Source: Anaeromyxobacter dehalogenans 2CP-1 (lineage in GTDB: Bacteria; Myxococcota; Myxococcia; Myxococcales; Anaeromyxobacteraceae). Taken from it: a stretch of 64,000 nucleotides of DNA. Positions 1-64,000 of the stretch are shown here, piece by piece (the stretch's first letter is position 1; every line of letters starts with the position of its first letter). The stretch lies in NCBI RefSeq assembly GCF_000022145.1, contig NC_011891.1, forward strand, positions 2,430,001 through 2,494,000, given 5' to 3'. Position numbers and translations under genes: made by a program. Under the pieces are notes generated by a model. It was not told the origin of the DNA, did not search any database, and was given only the letters and a program-made list of their open reading frames with translations.

Positions 1-240
1 GCGGCGGCCCAGTCGCGGGAGGCCCGCGAGGCCGAGCGCGAGCGGGTGGGGCAGATGGTGGCCGAGAACGCGATCGAGCAGGCGGCCGCGGCCGAGGAGG
101 AGCGCCTGGAGGAGATCCACCAGGAGGCGCTCTCCGACATCCTCTCCGACCTGGTCCGCGACACCTGGCAGCTCGCCCGCACGCTCGTCTCGGCGCCGTT
201 CCGCATCGTCCGGGCCATCCGGGCACCGCACCCGGCCTGA
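1..240 (+). CDS. C-terminal end of an unknown protein (5' truncated by window)
   Basis: The reading frame is open from base 1 to a TGA at 238-240, so this is the last 79 residues of a gene that starts outside the window. The visible part is rich in Ala, Glu and Arg and looks helical or coiled-coil for about 55 residues, then ends in a short amphipathic stretch with Trp, Leu and Phe (around DTWQLARTLVSAPFRIVRAI) and a basic tail. No family motif is recognisable. A GTG at 46 could also start a 64-residue protein, but the frame and composition continue unbroken upstream, so a partial gene is more likely. Confidence 0.55.
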   Translation, partial: AAAQSREAREAERERVGQMVAENAIEQAAAAEEERLEEIHQEALSDILSDLVRDTWQLARTLVSAPFRIVRAIRAPHPA

Positions 241-271
241 CCCATCCGCGACCTCGCGTCCTTCGCTCGGA

Positions 272-2006
272 GTGTCAGAGGCGCGTGCTACGCCTCGGGC
301 CGTGGACGCGAACGTTCGCCAGCAAAACCAGCAGCTTGACGGCCCGGACGGGCTGGAGGCGCTCGCGGTGCGGGCGTGGGAGCTGGAGGTCCCGCGGCCG
401 AGCGAGCGGCGGTTCATCCTCCGACCGGAGGCGGCGGAGCTGATCGACGGGCTGCTGGCGCGCGTGGCCCGGGGCGCGGGCGCGCTCGACGTTGCCCTGG
501 GCGACGGGCTGCGTGCGCTCGAGGCGGGCGGCGGCCCGCTGCGCCTGGGCTACTCGAGCCTGGGCGACTACGCGCGCGAGCGGCTGGGCCTGCCGGAGTC
601 CACCTCGCGCCGGCTGGCGCGGCTCTCGGCGGGCCTCGGCGAGCGCCCGCTGCTCCACGCGGCGGTGCGCGCGGGCGAGGTGACGCTGCGCAAGGCGCAG
701 GTGGTCCTGGGCGTCGCCCGGGGGCCGGACGAGGAGCGCTGGGTGGCGCGGGCGCGGGTCGAGACGGTCCGAGCCCTCGCGCTGGCGGTGCGGGACGGGA
801 CGGGCGGTGATCGCGCGACGCCGGACGACGGGGAGACCAGCGGGCCGCTGGCTCCGCTCGAACTCGAGCTCTCCGACGGGGACCGGTCCGCGCTGCGCGA
901 GGCGCTCGCGCTGGCGGGGACCATGCTGGGCGCGACGGCGTCGCGGTGGCAGCGCATCGAGGCGCTCTGCCAGGAGTACCTCTCCTCGCACCCGGAGCCG
1001 GAGCGGCTTCGCCTCGAGGACCTCGACCCGGAAGCCGCGGCGGCGGCGCTCGAGGGCGCGCCGCGGGGCCGGGGCAGCGAGTGGTGGGACACGGCCCGGC
1101 TCGCGCTCGAGGAGGAGACGGAGCGCTGGAGCTACCTCGAGAAGCTCGAGCCGCTCGCGGCGCCGGATGTCACCGGCGGGCTCGCGCCGGGCGATCTGCA
1201 CGCCCTGGACGCGCGCCTGCGCGAGCTCGCGGCCATGCGCACGCGCTGGGACGCGCTGGTGGGCCACCTGGGCCTGCTGATGCGGTGCCTGGGGCTCTGG
1301 CGCGAGGCGGGCTTCGCCTCCTTCGGCCACTACTGCGCGGAGCGCCTGGGAATGTCGCTCCGCGCGATCGAGCAGCGCATCGCGCTCGAGCGCCGCCTCC
1401 ACGCGCTGCCGCCGCTCCGCGCGGCGCTGGCGGAGGGACGGGTGAGCTACGGCAAGGCGGTCGTCATCGCGAACGCGGCGGACGAGGACACGGTCGATGC
1501 GTGGATCGCGCGCGCGGAGACCACGCCCTGCGCGGCCCTCCGGCGCAATGCGGAGTCAGCCGAGGACGCGCAGATGTGTTCGCGTCGGGCGTGGAAGGCC
1601 CGGCTGCCCGCTGGGGTGGTCGAGCTGCTCGACGCGGCCTTGGGCGCGGCCCGCCTGGCTGCGGGGAGGCCGGTCCGGGACGGCGAGTGCCTGGGGATCA
1701 TCGCCCGGCACTTCATCGACACCTGGGGTGCTGCGCGGCCGGCGCACGCTGGCGCGGCGGGTCCTGGAACGCGACGGCGGGCTCTGCCTGGTTCCGGGGT
1801 GCACCCGCGCGGCGGACCACGCGCACCACGTGTGGCAGCGTGCGCGGGGCGGGCCGGACGAACCGTGGAACCTCGCCTCGCTCTGCGCGCCCCACCACCT
1901 CGTCGCGATCCACGGGGGCTTCTTGCGCGTGCGCGGGCGGGCGCCGCACGCGCTCGTGTGGAAGTTCCCGGGATCGGAACCGGGACCGGAACCCGGGCCC
2001 GGCTAG
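272..2006 (+). pseudogene. HNH endonuclease-like gene with a frameshift before the HNH domain
   Basis: The first ~490 codons run in one frame from a GTG at 272 to about 1735 (ending near RHFIDTWG). The expected C-terminal HNH domain continues in another frame from about 1735 to the TAG at 2004-2006, with CLVPGCTRAA, HAHHV and LCAPHH carrying the Cys and His residues typical of HNH nucleases. A one-base loss or two-base gain near TGGGGTGCTGCG would rejoin the frames. The N-terminal part holds two diverged copies of one module (YSSLGDYARERLGL... near residue 90 and FASFGHYCAERLGM... near residue 350), as in the DUF222-like helical regions that precede HNH domains in GC-rich bacteria. Without the frameshift the product would be about 575 residues. 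It could be a decayed gene, a sequencing error, or, less likely, programmed frameshifting. The stop shares CTAG with the convergent neighbour. Confidence 0.7.
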
Positions 2007-5000
2007 AACGACTGCCCCACCGTCACGTACGCGGTGACGGGGTCCACGCCGGGCTCGCGCCACTCTCCCGCCAGCAGCCGGCCGAACCCGTGGGCGAGGC
2101 CGAGGCGCAGGTCGGTGCGCAGCCAGTACCCGAGCACCAGCTCGGCGCGGAGCTCGGCGCCGGCGGCGAAGCGCACCTCGTTCCACGAGAACGGGTGCCC
2201 GGCGAAGGGCAGCTCGCCGGGGAGATCGAACGCGTCGCCGGCGTCCACGAACACGCTGCCGTGCACCCGCCGCAGGAACACGGGCCAGGTGGAGTACCCG
2301 CGGACGGGCGCGAGCAGCGGGAAGCGCAGCTCGAGGTTGCCGAGCGCGAACGCGGTCCCGGCGAGCCAGCCGTACGGGTAGCCGCGGAGCTGGTCGGGCG
2401 CGACGCCGGCGGTCTGCATCACCACGGCGACGGGGTCCACCGTGGCGGCCCCGCCGAGCTCGTACGGCGCCCGGCCGCCGATGGACCCTTCCGCCACGCC
2501 GCCGGCGAGCCGCAGCGCGAGCACGGTGTGGCGGGTCCCGGGGACGCGCAGGTACTGGGCGACGCTGAGCCGCGCCCGCGTGAGGCCGAAGTCGCTGCCG
2601 ATGGTGGGATCGGCGGCGCGCAGCGTCAGCGCCACGGTCCGGCCCTCCTCGGGCGAGATCGAGCGCACGTACCGGCGCGCGTCGCTGTACACGGCGCGGA
2701 ACGACGCCTCGGAGAGGAACCCGTCGCGCCACTCGAGCCAGTCCGAGGTGGGCGCGCGGCGCGTCTCGCCGAGCACGTCGTACGAGGTGCCGGCCCAGCC
2801 GATCCGGAAGCTGAGCGTCTCGGCGAGCCCGGGGAACGTGAAGGTCAGGCCGGCGGCGACGGGCGTCCACACCGACTCGACGCCGCGGCCGCCGGGCGCG
2901 GAGTCGAAGTAGCGCACCGACGCGAGATCGAGCGTGGGCCACGACCAGCCGCCCTGGTACGAGAACGCGTACCCGGGCTCGCGCCCGCCCTCGCTCCACC
3001 ACGCCTGCAGCGCCCACGCGTGCCGGGCCAGCACGTCCACGCCGCCGGTCATGGCGCCGTAGATGCTCCCGGCGCCGTCGCTGCCCCACAGCGGCAGCCA
3101 CCACCGCGGGCCGACGGTGTCGAGCGCGCGGTACGGGCGCGAGGGCAGGGGCGGGGGCGGGGAGGACGTCGAGGGGGCGGTCGCGGTCGCGGGGCTGGTG
3201 GGGTCTGCGGGCGCGCTGGGGGGCGCGGCGGTGGCGGCGACCGCACTTGCAGAGGGAATCGCGGTCGCGGTGGGCGCCGCAGTCGCGGTGGGCGCGGCGG
3301 TCGCGGTGGGGGCCATGGCGGGCGCCGTGCGCGCGACGGCCGGCGCGGGGGCCGCGGGCGTGGGCTCGAGCCAGGCGGAGGGGTCGAACGGGATCGTGGC
3401 GACGTCGTAGCCTTCGCGGCCGAACGTGACGAACCCGATCGTCCGCCCGTCGGGCGACACGGCGGGCTGGAACGCGCCGGTCTCCACGTTCGTCACCTTG
3501 CGGATCGCGCCGGTGGCGGCCTCCCACGCGTACAGGTCGTAGACGCCGCCGCGGTCGGACGCGAACAGGAGGTACCGGCCGTCGGGCGTCCAGGCGGGCC
3601 CGGTGTCGAGGGCGTCGTCGTCGGTGATCCGCCGGACCTCGTCGTCCTCCCACAGCGCGAGGTCGCGGCGCCCGCCCTCCTGCAGCTCGAACGCGATGCG
3701 CCGGCCGTCGGGCGACGGTGCGGGCGCGAAGACCTGCGCGCCGGGGCGGGCGAACAGCACCTCGACCTGCGCGGGCGGCGGGACGGCCAGCTCCGCGCGA
3801 CGTTCACGAAGCGTCGCGTCGTCGGGGACCATGGGCGCTGGGGGCAGCGTCCGGCGCACCAGCGCCATCCGCCCGCCGGGCTCGTGGCGCACGTACACCA
3901 CCGCGCGGCCGCCGGGCACGACGGCGGGATCGCCGGCTCGCTCGCCATCGGTGAGCCGGCGCCGCGCGCCGCGCGCGAGGTCCACCGCCCACAGGTCGTC
4001 GTAAGTCCGGTGCAGCCGCCACACCTCGCCGATGGCGACCACGGCCTCCCGCGGCGACGCCATCGAGAGCGCGCCGTTCACGTCCACGGTGAGCGCGAGG
4101 CCGAGGTCGGCGCCGCCGGGGGTGACGCGGTACGTGCCGGGCCGGCGGTCGAGGTCGCGCTTCTGGTACGCGATGAAGCTCCCGTCGGGCGACCAGCGCG
4201 GGGTCTCCACGCGCCCGCCGGCGCGGGTGAGGCGGGTGGGCACGGTGACGGGCCGCTCGTGAACCCGGGCGCGCACCGCCTCGGCGTGGCGCCGCTCCTC
4301 CTCGGCGTACTCGGCCCACAGCGACGGGAAGTCCCGCCCGCCGAACGCGCGCGCGCCGGCCCAGCTCGGCGCGTAGGACCACACCTGCGAGCCCTGGTCG
4401 GCGACGAACGCGGCGATCGCGGCGTCGCCGTACCGCGCCCGCAGGAACGCCATGAAGCGCCCGCCGAGCAGGTAGGGCGCGGTGCCGAGCGGCCACTCCA
4501 GCAGCGGGTTCGAGATCTGGTCGAGCCGCGGGAACGGGCCGTCGAGCGCGAGCGCCCGCGCGTACATGTCGTGGATGGCGCTCGCGTTGCGGCCGGCGCC
4601 GGGCACGGCCTCGCCGTCGGCCTCGTGCAGCACCGCGAGCCCCTCGGCCATCCAGCTCGGCGTGAGGCCGTTCGGCACGAAGAGCTTCCCGAACACGGCG
4701 TTGGCGAGCGCGGGGAGCCCGCCCACATGGTCGAGGTGCAGGATGTGGACGTACTCGTGGAACACCAGGCTGGAGACCCAGTCCCGGTAGTCGTTCAGCT
4801 CGGAGAGCCCGGGCGGCGGGACGGCGTAGAGCCGGATGGTGTCGTACGGCAGCGGCGTGGCGAGGCCGTTCGCGTCGTCGGTGTCGTCGGAGAGGACGAT
4901 CTCGGTGCGCTCGCGCGGCGCGAACCCGAGCACGGGCGACAGGATCGCGTGCGCGCGCTCGGCGGCGCGGGCCACCTCCTGCGCGAGCGCCTCCTCGCCC

Positions 5001-5236
5001 TGGTGGTGGTGGACGCGGAAGTGCCGGGTCTCGAGCGTCCGCCAGGTGAAGCCGGGATCGTAGAGCTGGGCGCGCGCCGCGGCGGGGACGAGCGCGAGCG
5101 CGGCCACGGCCACGGCCGCGGCGGCGAGCGGGACGGCGCAGGCGCAGGCGAGGGCGAGGGCGAGCGCGGCGCGGGGCGCGCGGCGCGCAGGGGCGTGGCC
5201 CGCGGGGCGGGCGTCGCGGGGCGAGGGGGCGATCAC
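2003..5236 (-). CDS. Exported HExxH metalloprotease / TolB-like propeller / outer-membrane barrel fusion
   Basis: 1077 residues. The start is a GTG whose GTGA overlaps the stop of the upstream hydrolase. A long hydrophobic signal peptide (residues ~20-56) ends at ARA. Next comes a gluzincin-type peptidase region with HEYVHILH at 160-167 and a downstream Glu-containing WMAEGLA helix that would complete a zinc site. From about 340 to 640 there are repeated WSPDGS/PSPDGR/WTPDGR/VSPDGR blocks typical of TolB/WD40-like propellers. A low-complexity Ala/Pro/Thr linker with repeated PTATA units (~640-690) leads to a C-terminal beta-rich domain (~715-1077) that ends in Phe, as outer-membrane barrels do, and resembles the Omp85/surface-antigen barrel. 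Inferred role: a protease or sensor anchored in the outer membrane. Substrate unknown. The domain order is clear from the motifs; the barrel assignment is less certain. Confidence 0.8.
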   Translation of the reverse strand: MIAPSPRDARPAGHAPARRAPRAALALALACACAVPLAAAAVAVAALALVPAAARAQLYDPGFTWRTLETRHFRVHHHQGEEALAQEVARAAERAHAILSPVLGFAPRERTEIVLSDDTDDANGLATPLPYDTIRLYAVPPPGLSELNDYRDWVSSLVFHEYVHILHLDHVGGLPALANAVFGKLFVPNGLTPSWMAEGLAVLHEADGEAVPGAGRNASAIHDMYARALALDGPFPRLDQISNPLLEWPLGTAPYLLGGRFMAFLRARYGDAAIAAFVADQGSQVWSYAPSWAGARAFGGRDFPSLWAEYAEEERRHAEAVRARVHERPVTVPTRLTRAGGRVETPRWSPDGSFIAYQKRDLDRRPGTYRVTPGGADLGLALTVDVNGALSMASPREAVVAIGEVWRLHRTYDDLWAVDLARGARRRLTDGERAGDPAVVPGGRAVVYVRHEPGGRMALVRRTLPPAPMVPDDATLRERRAELAVPPPAQVEVLFARPGAQVFAPAPSPDGRRIAFELQEGGRRDLALWEDDEVRRITDDDALDTGPAWTPDGRYLLFASDRGGVYDLYAWEAATGAIRKVTNVETGAFQPAVSPDGRTIGFVTFGREGYDVATIPFDPSAWLEPTPAAPAPAVARTAPAMAPTATAAPTATAAPTATAIPSASAVAATAAPPSAPADPTSPATATAPSTSSPPPPLPSRPYRALDTVGPRWWLPLWGSDGAGSIYGAMTGGVDVLARHAWALQAWWSEGGREPGYAFSYQGGWSWPTLDLASVRYFDSAPGGRGVESVWTPVAAGLTFTFPGLAETLSFRIGWAGTSYDVLGETRRAPTSDWLEWRDGFLSEASFRAVYSDARRYVRSISPEEGRTVALTLRAADPTIGSDFGLTRARLSVAQYLRVPGTRHTVLALRLAGGVAEGSIGGRAPYELGGAATVDPVAVVMQTAGVAPDQLRGYPYGWLAGTAFALGNLELRFPLLAPVRGYSTWPVFLRRVHGSVFVDAGDAFDLPGELPFAGHPFSWNEVRFAAGAELRAELVLGYWLRTDLRLGLAHGFGRLLAGEWREPGVDPVTAYVTVGQSF

Positions 5237-6198
5237 TCGGGGCGCCGGGTGGTCGCGGGACGCCGGCGCCGGGTCGCGGCGGGACGGGAGCGCTTCGAGG
5301 CTGGCGACTCGCGCTTGCGGGAGCGGGCCGCCGCGACGCGAGCCTCGAGGAACGCGAGCACGCGCTCGGCCACCAGGTCGGGCGCCTCGAGCGGCGCGAC
5401 GTGCGTGCCGCCGGGCACGACCAGCAGCTCGCTCCCGGGGATCTCCGAGTGCATGCGCTCGGAGAGCCGGAGCGGCGTGAAGGAGTCGCGCTCGCCGGCC
5501 ACCACGAGCGTCGGCACCTCCACCTCGTGGAGGTGGGGGAGGCAGTCGTGCTCGGCGGCGGACGCGAGCATGCGCACGAACAGCGTGGGCTCGACGCGCG
5601 AGAGGTCGTCGAAGTAGCGGGTGAGGTCGGCGCGCTCGACGCGGGTGCGGTCCACCTCGAACTGCAGCGCGTACTGCATGGCGAGCTCGCTCGGGAGCAG
5701 CACCCGGAACCCGGTCCGCACCGCCTCGGGGAACCGTTCCACCAGCGCCCGCGCGAACGGGAACGCCAGCCGGAGCACGGGCGAGTCGTGGAACGTGTCG
5801 ATGGGCCGGCCGGGCGCGCCGCACACCAGCACGAGCGCCTGCACGCGCTCGGGCGCGCGGCGGTACAGCTCGAGCGCCACCTGCACGCCCATCGAGTGGC
5901 CGGCGATGACCGCGGCGCGCTCGCCGGCGGCGTCGAGCACCGCCAGGAGGTCGTCCACGCAGTCCTCGAGGCCGACCCGGGCCGGATCGGCCGGCGGACC
6001 GCTCCGACCGTGGCCGCGGTAGTTCCAGTGGACGGTCCGGTGCCGCCCGGCGAGCGCGGGCTCGAGCGCCCGCCAGACGTAGCCGGCGCAGCCGATGCCG
6101 TCGGTCAGCACCACCGCGGGCTCGCCGGACCCGCGGTGGGTCCAGTGGAGCCGGGTCCCGTCCCGGGCGATGGCCTGCTGCGGCTCGGTGCGTTCCAT
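5233..6198 (-). CDS. Alpha/beta-hydrolase
   Basis: 321 residues from an ATG preceded by GGGGAG (an in-frame upstream ATG at 6321 would add 41 residues of poor composition). The alpha/beta-hydrolase fold is clear: HWNYRGHGRSG after strand 3, the nucleophile elbow GHSMG (Ser), the acid in VAGERDSFTP (Asp) and the catalytic His in GGTHVAPLE. The C-terminus is a very basic Arg/Lys tail of about 35 residues, unusual for the family. The gene is translationally coupled (4-base overlap) to the downstream metalloprotease fusion, so they form one operon. The substrate cannot be told from sequence: esterase, lactonase and haloperoxidase-like enzymes all share these motifs. Confidence 0.85.
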   Translation of the reverse strand: MERTEPQQAIARDGTRLHWTHRGSGEPAVVLTDGIGCAGYVWRALEPALAGRHRTVHWNYRGHGRSGPPADPARVGLEDCVDDLLAVLDAAGERAAVIAGHSMGVQVALELYRRAPERVQALVLVCGAPGRPIDTFHDSPVLRLAFPFARALVERFPEAVRTGFRVLLPSELAMQYALQFEVDRTRVERADLTRYFDDLSRVEPTLFVRMLASAAEHDCLPHLHEVEVPTLVVAGERDSFTPLRLSERMHSEIPGSELLVVPGGTHVAPLEAPDLVAERVLAFLEARVAAARSRKRESPASKRSRPAATRRRRPATTRRPE

Positions 6199-6326
6199 CG
6201 GCTCCCCGTGCGTGGTCCCGGCGGCGGCCGCGCCCGCGTGCGATGCGGCGGGGCCTTGCCGTGCCGCCCGCGCGTGCGCGTCCATGGAGCATGGCGTAGA
6301 CTGCACGGCCCGGAGGTTCAAGCGGA

Positions 6327-7355
6327 ATGTCGCACGGCCACCCGCACGTCCACGGAGCGCACGAGCCCCCGGCCACGGCCGGGACAGGAGGGGCGCGGGA
6401 CTGGTCCGGCGAGCGCCGCGGCGCGTGCGGCCTCCACCACGCCGAGCACGAGCGGGCGCACCAGCACGGCGCGCACGGGGCGGGCGCGAGCCTGCGCCGC
6501 CTGGGGATCTCGCTCGCGCTCACGGCCGCGATCATGGTCGCCGAGGCGGTGGGCGGCTGGCTGTCGGGCTCGCTGGCGCTCGTCTCCGACGCGGGCCACA
6601 TGCTCACCGACGCGGGCGCGCTGGGGCTCGCGCTCGTCGCGGCCTGGCTCTCCACCCGGCCTGCGGACGACAAGCGCACCTTCGGCTACCGCCGCGCCGA
6701 GGTGCTCGGGGCGCAGCTCAACGTGGGCGCGCTGGTGGTGCTCTCGGGCTGGATCGCCTGGGAGGCGGTCCAGCGCCTGCGCGATCCGGGCCCGCCCATC
6801 CGGCTCGAGCTCATGGCGTTCGTGGCCGGCATCGGCCTCGCGGCGAACCTGGCCATCCTCTGGTTCCTGCACGGTGAGCACTCGCTCAACGCGCGCTCGG
6901 CGTTCCTGCACGTCCTCTCCGACACCATCTCCTCGGTGGCCATCCTCGCCGGCGCGGTGGTGATGGGCATCCGGCCGGACCTCCGCTGGATCGACCCGGT
7001 GCTCTCGCTCGCCATCGCGCTCCTCATCCTCTGGGGCGCGGTGCGGCTCATCCTCGAGATCACCGACATCCTGATGGAGAGCGTGCCCGCGCACCTCGAC
7101 GCGGGGGCGATCGGCTCGCAGATGGAGTGCTGCCCGGGCGTGGTCGCGGTGCACGACCTGCACATCTGGACCATCTCGAGCGGCATGCTCTCTCTCTCCG
7201 CGCACCTCGTGGTGGAGCCGGGGAGCGTGGGCCGCAACGACGAGATCCTCACGGCGGTGAAGCGCGACCTGCGCCACCGGTACGGGATCGACCACACCAC
7301 GCTGCAGATCGAGTCGGCCGAGTACGCGCACGTCGACGACGTGCACCGGCACTGA
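6327..7355 (+). CDS. Cation diffusion facilitator (zinc/cobalt/cadmium efflux) family transporter
   Basis: 342 residues. The N-terminus is rich in His (HGHPHVHGAH and HHAEHERAHQHGAHG), a cytosolic metal-binding region common in CzcD/ZitB proteins. Six membrane helices follow, with the two metal-site motifs DAGHMLTD (helix II, ~88-95) and HVLSD (helix V, ~194-198), which contribute the HxxxD pairs of the transport site. The C-terminal ~85 residues are the cytoplasmic ferredoxin-like domain (VHDLHIWTISSG). It should export Zn2+ or a similar divalent cation in exchange for protons. The gene stands alone between a divergent hydrolase and the sulfate module. A candidate -10 (TAGACT, 6297-6302) and GGAGGT precede it. 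Confidence 0.92.
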   Translation: MSHGHPHVHGAHEPPATAGTGGARDWSGERRGACGLHHAEHERAHQHGAHGAGASLRRLGISLALTAAIMVAEAVGGWLSGSLALVSDAGHMLTDAGALGLALVAAWLSTRPADDKRTFGYRRAEVLGAQLNVGALVVLSGWIAWEAVQRLRDPGPPIRLELMAFVAGIGLAANLAILWFLHGEHSLNARSAFLHVLSDTISSVAILAGAVVMGIRPDLRWIDPVLSLAIALLILWGAVRLILEITDILMESVPAHLDAGAIGSQMECCPGVVAVHDLHIWTISSGMLSLSAHLVVEPGSVGRNDEILTAVKRDLRHRYGIDHTTLQIESAEYAHVDDVHRH

Positions 7356-7440
7356 TCCCGCCCCGGCCGCCGAGTCGCGCTCCGATCCCTGCACCGCGCG
7401 CCCGCGCCCGCCGGCGCCGTCATAACGGACGGTTGTTCGC

Positions 7441-7469
7441 TTGACCGGACAGACGGCGCTCCCTACGAT
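7441..7469 (+). promoter_or_regulatory. Sigma70-type promoter of sbp
   Basis: TTGACC (7441-7446), a 17-base spacer and TACGAT (7464-7469) form a good housekeeping promoter 54 bases before the sbp start. A perfect palindrome sits directly downstream of the -10. Confidence 0.65.
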
Positions 7470-7472
7470 GCT

Positions 7473-7490
7473 CATCCGTTAGAACGGATG
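7473..7490. promoter_or_regulatory. Candidate sulfate-regulon operator at the sbp transcription start
   Basis: CATCCGTTAGAACGGATG is a perfect inverted repeat (8-base arms, 2-base centre) placed over the expected +1 of the sbp promoter, where a bound repressor would block transcription. A related element, CATCC-N5-AACGGACG, lies at 14307-14324 in the cysD promoter. An extra half-site AACGGACG lies at 7424-7431, upstream of the -35. The regulator is not in the window. Confidence 0.55.
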
Positions 7491-7522
7491 CGGCGCCGCC
7501 GCGTCGCCAGGGAGGAAGGGCC

Positions 7523-8560
7523 ATGTCTCATCGTGTGAAGCAGCTGGGCCGGCGTGCCGCCGCGCTCGCATTCGCCGCCGCATTCGCCGCGCTGGTCGCG
7601 GTCGCGGCACCGGCGCGCGCCGCGGAGGTGAAGCTCCTCAACGTCTCCTACGACCCGACCCGCGAGCTGTACGAGGCGGTGAACCGGGCGTTCGCGGCGC
7701 AGTGGAAGGCGCAGTCCGGTCAGGAGCTGGTCGTGAAGCAGTCCCACGGCGGCTCCGGCAAGCAGGCGCGCGCCGTCATCGACGGGCTCGAGGCGGACGT
7801 GGTGACGCTGGCGCTCGCCTACGACGTGGACGCGGTCGCGAAGGTCGGCCTGGTCGCGCCCGCCTGGCAGCACCGGCTGCCGCAGAACGCCTCGCCGTAC
7901 ACGTCCACCATCGTGTTCCTGGTGCGCAAGGGCAACCCGAAGCACCTCGCCGACTGGGACGACCTGGTGAAGCCGGGGGTCCAGGTGATCACGCCCAACC
8001 CGAAGACCTCGGGTGGCGCGCGCTGGAACTACCTCGCGGCCTGGGCCCACGCGCTCCGCAAGCCGGGCGGGAGCGAGGCGAGCGCCAAGGCGTTCGTGAA
8101 GGCGCTCTTCCACAACGTGCCGGTGCTCGACTCCGGCGCGCGCGGCTCGACCACCACCTTCGTCGAGCGCGGCATCGGGGACGTCCTGCTCGCCTGGGAG
8201 AACGAGGCGTTCCTGGCGGTGGAGCGGCTCGGGAAGGGGCAGCTCGAGATCGTGGTCCCGCGCACCAGCATCCTGGCCGAGCCGCCGGTGGCGGTGGTGG
8301 ATCGCAACGTGGACCGCCACGGCACGCGCGCGGTCGCCGAGGCGTACCTCCGGTTCCTGTACGGCCCGGAGGGCCAGGAGATCGCGGCGCGGAACTTCTA
8401 CCGGCCGCGCGATCCGAAGGTCGCGGCGAGGCACGCCGGCCGCTTCCCGCAGGTGAAGCTCGTGACCGTCGACGAGGTGTTCGGCGGCTGGCAGAAGGCC
8501 CAGGCGGCGCACTTCGCCGACGGCGGGACCTTCGACCAGATCTACGTCCCCGGGACCTGA
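7523..8560 (+). CDS. sbp: Periplasmic sulfate/thiosulfate-binding protein
   Basis: 345 residues. A Sec signal peptide ends at ARA (about residue 33). The mature start [15 protein letters not shown] and the blocks [27 protein letters not shown] and [16 protein letters not shown] are those of the Sbp/CysP family; these segments form the sulfate pocket in characterised members. A strong AGGGAGGAAGGG ribosome site precedes the ATG. It captures sulfate for the CysTWA permease. Unlike the usual gene order it is a separate transcription unit that converges on cysA. The shared promoter element with cysD suggests coordinated sulfur control. Confidence 0.95.
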
Positions 8561-8576
8561 GCGGCCCGTCGCCATT

Positions 8577-8616
8577 CCCGGAGCCGCGCCGTCGCCGTTC
8601 GCGCGTGGCTTCCGGG
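8577..8616. terminator. Imperfect hairpin between convergent sbp and cysA
   Basis: CCCGGAGCC (8577-8585) can pair with GGCTTCCGGG (8607-8616) with one bulged base. It lies between two convergent stop codons, where a bidirectional terminator is expected. There is no T-run on either strand. Confidence 0.35.
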
Positions 8617-8627
8617 CAGCGGCGCCC

Positions 8628-9707
8628 CTACAGGCCGCTGGCGGTGAGGCTGTCCAGCTCGCCGTCGGCGGCCGGGAACACGCGCACGCGCCGCGGCGAG
8701 AGGTGGACCGGGTCCCCGGGCTGGAGGCCGAGCGCCTCGCCCTTGCGGACGTCCAGCTCGACCTCGACCGCGCTGCCGTAGCCCGGAGCGCTCAGCTCGA
8801 CCCGGGTCGCGGCGCCGAGCGGCACGAGCCGGACCACGCGCGCGGCGAAGCTGCCCGGCACCGGCGCCCGGTGCACCTCCAGCTCGTGCGGCCGGACGTA
8901 CACGTTCGCCCGGGCGCGGTCGGTGCCGGCGGTGGGGGCAGCGAACTCCAGCTCGTTGACCCGGGTGCGGTTCCCCTCCACGCGGCCCTGGAACACGTTC
9001 ACCGCGCCGAGGAAGCGCATCACGAACGGGCTGGCCGGCTCCTCGAACACCTGCGCCGGGGTGCCCACCTGCTCGACGCGGCCGGCGTTCATGAGCACCA
9101 CCCGGTCCGAGACCTCGAACGCCTCCTCCTGGTCGTGCGTGACGAACACGCTGGTGACGTGCAGCTCGTCGTGGAGCCGCCGCAGCCAGCGCCGCAGCTC
9201 CTGGCGGACGCGCGCGTCGAGCGCGCCGAACGGTTCGTCGAGCAGCAGGATCCGCGGGGAGGTGGCGAGCGCGCGGGCCAGCGCCACGCGCTGCCGCTGG
9301 CCGCCGGAGAGCTGGTGCGGGTATCGCGCGCGCAGCCCGTCGAGCTGCACCAGCGAGAGCAGCTCGTCCACCCGCGCCGCGATCTCGGCGCGGCGCCGCC
9401 GGCGCACCGCCAGCGCGAACCCGACGTTCTCCGCCACGGTCATGTGCCGGAACAGCGCGTAGTGCTGGAACACGAGCCCCACGTTGCGCTCGCGCGCCGG
9501 GCGCGCCCCGACGTCCTCGCCGGCGTGCCGGACCTCCCCGGCGTCGGGCACCTCCAGGCCGGCGAGGATGCGCAGCAGCGTGGTCTTGCCGCAGCCGGAG
9601 GGCCCGAGCAGCGCCACCAGCTCGCCCTCGGGGATGTCGAGCGTGACGTCGCGCAGGACCGGGTGGGCGTCGAACGACTTGGACAGGTTGCGGATCTCGA
9701 TGCTCAT
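8628..9707 (-). CDS. cysA: Sulfate/thiosulfate ABC transporter ATP-binding subunit
   Basis: 359 residues, ATG overlapping the cysW stop by 4 bases. It has Walker [10 protein letters not shown], signature [15 protein letters not shown], Walker [13 protein letters not shown] and the switch His in [10 protein letters not shown]-terminal TOBE-like regulatory domain follows (from about residue 240, [14 protein letters not shown] onward). It energises sulfate import through CysT/CysW. It is the last gene of the cysDNHTWA operon and converges on sbp. Confidence 0.95.
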
Positions 9708-10555
9708 GCGTGGCTCCGGCGGGCCGCCGCCCGCGCCGACCGCTGCCTCCACTCGAGCGCCTTCTTGGCGACGAGCGTGACCAGCGCGAGGAGGAACAGG
9801 AGGGAGGCGACCGCGAAGGACGCGCGGAACGCGTACTCGTCGTAGAGGATCTCGACGTGGAGCGGGATGGTGTTCGTCACCCCGCGCACGTGGCCGGAGA
9901 CCACCGAGACGGCCCCGAACTCGCCCATCGCGCGGGCGTTGCACAGGACGACGCCGTACAGCAGGCTCCACTTCACGTTGGGCAGCGTGACGCGGGAGAG
10001 GATCTGCCAGCCGCTCGCGCCCAGCACGAGCGCGGCCTCCTCCTCCTCGACGCCCTGCGCCTCCATGAACGGGATGAGCTCGCGTGCGACGAACGGGAAC
10101 GTCACGAACACCGTCGCGAGGACGATGCCCGGGACCGCGAACACCACCTTCAGCCCGTGCGCGTCGAGCCACGGGCCGAGCCAGCCCTGCGCCCCGAACA
10201 GCAGCACCGTCACCATCCCGGAGATGACCGGCGAGACGCCGAACGGCAGGTCCACCAGCGAGACGAGCAGGCTCTTGCCCCGGAACCGGAAGCGGGTCAG
10301 CGACCACGCGGCGGCGATCCCGAACGCGGTGTTGAGCGGCACCGACCAGGCGGCCACGAGCAGCGTCAGCCGGATGGCGGCGCGCGCGTCGGGGTCGGTC
10401 ACGGCCGCCCACCAGACCTGGGCGCCGCCGCGCACCGCCTCCCACAGCACGGCCGCGGCCGGGACCAGCACGAACGCCGCCAGGAACGCGAGCGCGAGGC
10501 CGGTGAGCGCCCACCGCACCGCGGCCGGATCCTGGTTGGCGACGCGCGCGCTCAT
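9704..10555 (-). CDS. cysW: Sulfate ABC transporter permease CysW
   Basis: 283 residues, about six membrane helices. The EAA coupling loop ([20 protein letters not shown]) contacts the ATPase. [20 protein letters not shown] and [17 protein letters not shown] are typical of CysW rather than CysT. The start ATG overlaps the cysT stop, and its own stop overlaps the cysA start, so the three transport genes are tightly coupled. Confidence 0.93.
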
Positions 10556-11406
10556 GCCGTCCCCGTGCGCACGCGGGTCCAGGCCTGCAGCCGGTTGATC
10601 CCGAGGAGCAGCGCGAACGAGGTGCCCAGCAGCACGCACGCGATCGCCGAGGCGCCCGCGTAGTCGTACTGCTCGAGGCGGGTCATGATGAGCAGCGGCG
10701 CGATCTCGGTCCGCAGCGGCATGTTCCCCGAGATGAAGACGACCGAGCCGTACTCGCCGAGGCCGCGCGCGAACGCGAGCGCGAAGCCGGTGACGGCGGC
10801 GGGCACGAGCGCGGGGAGGATGACCCGGCGGAAGGTGGCCCAGCGCCCCGCGCCGAGCGTCGCGGCCGCCTCCTCGAGCTCGGGGTCGAGGTCCTCCAGC
10901 ACCGGCTGGACGGTGCGGATCACGAACGGCAGGCCGATGAAGGTGAGCGCCAGCGTGACGCCGAGGGGAGAGAACGTCGCCTTCACGCCCAGCGGCTCGA
11001 GCAGCGCGCCCAGCCACCCGTTCCGCGCGTACACCGCCGTGAGGGCGATGCCGCTCACCGCGGTGGGCAGCGCGAACGGAAGGTCCACCACCGCGTCCAC
11101 CAGCGAGCGGCCGGGGAAGCGGTACCGCGCCAGCACCCACGCCACCAGCACGCCGAACACCACGTTCACCGCGGCGCCGGCGAGCGAGGCGCCGAAGCTC
11201 AGGCGGTAGGAGGCGACCGCGCGCGGCGAGGCCACGACGGCCCAGGCCTGCGCCCAGGAGAGCGTGGACGCGCGCAGCGCCAGCGTGGAGAGCGGGACGA
11301 GCACCACCGCGGAGAGCCAGGCGACGGTGAGCCCGGTGGAGAGCCCGAAGCCGGGCAGCACCCGGCGCGCCCGGCCCGGGAGCGTCGCCGCGCCGACCGC
11401 GGTCAT
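10552..11406 (-). CDS. cysT: Sulfate ABC transporter permease CysT (CysU)
   Basis: 284 residues with about six membrane helices. Recognisable CysT blocks are [20 protein letters not shown], the EAA-type loop [19 protein letters not shown], and [17 protein letters not shown]. It pairs with CysW to form the membrane channel. The start overlaps the cysH stop by 4 bases (ATGA). Confidence 0.93.
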
Positions 11407-12122
11407 CGCCGCTCCCCGCCCGGCCCGAGCCGGTGCAGCCCGCACTCGGTCTTCTCGCGCCCGCGCCAGCGCCCGGCGCGCGGATCCTCGCCGGGCCGCA
11501 CCGGGCTGGTGCAGGGGGCGCAGCCGATGGACGGGTAGCCCTGCTCGTGCAGCGGGTTGGTGGGCACGCCGAGCCGGCGGAGGCGGCGCCAGACGTCGTC
11601 GGAGGTCCAGGCGACGAGCGGGTTCACCTTCGCGAGGCCGAAGCGCGGATCCCACTCGAAGGCGCGCGCGCCGCCGCGGTCCGGGGTCTGGTCGCGGCGG
11701 ATGCCGGTGACCCAGCCGCCGGAGGGGCCGAGCGCGGCGAGCGCCGCCCGCAGCGGCCGGACCTTGCGCACGTCACAGCAGGCGTCCGGGTCGCGCTCCC
11801 AGGGCGGCGGCTCGCCGGCCGGCACCACCGCCGGCGCGTCGCCCTTCACCGCGCGGATCCGCAGCCCGTGGCGCGCCTCGAGGCGGCCCCACAGCGCGTA
11901 CGTCTCCGCGAACAGGAACCCGGTGTCGATGGTGAAGATCTCGACGGGCAGCCGCGCGCGCCCGACCGCGTCCACCAGCAGGCAGTCCTCGGCGCCGAAG
12001 CTGCACGCGAGCGCGATGCGCCCGGGGAACCGCTCCGCCGCGGCGGCCAGGATCTCCTCCGGCTGGCCGCCCTCGTGGCGCGCCGCCAGCGCCGCCAGCT
12101 CCTGCGCGATCGGCTCGCTCAC
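11403..12122 (-). CDS. cysH: Adenylylsulfate (APS) reductase, [4Fe-4S] type
   Basis: 239 residues from a GTG that overlaps the cysN stop (GTGA). The PAPS/APS-reductase fold is shown by ACSFGAEDCLLVD and TIDTGFLFAETY. The pairs Cys115-Cys116 and Cys201/Cys204 (CAPC) are the iron-sulfur ligands that mark APS-using enzymes, and the catalytic Cys is in the C-terminal ECGLH (Cys227). It reduces adenylylsulfate to sulfite. This agrees with the lack of an APS kinase (CysC) gene or domain here. No sulfite reductase is in the window. Confidence 0.93.
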   Translation of the reverse strand: MSEPIAQELAALAARHEGGQPEEILAAAAERFPGRIALACSFGAEDCLLVDAVGRARLPVEIFTIDTGFLFAETYALWGRLEARHGLRIRAVKGDAPAVVPAGEPPPWERDPDACCDVRKVRPLRAALAALGPSGGWVTGIRRDQTPDRGGARAFEWDPRFGLAKVNPLVAWTSDDVWRRLRRLGVPTNPLHEQGYPSIGCAPCTSPVRPGEDPRAGRWRGREKTECGLHRLGPGGERR

Positions 12123-13369
12123 TGGATCATCCCCGCGCCCACCGTGTCGTTGGTCGCCTCGTCGATCACCACGAACGCGCCGGTGGCGCGGGCGTCGGCG
12201 TAGCGGTCGGGCGCGACGGGCTGGGCGAGCCGCAGCGTCACCCGGCCGATGTCGTTCATGGCGAGTCCCTCGGCCGGCACCCGCTCCAGCGCGGCGAGGT
12301 CGAGGCGCCAGGCGATCTCGCTCACCTGCGCCCGCGTCTCGCGGGTGGTGTGCCGGACCAGGTAGCGCCGCGCCGGCGAGAGCGGCCGTTCGGAGAGCCA
12401 GCACACCAGCGCGTCCACGGTGCGGGTCGGCTCCGGCCCCTCGCCGGCGTGGACCAGCAGGTCGCCGCGCGAGACGTCCACCTCGTCCTCCAGCGTGAGC
12501 ATCACCGACTGCTCGGCCCACGCCGAGGCGCGCCGCTCGTCCCCGACCCGGATCTCCTTCACGCGGGTGGTGCGGCCGGAGGGGAGCACCTGCACCGCGT
12601 CGCCGACGGCGACCGCGCCGGACTCCACCCGGCCGGCGAAGCCGCGGAAGTCGTGGTGCTCGCGCGTGTGCGGCCTGCAGACCCACTGCACCGGGAAGCG
12701 GAGGCGCTCGCCGGGCGCGGCGTGCGCCGCGGGCGCCCGCTCCAGCAGCTCGAGCAGCGTGGGGCCGCGGTACCAGCCGAGGTTCGCGCCACGGTCGACC
12801 ACCATGTCGCCGTGCAGCGCGGAGATCGGCACGAAGCGCACGTCGAGGATGCCGAGGCGGGCGGCGAAGGCGCGGGCGTCCGCCTCGATGCGCGCGAACA
12901 CCTCCTCGGACCAGCCCACCAGGTCGAGCTTGTTCACCACGAACACGAGGTGCCGGATGCCGACCAGGTGGGCGATGACCGCGTGGCGGCGCGTCTGGGT
13001 GACCACGCCCTTGCGCGCGTCCACCAGCACCAGCGCGAGGTGGGCGGTGGACGCGGCGGTCACCATGTTGCGCGTGTACTGCTCGTGGCCGGGAGCGTCG
13101 GCGATGATGTACTTGCGCGCGCCGGTCGAGAAGTAGCGGTACGCGACGTCGATGGTGATGCCCTGCTCGCGCTCGGCCTGCAGGCCGTCGGTGAGCAGCG
13201 ACAGGTCCACCGCGTCCAGGCCGCGGCGGCGCGAGGTGCGCTCGATGGCGCTCAGCGCGTCGGCCAGGATCGAGCGGGTGTCGTGCAGCAGGCGGCCGAT
13301 GAGCGTGCTCTTGCCGTCGTCCACGCTCCCGCAGGTGAGGAAGCGCAGCAGCCCGTCCTCGCGCGACAT
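12119..13369 (-). CDS. cysN: Sulfate adenylyltransferase GTPase subunit
   Basis: 416 residues. EF-Tu-like GTPase: G1 GSVDDGKST near the N-terminus, switch II DAPGHEQYTRNM, G4 NKLD and G5 SALHGD. Two beta-barrel domains follow. It ends at about residue 416 without the C-terminal APS-kinase domain found in CysNC fusions. With CysD it makes adenylylsulfate from sulfate and ATP at the cost of GTP hydrolysis. The start ATG shares one base with the cysD stop (TAATG). Confidence 0.95.
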   Translation of the reverse strand: MSREDGLLRFLTCGSVDDGKSTLIGRLLHDTRSILADALSAIERTSRRRGLDAVDLSLLTDGLQAEREQGITIDVAYRYFSTGARKYIIADAPGHEQYTRNMVTAASTAHLALVLVDARKGVVTQTRRHAVIAHLVGIRHLVFVVNKLDLVGWSEEVFARIEADARAFAARLGILDVRFVPISALHGDMVVDRGANLGWYRGPTLLELLERAPAAHAAPGERLRFPVQWVCRPHTREHHDFRGFAGRVESGAVAVGDAVQVLPSGRTTRVKEIRVGDERRASAWAEQSVMLTLEDEVDVSRGDLLVHAGEGPEPTRTVDALVCWLSERPLSPARRYLVRHTTRETRAQVSEIAWRLDLAALERVPAEGLAMNDIGRVTLRLAQPVAPDRYADARATGAFVVIDEATNDTVGAGMIQ

Positions 13370-14295
13370 TAGAAGTACCCCTCCTTCTTGCGCTGCTCCA
13401 TCGAGGCGTCCGAGGTCTGGTCGTCGAGGCGCGTCGCGCCGCGCTCGGTGACGGTGGTGGTGGCGGTCTCGGCGACGATCTCCTCCACCGTCGCGGCGGT
13501 GGACTCGACCGGCGCGGTGCAGGTGATGTCGCCGACGGTGCGGAACCGGACCGAGACGACCTCGGCCCGCTCGCCGGGGCGCGGCGGCGTGACTTCGGTC
13601 ACCGGGACGAGCGCGCCGCCCCGCCGCACCACCGGGCGGCGGTGCGCGAAGTAGATCGACGGCAGCTCCAGCCGCTCGCGCGCGATGTACTGCCAGACGT
13701 CGAGCTCGGTCCAGTTGGAGATGGGGAACGCGCGGATGTGCTCGCCCCTGCGGATCCGCGCGTTGTAGAGGCTCCACAGCTCGGGCCGCTGGTGCTTGGG
13801 ATCCCACTGGCCGAGGTCGTCGCGGAACGAGAAGACCCGCTCCTTCGCGCGGGCCTTCTCCTCGTCGCGGCGCGCCCCGCCGATGCAGGCGTCGAACCCG
13901 TGCTCGGCGATCGCGTCGAGCAGCGTGACCGACTGGTGCCGGTTGCGCGGCTCGTCCGGCCGGGCCAGCAAAACCTTGCCCTCGCGGATCGAGTCCTCCA
14001 CCGAGCGCACCACCAGCCGCTCGCCGAGCTCCGCGGCGCGGCGGTCGCGGAACGCGATCACCTCGGCGTAGTTGTGGCCGGTGTCGATGTGGAGCAGCGG
14101 GAAGGGGAAGCGCGCGGGCCGGAACGCCTTCTCGGCGAGGCGCAGCAGGCAGACCGAGTCCTTGCCGCCGGAGAACAGCAGCGCGGGGTTCGCGCACTGC
14201 CCGGCCACCTCGCGCAGCACGTGGATCGCCTCGGCCTCGAGCCAGTCGAGGTGCGCCAGGGGGCGCCGGAGCTCTGCTGGATGGATGTCCGTCAT
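13369..14295 (-). CDS. cysD: Sulfate adenylyltransferase catalytic subunit
   Basis: 308 residues. The PP-loop is LFSGGKDSVCLLRLAEKAF, followed by HIDTGHNYAEVI and CIGGARRDEEKARAKERVFS, all characteristic of CysD. It is the first gene of the six-gene cysDNHTWA operon. Its ATG is only 12 bases downstream of the -10 element and lacks a clear ribosome site, so the mRNA has a very short leader. An 18-base element shared with the sbp promoter covers the -10. Confidence 0.95.
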   Translation of the reverse strand: MTDIHPAELRRPLAHLDWLEAEAIHVLREVAGQCANPALLFSGGKDSVCLLRLAEKAFRPARFPFPLLHIDTGHNYAEVIAFRDRRAAELGERLVVRSVEDSIREGKVLLARPDEPRNRHQSVTLLDAIAEHGFDACIGGARRDEEKARAKERVFSFRDDLGQWDPKHQRPELWSLYNARIRRGEHIRAFPISNWTELDVWQYIARERLELPSIYFAHRRPVVRRGGALVPVTEVTPPRPGERAEVVSVRFRTVGDITCTAPVESTAATVEEIVAETATTTVTERGATRLDDQTSDASMEQRKKEGYF

Positions 14296-14306
14296 AGCGG
14301 AAAGCG

Positions 14307-14324
14307 CATCCTAGTTAACGGACG
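14307..14324. promoter_or_regulatory. Candidate sulfate-regulon operator over the cysD -10
   Basis: CATCCTAGTTAACGGACG shares CATCC-N5-AACGGAYG with the perfect palindrome at the sbp promoter (7473-7490). Its position over the -10 hexamer fits a repressor site. It contains the self-complementary GTTAAC. Confidence 0.5.
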
Positions 14325-14337
14325 AACATCCCGTCAA
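14308..14337 (-). promoter_or_regulatory. Sigma70-type promoter of the cysDNHTWA operon
   Basis: On the minus strand: TTGACG (14332-14337), an 18-base spacer and TAGGAT (14308-14313). The predicted start lies only a few bases before the cysD ATG. Confidence 0.6.
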
Positions 14338-14392
14338 GCGGACGCGCCGTCCGCGGCCCGCCGGCCGGGCGCTCGCGTGCTATGAACCGGGC

Positions 14393-15322
14393 GTGCTCTC
14401 GCGGATCCTCGCGTTCCGTCCGCCCGGCGTGCTCGGACGCCTGCCGCCGCGCAGCGGCGCCTGCCCCCTCTCGCTGCGCGAGCTGATGGGCCCGGCGGTG
14501 GAGCTCGGGACGGCGCTCCCGCTCGTGGCCGCGCCCTCCGCCGCGGTGGCCCGGGCCGCGCTGGTGGCCGCGAAGGAGCTGGGCAGCGCGCTCGGCCTGG
14601 CGCTGCCGGCCGGCACGGCGCCGGAGCCCTGGTTCGCCACGGTGACCGCCGCGGCCGACGAGGTCGCGGCGGGGCTGCCCATCTTCCTCTCCGCCGAGGT
14701 GCGGGTGGAGGGCGAGGCGGCGATGCAGGTGGACCGCGCCTGCGAGGAGGCGTGGCGCCTGGTGGACGCGGGGCTCACGCACCTCGCGATCGACGCGGCG
14801 GAGGTGGCCGCGGAGGAGCGCGCGCGCGTGCTCGCCGAGGTGGCGGCGGGGGCGCTGGAGCGCGGGGTGTGCGTCGACTGCGTGGTGCCGATCGACCCGG
14901 GCGCCCCGGCGGCGCGGCACGCCGCGGTGCTGTTCGAGGCGCTCGCGGCGTGCGGCGCCCCGCCCGACGTGGCGAGCGTGCGCTGCCCGGCGCCCTCGGG
15001 CCCGGAGGACGCGCGCGCCCAGGTGGGCGCGCTGGCGCGGCTCTCGGCGGCGCTCGCCGGCGTGCCCGTCGTGCGCCGTGGGCCGGTGTCCCGCCCGCTG
15101 CTCGGGCTGCTCGCGGGCTCGCCGGTGAAGGCGTGCGAGGACGGGGGCGCGGCCGCTGCGCGCGCGCGGGCGCCGCTCGGCGGCGGCGCCGACGAGGCGG
15201 ACCGGCGCGAGGCCCGGGTCTACGTCGAGGTGATGGACTTCCTGGAGCGGCTCGGCGCGGCGGGCAGCGCGCGCGGGCTGGCGCGGGCGCTGGAGGCGCG
15301 GCTCACCGAGGGCGGCGCGTGA
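14393..15322 (+). CDS. Unknown protein, possibly TIM-barrel-like
   Basis: 309 residues from a GTG (14393); TATGAA, a candidate -10, lies 6 bases before it and there is no ribosome site. The sequence is Ala-rich, with alternating helix and strand segments such as LGTALPLVAAPSA, GLPIFLSAEVRV, LTHLAIDAAEV and RGVCVDCVVPIDPG. These resemble the repeats of an alpha/beta barrel of the class II aldolase/tagatose-bisphosphate type, but no catalytic motif is seen. The C-terminus is helical. The stop overlaps the rsmD start (GTGA), so the two are coupled. No function is proposed. Confidence 0.75.
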   Translation: MLSRILAFRPPGVLGRLPPRSGACPLSLRELMGPAVELGTALPLVAAPSAAVARAALVAAKELGSALGLALPAGTAPEPWFATVTAAADEVAAGLPIFLSAEVRVEGEAAMQVDRACEEAWRLVDAGLTHLAIDAAEVAAEERARVLAEVAAGALERGVCVDCVVPIDPGAPAARHAAVLFEALAACGAPPDVASVRCPAPSGPEDARAQVGALARLSAALAGVPVVRRGPVSRPLLGLLAGSPVKACEDGGAAAARARAPLGGGADEADRREARVYVEVMDFLERLGAAGSARGLARALEARLTEGGA

Positions 15323-15858
15323 CGCGCATCATCGCCGGGACCGCGCGCGGCCGGCGGCTGGCCGTGCCGAAGGGGCAGGGGACGCGGCCCACCAGCGACA
15401 AGGTCCGCGGCGCGGTGTTCAACCTGCTCGGCCAGTTCTTCGAGGGCGGCGACGTGCTCGACCTCTACGCCGGCACCGGCGCGCTGGCGCTCGAGGCGCT
15501 CTCGCGCGGCTGCGCGCGGGCCGTGTGCGTCGAGGCGGATCGCCCCACCGCGGAGCTGCTGCGCCGGAACGCGGAGACCTGCGGCTGGACCGATCGCGTC
15601 GAAGTCGTCCGGGGCCGGGTGCCGGAGGCGCTGGCGCGGCTCGCGCCGGGCCGCTTCGCGCTGGCGTTCGTCGATCCGCCCTACGCGGAGGGGCCGGACG
15701 CGGCGCTGGCGGCGCTGGGCCCGCTGCTCGCGCCGGGGGGACGGGCGGTCGCCGAGCACGACGCCCGCCGGCCGCCCGTGGACCGGATCGGTCCACTCTC
15801 GCTGGCGGATCGGCGCACGTACGGCGGCACGGGAATCTCGATCTACCAGCGCGACTGA
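15319..15858 (+). CDS. rsmD: 16S rRNA (guanine966-N2)-methyltransferase
   Basis: 179 residues, GTG start overlapping the previous stop by 4 bases. The family signature [19 protein letters not shown]...[13 protein letters not shown] opens the protein. The SAM-binding motif [18 protein letters not shown] follows, and the N-methylation motif DPPY is at about 119-122. It modifies G966 of 16S rRNA during small-subunit assembly. The rsmD-coaD order is common in bacteria and holds here. Confidence 0.93.
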
Positions 15859-15877
15859 GCGATACTGCGCACCCCAC

Positions 15878-16372
15878 ATGAACCGCGCCGCCATCTACCC
15901 TGGCTCGTTCGATCCGCTCACCAACGGGCACCTCGCGATCATCCAGCGCGGGCTGAACCTGTTCGACCGGCTCGTCGTGGCGGTCGCGAACAACCCGCAG
16001 AAGTCGCCGATGTTCACGGTCGACGAGCGCAAGGCGCTCATCCGCGAGGCCGTGGGCAACGATCCGCGCGTCGAGGTGGACTCCTTCGACGGCCTGATGG
16101 TGGACTACGCCCGCACGCGCGGTATCCCCAAGGTGCTGCGCGGGCTGCGGGCGGTCTCGGACTTCGAGTACGAGTTCCAGCTCGCGAACATGAACAAGAA
16201 GCTGCTGCCGGAGTTCGAGTCGGTCTTCGTGATGACCGGCGAGGACTACTTCTTCGTCTCGGCGCGGCTGGTTCGCGAGGTGGCGCAGTTCGGCGGCAAC
16301 GTCGAGGGCCTGGTGCCGGCGAACGTGCTCGAGGCGCTCCAGCGCAAGCTGGGCCGCCCGCCGCGAAGCTGA
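15878..16372 (+). CDS. coaD: Phosphopantetheine adenylyltransferase
   Basis: 164 residues, the usual length. The nucleotidyltransferase motif [10 protein letters not shown] is at residues 9-18, with [14 protein letters not shown] and the C-terminal ISSxxVR-like [11 protein letters not shown]. It catalyses the penultimate step of coenzyme A synthesis (ATP + 4'-phosphopantetheine to dephospho-CoA). It lies 19 bases after rsmD, probably in the same transcript. Confidence 0.96.
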
Positions 16373-16424
16373 TCCGCGGCGCCCGCCGCCCACGGGGGAA
16401 GCCCGCCGGCCGCGCAGCACGCCC

Positions 16425-16453
16425 CTGGCGGCGAGCACCCGTTCTGGTATTCT
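16425..16453 (+). promoter_or_regulatory. Possible promoter of the aminotransferase gene
   Basis: CTGGCG (16425-16430), a 17-base spacer and TATTCT (16448-16453), followed by a 66-base leader containing seven T residues (16462-16468). The -35 is weak. Confidence 0.35.
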
Positions 16454-16519
16454 CGGTTCCCTTTTTTTCACGCCGCGGAGGCACGGCGGCGGTCACCTTC
16501 TCTCCGAGGGAACGGAACC

Positions 16520-17722
16520 ATGAAGCTCGCGAAGCGGCTGGACGTGGTCAAGCCGTCGCCCACCCTGGCCATCACCGCGAAGGCGCGGGAGATGAAGTCG
16601 AAGGGCATCGACGTGGTGGGGTTCGGCGCCGGCGAGCCGGACTTCGACACGCCGTCGATGATCAAGGACGCGGCGAAGAAGGCGATCGACGCCGGCTTCA
16701 CGAAGTACACGCCCACGAACGGCATCGTCGAGCTGCGCGAGGCGATCGCGGCCCGCATCCAGCAGGAGCACCGGGTCTCGTACAAGGCGAGCGAGGTGCT
16801 GGTCTCCTGCGGCGGCAAGCACGCGCTCTACAACCTGTTCCAGGCGCTGCTGAACGACGGGGACGAGGTCGTCATCTTCACGCCGTACTGGGTCTCCTAC
16901 GCGGACATGGTGCGGGTGGCGGGCGGCGTCCCGGTGCTGGTCGAGACCAGCATGGACACCGGCTTCGATCCCTCCCCGGAGCAGATCCGCAAGGCGATCG
17001 GGCCGAAGACCCGGGCCGTGATCGTGAACAGCCCGTCCAACCCGACCGGCGCGATGCTCTCCCGCCGCACGCTCGAGACGGTGATCTCCTGCGTGAAGGG
17101 CACCGAGACGCTCATCGTCTCCGACGACATCTACGACAAGCTCGTCTACCGCGGGAAGTTCGAGAACGTCCTCGACCTCGACCCGTCGCTGCAGGGCCAG
17201 GTGGCGCTGGTGAACGGCGCCTCCAAGACGTTCTCCATGACCGGGTGGCGCATCGGCTGGACCGCCGGCCCGCAGGCGCTCATCTCGGCCATGCAGAAGC
17301 TCCAGGACAACTCGACCTCCAACCCCGCCTCGATCTCGCAGAAGGCGGCGCTCGGCGCGCTGACGGCCCCCGGGGTGGGCGACGAGGTCGAGAAGATGCG
17401 CAGGACGTTCGACGAGCGGCGCAAGCACATCGTCGGCCGCCTGAACGCCATCGACGGCGTCCGCTGCTTCGACCCGGGCGGCTCGTTCTACGCGTTCCCC
17501 TACGTCGGCGAGCTGCTGAAGCGGACCGCCCCCGGCGCGAGCGCGCCGCTCGGCACCGACGACAAGCTCATCGACCTGCTCCTCGAGAAGCACCTGGTGG
17601 CCGCGGTCCCGGGCTCCGCCTTCGGCGCGCCCGGCTACATGCGCCTGTCGTTCGCGACCTCCATGGAGCAGATCGACAAGGGCTGCGACCGCATCGCGGA
17701 GATGGCGAAGAGCCTGAAGTAG
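16520..17722 (+). CDS. Pyridoxal-phosphate aminotransferase class I (aspartate aminotransferase-like)
   Basis: 400 residues. Class I/II fold: GAGEPDFDTP near the N-terminus, the substrate/PLP segment NSPSNPTG, the PLP phosphate region SDDIYDKLVY, and the Schiff-base lysine in NGASKTFSMTGWRIGW (about residue 236). The C-terminal FYAFPYVGELL and RLSFATS (carboxylate-binding Arg) are intact. It most resembles the bacterial aspartate/prephenate aminotransferases (AspC/AatA type 1b). The exact amino donor cannot be fixed from sequence. A GAGGGAACGG ribosome site precedes the ATG and a hairpin terminator follows, so it seems monocistronic. Confidence 0.88.
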   Translation: MKLAKRLDVVKPSPTLAITAKAREMKSKGIDVVGFGAGEPDFDTPSMIKDAAKKAIDAGFTKYTPTNGIVELREAIAARIQQEHRVSYKASEVLVSCGGKHALYNLFQALLNDGDEVVIFTPYWVSYADMVRVAGGVPVLVETSMDTGFDPSPEQIRKAIGPKTRAVIVNSPSNPTGAMLSRRTLETVISCVKGTETLIVSDDIYDKLVYRGKFENVLDLDPSLQGQVALVNGASKTFSMTGWRIGWTAGPQALISAMQKLQDNSTSNPASISQKAALGALTAPGVGDEVEKMRRTFDERRKHIVGRLNAIDGVRCFDPGGSFYAFPYVGELLKRTAPGASAPLGTDDKLIDLLLEKHLVAAVPGSAFGAPGYMRLSFATSMEQIDKGCDRIAEMAKSLK

Positions 17723-17740
17723 CTCCGGACACACAACGGG

Positions 17741-17771
17741 CGCCCCGCCGGCCTCCGGGCCGTGCGGGGCG
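17741..17771 (+). terminator. Terminator hairpin after the aminotransferase
   Basis: CGCCCCGC-CGGCC (17741-17753) pairs with GGCCG-T-GCGGGGCG (17758-17771), a 13-bp stem with one bulge and a TCCG-type loop. A short CTTTC follows. Confidence 0.6.
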
Positions 17772-17842
17772 TCGCGCTTTCGGGGGGGGATGGCAGGAAT
17801 CCGGACCCGCCGAACGAGGGGGCGTGTGCTAGCCTGCCGGCC

Positions 17843-18268
17843 ATGGACGCGCCTCGGGAGGTGTGGGGAGACCTCGCGACCACCGCCTTCGTGGAGTCGA
17901 GCCTGCTGTTCCGGTCGCTCGACCCGGACGCGCTCCGGGATCTCGTCCAGCTCGCCCGCGCGGTGGACGCCGCGGCAGGCGAGACGGTCTCCGCCGAGGG
18001 CGACGACGGCTTCTATCTGATGATGGACGGCCGGGCGGAGGTGCTCGCCGGCGGCGAGGCCCTTGGCCAGCTGGAGCGGGGCGCCTGCTTCGGCGAGGGG
18101 CGGGTGCTCGGGGGCGCCCGGCCCGCCGCCCTGGTGGCGCGCACCGCGGTGACGGCGGTCGCGTTCCCGGCGCCCATGGTGGCCGCGATGGCGGAGCGCT
18201 TCCCGCGCCTCCGCAAGCTGCTGGAGGCGGCCCGCGCCGCCCGCGAGAAGGCGGCCCACGGGGCCTAG
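17843..18268 (+). CDS. Cyclic-nucleotide-binding-domain protein (stand-alone)
   Basis: 141 residues, consisting almost only of a cNMP-binding (CAP-type) beta-barrel: LFRSLDPDALRDLVQLAR, AGETVSAEGDDGFYLMMDGRAEV and LGQLERGACFGEGRVLGGARPA. The GEG...RPA segment corresponds to the phosphate-binding cassette (FGE...R[ST]A), though with substitutions that make ligand binding uncertain. There is no DNA-binding or enzymatic domain. TGCTAGCCT (-10-like) ends 7 bases before the ATG and no ribosome site is present, suggesting a leaderless mRNA. Role unknown. Confidence 0.8.
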   Translation: MDAPREVWGDLATTAFVESSLLFRSLDPDALRDLVQLARAVDAAAGETVSAEGDDGFYLMMDGRAEVLAGGEALGQLERGACFGEGRVLGGARPAALVARTAVTAVAFPAPMVAAMAERFPRLRKLLEAARAAREKAAHGA

Positions 18269-18359
18269 CTGGCCTTCCTGGCGGGCGGCCGGGCGGGTGC
18301 GGCGCGGGCGCGCGGCGGGGTCCCATCGGCGGCGCGGTGTGTGCTAGGTTCCGCGTCCC

Positions 18360-21593
<3,234 letters not shown>

Positions 21594-21622
21594 CGGCGAG
21601 GCCGGGCCCGGCCGATGGGACG

Positions 21623-21651
21623 TTGACAGCGCCTCCGAGGCGCTCTAGTGA
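21623..21651 (+). promoter_or_regulatory. greA promoter with a palindrome in the spacer
   Basis: A consensus -35 TTGACA (21623-21628) is followed 17 bases later by TAGTGA (21646-21651). The spacer is filled by AGCGCCTCCGAGGCGCT (21628-21644), a perfect inverted repeat with a 1-base centre. The repeat could be an operator or the hairpin that ends carB transcription. Confidence 0.5.
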
Positions 21652-21664
21652 AGGAAGAGGAACG

Positions 21665-21706
21665 CGGCCGCTCCGGGCATCCCCGGGGTCGGCCGTCCTC
21701 GTTTTT
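21665..21706 (+). terminator. Intrinsic terminator/attenuator in the greA leader
   Basis: CGGCCG (21665-21670) and CCGGG pair with CCCGG and CGGCCG (up to 21695), followed by TCCTCG and five T (21702-21706). It lies between the greA promoter candidate and the greA start, so it may end carB readthrough or act as a leader attenuator. Confidence 0.6.
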
Positions 21707-21721
21707 CGGGAAGGTGAAACG

Positions 21722-22222
21722 ATGCAACGCGTCCCCATGACCAAGGGCGGCCTCGTCCGGCTGAAGGATGAGCTGAGGCGGCTCAAGAGCGTCGAGCGTC
21801 CCAAGATCGTGAAGGAGATCGCGGAGGCGCGCGCGCACGGGGATCTCTCCGAGAACGCCGAGTACCACGCGGCCAAGGAGAAGCAGAGCCACATCGAGGG
21901 CCGGATCGCGCAGGTGGAGCACTGGATCGCCAGCGCCGAGGTCATCGACGTGACCAAGCACGCCGGCGACCGCGTGGTGTTCGGCGCGACCGTCTCGCTC
22001 GAGGACGCCGAGTCCGGCGACCAGGTGACGTACCGCATCGTGGGCGAGCTGGAGGCCGACCTGAAGCAGGGCAAGATCTCGGTCACGAGCCCGATCGCGC
22101 GCGCGCTCATCGGGCGCAGCGAGGGCGACACGGTGGTGGTGCGCTCGCCCGGCGGCGAGAAGGAGTACGAGATCCAGTCGGTCGCGTTCGTGGAGGAGGA
22201 GCTGCCGACGGAGTCCGAGTAG
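21722..22222 (+). CDS. greA: Transcription elongation factor GreA
   Basis: 166 residues. An N-terminal coiled coil carries the tip acidic residues in ARAHGDLSENAEYHAAKE, the GreA signature; these residues reach into the RNA polymerase secondary channel to stimulate transcript cleavage. The C-terminal FKBP-like domain has SVTSPIARALIGRSEGD. GGAAGGTGAAACG provides the ribosome site. The leader has its own promoter and an intrinsic terminator. Confidence 0.96.
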   Translation: MQRVPMTKGGLVRLKDELRRLKSVERPKIVKEIAEARAHGDLSENAEYHAAKEKQSHIEGRIAQVEHWIASAEVIDVTKHAGDRVVFGATVSLEDAESGDQVTYRIVGELEADLKQGKISVTSPIARALIGRSEGDTVVVRSPGGEKEYEIQSVAFVEEELPTESE

Positions 22223-22249
22223 TCGGACCCGGCTGGTAGCCTCGCCGCC

Positions 22250-24964
22250 GTGGAGCGCAAGCAGGGCGGCCCGGCGGATCCGCGCCAGGAGGGAGACCTC
22301 CCCGGCGCCGCCGCCGCGCGCGCGCTCGAGGCGCTGCTGCCGCCGCTCCGCTTCGCGGTGAAGGACGGCTTCGCCGGCGCGCCCCGGCTCACCGGCTTCG
22401 GCGAGACGGTGCGCGGCGCGGTCGCGCGCGCCCGCGCGGCCGGGGCCGGCGACTCGCCCGCACTGCGCCGGCTGGAGCTGGAGGCGGAGGGCTTCGACGC
22501 GCTCCCGCTCGCCGCGCGGCGCAAGGCGCTGGCGCGCATCGCCGCCGATGTCGCGGCGCTCATCCCGGTTCCCGAGGAGCTGCGCGCGCTGGCGCGGGCC
22601 GCGCGCGTCGAGGCCGAGGCGCGCCCCGGCGGCACGCCCCCGCCCGCCGCGCAGGCGGCGTCTCCGGCGCCGCCCCAGCCGCGCGCGGCGCCGCCCCGCC
22701 CGCGCGCGGCGCAGGGATCCGTCGCGCGCCCGGGACGGCAAGCCGCGCCGCCGCCCGCCGCGAGCGCCCCGCCGCCGGTGGACGCGCCCGCCCCGCGCGT
22801 CCCGCTCGCGCCGGATCCGCCCTGGCACGCGCTCCCCGAGGCGCGCACGCCGGAGGAGCGCGCCGCCCGCCGCCGCCGCCTCGCCACGCGCCTCGCCGAC
22901 CTGCCGCGGGTCCACCCGGCGCCGCGGGCGCTGCTGGAGGAGCGCGGGCGCGAGACGGTGGAGGCGGCGCTGGAGCTGTGGCCGCGCGCGTACCAGGACC
23001 GCACCGCGCTGCGCCGCATCTCCGAGCTGCGGGTGGGGGACGAGGCGGCCGTGCTCGGGACCGTGAGCCACGTGCGCGTCCAGCGCATGCGCAGCGGGAA
23101 GCCCCTCCTCAAGGTCGGCGTGCAGGAGGGCGGCTCCGCGCTGGAGCTCGTGTTCTTCAACCCGCCGCCGTGGCGCCTGAAGCAGTTCGCGGCGGGCGAG
23201 TCGCTGCTCTGCTCGGGCAAGGTCACCGAGGGCTTCGGCGCGCGGCGCCAGATGAGCCAGCCGGAGGTGGAGAAGGTCCAGGCCGGCGACTCCGCCAACT
23301 TCGGGCGCATCGTGCCCGTCTACCCGGGCCCGGCCGACTACCAGCACCCGGCGCTGCGCAAGCTGATGAAGCGCCTGGTGGACGAGCTCGTGCCCGCGGC
23401 GGTGGACGACGTGCCCGCGGAGATCCGCGCCCGCCGCGGCCTGGTCGGCCGCGCCGAGGCGCTGCGCGAGGCCCACTTCCCGCCGGCCGGCACCGACCCG
23501 CTCCACGCGGCAGAGCGGGTGACGCCGGCCTTCCGGCGGCTCGTGTTCGAGGAGCTGTTCTTCCTGCAGCTCGCGCTCGCCATGCGGCGGCGCGGGGTCC
23601 GGGCCGAGGCGGGGATCGCGTTCGACGCCTCGCCGGCGGCGCTGGCCCGCGCGGTCGAGCCGCTGCCCTTCCGGCTCACCGGCGCGCAGGAGCGCGCGCT
23701 CGCCGAGATCGCCCGGGACATGGCCGACGCCGAGCCCATGAACCGGCTGCTGCAGGGCGACGTCGGCAGCGGCAAGACCGCGGTCGCGTTCGCCGCGATG
23801 ATGCTGGCGGTCCAGTCCGGCTGGCAGGCGGCGCTCATGGTGCCGACCGAGATCCTGGCCGAGCAGCACGCGCGCACGCTGTCGCGCTGGCTGGAGGGGC
23901 GCGGGGTCGAGGTGGCGCTGGTGGGCGCGAGCGCGCGCGGCAAGGGGCAGCGCGAGGCGCGGGCGGCGGTGGCGGAGGGCAGGGCGCGCATCGCGGTGGG
24001 GACGCACGCGCTGCTGGAGCAGGCGGTCGGGTTCGAGCGGCTCGGCCTGGTGGTGGTGGACGAGCAGCACCGCTTCGGCGTGATGCAGCGGGCCTCGCTC
24101 ATCTCCAAGGGGCGCCGCCCGGACGTGCTGGTCATGACCGCGACGCCCATCCCCCGCACCCTGGCGCTCGCGTTCTACGGCGACCTCGACCAGTCCAAGA
24201 TCTCCGAGCTGCCGCCGGGCCGCACCCCGGTGACCACGCGGCTGTTCGGCGACTCGCAGCGCAAGGCGGCCTACGCGCTCGCGCGCGGCGAGCTCGAGGC
24301 GGGCCGGCAGGTGTACGTGGTGTACCCGCTGGTGGAGGAGTCGGAGAAGACCGACCTCGCCGACGCCACCACCGGCGCGGCCGACCTGGGGAAGGTGTTC
24401 CCCGGCCACGAGATCGGGCTGCTGCACGGGCGGATGAAGCCTGAGGAGAAGCAGCGGGTCATGGACCGCTTCCGCGCCGGCGAGGTCCACGTGCTGGTCG
24501 CGACCACCGTCATCGAGGTGGGCGTGGACGTGCCCAACGCGAGCGTCATGATCGTCGAGCACGCCGAGCGCTTCGGCCTCTCGCAGCTGCACCAGCTCCG
24601 GGGGCGGGTGGGGCGCGGCGCGGCGAAGAGCCACTGCCTGCTGCTCGCGCACTTCCGCCGGGCCGGCGACGACGCGCGCGAGCGGCTGCGGGCCATGGAG
24701 GAGACGCAGGACGGGTTCGAGATCGCGCGGGTGGACCTGCGCATCCGCGGCCCCGGCGAGCTGCTCGGGACCCGGCAGTCCGGGCAGAAGCTGCTCGACG
24801 TCGCCGACCTCTACCGCGACGAGGCCATCCTGGAGGAGGCGCGGGAGGAGGCGTTCGGCCTGGTGGAGCGCGACGGCGACCTGGCCCGCCCCGAGCACGC
24901 CGCGGCGCGCGAGGCGCTCGCCGGCCGCTGGGCCGGGCGGCTCTCGCTGGCGCAGGTGGGCTAG
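22250..24964 (+). CDS. recG: ATP-dependent DNA helicase RecG with N-terminal extension
   Basis: 904 residues, against about 690 for typical RecG. The extra ~210 N-terminal residues are a helical region plus a Pro/Ala/Arg-rich linker (about 115-195). The wedge/OB domain follows (LWPRAYQDRTALRRISELRVG), then the helicase core: Walker A GDVGSGKTAVAF (~503), DEQHRFG (motif II, ~603), TATPIPRTLAL (III), and TTVIEVGVDVPNA and QLRGRVGRG (V, VI). RecG remodels stalled forks and branched DNA. The start is a GTG with TGGTAGCCT 7 bases upstream and no ribosome site. Comparable N-terminal extensions occur in other Deltaproteobacteria (recollection). Confidence 0.94.
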   Translation: MERKQGGPADPRQEGDLPGAAAARALEALLPPLRFAVKDGFAGAPRLTGFGETVRGAVARARAAGAGDSPALRRLELEAEGFDALPLAARRKALARIAADVAALIPVPEELRALARAARVEAEARPGGTPPPAAQAASPAPPQPRAAPPRPRAAQGSVARPGRQAAPPPAASAPPPVDAPAPRVPLAPDPPWHALPEARTPEERAARRRRLATRLADLPRVHPAPRALLEERGRETVEAALELWPRAYQDRTALRRISELRVGDEAAVLGTVSHVRVQRMRSGKPLLKVGVQEGGSALELVFFNPPPWRLKQFAAGESLLCSGKVTEGFGARRQMSQPEVEKVQAGDSANFGRIVPVYPGPADYQHPALRKLMKRLVDELVPAAVDDVPAEIRARRGLVGRAEALREAHFPPAGTDPLHAAERVTPAFRRLVFEELFFLQLALAMRRRGVRAEAGIAFDASPAALARAVEPLPFRLTGAQERALAEIARDMADAEPMNRLLQGDVGSGKTAVAFAAMMLAVQSGWQAALMVPTEILAEQHARTLSRWLEGRGVEVALVGASARGKGQREARAAVAEGRARIAVGTHALLEQAVGFERLGLVVVDEQHRFGVMQRASLISKGRRPDVLVMTATPIPRTLALAFYGDLDQSKISELPPGRTPVTTRLFGDSQRKAAYALARGELEAGRQVYVVYPLVEESEKTDLADATTGAADLGKVFPGHEIGLLHGRMKPEEKQRVMDRFRAGEVHVLVATTVIEVGVDVPNASVMIVEHAERFGLSQLHQLRGRVGRGAAKSHCLLLAHFRRAGDDARERLRAMEETQDGFEIARVDLRIRGPGELLGTRQSGQKLLDVADLYRDEAILEEAREEAFGLVERDGDLARPEHAAAREALAGRWAGRLSLAQVG

Positions 24965-25053
24965 CGCCGCGGCCGCCCCCGGCGGGCTCGCCCCGGCGGA
25001 CGGCGGCGGCGCGCCACCTCGCGGGCGCGGCGCGGGAGTGCCTAGCATCGGGC

Positions 25054-25683
25054 GTGAGCACGGAGCTCGCCGCCTGGCTCGGCCACATGGGCATCCGCGA
25101 CCGGCGCGTCCTCGACGCGATCGCGGCGCTCGACCGCGCGCGCTTCGTGTCCCGCGACCTCTCGGCCGAGGCCTACGCCGATCGGCCGCTCCCCATCGGC
25201 TTCGGCCAGACCATCTCGCAGCCGTACGTGGTGGCGTTCATGACCGAGGCGCTCGAGCTCGAGGGCGGCGAGCGCGTGCTGGAGGTCGGCACCGGCTCCG
25301 GTTACCAGACCGCGCTGCTGGCGCGGCTCGCCGGCGAGGTGTGGTCGGTCGAGATCGTCCCCGGGCTGGCGGCGCGGGCGCGTGCGCTGCTGCTCGAGGA
25401 GCTCGGCCTCGCGAACGTCCACCTGCGCGAGGGCGACGGCGCGCTGGGGTGGCCGGAGGCGGCGCCGTTCGAGCGCATCCTCGTCACCGCCGCCGCGCCG
25501 CGCGTCCCGCCGGCGCTCCGGGCGCAGCTCGCGCCGGGCGGACGGATGGTGCTGCCGGTGGGTGAGGCGGAGTCGGAGCAGGTGCTCCGCGTGGTCGAGC
25601 GCGGCGCGGACGGGATCGAGGAGAGCGAGGACGTCCTCCCCGTCCGCTTCGTCCCGCTCACGCACCTCCCGCCTGCGGTATGA
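25054..25683 (+). CDS. pcm: Protein-L-isoaspartate O-methyltransferase
   Basis: 209 residues. Conserved PCMT blocks: RFVSRDLSAEAYADRPLPIG, GQTISQPYVVAFMTEAL, SAM motif VLEVGTGSGYQTALLA, and the C-terminal LAPGGRMVLPVG. It methylates isoaspartyl residues to start repair of aged proteins. GTG start, with TAGCAT 5 bases upstream and no ribosome site. Confidence 0.94.
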   Translation: MSTELAAWLGHMGIRDRRVLDAIAALDRARFVSRDLSAEAYADRPLPIGFGQTISQPYVVAFMTEALELEGGERVLEVGTGSGYQTALLARLAGEVWSVEIVPGLAARARALLLEELGLANVHLREGDGALGWPEAAPFERILVTAAAPRVPPALRAQLAPGGRMVLPVGEAESEQVLRVVERGADGIEESEDVLPVRFVPLTHLPPAV

Positions 25684-25692
25684 TCCCCGCGC

Positions 25693-26235
25693 ATGATCGT
25701 CTGCCCCGTGTGCGACCACCCCCAGGCGCTCGGCTCCGAGTGCGAGGTCTGCGGCAAGCGCCTCGCTCTCCACGGCGTGCCGGGCGACGAGGTGTCCCCG
25801 ATCGACGGGCTCGAGCCGACGCGGTTCGCGGCCGTGCAGGCGCCGGGCGAGGCCGTGCCCGGGCTGGAGCCGACGCGGGTGGGCGAGGCTGCGTTCGAGC
25901 CGGCCCCGCCGGACGGGCTGGCGGAGGCGCTGGAGCCGACGCTCGCCGCGCCGGTCGAGGTGGACGTGGCCCCGACGCCGGACGTGGAGCGGACCGGGGT
26001 GGAGCTCCCCGCCACGGAGCGCACGCCGCTGCCGGTGTTCGTGACCTGCCGCTACTGCCGGACGCCGGCGATGCCCGGGGAGCGGCTCTGCGGCCGGTGC
26101 GGGATGCGCCTGCCGCTCGCCGGCGCCACGCCCGCCGAGGCCGGTCCCGCGGGCTGGCGCTGCGGCTGCGGCGCGTGGGTGGTCTCCGGGCCATGTCCCG
26201 CTTGCGGGGCACGCGCGCCCGTCACGGCGGGGTAG
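25693..26235 (+). CDS. Multi zinc-ribbon protein with EPT repeats
   Basis: 180 residues. Three Cys4-type knuckle pairs are visible: CPVC...CEVCG at the N-terminus, CRYC...CGRCG at about 117-138, and CGCG...CPACG at the C-terminus. Between the first and second lies an acidic, probably disordered linker with three related units ([30 protein letters not shown]). Thr residues in such EPT repeats could be kinase targets, but this is speculation. It probably has a protein-binding or assembly role. The start overlaps a TATGAT -10-like element 8 bases upstream, and pcm ends 9 bases before. Confidence 0.8.
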
Positions 26236-26285
26236 CTCGGCGCTTGCCATTCGGCGCGCGTCCCGGCAAATTGGCGGGTCCCGCC

Positions 26286-27491
26286 ATGAAGACCTTCAAC
26301 GACCCCGAGGCCTTTGCGCGCGTCAAGCGCCTGCCGCCGTACGTCTTCACCGTCACCGATCGCCTGCGCGACGAGGCCATCGCGCGCGGGGTGGACGTGG
26401 TGGACTTCTCCATGGGCAACCCGGACGGCGCCACGCCGGACCGGATCGTGGAGCGGCTGCGCAGCGCCGTGGGGGACCCGAAGCTGCACCGGTACCTGAA
26501 CCCGCGCGGCCAGCCGGAGCTGCGCGCGGCGGTGTCGCGCTGGTGGAAGCGGCGCCAGGGCGTCGAGGTCGATCCCGAGCGCGAGGTGCTCGTCACCATC
26601 GGCTCGAAGGAGGGCATCGGGCACGCCCTCATCGCCATGCTCGCCGAGGGCGACACGGTCCTCGCGCCCGCGCCGACCTATCCCATCCACGCGTTCGGCG
26701 CGGTGCTGGCGGGCGCCGAGTCCTTGCCGGTGGCGGTCGGCCCGGGCGTGGACTTCTTCGAGTCGCTGGTGGCCGCGGCGGAGCGCGCCGAGAAGCGGCC
26801 GAAGGGCCTGGTGGTGAACTTCCCCGCGAACCCGACCGCGGCGGTGGCCACCCAGGAGCTGTTCGAGAAGATCGTCCGGTTCGCCGAGGCGCGGGACATG
26901 TTCATCGTGTCCGACCTGGCCTACTGCGACATCGTCTTCGACGGCCCGAAGGCGCCGTCGATGCTGGCCGTGCCGGGCGCGCGCGACCGCACCCTCGAGT
27001 TCATGTCGCTGTCGAAGAGCTACAACATGCCGGGCTGGCGCGTGGGCTTCTGCGCGGGCAACCCGGCGCTGGTGGCCGCGGCGGCGCGGGTGAAGAGCTA
27101 CCTCGACTACGGCCTGTTCGGCGCCGTGCAGGCCGCCGCGATCACCGCGCTCGACGAGTGCGACGACGAGGTGGTGAAGATCCGCGAGAAGTACCGGGTC
27201 CGCCGCGACGCGCTCGTCCGCCACTTCGGCGCGGCCGGGTGGCAGGTGCCGGCGCCGGCCGCCTCGATGTTCGCGTGGGCGCCCATCCCCGAGCCGTTCC
27301 GCCAGCTCGGCTCGCTGGAGTTCTGCAAGCGGCTCATCGACGAGGCCGGCGTCGCGGTCGCCCCGGGCATCGGCTTCGGGCCGACCGGCGAGGGCAGCGT
27401 CCGCATCGCGCTCATCGTGGACGAGCCGCGCGTGCAGCTCGCCGCCGAGCGGATCGAGAAGTTCCTCAAGAAGGGCCCGGGCGGGCGGTAG
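26286..27491 (+). CDS. Class I/II aminotransferase (AlaC/aspartate-family type)
   Basis: 401 residues. [38 protein letters not shown] and the lysine segment [15 protein letters not shown] (Lys about 244) place it in the branch containing AlaC-type alanine and related aminotransferases. The C-terminal RIALIVDE supplies the carboxylate-binding Arg. It sits 2 bases before thrC, so a link to alanine, methionine or aspartate-family amino acid metabolism is likely. The precise substrate is not determined by sequence. Confidence 0.87.
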
Positions 27492-27493
27492 CG

Positions 27494-28852
<1,359 letters not shown>

Positions 28853-28862
28853 AACGCGGCCC

Positions 28863-29243
28863 ATGAGCACCCCCACGCCCACCCATCCCGGCGCCGAGAC
28901 CGGCGCGCTCCGCGCCGAGCACGACGCGCTCGCGAAGCGACTCGAGGTGCGCCGCTCCATCGACGTGGCCCGGCGCGGGGCCTACGAGATCTTCGCCGGG
29001 CTCATCGGCGTGGGCGCGTCCATCGCGCTCGCCTGGGATCGCTGGGGCAAGCTCAAGCCCGGCATGGTCCGCAAGGTGGCGAAGGGCCCGCCGGTGTTCC
29101 TGTACCTCGCGGTCGCGGCGGCGGTGGTGCTGCTCGTGCTCGCCGTCCGCTCCTTCCTGCGCGCTCGCCGCCTCATGCGCGAGGAGGACGCGCTGTACGC
29201 GCGGTTCCGCGCGCTGCGCGAGACGCTGAGGCTGGATCCGTGA
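28863..29243 (+). CDS. Small membrane protein of unknown function
   Basis: 126 residues. A helical N-terminus (about 15-35) is followed by a moderately hydrophobic segment GAYEIFAGLIGVGASIALAW, a clear membrane helix VFLYLAVAAAVVLLVLAV (about 80-98) and a basic/helical tail. No known family is recognised. The stop overlaps the tmk start (GTGA), so the two are translated together. Confidence 0.75.
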   Translation: MSTPTPTHPGAETGALRAEHDALAKRLEVRRSIDVARRGAYEIFAGLIGVGASIALAWDRWGKLKPGMVRKVAKGPPVFLYLAVAAAVVLLVLAVRSFLRARRLMREEDALYARFRALRETLRLDP

Positions 29244-29899
29244 GCGCGGCGGGGGGCGGCGGACGCGGACGTCCGGCCGCTCGCGGCCGCTTCGTCGTCC
29301 TCGAGGGGCTCGACGGCGCCGGGACCACCACGCAGGCGCGGCTGCTCGGCGAGCGGCTCCGCGCGGACGGCCGCACCGCCCACGTCACCGCCGAGCCGTC
29401 CGGGGGGCCGGTGGGCGCGCTCGTTCGCCAGGTGCTGACGCGCCGCGTGACCGGCGTCGCGGGCGCGGACTTCGACCCGCACGCGCTCGCGCTGCTGTTC
29501 GCGGCGGATCGCCGCGATCACCGGGCCGTCGAGATCGACCCGAAGCTGGCCGCGGGGATCGACGTCGTCTCCGACCGCTACACGCTGTCGTCGCTCGCCT
29601 ACCAGGGCGCGGCGCTCGGGGAGATGGAGTGGGTCCGCCAGGTGAACGGGGCGGCGGGCCCGCCGGACGCGACGCTGTTCCTCCGGGTGCGGCCCGAGGT
29701 CGCGCTGCGGCGCCGGCGCGCCGCGTCGCTCGACCGCGAGATCTACGAGGTGGGCGCGTTCCAGCGGAAGGTGGCCGCCGAGTACGATCGCGCCATCGCG
29801 CTGTTGCGCCAGGCGGGCGAGAGCGTGATCGAGATCGACGGTGAGCGCCCGGTGGAGGCCGTGGCCGCCGCGGTGTGGGCGGCCGTCTCGACCCTGTAG
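29240..29899 (+). CDS. tmk: Thymidylate kinase with altered Walker A
   Basis: 219 residues, GTG start overlapping the previous stop. The dTMP kinase fold is clear: VVLEGLDGAGTTTQARLLGE, AEPSGGPVG, DRYTLSSLAYQGAA (the DRY/substrate motif) and FLRVRPEVALRRRRAA (the LID/P-loop partner). The Walker A loop reads GLDGAGTTTQ: the lysine expected after the last Gly (GKT/GKS) is Thr. An Arg from the LID may compensate, or the enzyme may be less active. It should phosphorylate dTMP to dTDP. Confidence 0.88.
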   Translation: MSAAGGGGRGRPAARGRFVVLEGLDGAGTTTQARLLGERLRADGRTAHVTAEPSGGPVGALVRQVLTRRVTGVAGADFDPHALALLFAADRRDHRAVEIDPKLAAGIDVVSDRYTLSSLAYQGAALGEMEWVRQVNGAAGPPDATLFLRVRPEVALRRRRAASLDREIYEVGAFQRKVAAEYDRAIALLRQAGESVIEIDGERPVEAVAAAVWAAVSTL

Positions 29900-29941
29900 C
29901 CGGCTGGCGTCCGCGCGCGGGACGGGTTACGGGAGGGGGCG

Positions 29942-30694
29942 ATGCCCCGCACGCCCACCGCCGCCCTCGTCGTCGTCGGCAACGAGGTCCTCTCCGCCAA
30001 GGTCCAGGACGAGAACGGGCCGTTCACCGCGCGCCGGCTCCGGGAGCTGGGCGTGGAGCTGGTCACCATCCGGACCGTGCGCGACCGGGTGGACGAGGTC
30101 TCCGCCGCGGTCCTGGCCCTGTGCCGGCAGGTGGACTGGGTGTTCACCTCGGGTGGGGTGGGGCCGACGCACGACGACATCACCGTCCGCGCGGTGGCGG
30201 AGGCGCTCGGCAGGCCCATGCACCGCTCGCCGGCGCTGGTCGAGACCATCCGCGCGCTGCACCGGCGCGGCCACCCGGGCGCCGAGCCGCCCGAGGCGGC
30301 GCTGCGCATGGCCGACGTGCCCGAGGGGACGCGGCTGCTCGGGGACGAGGGCTACCCGACGCTCGCGCTCGAGAACGTGGTGATGCTGCCGGGCGTGCCG
30401 CAGTTCTACCGGCACCAGTTCGAGCGCATCGCGCACCTGCTCCAGGCGCCGCCGTTCCGCCTCGCCTGCGTGTACCTGTCGGCGGGCGAGGGCGAGATCG
30501 CGCCCGCGCTCGACGCGGTGGCGGCGGCGCACCCGGCGGTCGAGATCGGCAGCTACCCGCGCTTCGACGCCGGGGCCGACCACCGGGTGAAGGTCACGCT
30601 GGAGGCGAAGGACGCGGCCCGGGTGGAGGCGGCCCTGCGCGCGCTGCTGGCGGCGCTGCCGGCGGGCTCCGTCCTGCGGACCGAGGGCCCGTGA
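29942..30694 (+). CDS. CinA N-terminal / MoaB-Mog-like molybdopterin-binding domain protein
   Basis: 250 residues. ALVVVGNEVLSAKVQDENG, FTSGGVGPTHDDITVRAVAEALG and VVMLPGVPQFY are the hallmarks of the MoCF-binding (MoaB/Mog) domain as found in CinA. The C-terminal nicotinamide-nucleotide amidase domain of full CinA is absent. The remaining C-terminal ~80 residues resemble the small domain of stand-alone CinA-like proteins. A role in ADP-ribose/NMN turnover or cofactor metabolism is possible but not shown. A GGGAGGGGGCG ribosome site precedes the ATG. Confidence 0.85.
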   Translation: MPRTPTAALVVVGNEVLSAKVQDENGPFTARRLRELGVELVTIRTVRDRVDEVSAAVLALCRQVDWVFTSGGVGPTHDDITVRAVAEALGRPMHRSPALVETIRALHRRGHPGAEPPEAALRMADVPEGTRLLGDEGYPTLALENVVMLPGVPQFYRHQFERIAHLLQAPPFRLACVYLSAGEGEIAPALDAVAAAHPAVEIGSYPRFDAGADHRVKVTLEAKDAARVEAALRALLAALPAGSVLRTEGP

Positions 30695-30704
30695 AGGCCC
30701 CGGC

Positions 30705-30920
30705 CTACAGCTCGTACTTGTCGATCTTGCCGGCGCCCTGGAGGATCTCCAGCGCGCCCTTGGTGGCCTTCTCCTTGTCCGTGCCCTGGAGCTTCACCAC
30801 CAGTGGGGCGGCCGGACCGGCCTGCGTCGGGGGCGGGTAGACCGTCACCGCCCAGGTGTCGCCGAGATCCTTGTCCACGTGTACCCGGCATTCCGTGCTT
30901 CCGATGAACGCGCGTGCCAT
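30705..30920 (-). CDS. Small conserved-looking protein of unknown function
   Basis: 71 residues: a compact beta-rich N-terminus (MARAFIGSTECRVHVDKDLG, TWAVTVYPPP) and a helical C-terminus ending KIDKYEL. High G/C at third positions and placement between convergent and divergent neighbours support a real gene. It is divergent from the cytochrome lipoprotein (55-base gap). No family is recognised. Confidence 0.65.
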   Translation of the reverse strand: MARAFIGSTECRVHVDKDLGDTWAVTVYPPPTQAGPAAPLVVKLQGTDKEKATKGALEILQGAGKIDKYEL

Positions 30921-30975
30921 GCTGAGTCGCTCCGAGAGGTCGTCGGGAGCCGGGAACATAGCCCAAACGAGCCCC

Positions 30976-31824
30976 ATGAGAAAGCCGACCGTTCTGCTCC
31001 TCGTCCTCGCCGCATGCTCGTCCGGACCTCGCCTCCCGCACGTCACGCCGAGTGAGACCGAGGTCGAGGTGCGCGGCGCCGTGAAGGGCGGCCCGTACCC
31101 GCTCGGCCGAGCCGAGCTGGCGGCGCTGCCGCAGCGGACGGTGCACGGCCTCGACCCGGAGTCGGGCCGGGCGGCGACCTGGGAGGGCACCGCGCTCGCG
31201 GCGCTGGTGAGCGACCGCGTGGAGCGGACCCGGGGCGCGGACGTGGTGATCGTTCGGACCCGGGACCGCCGCGCCATCCCCATCCCGCTCACGCTGATCC
31301 GGCAGCTCCAGCCGGTGCTGGCGGATCGCGCCGACGGCCAGCCGCTCCCGGAGCGCGTCATCGCCTGGCCCACGTTCGACCAGCGCGGCCTCGAGACCGA
31401 CCCGCGCGCCCGGCTGTGGTGGGCGCGGGGCGTGGTGGCGCTCGAGCTCGCGAACTCGTTCACCACCTACGGCCGCGCCCTGGCGGTCCCGGACGGCGCC
31501 CCGGACGGCGCGCGCCTCGGCGCGGATCGCTTCGGCGCGCGCTGCATCGGCTGCCACCGCGTGCGCAAGGCGGGCGGCGAGGCGGGGCCGAACCTCTCGC
31601 GGCTCACCGATCGGATGACCGCGGACGCGCTCTATGCGCGGATGCGGACGGGCCACCCGGGCTGGTCGGACGGGCCCGAGGATCCCGGCCCGTCGGCGGC
31701 GCGGCAGGTGTGGAGCTTCCTGCGGGCGGTGGCCGCGTTCGAGGGCGCCAGCGACGAGCCCGCGGCGGCCGAGAAGGATCCGGTGGAGGAGGAGCGCCGG
31801 CGGGCCCGATCGTCCCGGCCCTAG
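30976..31824 (+). CDS. Cytochrome c lipoprotein with a molybdopterin-oxidoreductase-like domain
   Basis: 282 residues. A lipoprotein signal with lipobox LAAC puts the lipidated Cys at residue 14. Residues ~28-165 resemble the sulfite-oxidase/YedY-like fold in outline (VEVRGAVKGGPYPLGRAELA, LPQRTVHGL, WEGTALAALV), but the Cys that would ligate Mo is absent. Residues ~180-255 form a small class I cytochrome c with CIGCH (about 190-194) and a likely distal Met in a DRMTADAL or RMRTGHPGW segment. It should be an envelope electron carrier that docks with, or mimics part of, a molybdoenzyme. The stop shares CTAG with the convergent neighbour. Confidence 0.75.
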   Translation: MRKPTVLLLVLAACSSGPRLPHVTPSETEVEVRGAVKGGPYPLGRAELAALPQRTVHGLDPESGRAATWEGTALAALVSDRVERTRGADVVIVRTRDRRAIPIPLTLIRQLQPVLADRADGQPLPERVIAWPTFDQRGLETDPRARLWWARGVVALELANSFTTYGRALAVPDGAPDGARLGADRFGARCIGCHRVRKAGGEAGPNLSRLTDRMTADALYARMRTGHPGWSDGPEDPGPSAARQVWSFLRAVAAFEGASDEPAAAEKDPVEEERRRARSSRP

Positions 31825-32219
31825 ACCGCCCAGATGTAGCCGATGCGGACGCCGACCAGCTCGGCGATCTGCTTCGCGACCTGGCGCCCATCGCGCCCCG
31901 CGACCCACCGCGGCAGCACCACGTGGAACTCGCCGCCGGCCAGCTCGGCGGCGGAGGAGAAGAGCTGCCAGCGGCTCGCCACCTCCTCGAGCGCCACCGG
32001 GCCGGGCGAGAGGACGTCGAGGAACACCGGCTTCGGCGCCTCGCAGAACAGGCTCGGGCGGTGATCGCGCATGGCGCCGTGGATCACGTCGGGCGTGTCC
32101 CAGCCCGGCAGATCGGCGCGGACGCCGGCGTAGCCCGCGAGCGGGAGCGTCTCCGCCATCAGCCGGATGAACGCCTCCTTCTGCACATCGACCACCGGCT
32201 CGACGGTCTGCTCCAGCAT
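31821..32219 (-). CDS. Hypothetical protein
   Basis: 132 residues, ATG preceded by GGGGGATCC. It has an alternating helix/strand pattern, starting with MLEQTVEPVVDVQKEAFIRL and including HVVLPRWVAGRDGRQVAKQI and a hydrophobic C-terminus VGVRIGYIWAV. No signal peptide, membrane helix or catalytic motif is evident. Codon use matches its neighbours. It is convergent with the cytochrome lipoprotein and divergent from the desaturase. Confidence 0.7.
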   Translation of the reverse strand: MLEQTVEPVVDVQKEAFIRLMAETLPLAGYAGVRADLPGWDTPDVIHGAMRDHRPSLFCEAPKPVFLDVLSPGPVALEEVASRWQLFSSAAELAGGEFHVVLPRWVAGRDGRQVAKQIAELVGVRIGYIWAV

Positions 32220-32379
32220 GGCGGATCCCCCGTCCGGACGGCCGGCCGCCGGAGACGCGCGACCACCGCCCGGATCACACTCTGGGGCCGCGCGTCGCGG
32301 GGGGCATCCCCCGCCGCCGGGCGAGCGCACGAACCGCGGTGACGCACCCGTGACAGCGGCCCGCCAAGCTCCGGGGCTC
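32220..32379. promoter_or_regulatory. Divergent control region with a palindrome and a hairpin
   Basis: The 160 bases between the divergent genes hold a perfect 12-base palindrome CCGTCCGGACGG (32230-32241) next to the hypothetical gene. They also hold a 7-bp hairpin GCGGGGG-GCAT-CCCCCGC (32297-32314) upstream of the desaturase. Either could be a regulatory site; no clear -35/-10 pair is seen. Confidence 0.35.
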
Positions 32380-33243
32380 ATGCCGCGCGACCCCGACCGC
32401 ATCGACTGGCTGCCCTCGCTCCCGTTCTTCGCCGCGCACCTCGTGGCGCTGGCCACCCCGTGGCTGGCGCCGCTCGAGTGGCGCTGGGGCGCGCTCGCGG
32501 CCGGGCTGTACGCGCTGCGCATGTTCGCGGTGACGGCCGGGTATCACCGGTACTTCTCGCACCGCAGCTACCGGACCTCGCGCGCGTTCCAGCTCCTGCT
32601 CGCGGTGCTCGGCGCGAGCGCGGCGCAGAAGGGCCCGCTCTGGTGGGCCGCCCACCACCGCGACCACCACCGCCACTCCGACGGGCCGGAGGACGTCCAC
32701 TCGCCGCTGGAGCGGGGGTTCTGGTGGAGCCACGTGGGCTGGATCCTCTCCCGCCGCCACCACGAGACGAAGCTCGACCGCGTGCGCGACCTCGCGCGCT
32801 TCCCGGAGCTGCGGTGGATCGACCGCCACCACCTGGTGCCGCCGGCGGCGCTCGCCATCGGGCTGTTCCTGGCGGGCGGGCTGCCGGCGCTGCTGTGGGG
32901 GTTCTTCGTCTCCACCGTCGCGCTCTGGCACGGCACGTTCGTCATCAACTCGCTCGCGCACGTGTTCGGCCGCCGCCGCTACGCCACCGACGACGGCTCG
33001 CGCAACAGCCTGGTCCTCGCGCTCGTGACGCTGGGCGAGGGGTGGCACAACAACCACCACTTCTACGCGGCCAGCGCGCGGCAGGGCTTCTTCTGGTGGG
33101 AGATCGATCTGTCCTGGTACGCGCTGCGCGCGCTCGCGGCGGTGCGCCTGGTCCAGGACCTGAAGGTCCCGCCGCCGCAGGTCCGCCTGGCGCACCTCCG
33201 CACGGCCATCCCGCCCGCCGCGGCGCGCGCCGAGGCGCTCTGA
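32380..33243 (+). CDS. Fatty-acid (acyl-CoA delta-9 type) desaturase
   Basis: 287 residues from an ATG (a GTG at 32350 would add 10). Three histidine boxes of membrane di-iron desaturases are intact: HRYFSH (about 57), HRDHHRH (about 93) and HNNHH (about 223). Four hydrophobic helices surround them. It introduces a double bond in acyl chains, tuning membrane fluidity. The length fits the short bacterial acyl-CoA/stearoyl desaturases without a cytochrome b5 domain. It converges on an acyltransferase gene, another lipid enzyme. Confidence 0.92.
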   Translation: MPRDPDRIDWLPSLPFFAAHLVALATPWLAPLEWRWGALAAGLYALRMFAVTAGYHRYFSHRSYRTSRAFQLLLAVLGASAAQKGPLWWAAHHRDHHRHSDGPEDVHSPLERGFWWSHVGWILSRRHHETKLDRVRDLARFPELRWIDRHHLVPPAALAIGLFLAGGLPALLWGFFVSTVALWHGTFVINSLAHVFGRRRYATDDGSRNSLVLALVTLGEGWHNNHHFYAASARQGFFWWEIDLSWYALRALAAVRLVQDLKVPPPQVRLAHLRTAIPPAAARAEAL

Positions 33244-33262
33244 CTCTGCCCGCCGCACCGCG

Positions 33263-34564
33263 CTAGAGGAACACCGAGCCGCGCGCGGACACGTCCTCGT
33301 CCAGCATGCCCTGCAGCGTCGCGCGGACCGTCTCCGCCAGCTCGCCCACCCGCGCCGGGTCCTCCGCGTCGGCCGGCGAGCGGCCGGCCAGCGGGATGGG
33401 CGGGCCGAAGCGGAGCGACCAGCGCGAGGGCAGGGGCAGCAGCGCCGCGGGCGCCAGCCGGAGCAGCGGGCTCGCCGTGAGCAGCGGCAGCCCCAGCCGG
33501 TCCGCCAGCCAGCCGGTGCGCGAGATGCCGGGCGCCGCCTCCTCGCTGCCGACGATGGCGCAGGGGACGAGCGTCGCGCCGGCACGCAGCGCCACCTTGA
33601 CGAAGCCGCCGCGGCCGAACCGCTGCAGGCGGTAGCGCTCGCCCCAGGGCTTGCGGGCGCCGGCGCTGCCCTCCGGGAACACGCCCAGCGCGCCGCCCTC
33701 CTGCAGGATGCGCCCCGCCGCCTCGGGCGTGGCGCGCACGGCGCCCAGCCGCACCGCCAGGCCGCCCATCACCGGCAGGTCGCACTCACGGTCATCGAGC
33801 AGCGGGCGGAGCTCCCGCCGCGCGGGGTGATCGCGGCGGAGCGCGTGCCGCAGGACCAGCGCGTCCCACGGGACGACGCCGGCGTGGTTCGCGACCACCA
33901 TGACCGGCCCGGTCGCCGGGACGTGCTCCGCGTCGCGCACGGTGGTGCGCCACCAGGTGGCGTACAGCAGCTCGACCAGCGGCTCGGCCCGCTCCACCAG
34001 CCGCGGGTCCATCCCGTGGCGGTCGAGCCGCTCGGGCGGCTCGAGCAGCCGCGCCAGGTCCAGCGCCGCGCCCAGCTTCGCCGCCACCACGGGGGCGAGC
34101 CGCGCCACCGCCTCGGTCACCTCGCGGCGCGCCCCGGCCAGCCCGGCGCGTGCGGCGAGATCGCCCACGCGCGCCTCCAGGCCGTCGAGCGCCGAGTCGA
34201 GCCGCCGCTCCACGTCGGCGAGCCGCGCCTGCGCGCCGGTGCGGTCGGCCGGGAGCGTCCGGGTGCGGTCCGGCGCGCGGGCCGGCGCCTCGGGCGCCGG
34301 GGGCGAGGCGGCGGCGGCCGCGGACCACGGGGGGGCCGGCGAGGGCGCCGGCGCGACCGCGGCGACGGCGGGCGCGGGCGGCGGCCCGGACGAAGGAGCC
34401 GGGGAGGGCGGCGAAGCGGGCGGCGCGGCGGGCGGGCGCGGCGCCGCACCCCGGGTGAACGGGTCGTTGCCGAGCACCGGTCGCGGAGCCGGCCGCGCGG
34501 CGCCGGGCAGGCGCGCGGCCCCGCGCCGACCCGCGGCCTTCTTCTTGCCGGTCCCTCCCGCCAT
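33263..34564 (-). CDS. PlsC-like lysophospholipid acyltransferase with long disordered N-terminus
   Basis: 433 residues from ATG 34564. The first ~95 residues are a Lys/Arg then Pro/Ala-rich disordered segment. Residues ~95-190 are helical. The C-terminal ~240 residues are an acyltransferase domain with [13 protein letters not shown] (about 224; catalytic His and Asp, spaced more widely than the usual HX4D), [20 protein letters not shown] (about 294) and [12 protein letters not shown]. It probably esterifies glycerolipids. TTGACG-N18-TATGTG ends 6 bases before the ATG, so the mRNA should be leaderless. Divergent from mutL. Confidence 0.82.
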
Positions 34565-34570
34565 CGCGTC

Positions 34571-34600
34571 CACATAGACGCACGCGGCGGCAGGCGTCAA
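34571..34600 (-). promoter_or_regulatory. Leaderless-type promoter of the acyltransferase gene
   Basis: On the minus strand: TTGACG (34595-34600), an 18-base spacer and TATGTG (34571-34576). The -10 ends 6 bases before the start codon, so transcription would begin at or beside the ATG. Confidence 0.6.
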
Positions 34601-34653
34601 ACGTTCGCTGGGGGGAGCCGCCGCGTCGGATCGCCGTGGTACGAACGGGCGCC

Positions 34654-36477
<1,824 letters not shown>

Positions 36478-36920
36478 GCGCCGCAGGATCCGGAGGGTCG
36501 AGGAAGAGGGCTGCTCTCGGCGCGGCTGAAGTCGGATCCGAGGTGAACGAGCGAACCGCGCCGAGAGCGTCCCAGCGGTGAACCGCGCGATCGGAACCTG
36601 GAAAGGGGGGGGTATCCAGGCACCGCCGCAGCGTTACCGCGCGCTCCTTACGCAATCGCCGTGCCCCGGAACGGGTATCCAGAAGTCGATGAATTCAGGC
36701 GACTTTACCGGGCTGGCGCCGTCCCTGCGGGCGGACGGACCTTTCAAATGTGCAGTACGAATTGCACGAATGAAATGGATGGGGTCCGGATCGGGTGCGG
36801 CAGCATCCCTTGCGCTCGAGGGCTGAAGAAAGCTCCGTCTCGCGCGAGGTGTGCGCCGACGCGCATGTGCGATCGCCTGTAACGGCGGGACAATCCGCGC
36901 GCGCGGTCTCGGCACTGCGG
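36478..36920. other. Gene-poor region of lower GC
   Basis: These ~440 bases have no convincing gene. Their GC content is visibly below that of the flanks (for example ATGAATTCAGGCGACTTTAC near 36690 and GAATGAAATGGATGG near 36770). They hold a 13-bp inverted repeat (36513-36568), a 10-base direct repeat GGGTATCCAG (36610-36619 and 36673-36682) and a small palindrome GTGCAGTACGAATTGCAC (about 36752). It may be decayed mobile DNA or house an RNA. Confidence 0.5.
36513..36568 (+). repeat. Perfect 13-bp inverted repeat downstream of mutL
   Basis: GCTCTCGGCGCGG (36513-36525) and CCGCGCCGAGAGC (36556-36568) are exact reverse complements separated by 30 bases. The position 35 bases after the mutL stop fits a terminator, but the large loop and missing T-run are unusual. 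Confidence 0.6.
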
Positions 36921-37109
36921 ATGCAAACATCGGCGGGCGTGCAGGGCACCATCACAGGCAAGGACGTGATCCGTCACTCCTTCACCATCCTCCGGCTCTG
37001 GGGGCCGACGGTGTACCTGCGGTGCCTCCGTGCCATGGTGAGCGGGCGCCAGTGCACGTTCCTCGGCGTGGTCGCCGGTGAGCCGCCGCACGCGCCGCCG
37101 GCCGCCTAG
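36921..37109 (+). CDS. Possible small protein
   Basis: 62 residues from ATG 36921: DVIRHSFTILRLWGPTVYLR and CLRAMVSGRQCTFLGVV look like a basic amphipathic, partly hydrophobic helix protein rather than random translation. GC content returns to genome level here. No ribosome site is obvious and no family is known with confidence. Confidence 0.4.
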   Translation: MQTSAGVQGTITGKDVIRHSFTILRLWGPTVYLRCLRAMVSGRQCTFLGVVAGEPPHAPPAA

Positions 37110-37240
37110 CGGACCCTCGCGCCCTCGCGCTGCACCACGGGGCGCGCGCTGGCGCGAAGGTTCTCGGGCTGCGCGGGGTCCCGCGCTCGCGCGGAAGAAC
37201 CGGGTGGACGCCCCCCCGTCCCTTTGGCAGAGTCCGGCGC

Positions 37241-37774
37241 GTGCCGCCCCCGCGTGATCCGCGCTACCGCCCGTTCCGGCTGGCCCTCTGGGCGCTCTAC
37301 TTCACCGTCATCGCGGTCGCGCTGGCGGTGGTCCTCACCAGCATCGTGCGGAACCTGCGCGGGCCGCACCGCCCCGCCGCCACCGGCGCGCTCCCCACCC
37401 GCGCGGCCCTGCGCGTGTGCGTGACCGAGCTCGAGGCGCTGCACGCCGAGCAGAACCACCGGGCCTGGCGCCTCGCGGACGAGGTGGGCGAGGGCGACGC
37501 GATCGCGCGCTGGGAGATCTGGGCGCGCGAGTGGGAGCAGCGGGTGGACGACCTCGCGGATCGCTGCCGGCTGGACGCCCGCGACCCCGACCCGCAGGGC
37601 TTCGGCGGGCGCGAGGAGCTGGCGCAGGCCCGCGAGGCGGTCCTGCAGGTGCACCGGGCCTACCGGGCCCAGGTGAACCGGTTCGCGCAGGAGGAGGCGG
37701 ACCTGGCCCGGCGCGCCGCGCAGGCGCTGCGCCAGGCGCAGGAGGCGGTCTCGAGGCCGCCGGAGCGCGGCTAG
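37241..37774 (+). CDS. Membrane-anchored coiled-coil protein of unknown function
   Basis: 177 residues from a GTG. One N-terminal membrane helix (LALWALYFTVIAVALAVVL, about 14-32) is followed by a soluble helical region with charged heptad-like segments (LCVTELEALHAEQNHRAW... and ARRAAQALRQAQEAV). The N-terminus is basic, so the soluble part should face the periplasm. No catalytic motif. The stop shares CTAG with the convergent lipoprotein gene. Confidence 0.72.
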   Translation: MPPPRDPRYRPFRLALWALYFTVIAVALAVVLTSIVRNLRGPHRPAATGALPTRAALRVCVTELEALHAEQNHRAWRLADEVGEGDAIARWEIWAREWEQRVDDLADRCRLDARDPDPQGFGGREELAQAREAVLQVHRAYRAQVNRFAQEEADLARRAAQALRQAQEAVSRPPERG

Positions 37775-38339
37775 CTCGCGGGGCAGCCGTCCGTCCCCGG
37801 CACCAGCAGGAACGTCCAGCGGTACACCTGCGTCTCGAAGCCCGACGCGGCGCTCCGGTTCGGCAGCGCGGCCTCGTCGGCCGGCGCGAAGAAGTTGTTC
37901 GACACCACCAGCTCCACCACGTGGACCGCGCCGGCGGTCCGCGGCGCGTGCTGGTAGGGCAGGAACGTGAACGGCGACGGATCGCGGGTGAGGACGGTCT
38001 GGTCCGCGCTCGCCGGCACCGACTCCTGCCGCACCCACGAGGCGCCGCCCTGCGTCGGCTGGTAGTCCACGAACCAGCGGACCTCGACCTGCTCGAGCGT
38101 GTTCGAGTCGAGGAGCTGCGCGGCGAGCTCGTAGCGCGGCTCGGCGCCGGCGCAGTCCGCGGGCACGGTCACGAGCGGCACGCCCGCCGCGGCCACGCCG
38201 TTCACGGTGATGCCGTCGGCCAGGATGCGGGGCGGCGTGATGGTGCCGCCCTTGGGGTAGTCGGGGAGCGGCTGCGGGAGCGGGCAGCCGGCCAGCGCGA
38301 GCGCGAGCGCGCCCAGGGCCGCGGGCAGGAGGGGACGGT

Positions 38340-38343
<4 letters not shown>
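37771..38343 (-). CDS. Lipoprotein of unknown function
   Basis: 190 residues, GTG start overlapping the stop of the sigma54 activator (GTGA). A lipobox LALAGC near residue 20 predicts lipidation. The mature part is beta-rich (ITVNGVAAAGVPLVTV, VEVRWFVDYQPTQ, VHVVELVVSNNFFAP), with two Cys (ADCAGAE and DGCPAS) that could pair. It is the last gene of a four-gene signalling operon, so it may be the envelope partner or sensor of that system. Confidence 0.75.
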
Positions 38344-40166
<1,823 letters not shown>

Positions 40167-40173
40167 GGGTCCC

Positions 40174-41024
40174 CTAGTACCTCCACTCGAGCTTCAGCGA
40201 CGCGCCGGCCGGCTCGCCGCCCGGCCCCATCTCCGTCTCGACGATGGGGACGAAGTGGCGATGGGCGTCCCACACGCCGTAGCCGTAGAGCGCCCAGAAC
40301 ATGGCGGCCGAGACGTACTTCACCACCTCGACGTTCCGGAGCACCCGGCGGTCGGAGTCGCTGTAGGGCGGGTTGGAGCAGCCGGGCTGGCCGGAGGTGC
40401 AGGTGCGGGTCCGGTCGTCGGCGAGCTGGTTGTGGATGACGATGGCCGCGATGTTCACCGCGCCGAGCGCGATCTGGCCGGCCGCGATGGCGGTGCCCTT
40501 GGCCCGGTCGCCGTTCTGGAACTGCCCGGCGCCGAACGGCATCCAGTTGAACAGGTAGAGCCGCTCCTGCACCCGCACCACCTTCGTCGGCGGCCCGGTG
40601 CGCGCCTGCTCCTCGGTGAGCAGCCGCCGCTTGGCCTCGTCGGCCAGCCGCTGCTGCTCGCGGAGCGCCCGGCGCCGCTCGCGCAGTGGCGCCAGCGCCG
40701 GCTCGTGCTCCTTCTTGACGCGGTCGAAGAACTCCACGATGGCGGGCGGCACCAGGAACGGGTCGAGCGCGTAGTCCGGATCGTGCGAGAGCAGGTTCAC
40801 GAACGCGGCCCGCGCCGCGGGGAGGTCGCCCAGGTTGAACTCGGAGATGCCGAGCATCCGGTACGCCTCGACGGCCTCGTCGTCGGTGAGCGCCGGGTCG
40901 CCCGCCAGCATCTGGCGGAGCGCCCCGGCGGCGTCGCCGTACGCACCGAACTCGAAGCGGTCCTTGGCCCGCTTCAGCTCCGGGGGCGCGAGCAGCGAGA
41001 GCGCCAGCAGCAGGGGGATCGCGT

Positions 41025-41028
<4 letters not shown>
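40174..41028 (-). CDS. TPR-like exported/membrane protein
   Basis: 284 residues, GTG start overlapping the kinase stop. A short signal peptide is followed by TPR-like helices (KRAKDRFEFGAYGDAAGALRQ, AYRMLGISEFNLGDLPAARA; ~20-100) and a charged coiled coil (~115-145). Two hydrophobic segments follow (about 175-200 and 235-258). A short loop with two Cys (CTSGQPGCSN) probably faces the periplasm. Such proteins often sit beside PEGA-domain kinases in Myxococcota. Probable scaffold; function unknown. Confidence 0.75.
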
Positions 41029-42824
<1,796 letters not shown>

Positions 42825-43013
42825 CGCGGCGCCCCCCCGACGGTGGGGGAGCGCCGGTCCGGGCGGAGCGGGAGCGCGTTGCCTGCGACCACGTGCATCT
42901 GAGAGGGTTCCTGGGCGCCCGCCGCGAGCGCCGGATCACGACATCCGTGGCGGGGTGAGGGGCGCCACTATGACACGGCCGCCCGGGCCCGGCCACAAGT
43001 CGTCCACCGCGGT

Positions 43014-43066
43014 CAGGGGCGGGTGGGACGTGCCCCCCTACCAGGCGGGCAGGGCACCCGCCCCTG
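43014..43066 (-). terminator. Long GC-rich hairpin at the end of the epimerase-like gene
   Basis: CAGGGGCGGGTG (43014-43025) and CACCCGCCCCTG (43055-43066) are perfect 12-bp reverse complements around the stop codon of the minus-strand gene. The inner sequence can pair further. There is no T-run. Confidence 0.45.
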
Positions 43067-44090
43067 AGCCGGGGAGCAGGTGATCCGACACCAGCGCGCG
43101 CACGGTCTCCGGCATGGCCGCGGTCGAGATCGGGTGGCGCGGGCGCCAGCCGAGGGCCTCGATGCGCGAGGTGTCGTAGTAGTGGTCCGCGCTCATCCAG
43201 TGGAGCGCCTCGCGCTCGATGCGCGGGACGAGCGCCGGCCCCACGCCGGTGCGGGACGAGAGCCGCCCCCATCCGCGCGCCAGCCGCCCGTTGACGCGGG
43301 CGAGCAGCGCGCGATCCGGCACGTGGCGCACCAGCCAGAGCAGCGCCGAGGTGAGCCGCGGGGCGGTCGGCAGGATGCGGCCCGGCTCGTAGCCGAGGGC
43401 GGTGAGCGCGGCGGCGAGGTGCTCGGCGAGCGGCAGCGGCGCCTCGTCGGCCACGTTGAAGGCGCGGCCCCGCACCGCCTCCGCGTCCGGGTGGTCGAGC
43501 ACGTGGACCACCGCTCGCGCGAGGTCGTCGAGGTGGAGCAGGTGCGCCACCGGCCCGCGGCGGATGATGGGCACGCGCCGCCGCCGCTGGTTGAAGAGCG
43601 CCACCAGCGCGAGCACGCGCAGCGGGCCGCCGCGCAGCGACGGACCGTAGAGCACCGTGGGGCGGAGCACCGTGAGCGGTGCCCCCTTGCGGAAGGCGGC
43701 CCAGCTCGCCTGCTCCGCCGCCCAGCGGACCCGCTCGTGCGCGGTGCGCGGCGCCTTCAGCTCGCCCTCGCGGCAGGGCAGGTTGCGGGGGCGTCCGTAC
43801 ACGCCGGCGGTGGAGACGTGGACCAGCCGCCCGGCGCCGGCACGGCGCGCCAGCTCGGCGGCGGCGCGCGCGGCGCCGGCCTCCACCGCGATGCGGGCGG
43901 GCTCGGGCAGGTCGCGGGGGGTCCGCACGCCGAGGTGCACCACCGCGCGGGCCGGCGCCTCGCCCGCGGCGCCGAAGCCCTCGGCGGAGAGCGCCACGGG
44001 GCGCGGGCTCCAGCCGGCGCGCGCGAGCTCGGCCGCGACCGCGTCGGCCACGGCGCCGCCGGAGCCCGTGATGAGCGCCACCCCCGCCAT
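43038..44090 (-). CDS. NAD-dependent epimerase/dehydratase-like protein, degenerate active site
   Basis: 350 residues. The extended SDR fold is visible: N-terminal VALITGSGGAVADAVAAELA (Rossmann Gly motif altered, GSGGAVA), RLVHVSTAGVYG, LRPTVLYGP and HLLHLDDLARAVVHVLD. At the usual YxxxK the sequence reads HERVR (TAHERVRWAAE), so the catalytic Tyr and Lys seem absent. It may bind a nucleotide or nucleotide-sugar without standard chemistry. It is followed by a strong hairpin and seems monocistronic. Confidence 0.8.
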   Translation of the reverse strand: MAGVALITGSGGAVADAVAAELARAGWSPRPVALSAEGFGAAGEAPARAVVHLGVRTPRDLPEPARIAVEAGAARAAAELARRAGAGRLVHVSTAGVYGRPRNLPCREGELKAPRTAHERVRWAAEQASWAAFRKGAPLTVLRPTVLYGPSLRGGPLRVLALVALFNQRRRRVPIIRRGPVAHLLHLDDLARAVVHVLDHPDAEAVRGRAFNVADEAPLPLAEHLAAALTALGYEPGRILPTAPRLTSALLWLVRHVPDRALLARVNGRLARGWGRLSSRTGVGPALVPRIEREALHWMSADHYYDTSRIEALGWRPRHPISTAAMPETVRALVSDHLLPGSGAGALPAW

Positions 44091-44187
44091 GCCGCGAGTG
44101 TAGCAGGCGCCCGGGGCGGACCGCGCCGCCCCGAGCGCCGTGGCCCCGTCGAAGCATGCCCGGGGGCCTGCCGGCGGGGACCTGGAC

Positions 44188-46695
<2,508 letters not shown>

Positions 46696-46854
46696 CGCCG
46701 TCTCCTTCCGCTGCTCGCGCACCGATCAGGGATACCCGTCGCCTGCGCCGTTATCAACAAGAAGCAAGTGGTCTTCCGAGCGCTTGCGCCCGTTTCCCGC
46801 GCGCGCGATCCGCCGCGCGCGGCGACCCGTCCAGCCGCAGGGGCCGCGCGCCCC
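46696..46854. other. lon upstream region
   Basis: It contains the lon ribosome site and an AT-rich stretch (GTTATCAACAAGAAGCAAG near 46750-46768) that stands out from the GC-rich surroundings and probably holds the lon promoter. No clear -35/-10 pair, CIRCE element or heat-shock promoter is recognised. Confidence 0.3.
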
Positions 46855-47079
46855 TCAGCGCTCGTTCAGGGCCGTCCGTCCGGGGCGAGAGAGGGCCTTC
46901 CCGTCGGGCTCGCCGCCGGGGCCCCCGGGATCCCGTCGGACCGGGCCCTCGCCGGGCGCCCACAGGCCGGTGCGGCGCTCGTCGTCGCCCGAGCCCGACA
47001 CGGACCGGCTCCGGGCGGGCAGCTGCTCGGGTGCCACCCCGGGCCCATCGGCGGGCGACCACGCGCGCTTGGCAGTCAT
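46855..47079 (-). CDS. Possible small hydrophilic protein
   Basis: 74 residues from ATG 47079, preceded closely by AGAGGG. It is hydrophilic and Gly/Pro/Arg-rich (MTAKRAWSPADGPGVAPEQL, TGLWAPGEGPVRRDPGGPGG) and ends PGRTALNER. About 85-90% of third codon positions are G or C, as in neighbouring genes. It fills the gap between lon and the next gene. No family is known, and disordered composition makes a chance ORF possible. Confidence 0.45.
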   Translation of the reverse strand: MTAKRAWSPADGPGVAPEQLPARSRSVSGSGDDERRTGLWAPGEGPVRRDPGGPGGEPDGKALSRPGRTALNER

Positions 47080-47117
47080 GCCCTCTGGATAAGACCGACT
47101 TCCCGAAGGGCAAGCGC

Positions 47118-48248
47118 GTGGGCATTTTCGCACCCGTGCAGCCGGGTCAGACCGCGCTCGCGATCGGCGCGGGAACGCTCGCCGCCCTGGCGGTGGCGCT
47201 GCTCGTCCTGCTGCTCCGGGCGCGCCGGCCGGGGGTGCCCGCCGAGGCGCGGGCGCTCCTCGCCCAGGTCCCGGGGGCGCTCGGCGACGCGGCGCTGCTG
47301 CTCGACCCGGAGGGCTTCGTGGTGGCCGGGAACGCGGAGGCGGCGGCGCTGGCCGGGCTCGCCCCGGACCGGCTGCGCGGCGCCCGGGCCTCCGTGATCC
47401 TGGGGGAGGACCTGGCGGTGCTTCAGCGGGGCGCAGCGCGCGGCCCGAGCGCGGCGCGCGTCCACCTGCGCACGCCCGGCGGCGCGGCGCCGGCGCGCGC
47501 GGTGGTGGTGCGGGTGTCCTCGCGGCCGCCGCGCGACCTCGCGGTGCTGCGCCCCGAGCCGATGGTCCCGCGGCCCACGCCGCCGCCGCTCCCGCTGGCG
47601 CCGGCGCGCCCGGGCGCGGGGCCGTGCTCGGCGGACCTGGGCGCGATCGCCGCGGCGCTCCGCGAGCCGCTGGCGCGGGCCTCCACCGCGGCCTCCATGC
47701 TGCGGCTCCTCGCGCCCAGGCTGGCGCTCGGCGCCGGGGAGCTGGCGCGGCTGGAGGGCGCCCTCGGCGACCTGGAGCGGCGCCTCGGCGCGCTGGCGGC
47801 GACGTCCGGCGCGGGCGCGGTCCGGCCGGTCGATCTCGCCGCCGCCTTCGGCGAGATCGCCGCCCAGCTCCCGCCCGGCGTGCGGGTGCGCGCGGCGCTC
47901 GAGCCCGCGCCGGTGCTGGCCGACGAGGCGCGGCTCCGGGCGATGCTGCGCGAGCTGCTGCGCGCCGTGTGCGAGGCGCTGCCGGCCGGCGGCGAGCTCA
48001 CCGCCACCGTGGCCGTGCGGCGGGGCGCGGCGGTGCTGGAGCTCGGGCGCGCCGGCGGGCGGGGCGCGGGCGAGGCGGGCGCGGCGGCGCTGGCACGTGC
48101 GGCGCTCGGCCCCGAGGGTGCGAGGGTGGAGGAGGAGACCGCACCCGGGCGTGGACGCGTGCTTCGCCTCGTGCTTCCGCTCGCTGCGCCGCCGGCGGCC
48201 CCCGCGCACGCTCCCACCGCGGGTGCGACCGGCCCGCGCTTCGTTTGA
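47118..48248 (+). CDS. Histidine-kinase-like membrane protein lacking the phospho-accepting histidine
   Basis: 376 residues from a GTG with GAAGGG upstream. A membrane helix (ALAIGAGTLAALAVALLVLL) opens it. A PAS-like segment follows (GDAALLLDPEGFVVAGNAEA, LAGLAPDRLRGARASVILGE). The region expected to be the dimerisation/H-box reads IAAALREPLARASTAASMLRLL, like HELRxPL but with Ala for His. The ATPase part keeps only traces (LRAMLRELLRAVCEALP at the N-box, without Asn; GRGRVLRLVLPL near the end). It is probably a catalytically dead sensor or scaffold. First gene of a compact plus-strand set. Confidence 0.7.
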   Translation: MGIFAPVQPGQTALAIGAGTLAALAVALLVLLLRARRPGVPAEARALLAQVPGALGDAALLLDPEGFVVAGNAEAAALAGLAPDRLRGARASVILGEDLAVLQRGAARGPSAARVHLRTPGGAAPARAVVVRVSSRPPRDLAVLRPEPMVPRPTPPPLPLAPARPGAGPCSADLGAIAAALREPLARASTAASMLRLLAPRLALGAGELARLEGALGDLERRLGALAATSGAGAVRPVDLAAAFGEIAAQLPPGVRVRAALEPAPVLADEARLRAMLRELLRAVCEALPAGGELTATVAVRRGAAVLELGRAGGRGAGEAGAAALARAALGPEGARVEEETAPGRGRVLRLVLPLAAPPAAPAHAPTAGATGPRFV

Positions 48249-48319
48249 CGCACGGGGGAGGGGTCGATAGCATCCACCGCGCGTTTCCGTCCGGTTCCGC
48301 ACCCCTCCCAGGAGCCCGC

Positions 48320-49159
48320 ATCCTCCGCCTCGGTCACATCAGCGACCTGCACGTGGCCGACCGCAGCCGCTACCCGCGGAACGGCTTCACCGCGCGCGAC
48401 TGCGAGCGCCACTCGACGCGGCTGGCGAAGGGCCTGCTCGACGCCCTGCGGGAGATCGGGGTGGACCACCTGGTGGTCACCGGGGACCTCACGTTCTCCG
48501 GCGAGCCGCGCGAGTTCGAGCGCGCGGCCGAGCTGCTCCGGCCGTTCGCCGAGGCGGGCAAGCTCACGGTGGTGCCCGGCAATCACGACGTGTGGACCGA
48601 GGAGTCGGTGGAGACCGGCCGGTTCCTGCGCGCGCTCGGCCCCGACGGCAAGGGCATGAAGAAGGCGGCGCCGTCCTATCCGCACGTGGTGCCGCTCGGC
48701 GACGAGGCGGTGCTCGTCGCGCTCGACAGCGCACGCTACGGCGACGATCCCTGGACCACCCCCGGCCGCCTGGGCGGCGAGCAGCTCCGCGCCGCGCGCG
48801 AGCTGGCCCGCGAGCACGCGCGGCTGGGGCGGGCGGTGCTGCTCGCGTTCCACCACCACGTGGTGCTCCCGCCCGAGCGCGTGCCGTCCGACGCGCACGT
48901 GTGCCGCATGCCGCTCGCCGACGCGGACCAGGTGGTCCGGCTGGTGGCCGAGGTCCCGGTGGCGGCGGTCCTGCACGGGCACCGCCACACCGCGTTCCGG
49001 GTGGACCTCCCCGGCGCGGCCGGGCCGACGCCCGTCCTGTGCGCGGGATCGGCGTCGCGGACCGCCGACGAGCCGGTCCGCAGAGCCCGCGCCTACCTGT
49101 ACGAGGTCGATCGCACCGGGGTCCGCAGCGTCGAGGCCCTGGTCGCCGGCACGGAGTGA
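48320..49159 (+). CDS. Calcineurin-like metallophosphoesterase, apparent AUC start
   Basis: 279 residues if started at ATC 48320. Metal motifs: HISDLHVAD (DxH), VVTGDLTFSG (GDx), VPGNHDVW (GNHD), FHHHVVLPP and LHGHRHTAF (GHxH), all intact. No ATG, GTG or TTG lies near the expected N-terminus. The ATC falls exactly where family members have Met (x-LRLGHISDLH) and follows AGGAG (48310-48314) with ideal 5-base spacing. An in-frame TTG at 48245 would add 25 residues without a ribosome site. Likely a phosphodiesterase/phosphatase for nucleotides or cyclic nucleotides; substrate unknown. Confidence 0.85.
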   Translation: MLRLGHISDLHVADRSRYPRNGFTARDCERHSTRLAKGLLDALREIGVDHLVVTGDLTFSGEPREFERAAELLRPFAEAGKLTVVPGNHDVWTEESVETGRFLRALGPDGKGMKKAAPSYPHVVPLGDEAVLVALDSARYGDDPWTTPGRLGGEQLRAARELAREHARLGRAVLLAFHHHVVLPPERVPSDAHVCRMPLADADQVVRLVAEVPVAAVLHGHRHTAFRVDLPGAAGPTPVLCAGSASRTADEPVRRARAYLYEVDRTGVRSVEALVAGTE

Positions 49160-49163
49160 ACCC

Positions 49164-50066
49164 ATGAAGAAGCTGCTCATCGTCGCGCTGCCGCTCGGGC
49201 TCGCGATCCTCGGGGGCGCCTCGGTCCTGTCCGGCCAGCGCGCCGCGCAGTCCGCGGCCGAGTCGCGCCTGGAGCGCGCCCGCCTGAAGCGCGAGTTCGC
49301 CGAGCGGGCCGCGCTGGCGCGCGCGCTGCCGCCGGAGCGCGCCGGGCAGTGGTCCGACGAGGCCACCTCGCTGCTGGGCTGGTACTTCGAGGGCCTGAAG
49401 GAGATCCGGGCCCGCTTCCCGGGCGTGGAGCCCGCGCCGACGGCGCTCGCCTCGGCCGAGGCGGAGCGCAAGGGCAAGGTCGCCGACAAGGACCGCGCCG
49501 CGATCGAGGACTTCCAGAAGTACGCCGACGGGCGCGCCGCGCTGCTGAAGGCCCGCTGGGCGCCGGTGCAGTCGGTGCAGGCGAACGGCCTGCGCCTCGA
49601 CCTCGTCACGATCGAGCCGGGCGCGTCGCCCGGCGGCGGCCCCGGGCTGCGCATCGACTTCGCGCTCTGGGGCGCGCCGCGGCTGGTGGACCGGGAGAAG
49701 ACCGGCGACCGCACCGTCACGCGGGTCATCTCGCCGGTGTCGTTCGACAAGATCGGCTTCCGGTTCCTCGACGCCGCCGGCAAGCCGTACGGCGAGATGA
49801 GCGGCCCCGGCGAGCCGTACCAGAAGCTGGTGGACGCCGAGCGCTTCGTGGAGGACTTCCCGCCGGGCGTGATGTTCGGCACCTGGTGGGTGGAGCTGCT
49901 CCCGCGCGAGGCGGCCAGCGTGGAGCTCGATCTCGGCGTGAACGTGCGCGGCGCGGGCGGCTCGTCGGTCCCGGCCGCCTTCCACGTGTCCATGCCGGTC
50001 GCCGAGGCCTGGAGGATCCCGCCCGGCGCGGTGTACCAGGCCGAGGTCCGCGAGGCGGCGCAGTAG
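49164..50066 (+). CDS. Exported or membrane-anchored protein of unknown function
   Basis: 300 residues. The N-terminal hydrophobic segment (LLIVALPLGLAILGGASVL) is an uncleaved anchor or signal peptide. A charged helical stretch follows (about 25-130), then a beta-rich domain (GLRLDLVTIEPGASPGG, LRIDFALWGAPR, VSFDKIGFRFLDAAG, VMFGTWWVELLPRE) resembling an immunoglobulin-like or lipoprotein sandwich. The ATG follows the phosphoesterase stop by 4 bases (GGAGTGAACCC). No catalytic motif is seen. Its neighbours suggest an envelope-linked signalling or stress role, unproven. Confidence 0.75.
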   Translation: MKKLLIVALPLGLAILGGASVLSGQRAAQSAAESRLERARLKREFAERAALARALPPERAGQWSDEATSLLGWYFEGLKEIRARFPGVEPAPTALASAEAERKGKVADKDRAAIEDFQKYADGRAALLKARWAPVQSVQANGLRLDLVTIEPGASPGGGPGLRIDFALWGAPRLVDREKTGDRTVTRVISPVSFDKIGFRFLDAAGKPYGEMSGPGEPYQKLVDAERFVEDFPPGVMFGTWWVELLPREAASVELDLGVNVRGAGGSSVPAAFHVSMPVAEAWRIPPGAVYQAEVREAAQ

Positions 50067-50069
50067 CCC

Positions 50070-51497
50070 GTGGCCGACCCCACGGCGAAGCCGTCGAAGC
50101 CCGCCGCGGCCAAGGCCGCGAAGCCGAAGAAGCCCGGCAAGCCGAGGACCGCGACGAAGGCGGCCGCGCCCGCGAAGGCCGCCGCGGGTGCCGTGAAGGC
50201 GAAGGCGAACGCGCCCCGGCGCGCCCCGCGTCCGCCCGCGGCGGCGCCGCCTGCTCCGCCGCTCCCGGATCCGTCCGGGGACGCGCCGCTGCACGAGCTC
50301 TCGCGCGACGGCCTGTCGGTGCTGCTCTACGTGGCGCTCCTCCCGGACGAGACGCGGGCGCTCGTGAAGGACCTCGGCCTGACCGTGCCCGGGTTCCGCA
50401 CCGACGCGCTCTCCGACGTGGAGCGCTGCGACGTGCTCGCGGACGAGATCCGCGCCGCGCCCGCCACCCGCGCGCGCGCGCTCGACGTGCTCCGGAAGGA
50501 GTTCGGCGGGATGCCGCTGCCGGAGACGCACCTCGAGCCGCGCGACGCGGACGACCTGCTCGCGGTGGGCAGCTCGGACCACGGCCTGCCGCTCGCGCTC
50601 TGGCGCGTGCTGGCCGACCCGGTCCCGGGGGTGCGGGAGCGCGCCCTGCCCGTGCTGGAGCAGCTCGCGAAGGAGTACTACGGACCGGCGCCGGAGGGCG
50701 CCGCGCCGCGCGACCCGGGGCCGAAGGCGCCCTCGCCGGAGCAGGAGGCCGCCGCCGCGGCCGCGCGCGTGCAGGCCCTGGAGAAGGCGCTCGAGCGCGC
50801 CGAGCAGCAGGTCGAGTCGGTCCGGCGCAAGGGCGAGGAGCAGCGCGAGAAGCTCCAGGAGTGGCTGAAGGAGGCGCGCGCTCGCGCGGCGCAGGCGGTG
50901 GACGAGGCGGCGCGCGCGCGCGAGGCGGCGGACGCGGCCGCCCGGGCGCGCGAGCGGGCCGAGGCGGCGCTCTCGGCGGCGCAGGCCACCGACGCGGCCG
51001 CCGAGGCGGCCCGGCAGCGCGCCGCGGCGCGCGAGCTGGAGGGCAGGGTGGCCGCGCTCGACGCGAAGGTGGCGCGACAGGCGGCGCGCGAGGCGGAGCT
51101 GGAGACGGCGCTGCGCGACGCGCGCGCGGCGGCGCAGGCGGCGCCGGCCGGCGCGCCGGCGGCGGCGGGCGTCGAGGCGGACGAGCCGGAGGACGCGCCG
51201 TCCTCGTGGCTGATGCCGGTCTACACCCGCGAGTTCTACGACTCGCTCGCGGGGTGGGACCGCCGGATCCAGCGCGCCGCGTTCAAGCAGGCGGCGCTGC
51301 TCGCGCAGGACCACCGCCACCCGAGCCTCCGCGCGCTCCCGCTGGAGGGGCTGCCCGGCTACTACCGCGTGCGGGTCGCGACCGACGTGCGGCTGCTGTA
51401 CCGGCGCGGCGAGCGACAGAACGAGATCGAGATCCTCTCGCTCATCGACCGGGAGGACCTCGACCGCTACGTGCGCCAGGCCAAGACGCGGCAGTGA
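50070..51497 (+). CDS. H1-like / coiled-coil protein with C-terminal RelE/ParE-like domain
   Basis: 475 residues from a GTG 3 bases after the previous stop. Residues 1-70 are Lys/Ala/Pro-rich like histone H1 tails (AKAAKPKKPGKPRTATKAA). Residues ~70-210 are a helical domain (LHELSRDGLSVLLYVALLP, ALDVLRKEFGGMPLPE, PGVRERALPVLEQLAKEYYG). About 228-370 is an Ala/Arg/Glu coiled coil. The last ~97 residues match the RelE/ParE toxin fold: FYDSLAGWDRRIQRAAFKQA, HPSLRALPLEGLPGYYRVRV, RLLYRRGE and EIEILSLIDREDLDRYV. No antitoxin gene is adjacent. It may be a domesticated mRNA- or ribosome-binding factor rather than a toxin. An 11-bp hairpin follows. Confidence 0.8.
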   Translation: MADPTAKPSKPAAAKAAKPKKPGKPRTATKAAAPAKAAAGAVKAKANAPRRAPRPPAAAPPAPPLPDPSGDAPLHELSRDGLSVLLYVALLPDETRALVKDLGLTVPGFRTDALSDVERCDVLADEIRAAPATRARALDVLRKEFGGMPLPETHLEPRDADDLLAVGSSDHGLPLALWRVLADPVPGVRERALPVLEQLAKEYYGPAPEGAAPRDPGPKAPSPEQEAAAAAARVQALEKALERAEQQVESVRRKGEEQREKLQEWLKEARARAAQAVDEAARAREAADAAARARERAEAALSAAQATDAAAEAARQRAAARELEGRVAALDAKVARQAAREAELETALRDARAAAQAAPAGAPAAAGVEADEPEDAPSSWLMPVYTREFYDSLAGWDRRIQRAAFKQAALLAQDHRHPSLRALPLEGLPGYYRVRVATDVRLLYRRGERQNEIEILSLIDREDLDRYVRQAKTRQ

Positions 51498-51524
51498 CCC
51501 TGGCCCGGCACGACGCGCCGGTGA

Positions 51525-51557
51525 CCGGACGTGCGACCCCCTCGACCGCACGTCCGG
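51525..51557 (+). terminator. Hairpin after the RelE-fusion gene
   Basis: CCGGACGTGCG (51525-51535) and CGCACGTCCGG (51547-51557) are perfect reverse complements with an 11-base loop, between convergent genes. There is no T-run on either strand. Confidence 0.5.
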
Positions 51558-51572
51558 CCAGCGGCGCCGCCG

Positions 51573-51806
51573 CTACTCGATGCCCTCGATGTGATCCGCC
51601 ACCTCGGCCCCGCCCTCCGGTGCCGCTCGCGGCTCGGGCCTGCGCCCGCGCCTGCTGCGGGACCGCGGGTCCTCCGCCGCCGAGAGCTCCTTCCCGGCCG
51701 CGAGCAGCCGGGCCCACGCCTCCGGCGTGGGCTGCGCGCGTGCCGCCTCCAGCGCCTCCCGGTACGCCTTGCGCGCGGCGTCCAGCCTGCCACTCGACCT
51801 CGCCAT
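51573..51806 (-). CDS. Small hydrophilic protein of unknown function
   Basis: 77 residues from an ATG with a strong GGGGAGG ribosome site. The N-terminal half is a single TPR-like helix pair (RLDAARKAYREALEAARAQP, EAWARLLAAGKELSAAED). The C-terminal half is Arg/Pro/Glu-rich and ends VADHIEGIE. The clear ribosome site and codon use support expression. It is convergent with the RelE-fusion gene, so it does not look like its antitoxin. Confidence 0.7.
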   Translation of the reverse strand: MARSSGRLDAARKAYREALEAARAQPTPEAWARLLAAGKELSAAEDPRSRSRRGRRPEPRAAPEGGAEVADHIEGIE

Positions 51807-51959
51807 GCCGCCTCCCCTCCGCAGGGTCCGTAGGACCTGTGCGCAAGATAGGCGTGCAGGGAGGGCAAGGTAAGCCGAGGGCGGGCTCGCCCTGGTGGGC
51901 AGGACCCGTCGCAGGTGGCGGACGTACGAGCGTCGCCCGGCGGCTCGGCCGCCGCGCGG

Positions 51960-52646
51960 TCAGGTGAGCTTGCGGTACACGCCCACCACCACGCCCAGGA
52001 TCATGGTGCTGCGGAAGTCGGAGTGGCGGACGTAGATGGGCGCCATGCGCGGGTTCGAGGGCTGGAAGCGCACGCGGTCGCCCTCGAAGTAGACGCGCTT
52101 CACGGTGGCCTCGTCGTCGATCATCGCGACCACGATCTCGCCGTCGTCCGCGTTGAGCTGCTTCTTCACGAACACGTAGTCGCCGGGCAGGATCCCGTCG
52201 CCGATCATCGAGTCGCCCTGGACGCGCAGCCCGTAGACCTTCTTGTTCGTGCCGAGCAGGAACGCGTCCACCTGCACCGTGTCCTCGACGCGCTCCTGCG
52301 CGAGGATCGGCATGCCGGCGGCCACGCGGCCGACGATGGGGATCTCGATCATCCGGCTGCCGGGCCGGGCCGGCCCGCGCACCAGCGGGACCACGTTGGA
52401 GCCGGTCTCGCCGCCGCCGAGCGCCTCGCGCGCCGCCGACGTCGGGATGAGCGCGCGCGACTTCACCGGATCGCGCGAGAGGTAGCCCTTGCGCTCGAGC
52501 GCCTTGAGGTGGTCGTTGACGCCGTTCGTGGAGCGGATGTCCAGCGCCTCGCCGATCTCGCGGATCGTGGGCGGGTAGCCGTGGTCCTCGATCTGCGAGG
52601 CGATGAAGCGGAGCACCTCGAGCTGGCGGTCGGTGAGGCCTTCCAT
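51960..52646 (-). CDS. lexA: SOS repressor LexA
   Basis: 228 residues. A winged-helix N-terminus (LTDRQLEVLRFIASQIEDHG, PPTIREIGEALDIRSTNGVN) is followed by the S24 autoprotease domain. The cleavage pair is Ala110-Gly111 (RVAAGMP), the nucleophile Ser146 (QGDSMIGDG) and the general base Lys183 (ATVKRVY). It represses DNA-damage genes until RecA-stimulated self-cleavage. AGGAGGTG lies 5 bases before the ATG. The promoter carries CTGAAC inverted repeats, so it should regulate itself. Confidence 0.97.
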   Translation of the reverse strand: MEGLTDRQLEVLRFIASQIEDHGYPPTIREIGEALDIRSTNGVNDHLKALERKGYLSRDPVKSRALIPTSAAREALGGGETGSNVVPLVRGPARPGSRMIEIPIVGRVAAGMPILAQERVEDTVQVDAFLLGTNKKVYGLRVQGDSMIGDGILPGDYVFVKKQLNADDGEIVVAMIDDEATVKRVYFEGDRVRFQPSNPRMAPIYVRHSDFRSTMILGVVVGVYRKLT

Positions 52647-52657
52647 GGGGGCACCTC

Positions 52658-52688
52658 CTGAACATCGGTATACTGGCTCGGCGTTCAG
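52658..52688. promoter_or_regulatory. Candidate LexA operator at the lexA promoter
   Basis: CTGAAC (52658-52663) and GTTCAG (52683-52688) form an inverted repeat with 19 bases between arms. One arm lies in the promoter spacer beside the -35, the other overlaps the ribosome site just downstream of the -10. GTTCAG is the half-site I recall from the myxobacterial LexA box. Confidence 0.6.
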
Positions 52689-52695
52689 AAGACAA
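52667..52695 (-). promoter_or_regulatory. lexA promoter
   Basis: On the minus strand: TTGTCT (52690-52695), a 17-base spacer and TATACC (52667-52672). It is embedded between the two CTGAAC arms. Confidence 0.65.
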
Positions 52696-52754
52696 GCAAA
52701 CGCCCGGCCGCCGGCCCGGTTGCCCGGGGCGCGGGGCGGGGATACGGTCCCGCC

Positions 52755-53657
52755 GTGCCGCCCACCCTCGGATCCGCCCTCTCGCTCGGCGTGCGCGCGC
52801 TCTTCCGCGAGGCGTGGCTCGTCGCGCCGGGCCTCGCCGTCGCCGGGCTGCGCCGTGCGCTCGGCTGGCCCGCGCTCGCCTTCGCCTGGGCGATCCTCGC
52901 CGAGGCCGCGTTCCAGGCCGCCCGCGCCGCGCCGCTCGATCCGTTCGCGCCGGTGCGCGGCATGGCGGCGGTCGCCGGGGCGCCGCGCGCGCTCGGGATC
53001 GCGGGCGGGCTGTGGCTGGCCGGGCGGGTGGCGGGCGCGCTGCTGCGGGTGGCCTGGCTCGCCGGCGCGCTGCCGGCGCTGGGGTCCGCGATGGGCGGGG
53101 AGCGAGGGGGCCCGGACCGGTTCGCGGCCGGGGTGGCGTACCGGCTGCCGCGGGTGCTCGCGACCGCGCTCCTGGGCCTGGTGGCGGAGGTCTCGGGCGG
53201 CCTGTTCGCCGCGGCGCTGGCGCTCGGCACGCTCCGGCTGGCCGGCGCCGGCGGCGGTCCCGGCGCGGCGCCGCTCGCGGCCGCGGCCGCGCTCGCCCTG
53301 ACGCTCGCGGTGGCGGTGCCCGTCGCGCTCTCGGTGGCGGTGGACGCGGCGGTCGCCCGCGCCGCGGTCCTCGACGAGCCGGCCGGCGCGGCGTTCGCGG
53401 GCGCGGCGCGGCGGCTGCTCGCGCGCCCGGGCACGTTCGTGCTCGCCGCGCTCGCGTTCGGCGTCGCCGGCGCGCTCGCGCCCGCGCTGGTCGAGGGGCT
53501 CGGGGGCGCGCTGCCCGGCGCCGTCGCCGCGGGCCCGGGCCTGGCGGTGGCCGGCGCGACGGTGATGCTGGTGGCGGCCGCCGGGGTCTCGGCGGCGGTG
53601 GACCTCGCCTGGCTCGGGACGGTCGCCGCGCTCGCCTGCGCGGAGGAGCGCGGCTGA
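52755..53657 (+). CDS. Polytopic membrane protein of unknown function
   Basis: 300 residues, GTG start. It is very rich in Ala, Leu, Gly and Val with about six membrane helices (for example GWPALAFAWAILAEAAFQA, LGIAGGLWLAGRVAGALL, ALALTLAVAVPVALSVAV, GPGLAVAGATVMLVAAAGVS). Layout and length recall DUF4013-like or glycerophosphodiester-phosphodiesterase-type membrane domains, but no motif is decisive. TACGGT ends 6 bases before the start, without a ribosome site. It diverges from lexA and converges on the UbiB-like gene. Confidence 0.75.
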   Translation: MPPTLGSALSLGVRALFREAWLVAPGLAVAGLRRALGWPALAFAWAILAEAAFQAARAAPLDPFAPVRGMAAVAGAPRALGIAGGLWLAGRVAGALLRVAWLAGALPALGSAMGGERGGPDRFAAGVAYRLPRVLATALLGLVAEVSGGLFAAALALGTLRLAGAGGGPGAAPLAAAAALALTLAVAVPVALSVAVDAAVARAAVLDEPAGAAFAGAARRLLARPGTFVLAALAFGVAGALAPALVEGLGGALPGAVAAGPGLAVAGATVMLVAAAGVSAAVDLAWLGTVAALACAEERG

Positions 53658-53673
53658 CCCGGCCCCGTCCGGC

Positions 53674-55347
53674 TCAGCGCTTCAGCCAGCGGCGCAGCGA
53701 GATCTTGCGCATCCGCAGCGTGGCGAGGTGGTACGCCGCCGCGAACGCGCACAGCACCGCCGCAGCGCCCAGCGCGAGCCCGCCCAGCAGGCCCTCGCCG
53801 CTCGCCAGCACCACCAGCCCCCCCACGGTGAGGCCGGCCGCGAGCAGCCCGAGGAACACCAGCACCGCGAGCGCGCGCACGTGGCCGCCGATCCGGTCGA
53901 TGGCGTCGGAGGCGACGTTCACGCGGAACTTGCCGCCCTCGAGGTCCACCAGGATCTGCGAGAGCTGGGTGGGCACGTCCTCGGCGAGGCCCTGGAGCTT
54001 GAGCAGCGAGCGCATCACCAGGCCGGAGGCGTCGGACGGGTTGAAGCGCGAGAGCAGCAGCTCCTTTGCGTAGGGCAGCCCGACCTCGAGGATGTCGAGC
54101 TTCGGGTACAGCCGGCGGATGATGCCCTCGATGGTGACCGACGCCTTCGCGAGGACCGCGTACTCCTTCGGGATGCGGATGCGGTGGCGGATGGCGAGGT
54201 CGAGGAGGTCCCGCAGCAGCGTGGCGCTGCGGATCTCGTCCAGCCGCAGGCCCAGGTAGCGGTCGAGGATGACGCGGATGTCCTCGCGGAACTCGGTGAT
54301 GGGCGCGCGCGCGTCCGGCACGCCGATCCGGTTCAGCACCCGCGCCACCGTCTCCGGGTCGCGCAGCGCCACCGCCACGATGAGCGTGACGAGCGCCTCC
54401 TGCTGCACGCGCGACAGGCGGCCCACCAAGCCGAAGTCGAGCAGGGCGATGCGGTTCCCCGGCAGCACCAGGATGTTCCCGGGGTGCGGGTCGCCGTGGA
54501 AGAGCCCGTCCTCGAACAGCTGCCGGAACGACGCCTCGATGACGTTGCGGGCCACCTGCTCGAGGTCGAACCCGGCCTCGGCGGTGACGTCGGAGACCTT
54601 CACGCCCTCCACGTAGTCGAGCGTGAGCACGGTGTCGCACGAGAGCGCCTTGTGCACGCGCGGGATCACCAGGAACTCGCGGCCGGCCGACGTCTCGTAC
54701 ATGGCGGTCGCGTTGCGGGCCTCGTTCGAGAAGTCGAGCTCCTCGTGGATGGTCCGGTCGAACTCCTCCATCACGCCGGTGGGCGTGTAGATGCCGGTCT
54801 CCTCGATCACCGCCTCGAGCAGGCCGGCCAGGTCGTGGAGCAGCGCCAGGTCCGACTCGATCTGCTCCCGGATGCGCGGGCGCTGGACCTTCACCACCAC
54901 CTGCACGCCCTCGTGCGTGGTGGCGCGGTGCACCTGCGCGATCGAGGCGCTGGCGAGCGGGACCGGATCCAGCGCGGCGAACAGCGTCTCCACGGGGCGG
55001 CCCAGGCCGCGCTCGATCTCGTCGCGGATCTCGGCGACGCCCACCGGCGGGCAGGCGTCCTGCAGCTTCTCGAGCTCGTCGACCCAGTGCGAGGGCAGCA
55101 CGTCGGGCCGGGAGGAGAGGAGCTGCCCCAGCTTGATGAACGTGGGCCCGAGCTCCCCGAGCATGGTGCGGAAGCGCGCCGCGGTGCTGCGATCCGGGGG
55201 CGGGAGGGGCTCTCCCGGCGGCGGCGCGTCGCGGCCCAGCACGTCCCGCAGCCGCATCCGCTCGAGGTACGCGCCGAAGCCGTGGCGGGCCATGGCGGCC
55301 GAGATCTGCCGCAGCCGGTTGAGATCCTGGAACGCCCGCCCGAGCAT
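53674..55347 (-). CDS. UbiB/ABC1 (ADCK)-family kinase-like protein
   Basis: 557 residues. The family's signature N-terminal extension has the KxGQ motif in LGPTFIKLGQLLSSRPDVLP. It is followed by ALASASIAQVHRA-type A-rich loop residues (PLASASIAQVHRATTHEG), VVKVQRP (lysine), FEDGLFHGDPHPGNILVLP (catalytic loop) and ALLDFGLVGRL (metal-binding). Two C-terminal membrane helices (ALAVLVFLGLLAAGLTVGG, LLGGLALGAAAVLCAFAAAY) are as in UbiB. In other bacteria UbiB supports quinone biosynthesis as an ATPase. No quinone genes are adjacent. Confidence 0.93.
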   Translation of the reverse strand: MLGRAFQDLNRLRQISAAMARHGFGAYLERMRLRDVLGRDAPPPGEPLPPPDRSTAARFRTMLGELGPTFIKLGQLLSSRPDVLPSHWVDELEKLQDACPPVGVAEIRDEIERGLGRPVETLFAALDPVPLASASIAQVHRATTHEGVQVVVKVQRPRIREQIESDLALLHDLAGLLEAVIEETGIYTPTGVMEEFDRTIHEELDFSNEARNATAMYETSAGREFLVIPRVHKALSCDTVLTLDYVEGVKVSDVTAEAGFDLEQVARNVIEASFRQLFEDGLFHGDPHPGNILVLPGNRIALLDFGLVGRLSRVQQEALVTLIVAVALRDPETVARVLNRIGVPDARAPITEFREDIRVILDRYLGLRLDEIRSATLLRDLLDLAIRHRIRIPKEYAVLAKASVTIEGIIRRLYPKLDILEVGLPYAKELLLSRFNPSDASGLVMRSLLKLQGLAEDVPTQLSQILVDLEGGKFRVNVASDAIDRIGGHVRALAVLVFLGLLAAGLTVGGLVVLASGEGLLGGLALGAAAVLCAFAAAYHLATLRMRKISLRRWLKR

Positions 55348-55549
55348 GGCCCGCGACTGTAACACCGGGATCCGGGGGTGGCCACGAGCGCGATGGGCGA
55401 AGGCGCGGGTGAGGAATCGAACGGCGCCGCCGGGGGTTCCCGTCGCGAGCCCGGGCGCGCCGCGGTGTGGGATGGACGTCGCGTGCGCCGCTGACTCGCC
55501 CTCGACCGCGCGCCTCGCGCTCCCCCCCCGTCCACGGAGGTCGCTCCCG

Positions 55550-56551
55550 ATGTCCAGCCTGCTCCGCACCGTCTGCGCCCCCTGCCTCGCCGCGCTGCTC
55601 GCGAGCGCCTGCAGCGGCGCAGGGCCGGCCGATCCGCCCGTCGCGCCGCCGGCGGATCCCGGAGCGCCCGGAATGCCCACCGGTCCCGGCACGCCCGGCG
55701 ACCCCGGAGCGCCGGGCAACCCGACCGATCCCGGCACGCCGGGCACCCCGGGGACGCCCACCGGCCCGGCGTCGCCGCCGCGGATCTGGGGCGTGACCGT
55801 GGACAATCCCTGGAACCTCCAGCCCACCGTGGACGCGCTGGCGGGGCTGCCGGTCCGGCCGATGGCGCGCGTGGTGTTCGACCTGGGTCAGGCTGCGGGC
55901 GACTACGCGCCGCTCCTCCCCGCCATCCACGCGGTGAGCGACGTGATGGGCGAGCTGGTGGACTCCTTCGAGGTGAGGAACCTCTCGGTGGACGCCTACC
56001 TGGCGCGGCAGCGCGAGTACCTCGACGCCCTCGACGGCTCGGTCGACGTCTGGGAGGTCGGGAACGAGATCAACGGCGAGTGGCTCGGCGAGACCGCCGA
56101 CGTGGTGGCGAAGGTCGCGGGCGCCTTCGACCTCGTGAAGGCGCGCGGGAGGCCGGCCGCCGTGACGCTCTACCAGAACGCGGGGTGCTGGGCGTCGGCC
56201 GACCACGAGATGCTGGCGTGGGCGGAGGCGAACCTGCCGGCGTCGCTGCGCGAGGGCCTCGACTACGTGTGGGTGAGCTATTACGAGGACGACTGCCTCG
56301 GCCTGCAGCCCGACTGGCCCGCGGTGTTCGCGCGGCTGGGGGAGCTCTTCCCGAACGCGCGGCTCGGCATCGGCGAGTGCGGCACCGCCGACGCGGCCTC
56401 GAAGCCGTCGTACCTGAGCCGGTACTACGGCATGGAGCTCGATCACCCGCGGTTCGTGGGCGGGTACTTCTGGTGGTACTTCAGCCAGGACATGGTCCCG
56501 AGCTCGTCGCCGCTGTGGCAGGACCTGCGCGATCTGATCCTCGCCGGCTGA
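55550..56551 (+). CDS. Glycoside-hydrolase-like lipoprotein (copy 1)
   Basis: 333 residues, ATG 8 bases after GGAGGT. A lipoprotein signal with LLASAC makes Cys21 the lipidated residue. Residues ~24-77 are a Gly/Pro linker with collagen-like PGAPG/PGTPG units. The rest is an (alpha/beta)8-type hydrolase: IWGVTVDNPWN, VDVWEVGNEINGEW (candidate acid/base Glu173, clan GH-A style Asn-Glu), YVWVSYYEDDC and RLGIGECGT (candidate nucleophile Glu276). GGYFWWYFSQDMV near the end is strongly conserved with copy 2 (59881-60798). It probably trims the polysaccharide made by the adjacent NfrB-like enzyme. Confidence 0.8.
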   Translation: MSSLLRTVCAPCLAALLASACSGAGPADPPVAPPADPGAPGMPTGPGTPGDPGAPGNPTDPGTPGTPGTPTGPASPPRIWGVTVDNPWNLQPTVDALAGLPVRPMARVVFDLGQAAGDYAPLLPAIHAVSDVMGELVDSFEVRNLSVDAYLARQREYLDALDGSVDVWEVGNEINGEWLGETADVVAKVAGAFDLVKARGRPAAVTLYQNAGCWASADHEMLAWAEANLPASLREGLDYVWVSYYEDDCLGLQPDWPAVFARLGELFPNARLGIGECGTADAASKPSYLSRYYGMELDHPRFVGGYFWWYFSQDMVPSSSPLWQDLRDLILAG

Positions 56552-56578
56552 GCGCCGCCCCTGCCGGCGCGGGGGCGC
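56552..56578. terminator. GC hairpin between convergent genes
   Basis: GCGCCGCCCC (56552-56561) can pair with GGGGGCGC (56571-56578) with one bulge. It lies between convergent stop codons. No T-run. Confidence 0.35.
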
Positions 56579-56584
56579 GGCCGG

Positions 56585-58093
56585 TCAGCTCCGGCGCGCC
56601 TCGCGCACGAGCGGGATCACCCGCTGCCCGTCGCTGCGGGCGGGCCGGCCGCGATCGTCGGCGCCGGCGGCCTGGGCGTCACCGGCGGCGAGCGCCTCCG
56701 CGCTCGGGAACGCGTGCGAGGTCTTCACCCAGCGAAGCGGCTCGCCGGTCACCAGGTGGCGCACGTAGGTGACCACCGCGCGCGCCGTGGCCGCCAGGCT
56801 GATGACGTTCGCGACCAGCAGGCGCGGCAGGCAGAGCGTCGCCAGCCGTGCGCCGTAGAGTCGCCCCACGAAGCCCATCTTCACGCCGACGCGCAGCAGG
56901 AAGCCGGCGAGGTTGACGAGCAGCAGCGCCTGGATCAGCCCGCCGGCGGGGACGATGCGGGCCGGCGACCAGGACGCGCCGGTCATCCCCGCCGTCCAGA
57001 CGCGCACCACCACGTACGCGAGCAGCGCGTACGACAGGGCGAGCAGGGCGTTCGTGAGGACCGCCTTCCGGTCGCGCCAGAGGCAGTAGCGGACCGCCGC
57101 CGGGCCCTGCCAGCCGGCGCTCTCCCAGGTCTGGAGGGAGATGCCGAGGATCCAGCGGGAGCGCTGCCGGACGGACGCCTGGAAGCGATCGGGGAAGTAC
57201 TCCCGGGTGGCGATGGGGTCGTCGTGGGCCGGCGCCTCGGGGTCGTCCGGGTCGGCGGCGATCCGGTAGCACGCGAAGTGCGTGCGCCTGCGGGCGAGCC
57301 GGAAGCGGAGCCCGATCTCGTAGTCCTCGGTGAGGCTGGCCGGGTCGAACGGCTGCTGCGCGTGGGCGAGCGCGATCTGCTCGAACGCGCGCCGCTCGAA
57401 CGCGCTCCCCACGCCCGCGGACGGGATGAGCCCGCCGATGGCCTGGCGCACCGGGAGCTCCTTCAGGTGGTGCTCGGCGAACTCGTCGATGTAGGTCCCC
57501 GCCACGACCTGCGAGGCGTCGAGCGGCAGCGAGAACACCGGCGTCTGCACGAACTCGTGCTTCGGGACGAGCAGGCTGTAGAGCCGCAGCGCGAGCGGGT
57601 GGATCACGTCCTCGGCGTCGTGCATGAGCAGGATGTCGAAGCGCGTCCCGCGCTCCCGCTCGTGCAGCACCACGCCCTGGTAGATCCAGTTCAGGCAGTC
57701 GGCCTTGGAGGTCGGGCCGGCGTGGGGCACCACCACCTTGCGCACCGGCCAGCCGCGCGCGGCCGCCCGGTCCACGCGCGCCTGCGTGGCAGGGTCGTTC
57801 TGGTAGGTCCCGCAGAAGAAGACGTACCGATCCCGCGGGAAGTCGATGCGGGAGACGTTCAGCTCGAGCATGCGCTCGATGACGTCCTCCTCGCGCCACG
57901 CCGGGAGGAGGATGGCGGTGCGCTTCGGCTCGACCCGCCGGAGGAGCGCGGCGGACACCGCCGTCGCCGAGCGCCGGTGGAGGCGCCGCGCCAGGTAGTT
58001 CACGTCGATGAAGAGCTCGTCCAGCTGGTTCAGCAGGATGGCGCCGCCGAGCGGTCCGGCCATGACGCGGGCGATGGTGTCGGGATCGATCAC
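56585..58093 (-). CDS. NfrB-like processive family 2 glycosyltransferase
   Basis: 502 residues, GTG start overlapping the nfrA-like stop (GTGA). Catalytic order: AILLPAWREEDVIE (~60-73), GPTSKADCLNW (~126-135), DAED (159-162, DxD type), TEDYE (255-259) and QRSRW (310-314, the QxxRW motif of processive GT2 enzymes). Membrane helices lie at about 345-365, 385-410 and 425-445, with an N-terminal amphipathic/hydrophobic stretch. It resembles E. coli NfrB but ends shortly after WVKTSHAFPS, without the C-terminal MshEN c-di-GMP-binding domain. It should polymerise a hexosamine-containing glycan and export it across the inner membrane. Confidence 0.87.
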   Translation of the reverse strand: MIDPDTIARVMAGPLGGAILLNQLDELFIDVNYLARRLHRRSATAVSAALLRRVEPKRTAILLPAWREEDVIERMLELNVSRIDFPRDRYVFFCGTYQNDPATQARVDRAAARGWPVRKVVVPHAGPTSKADCLNWIYQGVVLHERERGTRFDILLMHDAEDVIHPLALRLYSLLVPKHEFVQTPVFSLPLDASQVVAGTYIDEFAEHHLKELPVRQAIGGLIPSAGVGSAFERRAFEQIALAHAQQPFDPASLTEDYEIGLRFRLARRRTHFACYRIAADPDDPEAPAHDDPIATREYFPDRFQASVRQRSRWILGISLQTWESAGWQGPAAVRYCLWRDRKAVLTNALLALSYALLAYVVVRVWTAGMTGASWSPARIVPAGGLIQALLLVNLAGFLLRVGVKMGFVGRLYGARLATLCLPRLLVANVISLAATARAVVTYVRHLVTGEPLRWVKTSHAFPSAEALAAGDAQAAGADDRGRPARSDGQRVIPLVREARRS

Positions 58094-59727
58094 GGCGAGC
58101 GCTCGTACGAGGTGACGAGGAGCAGGCGCAGGTCGGTGTAGGTCGCCGGATCGGGGGTGGGCTTCGCCACGCCGAGGATGCGCCCGCGGTTCACCGTCGC
58201 GACCACGTCCACGTGGATGGGGGCGAGCAGGCGGGCCCGGAGGCCCGCGCCGGCGTCCACGAACTGGCCGTATATCTCGCCGTGGACGTCGAGGCCGGAG
58301 CGCCCCTCCGCCACCAGGCCCCACGCCACCGGGCCGGTGAACAGGACCGAGGCCCCGAGCCGGCCGCGCAGGAACGTCCCGCCGTCGTCGTGGTCGCGGT
58401 GGAGCACGCTCGCCTCCCACCAGGCGTCGGCGCACGGGCGCCACCCCAGCTCGACGCCGTGCGCGGGGCGGGGCCAGCACCCGTCGGTCTCGAGGCCGAG
58501 CGTCGCGCCGGCGCGCAGGTCGAGCCGGGTCGCGCCCTGCCGCAGGTCGCCGGCGGTGGGCGACAGGCGCGTCGCAGACCCGGCCTGCGCGAACAGGTCC
58601 AGCCGCTCCTGCCAGGCGCGGTAGAGCACGCCCACCGCCGCGACCATCCCGTCCGCGTAGCTGGGTGGCACCCCGCCCACGGGCGCGCCGCCGCCGAAGT
58701 CGCGCGCCAGGTCGAGCCGGGCGTACAGGCTCACGTCGCGGGCGAGGTCGGGCCGCCACCGGAGCGTCAGCTGCGCGAAGGGGACGAGGTAGCGTCCGGT
58801 GGCGGCGCCCTGCGTGCGGCGCCAGCCGAACGCCTCGAGGTACACCTCGCTCGTCAGGTGGCGGGGGAGCGCGGCCAGGGCCTCGTCGGCGTCGCCGGCG
58901 AGCGTCCGGTCCGGTCCCGTGGCGGCCGTTCGCAGGTGGCGCGCTGCCTCCGAGGGCCGACCCCGCTGCACCGCGAGGTAGCCGAGCTCCGACTCCACGG
59001 TCTGAGGGTCCGCGCCGGCCGCGGCGGCGGCCGCGAACGCCTCCGATGCGCCGTGCAGGTCTCCGCGCGCCTTCCGCCGGTAGGCCTCATCGAGCCAGGA
59101 CGCGTTCAGCTCCCGCAGCGCCTGGCGGGCGAGCTCGGGCCGCGCGCCGCGCGCCGCCTCGGCGAACGCTCGCCGCGCGGCGCCGTCGTCGCCCCGCTCC
59201 GCGGCCGCGTAGCCCGCGTCGAGGCGCGCGCGCTGCGCCGCCTCGAGCGGATCGACCACGGCATCCGCGGCCTCGCCATCCGGTTCCCGGTCACCGGCGG
59301 CTGCGGCGCCCGGCGCGTCCGCGGGCTCCGCGCCGGGACCGCCGCCGGCGCCGACCGCGGGTGCGCCACCTGGGTCCACGTCCCCCGGCCGCCAGGCGGC
59401 CAGCACGATCGCCGGCCCGACCCGTCGCGGCGCCCGTCGCGGCGAGAGGGAGGGCGCCGGCGGCGGCGTCCGCCGCTCGCGCGCGGCGCCCGCGGGGGCG
59501 GGCGCGGGGACCTCTCCTGCCCGCCCGCGCTGGCGGAGGTCCCGCCACGGCGTGGCGCCGGTGCAGAGCATCACCTGGGAGCCCACCACCAGCAGCGTGG
59601 TCGCGACCGCCGCCGAAAGCGCCCCCCAGCGTCGTCGCCGGCGCGCCGGGGGTGGGTCGGCCTCCCGCGGACCTTCACCGTCAGGCGAGGTGGGGCCGGC
59701 TGGAGCGGTGCGGGGCGGCGCGCCCAT
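58090..59727 (-). CDS. NfrA-like TPR / outer-membrane barrel protein
   Basis: 545 residues from ATG 59727. A basic stretch and one hydrophobic helix (about 34-54) anchor it or act as a signal. A disordered Pro/Ala segment (~60-165) leads to TPR-like repeats (AGYAAAERGDDGAARRAFAE, DEAYRRKARGDLHGASEAFA, LGYLAVQRGRPSEAARHL; ~175-300). The C-terminal ~240 residues have alternating beta strands (YLVPFAQLTLRWRP, VSLYARLDLARDFGGG, FLRGRLGASVLFTGPVAWGL, DLRLLLVTSYE) as in the N4-adsorption-protein-A C-terminal domain. It should receive the NfrB product and pass it through the outer membrane. The gene is coupled to nfrB-like by a 4-base overlap. Confidence 0.82.
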   Translation of the reverse strand: MGAPPRTAPAGPTSPDGEGPREADPPPARRRRRWGALSAAVATTLLVVGSQVMLCTGATPWRDLRQRGRAGEVPAPAPAGAARERRTPPPAPSLSPRRAPRRVGPAIVLAAWRPGDVDPGGAPAVGAGGGPGAEPADAPGAAAAGDREPDGEAADAVVDPLEAAQRARLDAGYAAAERGDDGAARRAFAEAARGARPELARQALRELNASWLDEAYRRKARGDLHGASEAFAAAAAAGADPQTVESELGYLAVQRGRPSEAARHLRTAATGPDRTLAGDADEALAALPRHLTSEVYLEAFGWRRTQGAATGRYLVPFAQLTLRWRPDLARDVSLYARLDLARDFGGGAPVGGVPPSYADGMVAAVGVLYRAWQERLDLFAQAGSATRLSPTAGDLRQGATRLDLRAGATLGLETDGCWPRPAHGVELGWRPCADAWWEASVLHRDHDDGGTFLRGRLGASVLFTGPVAWGLVAEGRSGLDVHGEIYGQFVDAGAGLRARLLAPIHVDVVATVNRGRILGVAKPTPDPATYTDLRLLLVTSYERSP

Positions 59728-59880
59728 TTGACGATCCGTGGAATTCGGTCCGTGCGACGGGTGAAACGTGGGGACGCGGTGGCGGCTTGGGGAGGGCGGG
59801 CCGGCCCGGCCTCGGATCCACACGCTCGCCCCCTCGTCGAGCCCTGCGGGCCCCCGCCCGCGCGACGCGTGGCGGGCTTC

Positions 59881-60798
59881 TCAGCGGGCCCGCCGCGCGC
59901 CGGGCAGGGCGCGGGCCTCCGCGTCGCCGGGCACGAGGCTGGCCAGCGACCGCCACAGCGGCCTCGACGCCGGGACCATGTCCTCGCTGAAGTGCCACCA
60001 GAAGTACCCGCCCACGAACCGCGGGTGCGGCGCCCGGATCCGGTAGCACCGCGCGAGCGCGCCCGGCCGGCGGCGGGCGTCCTCCGCGCCGCACTCGCCG
60101 ATGCCGAGGGCAGCGCGCGGGAACAGCGTCCCCAGGCGGCCGAACACCGCGCGCCAGTCCGGCCTGGTCCCCGGGCACTCGTCCTCGTAGTAGCTCAGCC
60201 AGACGTAGTCGACCTCGCGGCGGAGCCCGGGCGAGAGGTGGCGGGCCGCCCAGCGGAAGGCCCCGCGGTCCGGGGGGGTGGCGGAGCAGCCGCCGTCGTA
60301 GTGGAGCGTGATCGCGGTGCGGCCCCCGCGCGCCTTCACCGCCGCGTGCGCGAGCGCCACCTTCGCCGCGACGGTCCGGCTGTCGCCCGTCCACTGACCG
60401 TTGACCTCGTTCCCGACCTCCCAGACGTCCACCAGGGGCCAGAGCGCGTCCAGGTACTCGTGGAGACGGGCGGCGTAAGCGTCCGGGGGGAGGCTCGCCA
60501 GGTCCGAGGAATCCACCAGCAGTCCCATGACGTCGGCGGCGCGACGGATGGCGGCGACCGGCGCGGCGTAGTCGGTGGCCCGCGGCCGCAGGTCGAACAC
60601 GATCCGCGCGGTCGGTCGGCGCGGGAGGCGGGCCAGCGCCTGGACCGTCGGCGCGGTGTTCCAGGGATCGTCCACGGTGACGCCCCACACGCGCCGGCTC
60701 GCGGCCGGCGGAGCGCGCGACGCGGCGCTCGCGACGCCCCACGTCGCCAGGGCGGCGGCGAGGCAGGCGCGGGCCGACCAGGTGCGGAGCGTGGACGT
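59881..60798 (-). CDS. Glycoside-hydrolase-like exported protein (copy 2), apparent ACG start
   Basis: 305 residues if begun at ACG 60796-60798. GGGAGG lies 5 bases upstream, and the resulting N-terminus (STLRTWSARACLAAALATWG...ASA) is a good Sec signal peptide. No ATG, GTG or TTG is in frame nearby. The hydrolase domain is paralogous to copy 1: VWGVTVDDPWN, VDVWEVGNEVNGQW (Glu131), YVWLSYYEDEC, LGIGECGAED (Glu235) and FVGGYFWWHFSEDMV. Unlike copy 1 it has no lipobox or Pro/Gly linker, so it should be periplasmic or secreted. It precedes the nfrA-like gene by 153 bases on the same strand. Confidence 0.8.
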   Translation of the reverse strand, partial: TSTLRTWSARACLAAALATWGVASAASRAPPAASRRVWGVTVDDPWNTAPTVQALARLPRRPTARIVFDLRPRATDYAAPVAAIRRAADVMGLLVDSSDLASLPPDAYAARLHEYLDALWPLVDVWEVGNEVNGQWTGDSRTVAAKVALAHAAVKARGGRTAITLHYDGGCSATPPDRGAFRWAARHLSPGLRREVDYVWLSYYEDECPGTRPDWRAVFGRLGTLFPRAALGIGECGAEDARRRPGALARCYRIRAPHPRFVGGYFWWHFSEDMVPASRPLWRSLASLVPGDAEARALPGARRAR

Positions 60799-60931
60799 GG
60801 CAGCCTCCCGGTCCAGCCGATGCGGCGAACGGACGCACGCAAATGTGCACCCGGCGCCGCCCGGCGGTCGCCACCCGCCGCGGGTTGAAAGCGCCCCGGC
60901 GGCGTTCCTAGCGTGGTCGGTGCCCTCCCGC

Positions 60932-62506
60932 GTGACGACGCGCCGCCCGACCTCGCTGGTGGCGGTCGCATGCCTGGCGTGGCTGCTGGCGGGCGCTGCC
61001 CGCCGCGCGGACGCGGCGTCGACGATGAGCGCTGCGGCCGGCGCGGGCCTCGCCACGCTGGTCCTGTACGACGACGGCGATCCCGCGCTGGCCCGGGCGT
61101 CCGCGATCTCGGCGGCGAACCTGGCCTCGCACTTCGGCCCGTGGCGGACGCTCGCGGTCCGCGATTACCAGCCCGGCGACGCCTCCCGCGCGCGCGCCGT
61201 CATCTACGTCGGGACGGCCGGGGCCGCGCCGCCTCCGCCCGCGCTCGTGGACGAGGTGCTCCAGGGAACGCCGCCGGTCCTGTGGCTGGACGAGGGGCTC
61301 GAGCGTCCCGGGTCGCGGGCGCGCCTGCTCGACCGATACGGCTTCGCGCCGGGCGCCCCGGAGGCGCAGCGCGTCGATCGCGTGCGGTACAAGGGCGTCG
61401 AGCTGTCCCGGGACGCCGACGCGGCGGGGCCGCTCCACACCGTCACGGTCCGCGGCGGGGCCGCGCGGGTGATCGCGTCCGCGGTGACCGCGGACGGCGC
61501 GGAGGTGCCGTGGGCGGTCAGGTCGGGGAGCCTCACCTACGTCGCCGAGAACCCGCTGGTGGCGACCGCCGAGGGCGATCGCTACCTGGCGTTCTGCGAC
61601 CTGCTGTTCGATCTCCTCGCGCCCGCCACGCCCGAGCGCCACCGCGCGCTGGTCCGGATCGAGGACGTCCTGCCCACCGACGACCCGGCGCGGCTGCGGA
61701 GGCTGGCCGACACGCTCGCGGCGGCCGGCGTGCCCTTCGGCGTCGCGATCGTCCCGCTGTACGTGGACGACCGGCGCCCCGATCGGCGCCGGGTGGTGCG
61801 GTGGACGGACGCGCCGGCCGCGCTCGCCGCGCTCCGCTACATGCTGGCCAGGGGCGGGGTCCCGGTGATGCACGGGTACACGCACCAGCGCGACGCCACG
61901 CCCTCCGCGTTCGGCGGCGTCTCCGGCCTGGACTTCGAGTTCTGGACCGGCCGGGTGGACGCCGCCGGCACGGTCCGGCTCGAGGGGCCGGTGCCCGGGG
62001 ACGGCGCCGAGCGCGCCCGACGCCGGGCGCTGCGCGGGCTGCGGGAGCTGGAGCGCGCCGAGATCGACCGGCCCGAGATCTTCGAGTACCCGCACTACGC
62101 CGGGTCGGCCGAGGCGTCCGCCGCGCTCGCGCGGCTGTTCCCGGCGGCGTACCACCGCGGCCTCTACTTCTCGGGACGGCTCGGCGGTCCCGCCGCGGAC
62201 GGCGGCGGTGAGCCGGTGGCGCAGCTGTTCCCGTTCGAGGTGACCGACGTCTACGGGTGGCGGGTGCTGCCGGAGAACCTCGGGCGCTACGCGCCGTACG
62301 GCGGGAGCGGGGTGCGCGCGCGGCGGGTGGAGGACCTCGTGCGCACCGCGCGGGCGAGCCGGGTGGTGCGCGACGGCTTCGCGAGCTTCTTCTTCGACGC
62401 GAGGGACGACCCGCGGGCGCTCGCCGAGATCGTCCGCGGCATCCAGGCGGCGGGCTACGCGTTCGTGAGCCCCCGCGCGCTCGTCCCGCGCCCGCACGGC
62501 AGGTAG
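60932..62506 (+). CDS. Exported DUF2334 polysaccharide-deacetylase-like protein (copy 1)
   Basis: 524 residues from GTG 60932, chosen because it gives a signal peptide (TTRRPTSLVAVACLAWLLAG...ADA) parallel to MTTRR of the next gene; a GTG at 60920 is also possible. The N-terminal ~200 residues are a Rossmann-like domain (LATLVLYDDGDPALARA, RAVIYVGTAG, PPVLWLDEGLE). The NodB-fold domain has RIEDVLPTDDP (~242; the ED supplies metal/acid residues), MHGYTHQ (~312, HxxxH-type), FEYPHYAGS and FFFDARDD. It is probably a metal-dependent deacetylase acting on an exported hexosamine polymer. A -10-like TAGCGT lies 17 bases upstream. Confidence 0.82.
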   Translation: MTTRRPTSLVAVACLAWLLAGAARRADAASTMSAAAGAGLATLVLYDDGDPALARASAISAANLASHFGPWRTLAVRDYQPGDASRARAVIYVGTAGAAPPPPALVDEVLQGTPPVLWLDEGLERPGSRARLLDRYGFAPGAPEAQRVDRVRYKGVELSRDADAAGPLHTVTVRGGAARVIASAVTADGAEVPWAVRSGSLTYVAENPLVATAEGDRYLAFCDLLFDLLAPATPERHRALVRIEDVLPTDDPARLRRLADTLAAAGVPFGVAIVPLYVDDRRPDRRRVVRWTDAPAALAALRYMLARGGVPVMHGYTHQRDATPSAFGGVSGLDFEFWTGRVDAAGTVRLEGPVPGDGAERARRRALRGLRELERAEIDRPEIFEYPHYAGSAEASAALARLFPAAYHRGLYFSGRLGGPAADGGGEPVAQLFPFEVTDVYGWRVLPENLGRYAPYGGSGVRARRVEDLVRTARASRVVRDGFASFFFDARDDPRALAEIVRGIQAAGYAFVSPRALVPRPHGR

Positions 62507-62526
62507 GACCACATGGGAAGGGCCAC

Positions 62527-64000
62527 ATGACGACGCGACGGTGGAAGCGGTGGGGAGGGTGGGTGGCTGCGCTGGCGCTGGCGTCGATGGCCGGCTGGGC
62601 CGCGGCGGCCGGCCAGGACGCGACGAGCGCGCCGCGCGACGACGCTCGCCACGACGGGGCAGCCTCGACGCTGGTGCTCTACGACGAGGGCGGTCCTTGG
62701 GGGTGGATGGGCGAGCTCTACGCGGCGTCGGTCGGCAACCTCGTCTCCCACTTCGGTCGCTGGCGCGCCATGCCGGTCGGGCGCTACCGGGCCGGCGACC
62801 TGGCCCGCCACGACGCCGCCGTATACGTGGGCTCCACCTACGACGAGCCGCTCCCGGCGGCGTTCCTGACCGACGTCCTCGAGCAGCGGACGCCGGTGCT
62901 GTGGGTCGGCGACAACCTGTGGGCGCTCGCCCGGCACGCCGGGAGCGAGCGCTTCCAGCAGCGGTTCGGGTTCCTCCCCGGCGAGTACGATCCGCGCCGC
63001 GTCGAGGCGGTCCGGTACAAGGGGGTCGAGCTCACCCGCGACGCGGTCCACAACGACGCGAAGCTGGTGGGCGTGACCCTGCCGCCCGCCGGCGGCGCGC
63101 GCGTGCTCGCCACCGGCGTCGCCCGGGGCGGGGGCACGCTCCCGTGGGCGGTGCGGGGCGGCCACCTCACGTTCGTCGCCGAGAACCCGCTCACCTACGC
63201 GACCGAGCGCGATCGCTACCTCGCGTTCTGCGACCTGCTGTTCGACCTGCTCGCGCCGGGAACGCCCGAGCGCCACCGCGCGCTGGTCCGGATCGAGGAC
63301 GTGCTGCCGACCGACGACCCCGCGCGCCTGCGCGCGCTGGCGGACGCGCTCGCCGCCGAGGGCGTCCCGTTCGCCGTGGCCGTGATCCCCGTCTACGTGG
63401 ACCCGCGCGCGGCCTACAGCGACGACGGCCGGCCGCAGCGCGTGACCTGGAGCGACGTGCCCGAGGCGGCGGCCGCGCTCCGGTACATGGTCGCGAAGGG
63501 CGGCACGCTGGTCATGCACGGCTACACCCACCAGCTCGGGACGCGGCCGGCGCCCTACACCGGCGTCTCCGGCGACGACTTCGAGTTCTGGACCGCGCAC
63601 GTGGACGCGAACGACCGGGTGGTCCTCGACGGGCCGGCCCCGGGCGACTCCGAGGCGTGGGCGCTCGACCGCGCCCGACGCGGCCTCCGCGAGCTGGAGC
63701 GGGCGGGGCTGGGCAGGCCGGCGATCTTCGAGTACCCGCACTACGCCGGGTCGGCGGCCGACTCGCGCGCGCTCGCGGGCGTGTTCCCGAACGCGTACCA
63801 CCGCGGGCTCTACTTCGCGGGCGTCCTCGGCGGCGAGAAGGGCCCGCCCGCACGGTCCATGGGCCAGTTCTTCCCGTACGAGGTGAACGACGCGTACGGC
63901 TGGCACGTGCTTCCGGAGAACCTGGGGAACTACTCCCCCAAGGCGTTCAACGGGCATCCACCGCGGCTCCCGGACGAGCTCGTCGCGAACGCCCGCGCGA
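62527..64000 (+). CDS. Exported DUF2334 polysaccharide-deacetylase-like protein (copy 2, 3' truncated)
   Basis: The frame is open from ATG 62527 to the window end (491 codons visible, no stop). The signal peptide is MTTRRWKRWGGWVAALALAS with cleavage after AAA near residue 28. The two-domain plan equals that of the preceding gene: STLVLYDEGGPWGWMGELYA, APGTPERHRALVRIEDVLPT (~254), LVMHGYTHQLG (~329), FEFWTAHVD, IFEYPHYAGS, YEVNDAYGWHVLPENLG. Long blocks are nearly identical between the copies, indicating tandem duplication. It starts 20 bases after copy 1, in the same transcript. About 30 C-terminal residues should lie beyond the window. Confidence 0.83.
   Translation, partial: MTTRRWKRWGGWVAALALASMAGWAAAAGQDATSAPRDDARHDGAASTLVLYDEGGPWGWMGELYAASVGNLVSHFGRWRAMPVGRYRAGDLARHDAAVYVGSTYDEPLPAAFLTDVLEQRTPVLWVGDNLWALARHAGSERFQQRFGFLPGEYDPRRVEAVRYKGVELTRDAVHNDAKLVGVTLPPAGGARVLATGVARGGGTLPWAVRGGHLTFVAENPLTYATERDRYLAFCDLLFDLLAPGTPERHRALVRIEDVLPTDDPARLRALADALAAEGVPFAVAVIPVYVDPRAAYSDDGRPQRVTWSDVPEAAAALRYMVAKGGTLVMHGYTHQLGTRPAPYTGVSGDDFEFWTAHVDANDRVVLDGPAPGDSEAWALDRARRGLRELERAGLGRPAIFEYPHYAGSAADSRALAGVFPNAYHRGLYFAGVLGGEKGPPARSMGQFFPYEVNDAYGWHVLPENLGNYSPKAFNGHPPRLPDELVANARA

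Follow-up and report, generated by a model that had tools for sequence, protein, structure and literature searches.

Encoded in the 64,000-nucleotide stretch of the Anaeromyxobacter dehalogenans 2CP-1 genome analysed here (the window) is a dTMP kinase (TMK) with threonine in place of the Walker A lysine. With good confidence, we take it to be the working dTMP kinase of the cell, belonging to a widespread lineage in which this lysine has given way to threonine, or sometimes to serine or histidine, and in which arginines already present in the enzyme would serve instead. NTP binding and catalysis are widely held to require the P-loop lysine, and proteins are classed as dead when it is missing; dTMP kinase is required for the synthesis of dTTP, a building block of DNA. 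The lysine-less form is real and conserved and very probably functional, and neither a report of such TMKs nor a published activity for any of them, GTTTQ forms included, was found in the open-licence PMC literature.

The window tmk is an intact reading frame with a GTG start, and its product scores far above the cut-offs of the dTMP kinase equivalog model TIGR00041 (149.9 bits; cut-off 83.25) and of PF02223 (137.4 bits; cut-off 27), in keeping with the otherwise healthy gene of the original prediction. The canonical Walker A pattern GxxxxGK[ST] places lysine before the Ser/Thr Mg ligand. In the window enzyme the ligand is present as normal (Thr30, K+1) and the residue directly before it is Thr29; the missing lysine had been predicted correctly. 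Because Thr29 replaces the lysine, we classify the protein as a TMK from its homology and do not count it among canonical Walker A proteins. The DRY motif and the LID arginines, likewise expected to be intact, were all found, and the LID is basic (Table 1). Overlapping the tmk start codon is the 3′ end of a 138-aa ORF (28827–29243) without a Pfam match, which is preceded by a PALP-family enzyme; a MoCF/FAD-synthase-type protein follows tmk.

Table 1. Coordinates of tmk and its functional motifs in the window.
Feature	Position	Strand	Evidence
tmk (219 aa), dTMP kinase with a lysine-less Walker A	29240..29899	+	ORF, TIGR00041, PF02223, predicted fold
P-loop GLDGAGTTTQ, residues 23-32	29306..29335	+	Sequence and translation
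ACC codon of Thr29, in place of the Walker A lysine	29324..29326	+	Sequence, alignment, codon comparison
Arg91, invariant with and without the Walker A lysine	29510..29512	+	TMK alignment
DRY motif, D112 R113 Y114	29573..29581	+	Translation and alignment
LID segment RRRRAASLDREIYE, residues 157-170, invariant Arg158	29708..29749	+	TMK alignment

A sequencing or frame error as the source of Thr29 can be ruled out, because threonine is found at this position in the two closest relatives (96% and 95% identity to the window enzyme) and in all 22 rows of the same family (the window gene and 21 other genomes), written there with two different codons (ACC in 14 rows, ACG in 8). Across the Myxococcota rows all four threonine codons are used (ACC 49, ACG 25, ACT 5 and ACA 5). 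Values of dN/dS (Nei–Gojobori) between the window tmk and nine relatives range from 0.086 to 0.47, those to the two nearest being 0.086 and 0.168, indicative of purifying selection. Owing to the use of all four codons and the low dN/dS, threonine itself appears to be kept at the lysine position.

The predicted structure is that of an ordinary TMK. An AlphaFold2 model of the window enzyme, built with 44 lysine-less sequences, has a pLDDT of 94.1 and a pTM of 0.88, its least certain internal stretch being the LID block 161–170 (mean pLDDT of 75). The best 50 aligned PDB entries are all TMKs (Z-scores of 24.5–26.8), among them human TMK with ADP, TDP and Mg (1e2g; Z-score of 26.8 and r.m.s.d. of 1.3 Å) and the Aquifex aeolicus enzyme 4s35, these two superposing with a Z-score of 26.8 and r.m.s.d. 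of 1.3–1.5 Å over 188–189 residues. The best profile match, A. aeolicus TMK 2pbr, has lysine where the window enzyme has threonine. Matches were obtained to 42 distinct TMK-like sequences in the PDB, and among the alignments listed all have lysine except 5x8j, a Thermus TMK otherwise matching 5x7j, whose methionine presumably marks an engineered mutant.

Rather than the oddity of a single gene, as first supposed, loss of the lysine is a widespread feature of a TMK lineage, being the normal state in the lineage of the window gene and present in many other phyla. A TMK match was found in 184 of the 193 Myxococcota genomes searched; two incomplete genomes of the window's family had none. At the lysine position of the best TMK, read in 116 of the 193 genomes, threonine occurs in 84, serine in 6, histidine in 5 and lysine in 21, making 95 of 116 non-lysine; four rows (L120–L123), unreadable or not ordinary TMKs, were dropped. 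Twenty of the 21 lysine genomes have other, GK[ST]-type TMKs, and those of them placed in the tree lie outside the lysine-less clade; the last (L109) is a lysine form within that clade. Histidine, as GSGHT, is found in small Myxococcota genomes of one family (f26; L052, L060, L062, L104 and L110).

The GTTTQ motif extends beyond its own clade, to which it might have been specific. A GTDB-wide DNA scan, with the Gln codon fixed as CAA, gave at least 119 loci, at least 111 of them TMKs, in at least 21 named phyla including archaea, these counts being lower bounds because CAA was required and more loci exist than the 119 listed. Many matches come from metagenome bins and may be mis-binned, and 15 of the 119 loci (non-TMK, cut short or not recovered) stand outside the alignment. 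GTTTQ TMKs number at least 43 loci in Spirochaetota and at least 24 in Myxococcota; others are from Planctomycetota, Latescibacterota, Cyanobacteriota, Gemmatimonadota and several archaeal phyla, and at least 10 bacterial loci belong to no named phylum. Among Spirochaetota, 117 of 120 genomes searched had a match, and the P-loops of 70 of these, a non-random set of 30 best and 40 hand-picked rows, comprise 57 with lysine and 13 with threonine. A mobile or phage origin is not backed by the searches: the plasmid and phage records matched by tblastn (21 and 23, respectively) are all below 60% identity, and all nine plasmid or phage TMK matches examined have the lysine.

In a quick tree of 172 rows, from which the P-loop columns were left out, at least six changes between lysine and non-lysine are counted, a provisional figure, since 80 of the 169 internal branches are open and the tree has long branches and an uneven composition of letters. 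A set of 119 rows consists of 117 without the lysine and two with it (L109 and L316, the position of L316 being provisional). Outside it are the non-lysine rows L166; L136, L171, L176 and L236; and L151, L188, L231 and L237. Many forks being open, the order and direction of the changes are unsure.

The original prediction held that, if this were the only tmk, catalysis must proceed by another residue or a second kinase must exist. The A. dehalogenans 2CP-1 genome, a single contig of 5,029,329 bases, has three PF02223 matches: the window tmk (1.1e-39), L002 (1.7e-18) and L003 (1.2e-4). L003 was rejected as a TMK, being a deoxynucleoside kinase (PF01712). L002, of about 566 aa, has a canonical GIDGSGKT P-loop; the genome search thus does find an extra TMK-like protein, but one with DRS in place of DRY and, at 67.1–68.7 bits (slightly different starts), below the TIGR00041 cut-off of 83.25. 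Its gene adjoins a VTC-domain ORF. With L375, L377 and L121 it forms a set of myxobacterial proteins of about 570 aa, in which a TMK-like domain with GIDGSGKT at the N terminus is followed by a long C-terminal part of repetitive appearance. In Myxococcaceae these homologues exceed the TIGR00041 cut-off (L375, 102.9 bits; L377, 97.5 bits), and the protein might therefore be a second true TMK there that could share the work.

On the strength of the canonical P-loop of L002 and of the Myxococcaceae scores, the window protein could be supposed inactive or regulatory, with L002 or the ~570-aa protein making dTDP. We consider this unlikely, given the low score and DRS motif of L002, the purifying selection on the window tmk, and the existence of genomes in which the lysine-less enzyme is the sole PF02223 match. 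Three such genomes were found among 24 rechecked: G171, of the same genus as the window, complete on one contig (listed contamination 6) and without an L002 counterpart; G060, of the window's family and also on one contig, where the lysine-less TMK is the only TMK homologue; and G282, a 1.1-Mb spirochaete with the P-loop GIDGTGTST. In most of the remaining rechecked genomes there are additional PF02223 matches that are weaker; these are chiefly proteins of about 570 aa and near-cut-off matches. For 50 of the 119 GTTTQ loci, PF02223 matches below 1e-20 were counted in the genome: one in 46 cases and two in four (G193, G226, G229 and G241); in G226 (Bacillus sp. FJAT-27264) and G229 (Ignatzschineria) a lysine-bearing TMK accompanies the lysine-less one. 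L002, being below the cut-off, altered to DRS and lacking from close single-contig relatives, need not be invoked to account for survival; of the two predicted outcomes, catalysis without the lysine is favoured and the need for a second kinase is not. As the change is common to many distant bacteria and some archaea, often in the only copy, the enzyme very probably works without the lysine.

A T4-type dNMP kinase, described in PMC10653934 as taking over from a broken tmk in Pseudomonas putida, was also considered and rejected as the alternative dTMP kinase, since a profile search for PF21448 gave no match in the A. dehalogenans 2CP-1 genome (a Corynebacterium glutamicum positive control matched). 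The same profile had no match in nine other genomes, including G171, G060 and G282. The source of dTMP in the window's genome is ThyX, with PF02511 present and ThyA (PF00303) absent.

All 44 lysine-less sequences of alignment A1 match TIGR00041, and E22, G23, D25, G26, G28, T29, T30, T31 and Q32 are invariant among them, the scan behind 43 of the 44 having itself selected the Gly, TTT and Q codons. Basic residues were compared at every column between 213 non-lysine and 80 lysine-bearing TMK rows. All of the former (100%) and 95–100% of the latter have Arg91, Arg113 and Arg158 (Arg113 in 100% of both), and Arg63 occurs in 94% and 99%, respectively. No column shows a gained Lys or Arg that nearly all lysine-less rows share and few lysine-bearing rows have, and a newly acquired substitute lysine was accordingly rejected. 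Column 61 is basic in 72% of lysine-bearing rows and not in lysine-less ones, which is opposite in direction to compensation, and the largest differences between the groups fall mainly at columns of hydrophobic or small residues, among them A84, A88 and W131.

According to PMC9599734, the arginine that follows the Walker B aspartate serves TMKs as a finger, and Arg or Lys of the LID are the key residues of P-loop kinases. We propose that the window enzyme would phosphorylate dTMP with ATP–Mg, with P-loop backbone amides and the Mg ligand Thr30 holding Mg-ATP, and with the charge on the β- and γ-phosphates balanced by pre-existing TMK arginines, namely the DRY residue Arg113, Arg91, and Arg158 with its neighbours in the LID. 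The LID arginines would close over ATP upon dTMP binding, and a newly acquired lysine would have no part. With no obvious covarying substitute found, the case for the arginines draws on residues that both groups share and on analogy.

A possible, distinctly less probable, arrangement is that a basic residue has moved into the place of the lysine separately in each subclade, as in WNK kinases; the positive residue would then differ per subclade, for which reason no single column would show it. Consistent with this, the LID arginines differ in position among subclades (Arg162 is present in 75% of lysine-less rows and missing in the window enzyme, which has Arg at 159, 160 and 166), and 50% of the lysine-less rows have Arg69 and none of the lysine-bearing rows do; the column comparison, with no basic column shared by nearly all lysine-less rows yet rare in lysine-bearing ones, speaks against it. 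That the lysine-less enzymes use a donor other than ATP (GTP, ADP or polyphosphate, for instance) or a different metal chemistry, which relaxed the need for the lysine, is highly improbable. The changed residue is indeed the one contacting the ATP phosphates, and one A1 member has a PPK2-model match, but that match is weak (E of 0.00058) and confined to 1 of 44 sequences, Thr30, DRY, Arg91 and Arg158 are retained, and the closest solved folds are ATP-using TMKs.

A lysine-less subclade has TRY for DRY, in 8 of 241 non-lysine rows, two being second copies of the same loci (L148, L202 and L240, which are cyanobacterial records, and L194, L198 and L268). In the cyanobacterial genomes G208 and G240 the TRY-type TMK is the only PF02223 match. 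Two TRY-type genes are extra copies: L194 (7090–7731) of Bacillus sp. FJAT-27264, near a metallophosphoesterase (PF00149), and L198 (3974–4657) of Ignatzschineria, near a dCTP deaminase-like protein (PF22769); their surroundings are possibly a mobile or defence-type nucleotide cluster. We see an even chance that the phylum-spanning dTMP kinases without the Walker A lysine carry out phosphoryl transfer by an arginine-only phosphate clamp, and that their cyanobacterial branch does so without the DRY Asp too, which would make both P-loop hallmarks dispensable in an essential natural enzyme.

A housekeeping enzyme appears to manage without the P-loop lysine in many lineages, and pseudo-enzymes should not be called from Walker A alone. 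The lysine and non-lysine states of related TMKs offer a natural series for measuring the contribution of the lysine.

Compared with the bacterial dTMP kinase family (TIGR00041/PF02223), the window enzyme has the same fold, length, DRY motif, Arg91 and LID arginine, and differs in the change of the Walker A lysine to threonine. Human TMK, which we take to have the Walker A lysine and an extra P-loop arginine lacking in the window enzyme, would differ from lysine-less TMKs at the ATP site. The WNK (with-no-lysine) protein kinases naturally lack the canonical ATP-contacting lysine, for which a lysine from elsewhere substitutes; their fold is unrelated, and a substitute residue of this type was not seen in lysine-less TMKs. 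A further comparison is with mycobacterial dephospho-CoA kinase, another P-loop kinase: as reported in PMC3019153, the P-loop mutant Lys14Ala loses only 19% of kcat, whereas Asp32 and Arg140 mutants fall to below 5–10% efficiency, Arg140 being a critical nucleotide-binding/LID residue. Lys14Ala is an engineered mutant in another kinase family, unlike the natural TMK lineage. Retention of most of the kcat without the lysine, together with dependence on an arginine, suggests by analogy that loss of the lysine would be tolerable in principle.

Follow-up and report, generated by a model that had tools for sequence, protein, structure and literature searches.

Among the described systems closest to the locus reported here is NfrBA-YbcH of Escherichia coli (NGR, N4 glycan receptor). 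In the proposed model, NfrB polymerises UDP-ManNAc, NfrA exports the chain and YbcH is auxiliary (PMC8669469, PMC8669472). The third gene, ybcH (DUF4434), encodes an auxiliary periplasmic protein (PMC8669469), so a first reading of our locus, made from the sequence only, was right to present NfrA and NfrB as a synthase/exporter pair but not to present the pair as the whole E. coli machinery. PMC8669472 also describes an nfr cluster in Achromobacter xylosoxidans with BcsB and O-acetyltransferases, in which Nfr is likewise extended by modification genes. PgaABCD, the poly-GlcNAc system, combines a GT2 synthase, a TPR/barrel porin and a periplasmic deacetylase and hydrolase.

Here we describe six genes of Anaeromyxobacter dehalogenans 2CP-1 that probably serve the synthesis, trimming, deacetylation and export of a surface sugar polymer. 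The window, meaning the whole stretch of 64,000 nucleotides that was analysed, comes from a genome of one contig of 5,029,329 bases. We consider it likely that the six genes form an extended Nfr system for making and secreting an exopolysaccharide, which would be a ManNAc-based polymer that is deacetylated and cut during export. Since E. coli Nfr already has the auxiliary YbcH, the island is a variant of Nfr and does not call for a separate category. The sequence-only reading knew of no described system that joins an Nfr pair to such processing enzymes; its idea of an Nfr system with processing enzymes held in outline, and no such system was found in the literature searched.

An inserted island between aarF and mutS

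The features of the locus, in window coordinates, are as follows.

55387-64196 (running beyond the window end at 64000), no strand: acquired island between aarF and mutS, 8.8 kb
53674-55335, minus strand: aarF, left flank of the island
55550-56551, plus strand: GH1, predicted exported glycosidase of the clan GH-A type and probably a lipoprotein (LASAC); has a Gly/Pro-rich linker, keeps the catalytic NE and GECG and shares 56% identity with GH2
56585-58093, minus strand: NfrB-like GT2 polysaccharide synthase without MshEN; PF13641 and NF011304; DAED, TED and QRSRW
58090-59727, minus strand: NfrA-like TPR protein and predicted outer-membrane beta-barrel exporter, from a structure model and a profile match to canonical NfrA
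59881 to about 60816, minus strand: GH2, predicted exported glycosidase of the clan GH-A type whose start codon is uncertain; (beta/alpha)8 model
60920-62506, plus strand: DUF2334 protein 1, putative NodB-like deacetylase with an N-terminal domain and signal peptide; PF10096; ED and HGxTH
62527-64188 (the window ends at 64000), plus strand: DUF2334 protein 2, putative NodB-like deacetylase; PF10096; ED and HGxTH; ORF of 553 aa
64219 onward, plus strand: mutS, right flank of the island

All six consecutive ORFs claimed by the sequence-only reading were present and intact; the genome sequence showed that the second DUF2334 gene extends 188 bases beyond the window end. The stop of the NfrA-like gene overlaps the start of the GT2 gene. 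In each of the seven other Anaeromyxobacter genomes with a detected aarF gene, mutS was its direct neighbour and the site was empty, so that the six genes represent one inserted unit. The match of the two closest of these genomes to the window ended at about 55386 and restarted at about 64197, and the 8.8-kb insertion takes the place of about 20 bases of the aarF/mutS intergenic region. Gain of the island by insertion is more likely than its loss in all seven relatives. Inspection of the junctions revealed no mobile-element gene and no obvious duplication of target sequence, and the G+C content of the island was host-like. The GT2, GH and DUF2334 proteins were each found in just 2-3 of 195 Myxococcota genomes, and the conserved neighbourhood that the earlier reading had proposed to look for across Myxococcota was thus sporadic. 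Downstream of mutS lie two tandem genes (L004, equivalent to window coordinates 66941-67729) whose exported products, about 92-95 aa long, contain several CxxCH haem motifs and are probably small multihaem c-type cytochromes.

Comparison of the six proteins with Nfr and Pga components

The GT2 protein matched PF13641 (Pfam, E 2.2e-39) and scored 1186.8 bits against NCBIfam NF011304, over the cut-off of 604. Its motifs DAED, TED and QRSRW correspond to the DxD, TED and QxxRW motifs that it has in common with E. coli NfrB, and in these respects the earlier label of an NfrB-like GT2 held. It did not extend to NfrB itself: the score against the NfrB equivalog PRK11234 (NCBIfam) was 367.6 bits, below the cut-off of 1170, and in an NfrB tree, rooted by midpoint only, the GT2 fell in a supported myxobacterial clade (100/99) that is separate from and sister to the E. 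coli NfrB clade (100/99). A Pfam search gave no MshEN match in the GT2; its GT2 domain is followed by a tail of only 26 aa, which means that this c-di-GMP domain is absent. In contrast, 1,705 of 1,841 NfrB homologues carry MshEN at the C-terminus (PMC8669469). With this domain missing, c-di-GMP control of the synthase through it is unlikely. Judged by tail length, 7 of 10 NfrB-like synthases adjoining DUF2334 or GH genes lacked a C-terminal MshEN, and most others kept it; the loci concerned were the window GT2 and L017, L018, L026, L046, L117 and L156. Loss of c-di-GMP control may, from these sequences, go together with DUF2334/GH enzymes.

The sequence-only reading had also labelled the protein encoded at 58090-59727 NfrA-like and expected profile searches to place it in the NfrA C-terminal family. 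The Pfam model NfrA_C (PF13283) had no match in this protein at E<=1, which counts against the NfrA label; the same model matched the L046 and L026 proteins at about 1e-30. What stood was a more distant likeness. The profile of the family matched the canonical NfrA profile with a probability of 96.5 over 288 columns, with TPR and barrel together, in one comparison to which its E-value is confined, and an AlphaFold2 model (pLDDT 80, pTM 0.68) placed seven TPR-like helices before a barrel of twelve long strands, versus the 16 strands reported for E. coli NfrA in PMC8669472. The best Foldseek match of the model was BcsC at a low TM-score of 0.35. When hhalign was used to compare the profile with single sequences, PgaA (prob 0.9) and BcsC gave null results; E. 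coli NfrA as a single sequence also scored low (prob 3.3, a weak match that covered the TPR part alone), and thus the PgaA and BcsC nulls are not symmetric with the profile-profile result. Taken from profile and model, the protein is NfrA-like, a predicted distant relative and not NfrA proper.

The two exported GH proteins are paralogues as had been claimed, with the identity given above, and neither matched a family model in Pfam or NCBIfam. The GH2 structure model was a (beta/alpha)8 barrel (pLDDT 77.6) with N-E137 at beta4 (strand 131-138) and E241 at beta7 (strand 236-243), which is the clan GH-A arrangement. Both catalytic Glu were invariant in four GH sequences, both window copies included, and VIA-align of the GH2 model with GH1-family glycosidases gave a Z of about 20 over 253-260 residues. 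We describe both as predicted clan GH-A-type glycosidases. Assignment to a single CAZy family by fold failed because many GH-A families tied, homology to YbcH was rejected by a profile comparison (prob 1.6), and a search by sequence for solved relatives gave chance-level matches only. In GH1, the Gly/Pro-rich linker that joins the lipobox to the catalytic domain (window 55660-55780) is collagen-like, and a weak Pfam Collagen match, below cut-off, was restricted to it.

The tandem exported DUF2334 proteins of the earlier reading were likewise confirmed: they are 56% identical, and PF10096 (Pfam DUF2334) matched protein 1 with an E of 7.7e-38 and protein 2 with an E of 6.7e-49. This family is one that we take to be a member of the NodB superfamily. 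The N-terminal domain of DUF2334 proteins of this kind, some 200 residues long, has no family assignment. E257-D258, H331 and H335 are kept in both copies (ED plus HGxTH, a D-H-H motif), and D258, H331 and H335 were invariant in 10 DUF2334 sequences spanning three phyla, a pattern consistent with a NodB-type metal site. Searches by sequence for solved relatives gave chance-level matches only, and a relationship to PgaB was rejected by hhalign (prob 0.3). No report of DUF2334 deacetylation or of a tested deacetylase activity was found in the literature searched, so the activity proposed below is one that we infer.

Compared to E. coli NfrBA-YbcH, the island thus has the GT2 motifs, the TPR and outer-membrane barrel partner and exported auxiliary proteins in common. 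A putative supply of UDP-ManNAc by WecB is also common to both, but here the WecB homologues, two Epimerase_2 genes, are elsewhere in the genome and none is within the island. The island lacks MshEN, YbcH/DUF4434 (no match within the window) and an NfrA_C match, has the order nfrA-nfrB instead of nfrB-nfrA, and adds the DUF2334 and GH pairs. The Achromobacter xylosoxidans cluster adds acetyl groups and the island would remove them; the available part of PMC8669472 does not mention DUF2334 or GH for that cluster. The parallel with PgaABCD drawn by the sequence-only reading held for the layout; neither PgaB nor PgaA showed detectable homology in the comparisons above, and the putative deacetylase and hydrolase of the island are separate genes.

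Linkage of DUF2334 and GH genes to nfr operons

Linkage was examined with DUF2334-only and GH-only queries, and the counts are small and descriptive. Five of six loci found with DUF2334-only queries were linked, namely four complete nfr operons and a wecB/GT2 locus on a Streptomyces plasmid. The operons were wecB-nfrB-hypothetical-DUF2334-nfrA-ybcH on the Comamonadaceae plasmid CP099603 (L117), those of two Comamonadaceae genomes (L123, L124), and DUF2334-wecB-nfrB-nfrA-ybcH with a convergent GH gene in Burkholderiales G932 (L156), which the GH-only query also found and which carries the whole set of complete nfr operon, DUF2334 and GH. The unlinked case was a Burkholderia plasmid gene (L118) beside diguanylate cyclases and without nfr neighbours. 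The GH-only query matched twice in 369 genomes, and both matches adjoin nfrA-ybcH (L156 and L155, the latter reading nfrA-ybcH-GH). The claim that an Nfr-like pair is joined to DUF2334 and GH genes was in this way upheld by queries that contained neither nfr gene.

Further arrangements came from a GT2-selected search: nfrA-nfrB-wecB-DUF2334-GH in Hyalangium, nfrA-nfrB-wecB-ybcH-DUF2334 in Sorangium, DUF2334-nfrA-nfrB in a Myxococcales MAG, GH-wecB-nfrB-TPR-nfrA-ybcH in Rokubacteria and wecB-nfrB-DUF2334-nfrA-ybcH in Variovorax (L046). Across several bacterial phyla, the DUF2334 and GH families recur as neighbours of nfr genes. Loci with DUF2334 or GH occupied at least three separated branches of the NfrB tree, which argues for repeated association over one inherited accident. 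The linkage was asymmetric: no DUF2334, GH or nfrA gene lay near most of the 80 GT2 relatives, many of these being from Acidobacteria. Among L025-L096 (Bryobacterales and other Acidobacteria), a large set of NfrB-like GT2 proteins branched deeply, and flanks of up to 10 kb on each side of their genes gave no detected homologue of nfrA, wecB or ybcH.

The betaproteobacterial operons of L046, L117 and L156 share with the island the synthase, the exporter and a long-type DUF2334; L156 has the same GH family, and the three NfrB proteins also lack MshEN. Unlike the island, they have a canonical NfrA (NfrA_C confirmed in L046), YbcH, wecB in the operon and single copies. Double copies of both GH and DUF2334 occurred in this genome alone among the loci seen, and because the duplication is local, the "dual-processing machine" of the sequence-only reading was an overstatement.

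Three other loci stood apart. The Streptomyces plasmid NZ_CP108510 carries GH16-wecB-GT2-DUF2334-GH113 (L116:4652-11665, DUF2334-only query) in a host without an outer membrane, which suggests that the polymer module does not always need NfrA. A myxobacterial-type MAG (L022:1-7731) encodes an NfrB-like synthase with MshEN, followed by a gene for BcsB, a subunit of cellulose synthase, and an NfrA-like TPR/barrel protein; this is possibly an Nfr/Bcs hybrid like the Achromobacter cluster of PMC8669472. On a 4.3-kb contig of another Myxococcota genome (L016:1663-4278), the gene after a GH relative encodes a lipoprotein-like protein of the right-handed beta-helix type.

Proposed mechanism, alternatives and significance

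In the mechanism that we favour, the GT2 would polymerise UDP-ManNAc and move the chain across the inner membrane, as NfrB suggests, with UDP-ManNAc made by one of the two WecB homologues. The DUF2334 proteins would partly deacetylate the chain, and cleavage by the GH enzymes would serve its release, clearance or sizing; we propose both roles because of the fold and the conserved neighbourhoods, with PgaB and PelA as analogues. Processing would take place before and during export through the NfrA-like barrel. The duplicated enzymes might, speculatively, divide periplasmic from surface roles or act at different chain positions. A broader version, which we offer tentatively and would not yet bet on, holds that the island belongs to an undescribed phylum-spanning Nfr class in which DUF2334 partly N-deacetylates a ManNAc polymer to give a polycationic mannosamine polymer that a new clan GH-A family cuts. 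If this is true, DUF2334 would acquire a function, as the first deacetylase encoded by a host itself that acts on a glycan of the N4-receptor type.

The same machine might have another chemistry, with a polymer from the sister-clade synthase that contains, for example, GlcNAc, GalNAc or a mixture, and with DUF2334 acting as an O-acetyl esterase or on some other target. The separate clade of the GT2, its score below the NfrB equivalog cut-off and the absence of wecB from the island fit this view, but most DUF2334 loci have wecB nearby, as does the GT2 gene in the closely related Sorangium and Hyalangium, and the Streptomyces locus contains GH113, a family known for mannanases; we judge a different chemistry unlikely. 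It is less probable still that the GH and DUF2334 proteins target foreign or prey polysaccharides and are beside the synthase incidentally. Myxobacteria secrete many hydrolases, and GH relatives without nfr genes were found in Fusobacterium (L119) and in L016, but this proposal is at odds with the repeated linkage to complete nfr operons in distant lineages, obtained with DUF-only or GH-only queries, and with the presence of all six genes within one inserted island. That the island was recently acquired and is silent or non-functional in its host would fit its strain-sporadic occurrence, a synthase without regulatory domain and the missing wecB, but seems very improbable given that the ORFs are all intact, both members of each pair retain the catalytic motifs, the G+C is host-like and WecB is encoded elsewhere in the genome.

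An extended Nfr-type system remains the preferred reading, and the island is a sporadic variant of the known Nfr kind, not a lineage-wide one. It also indicates that an Nfr-type system is able to move as one compact island. The locus points to a testable role, the processing of an Nfr polymer, for the uncharacterised DUF2334 domain and for a GH family that has no Pfam or NCBIfam model. Purified DUF2334 and GH enzymes would make the chemistry of the Nfr glycan approachable by serving as probes. According to PMC8669472, N4-like phages that use the Nfr glycan carry glycan deacetylase tailspikes, so susceptibility to phages could be influenced by a host enzyme that deacetylates this polymer.
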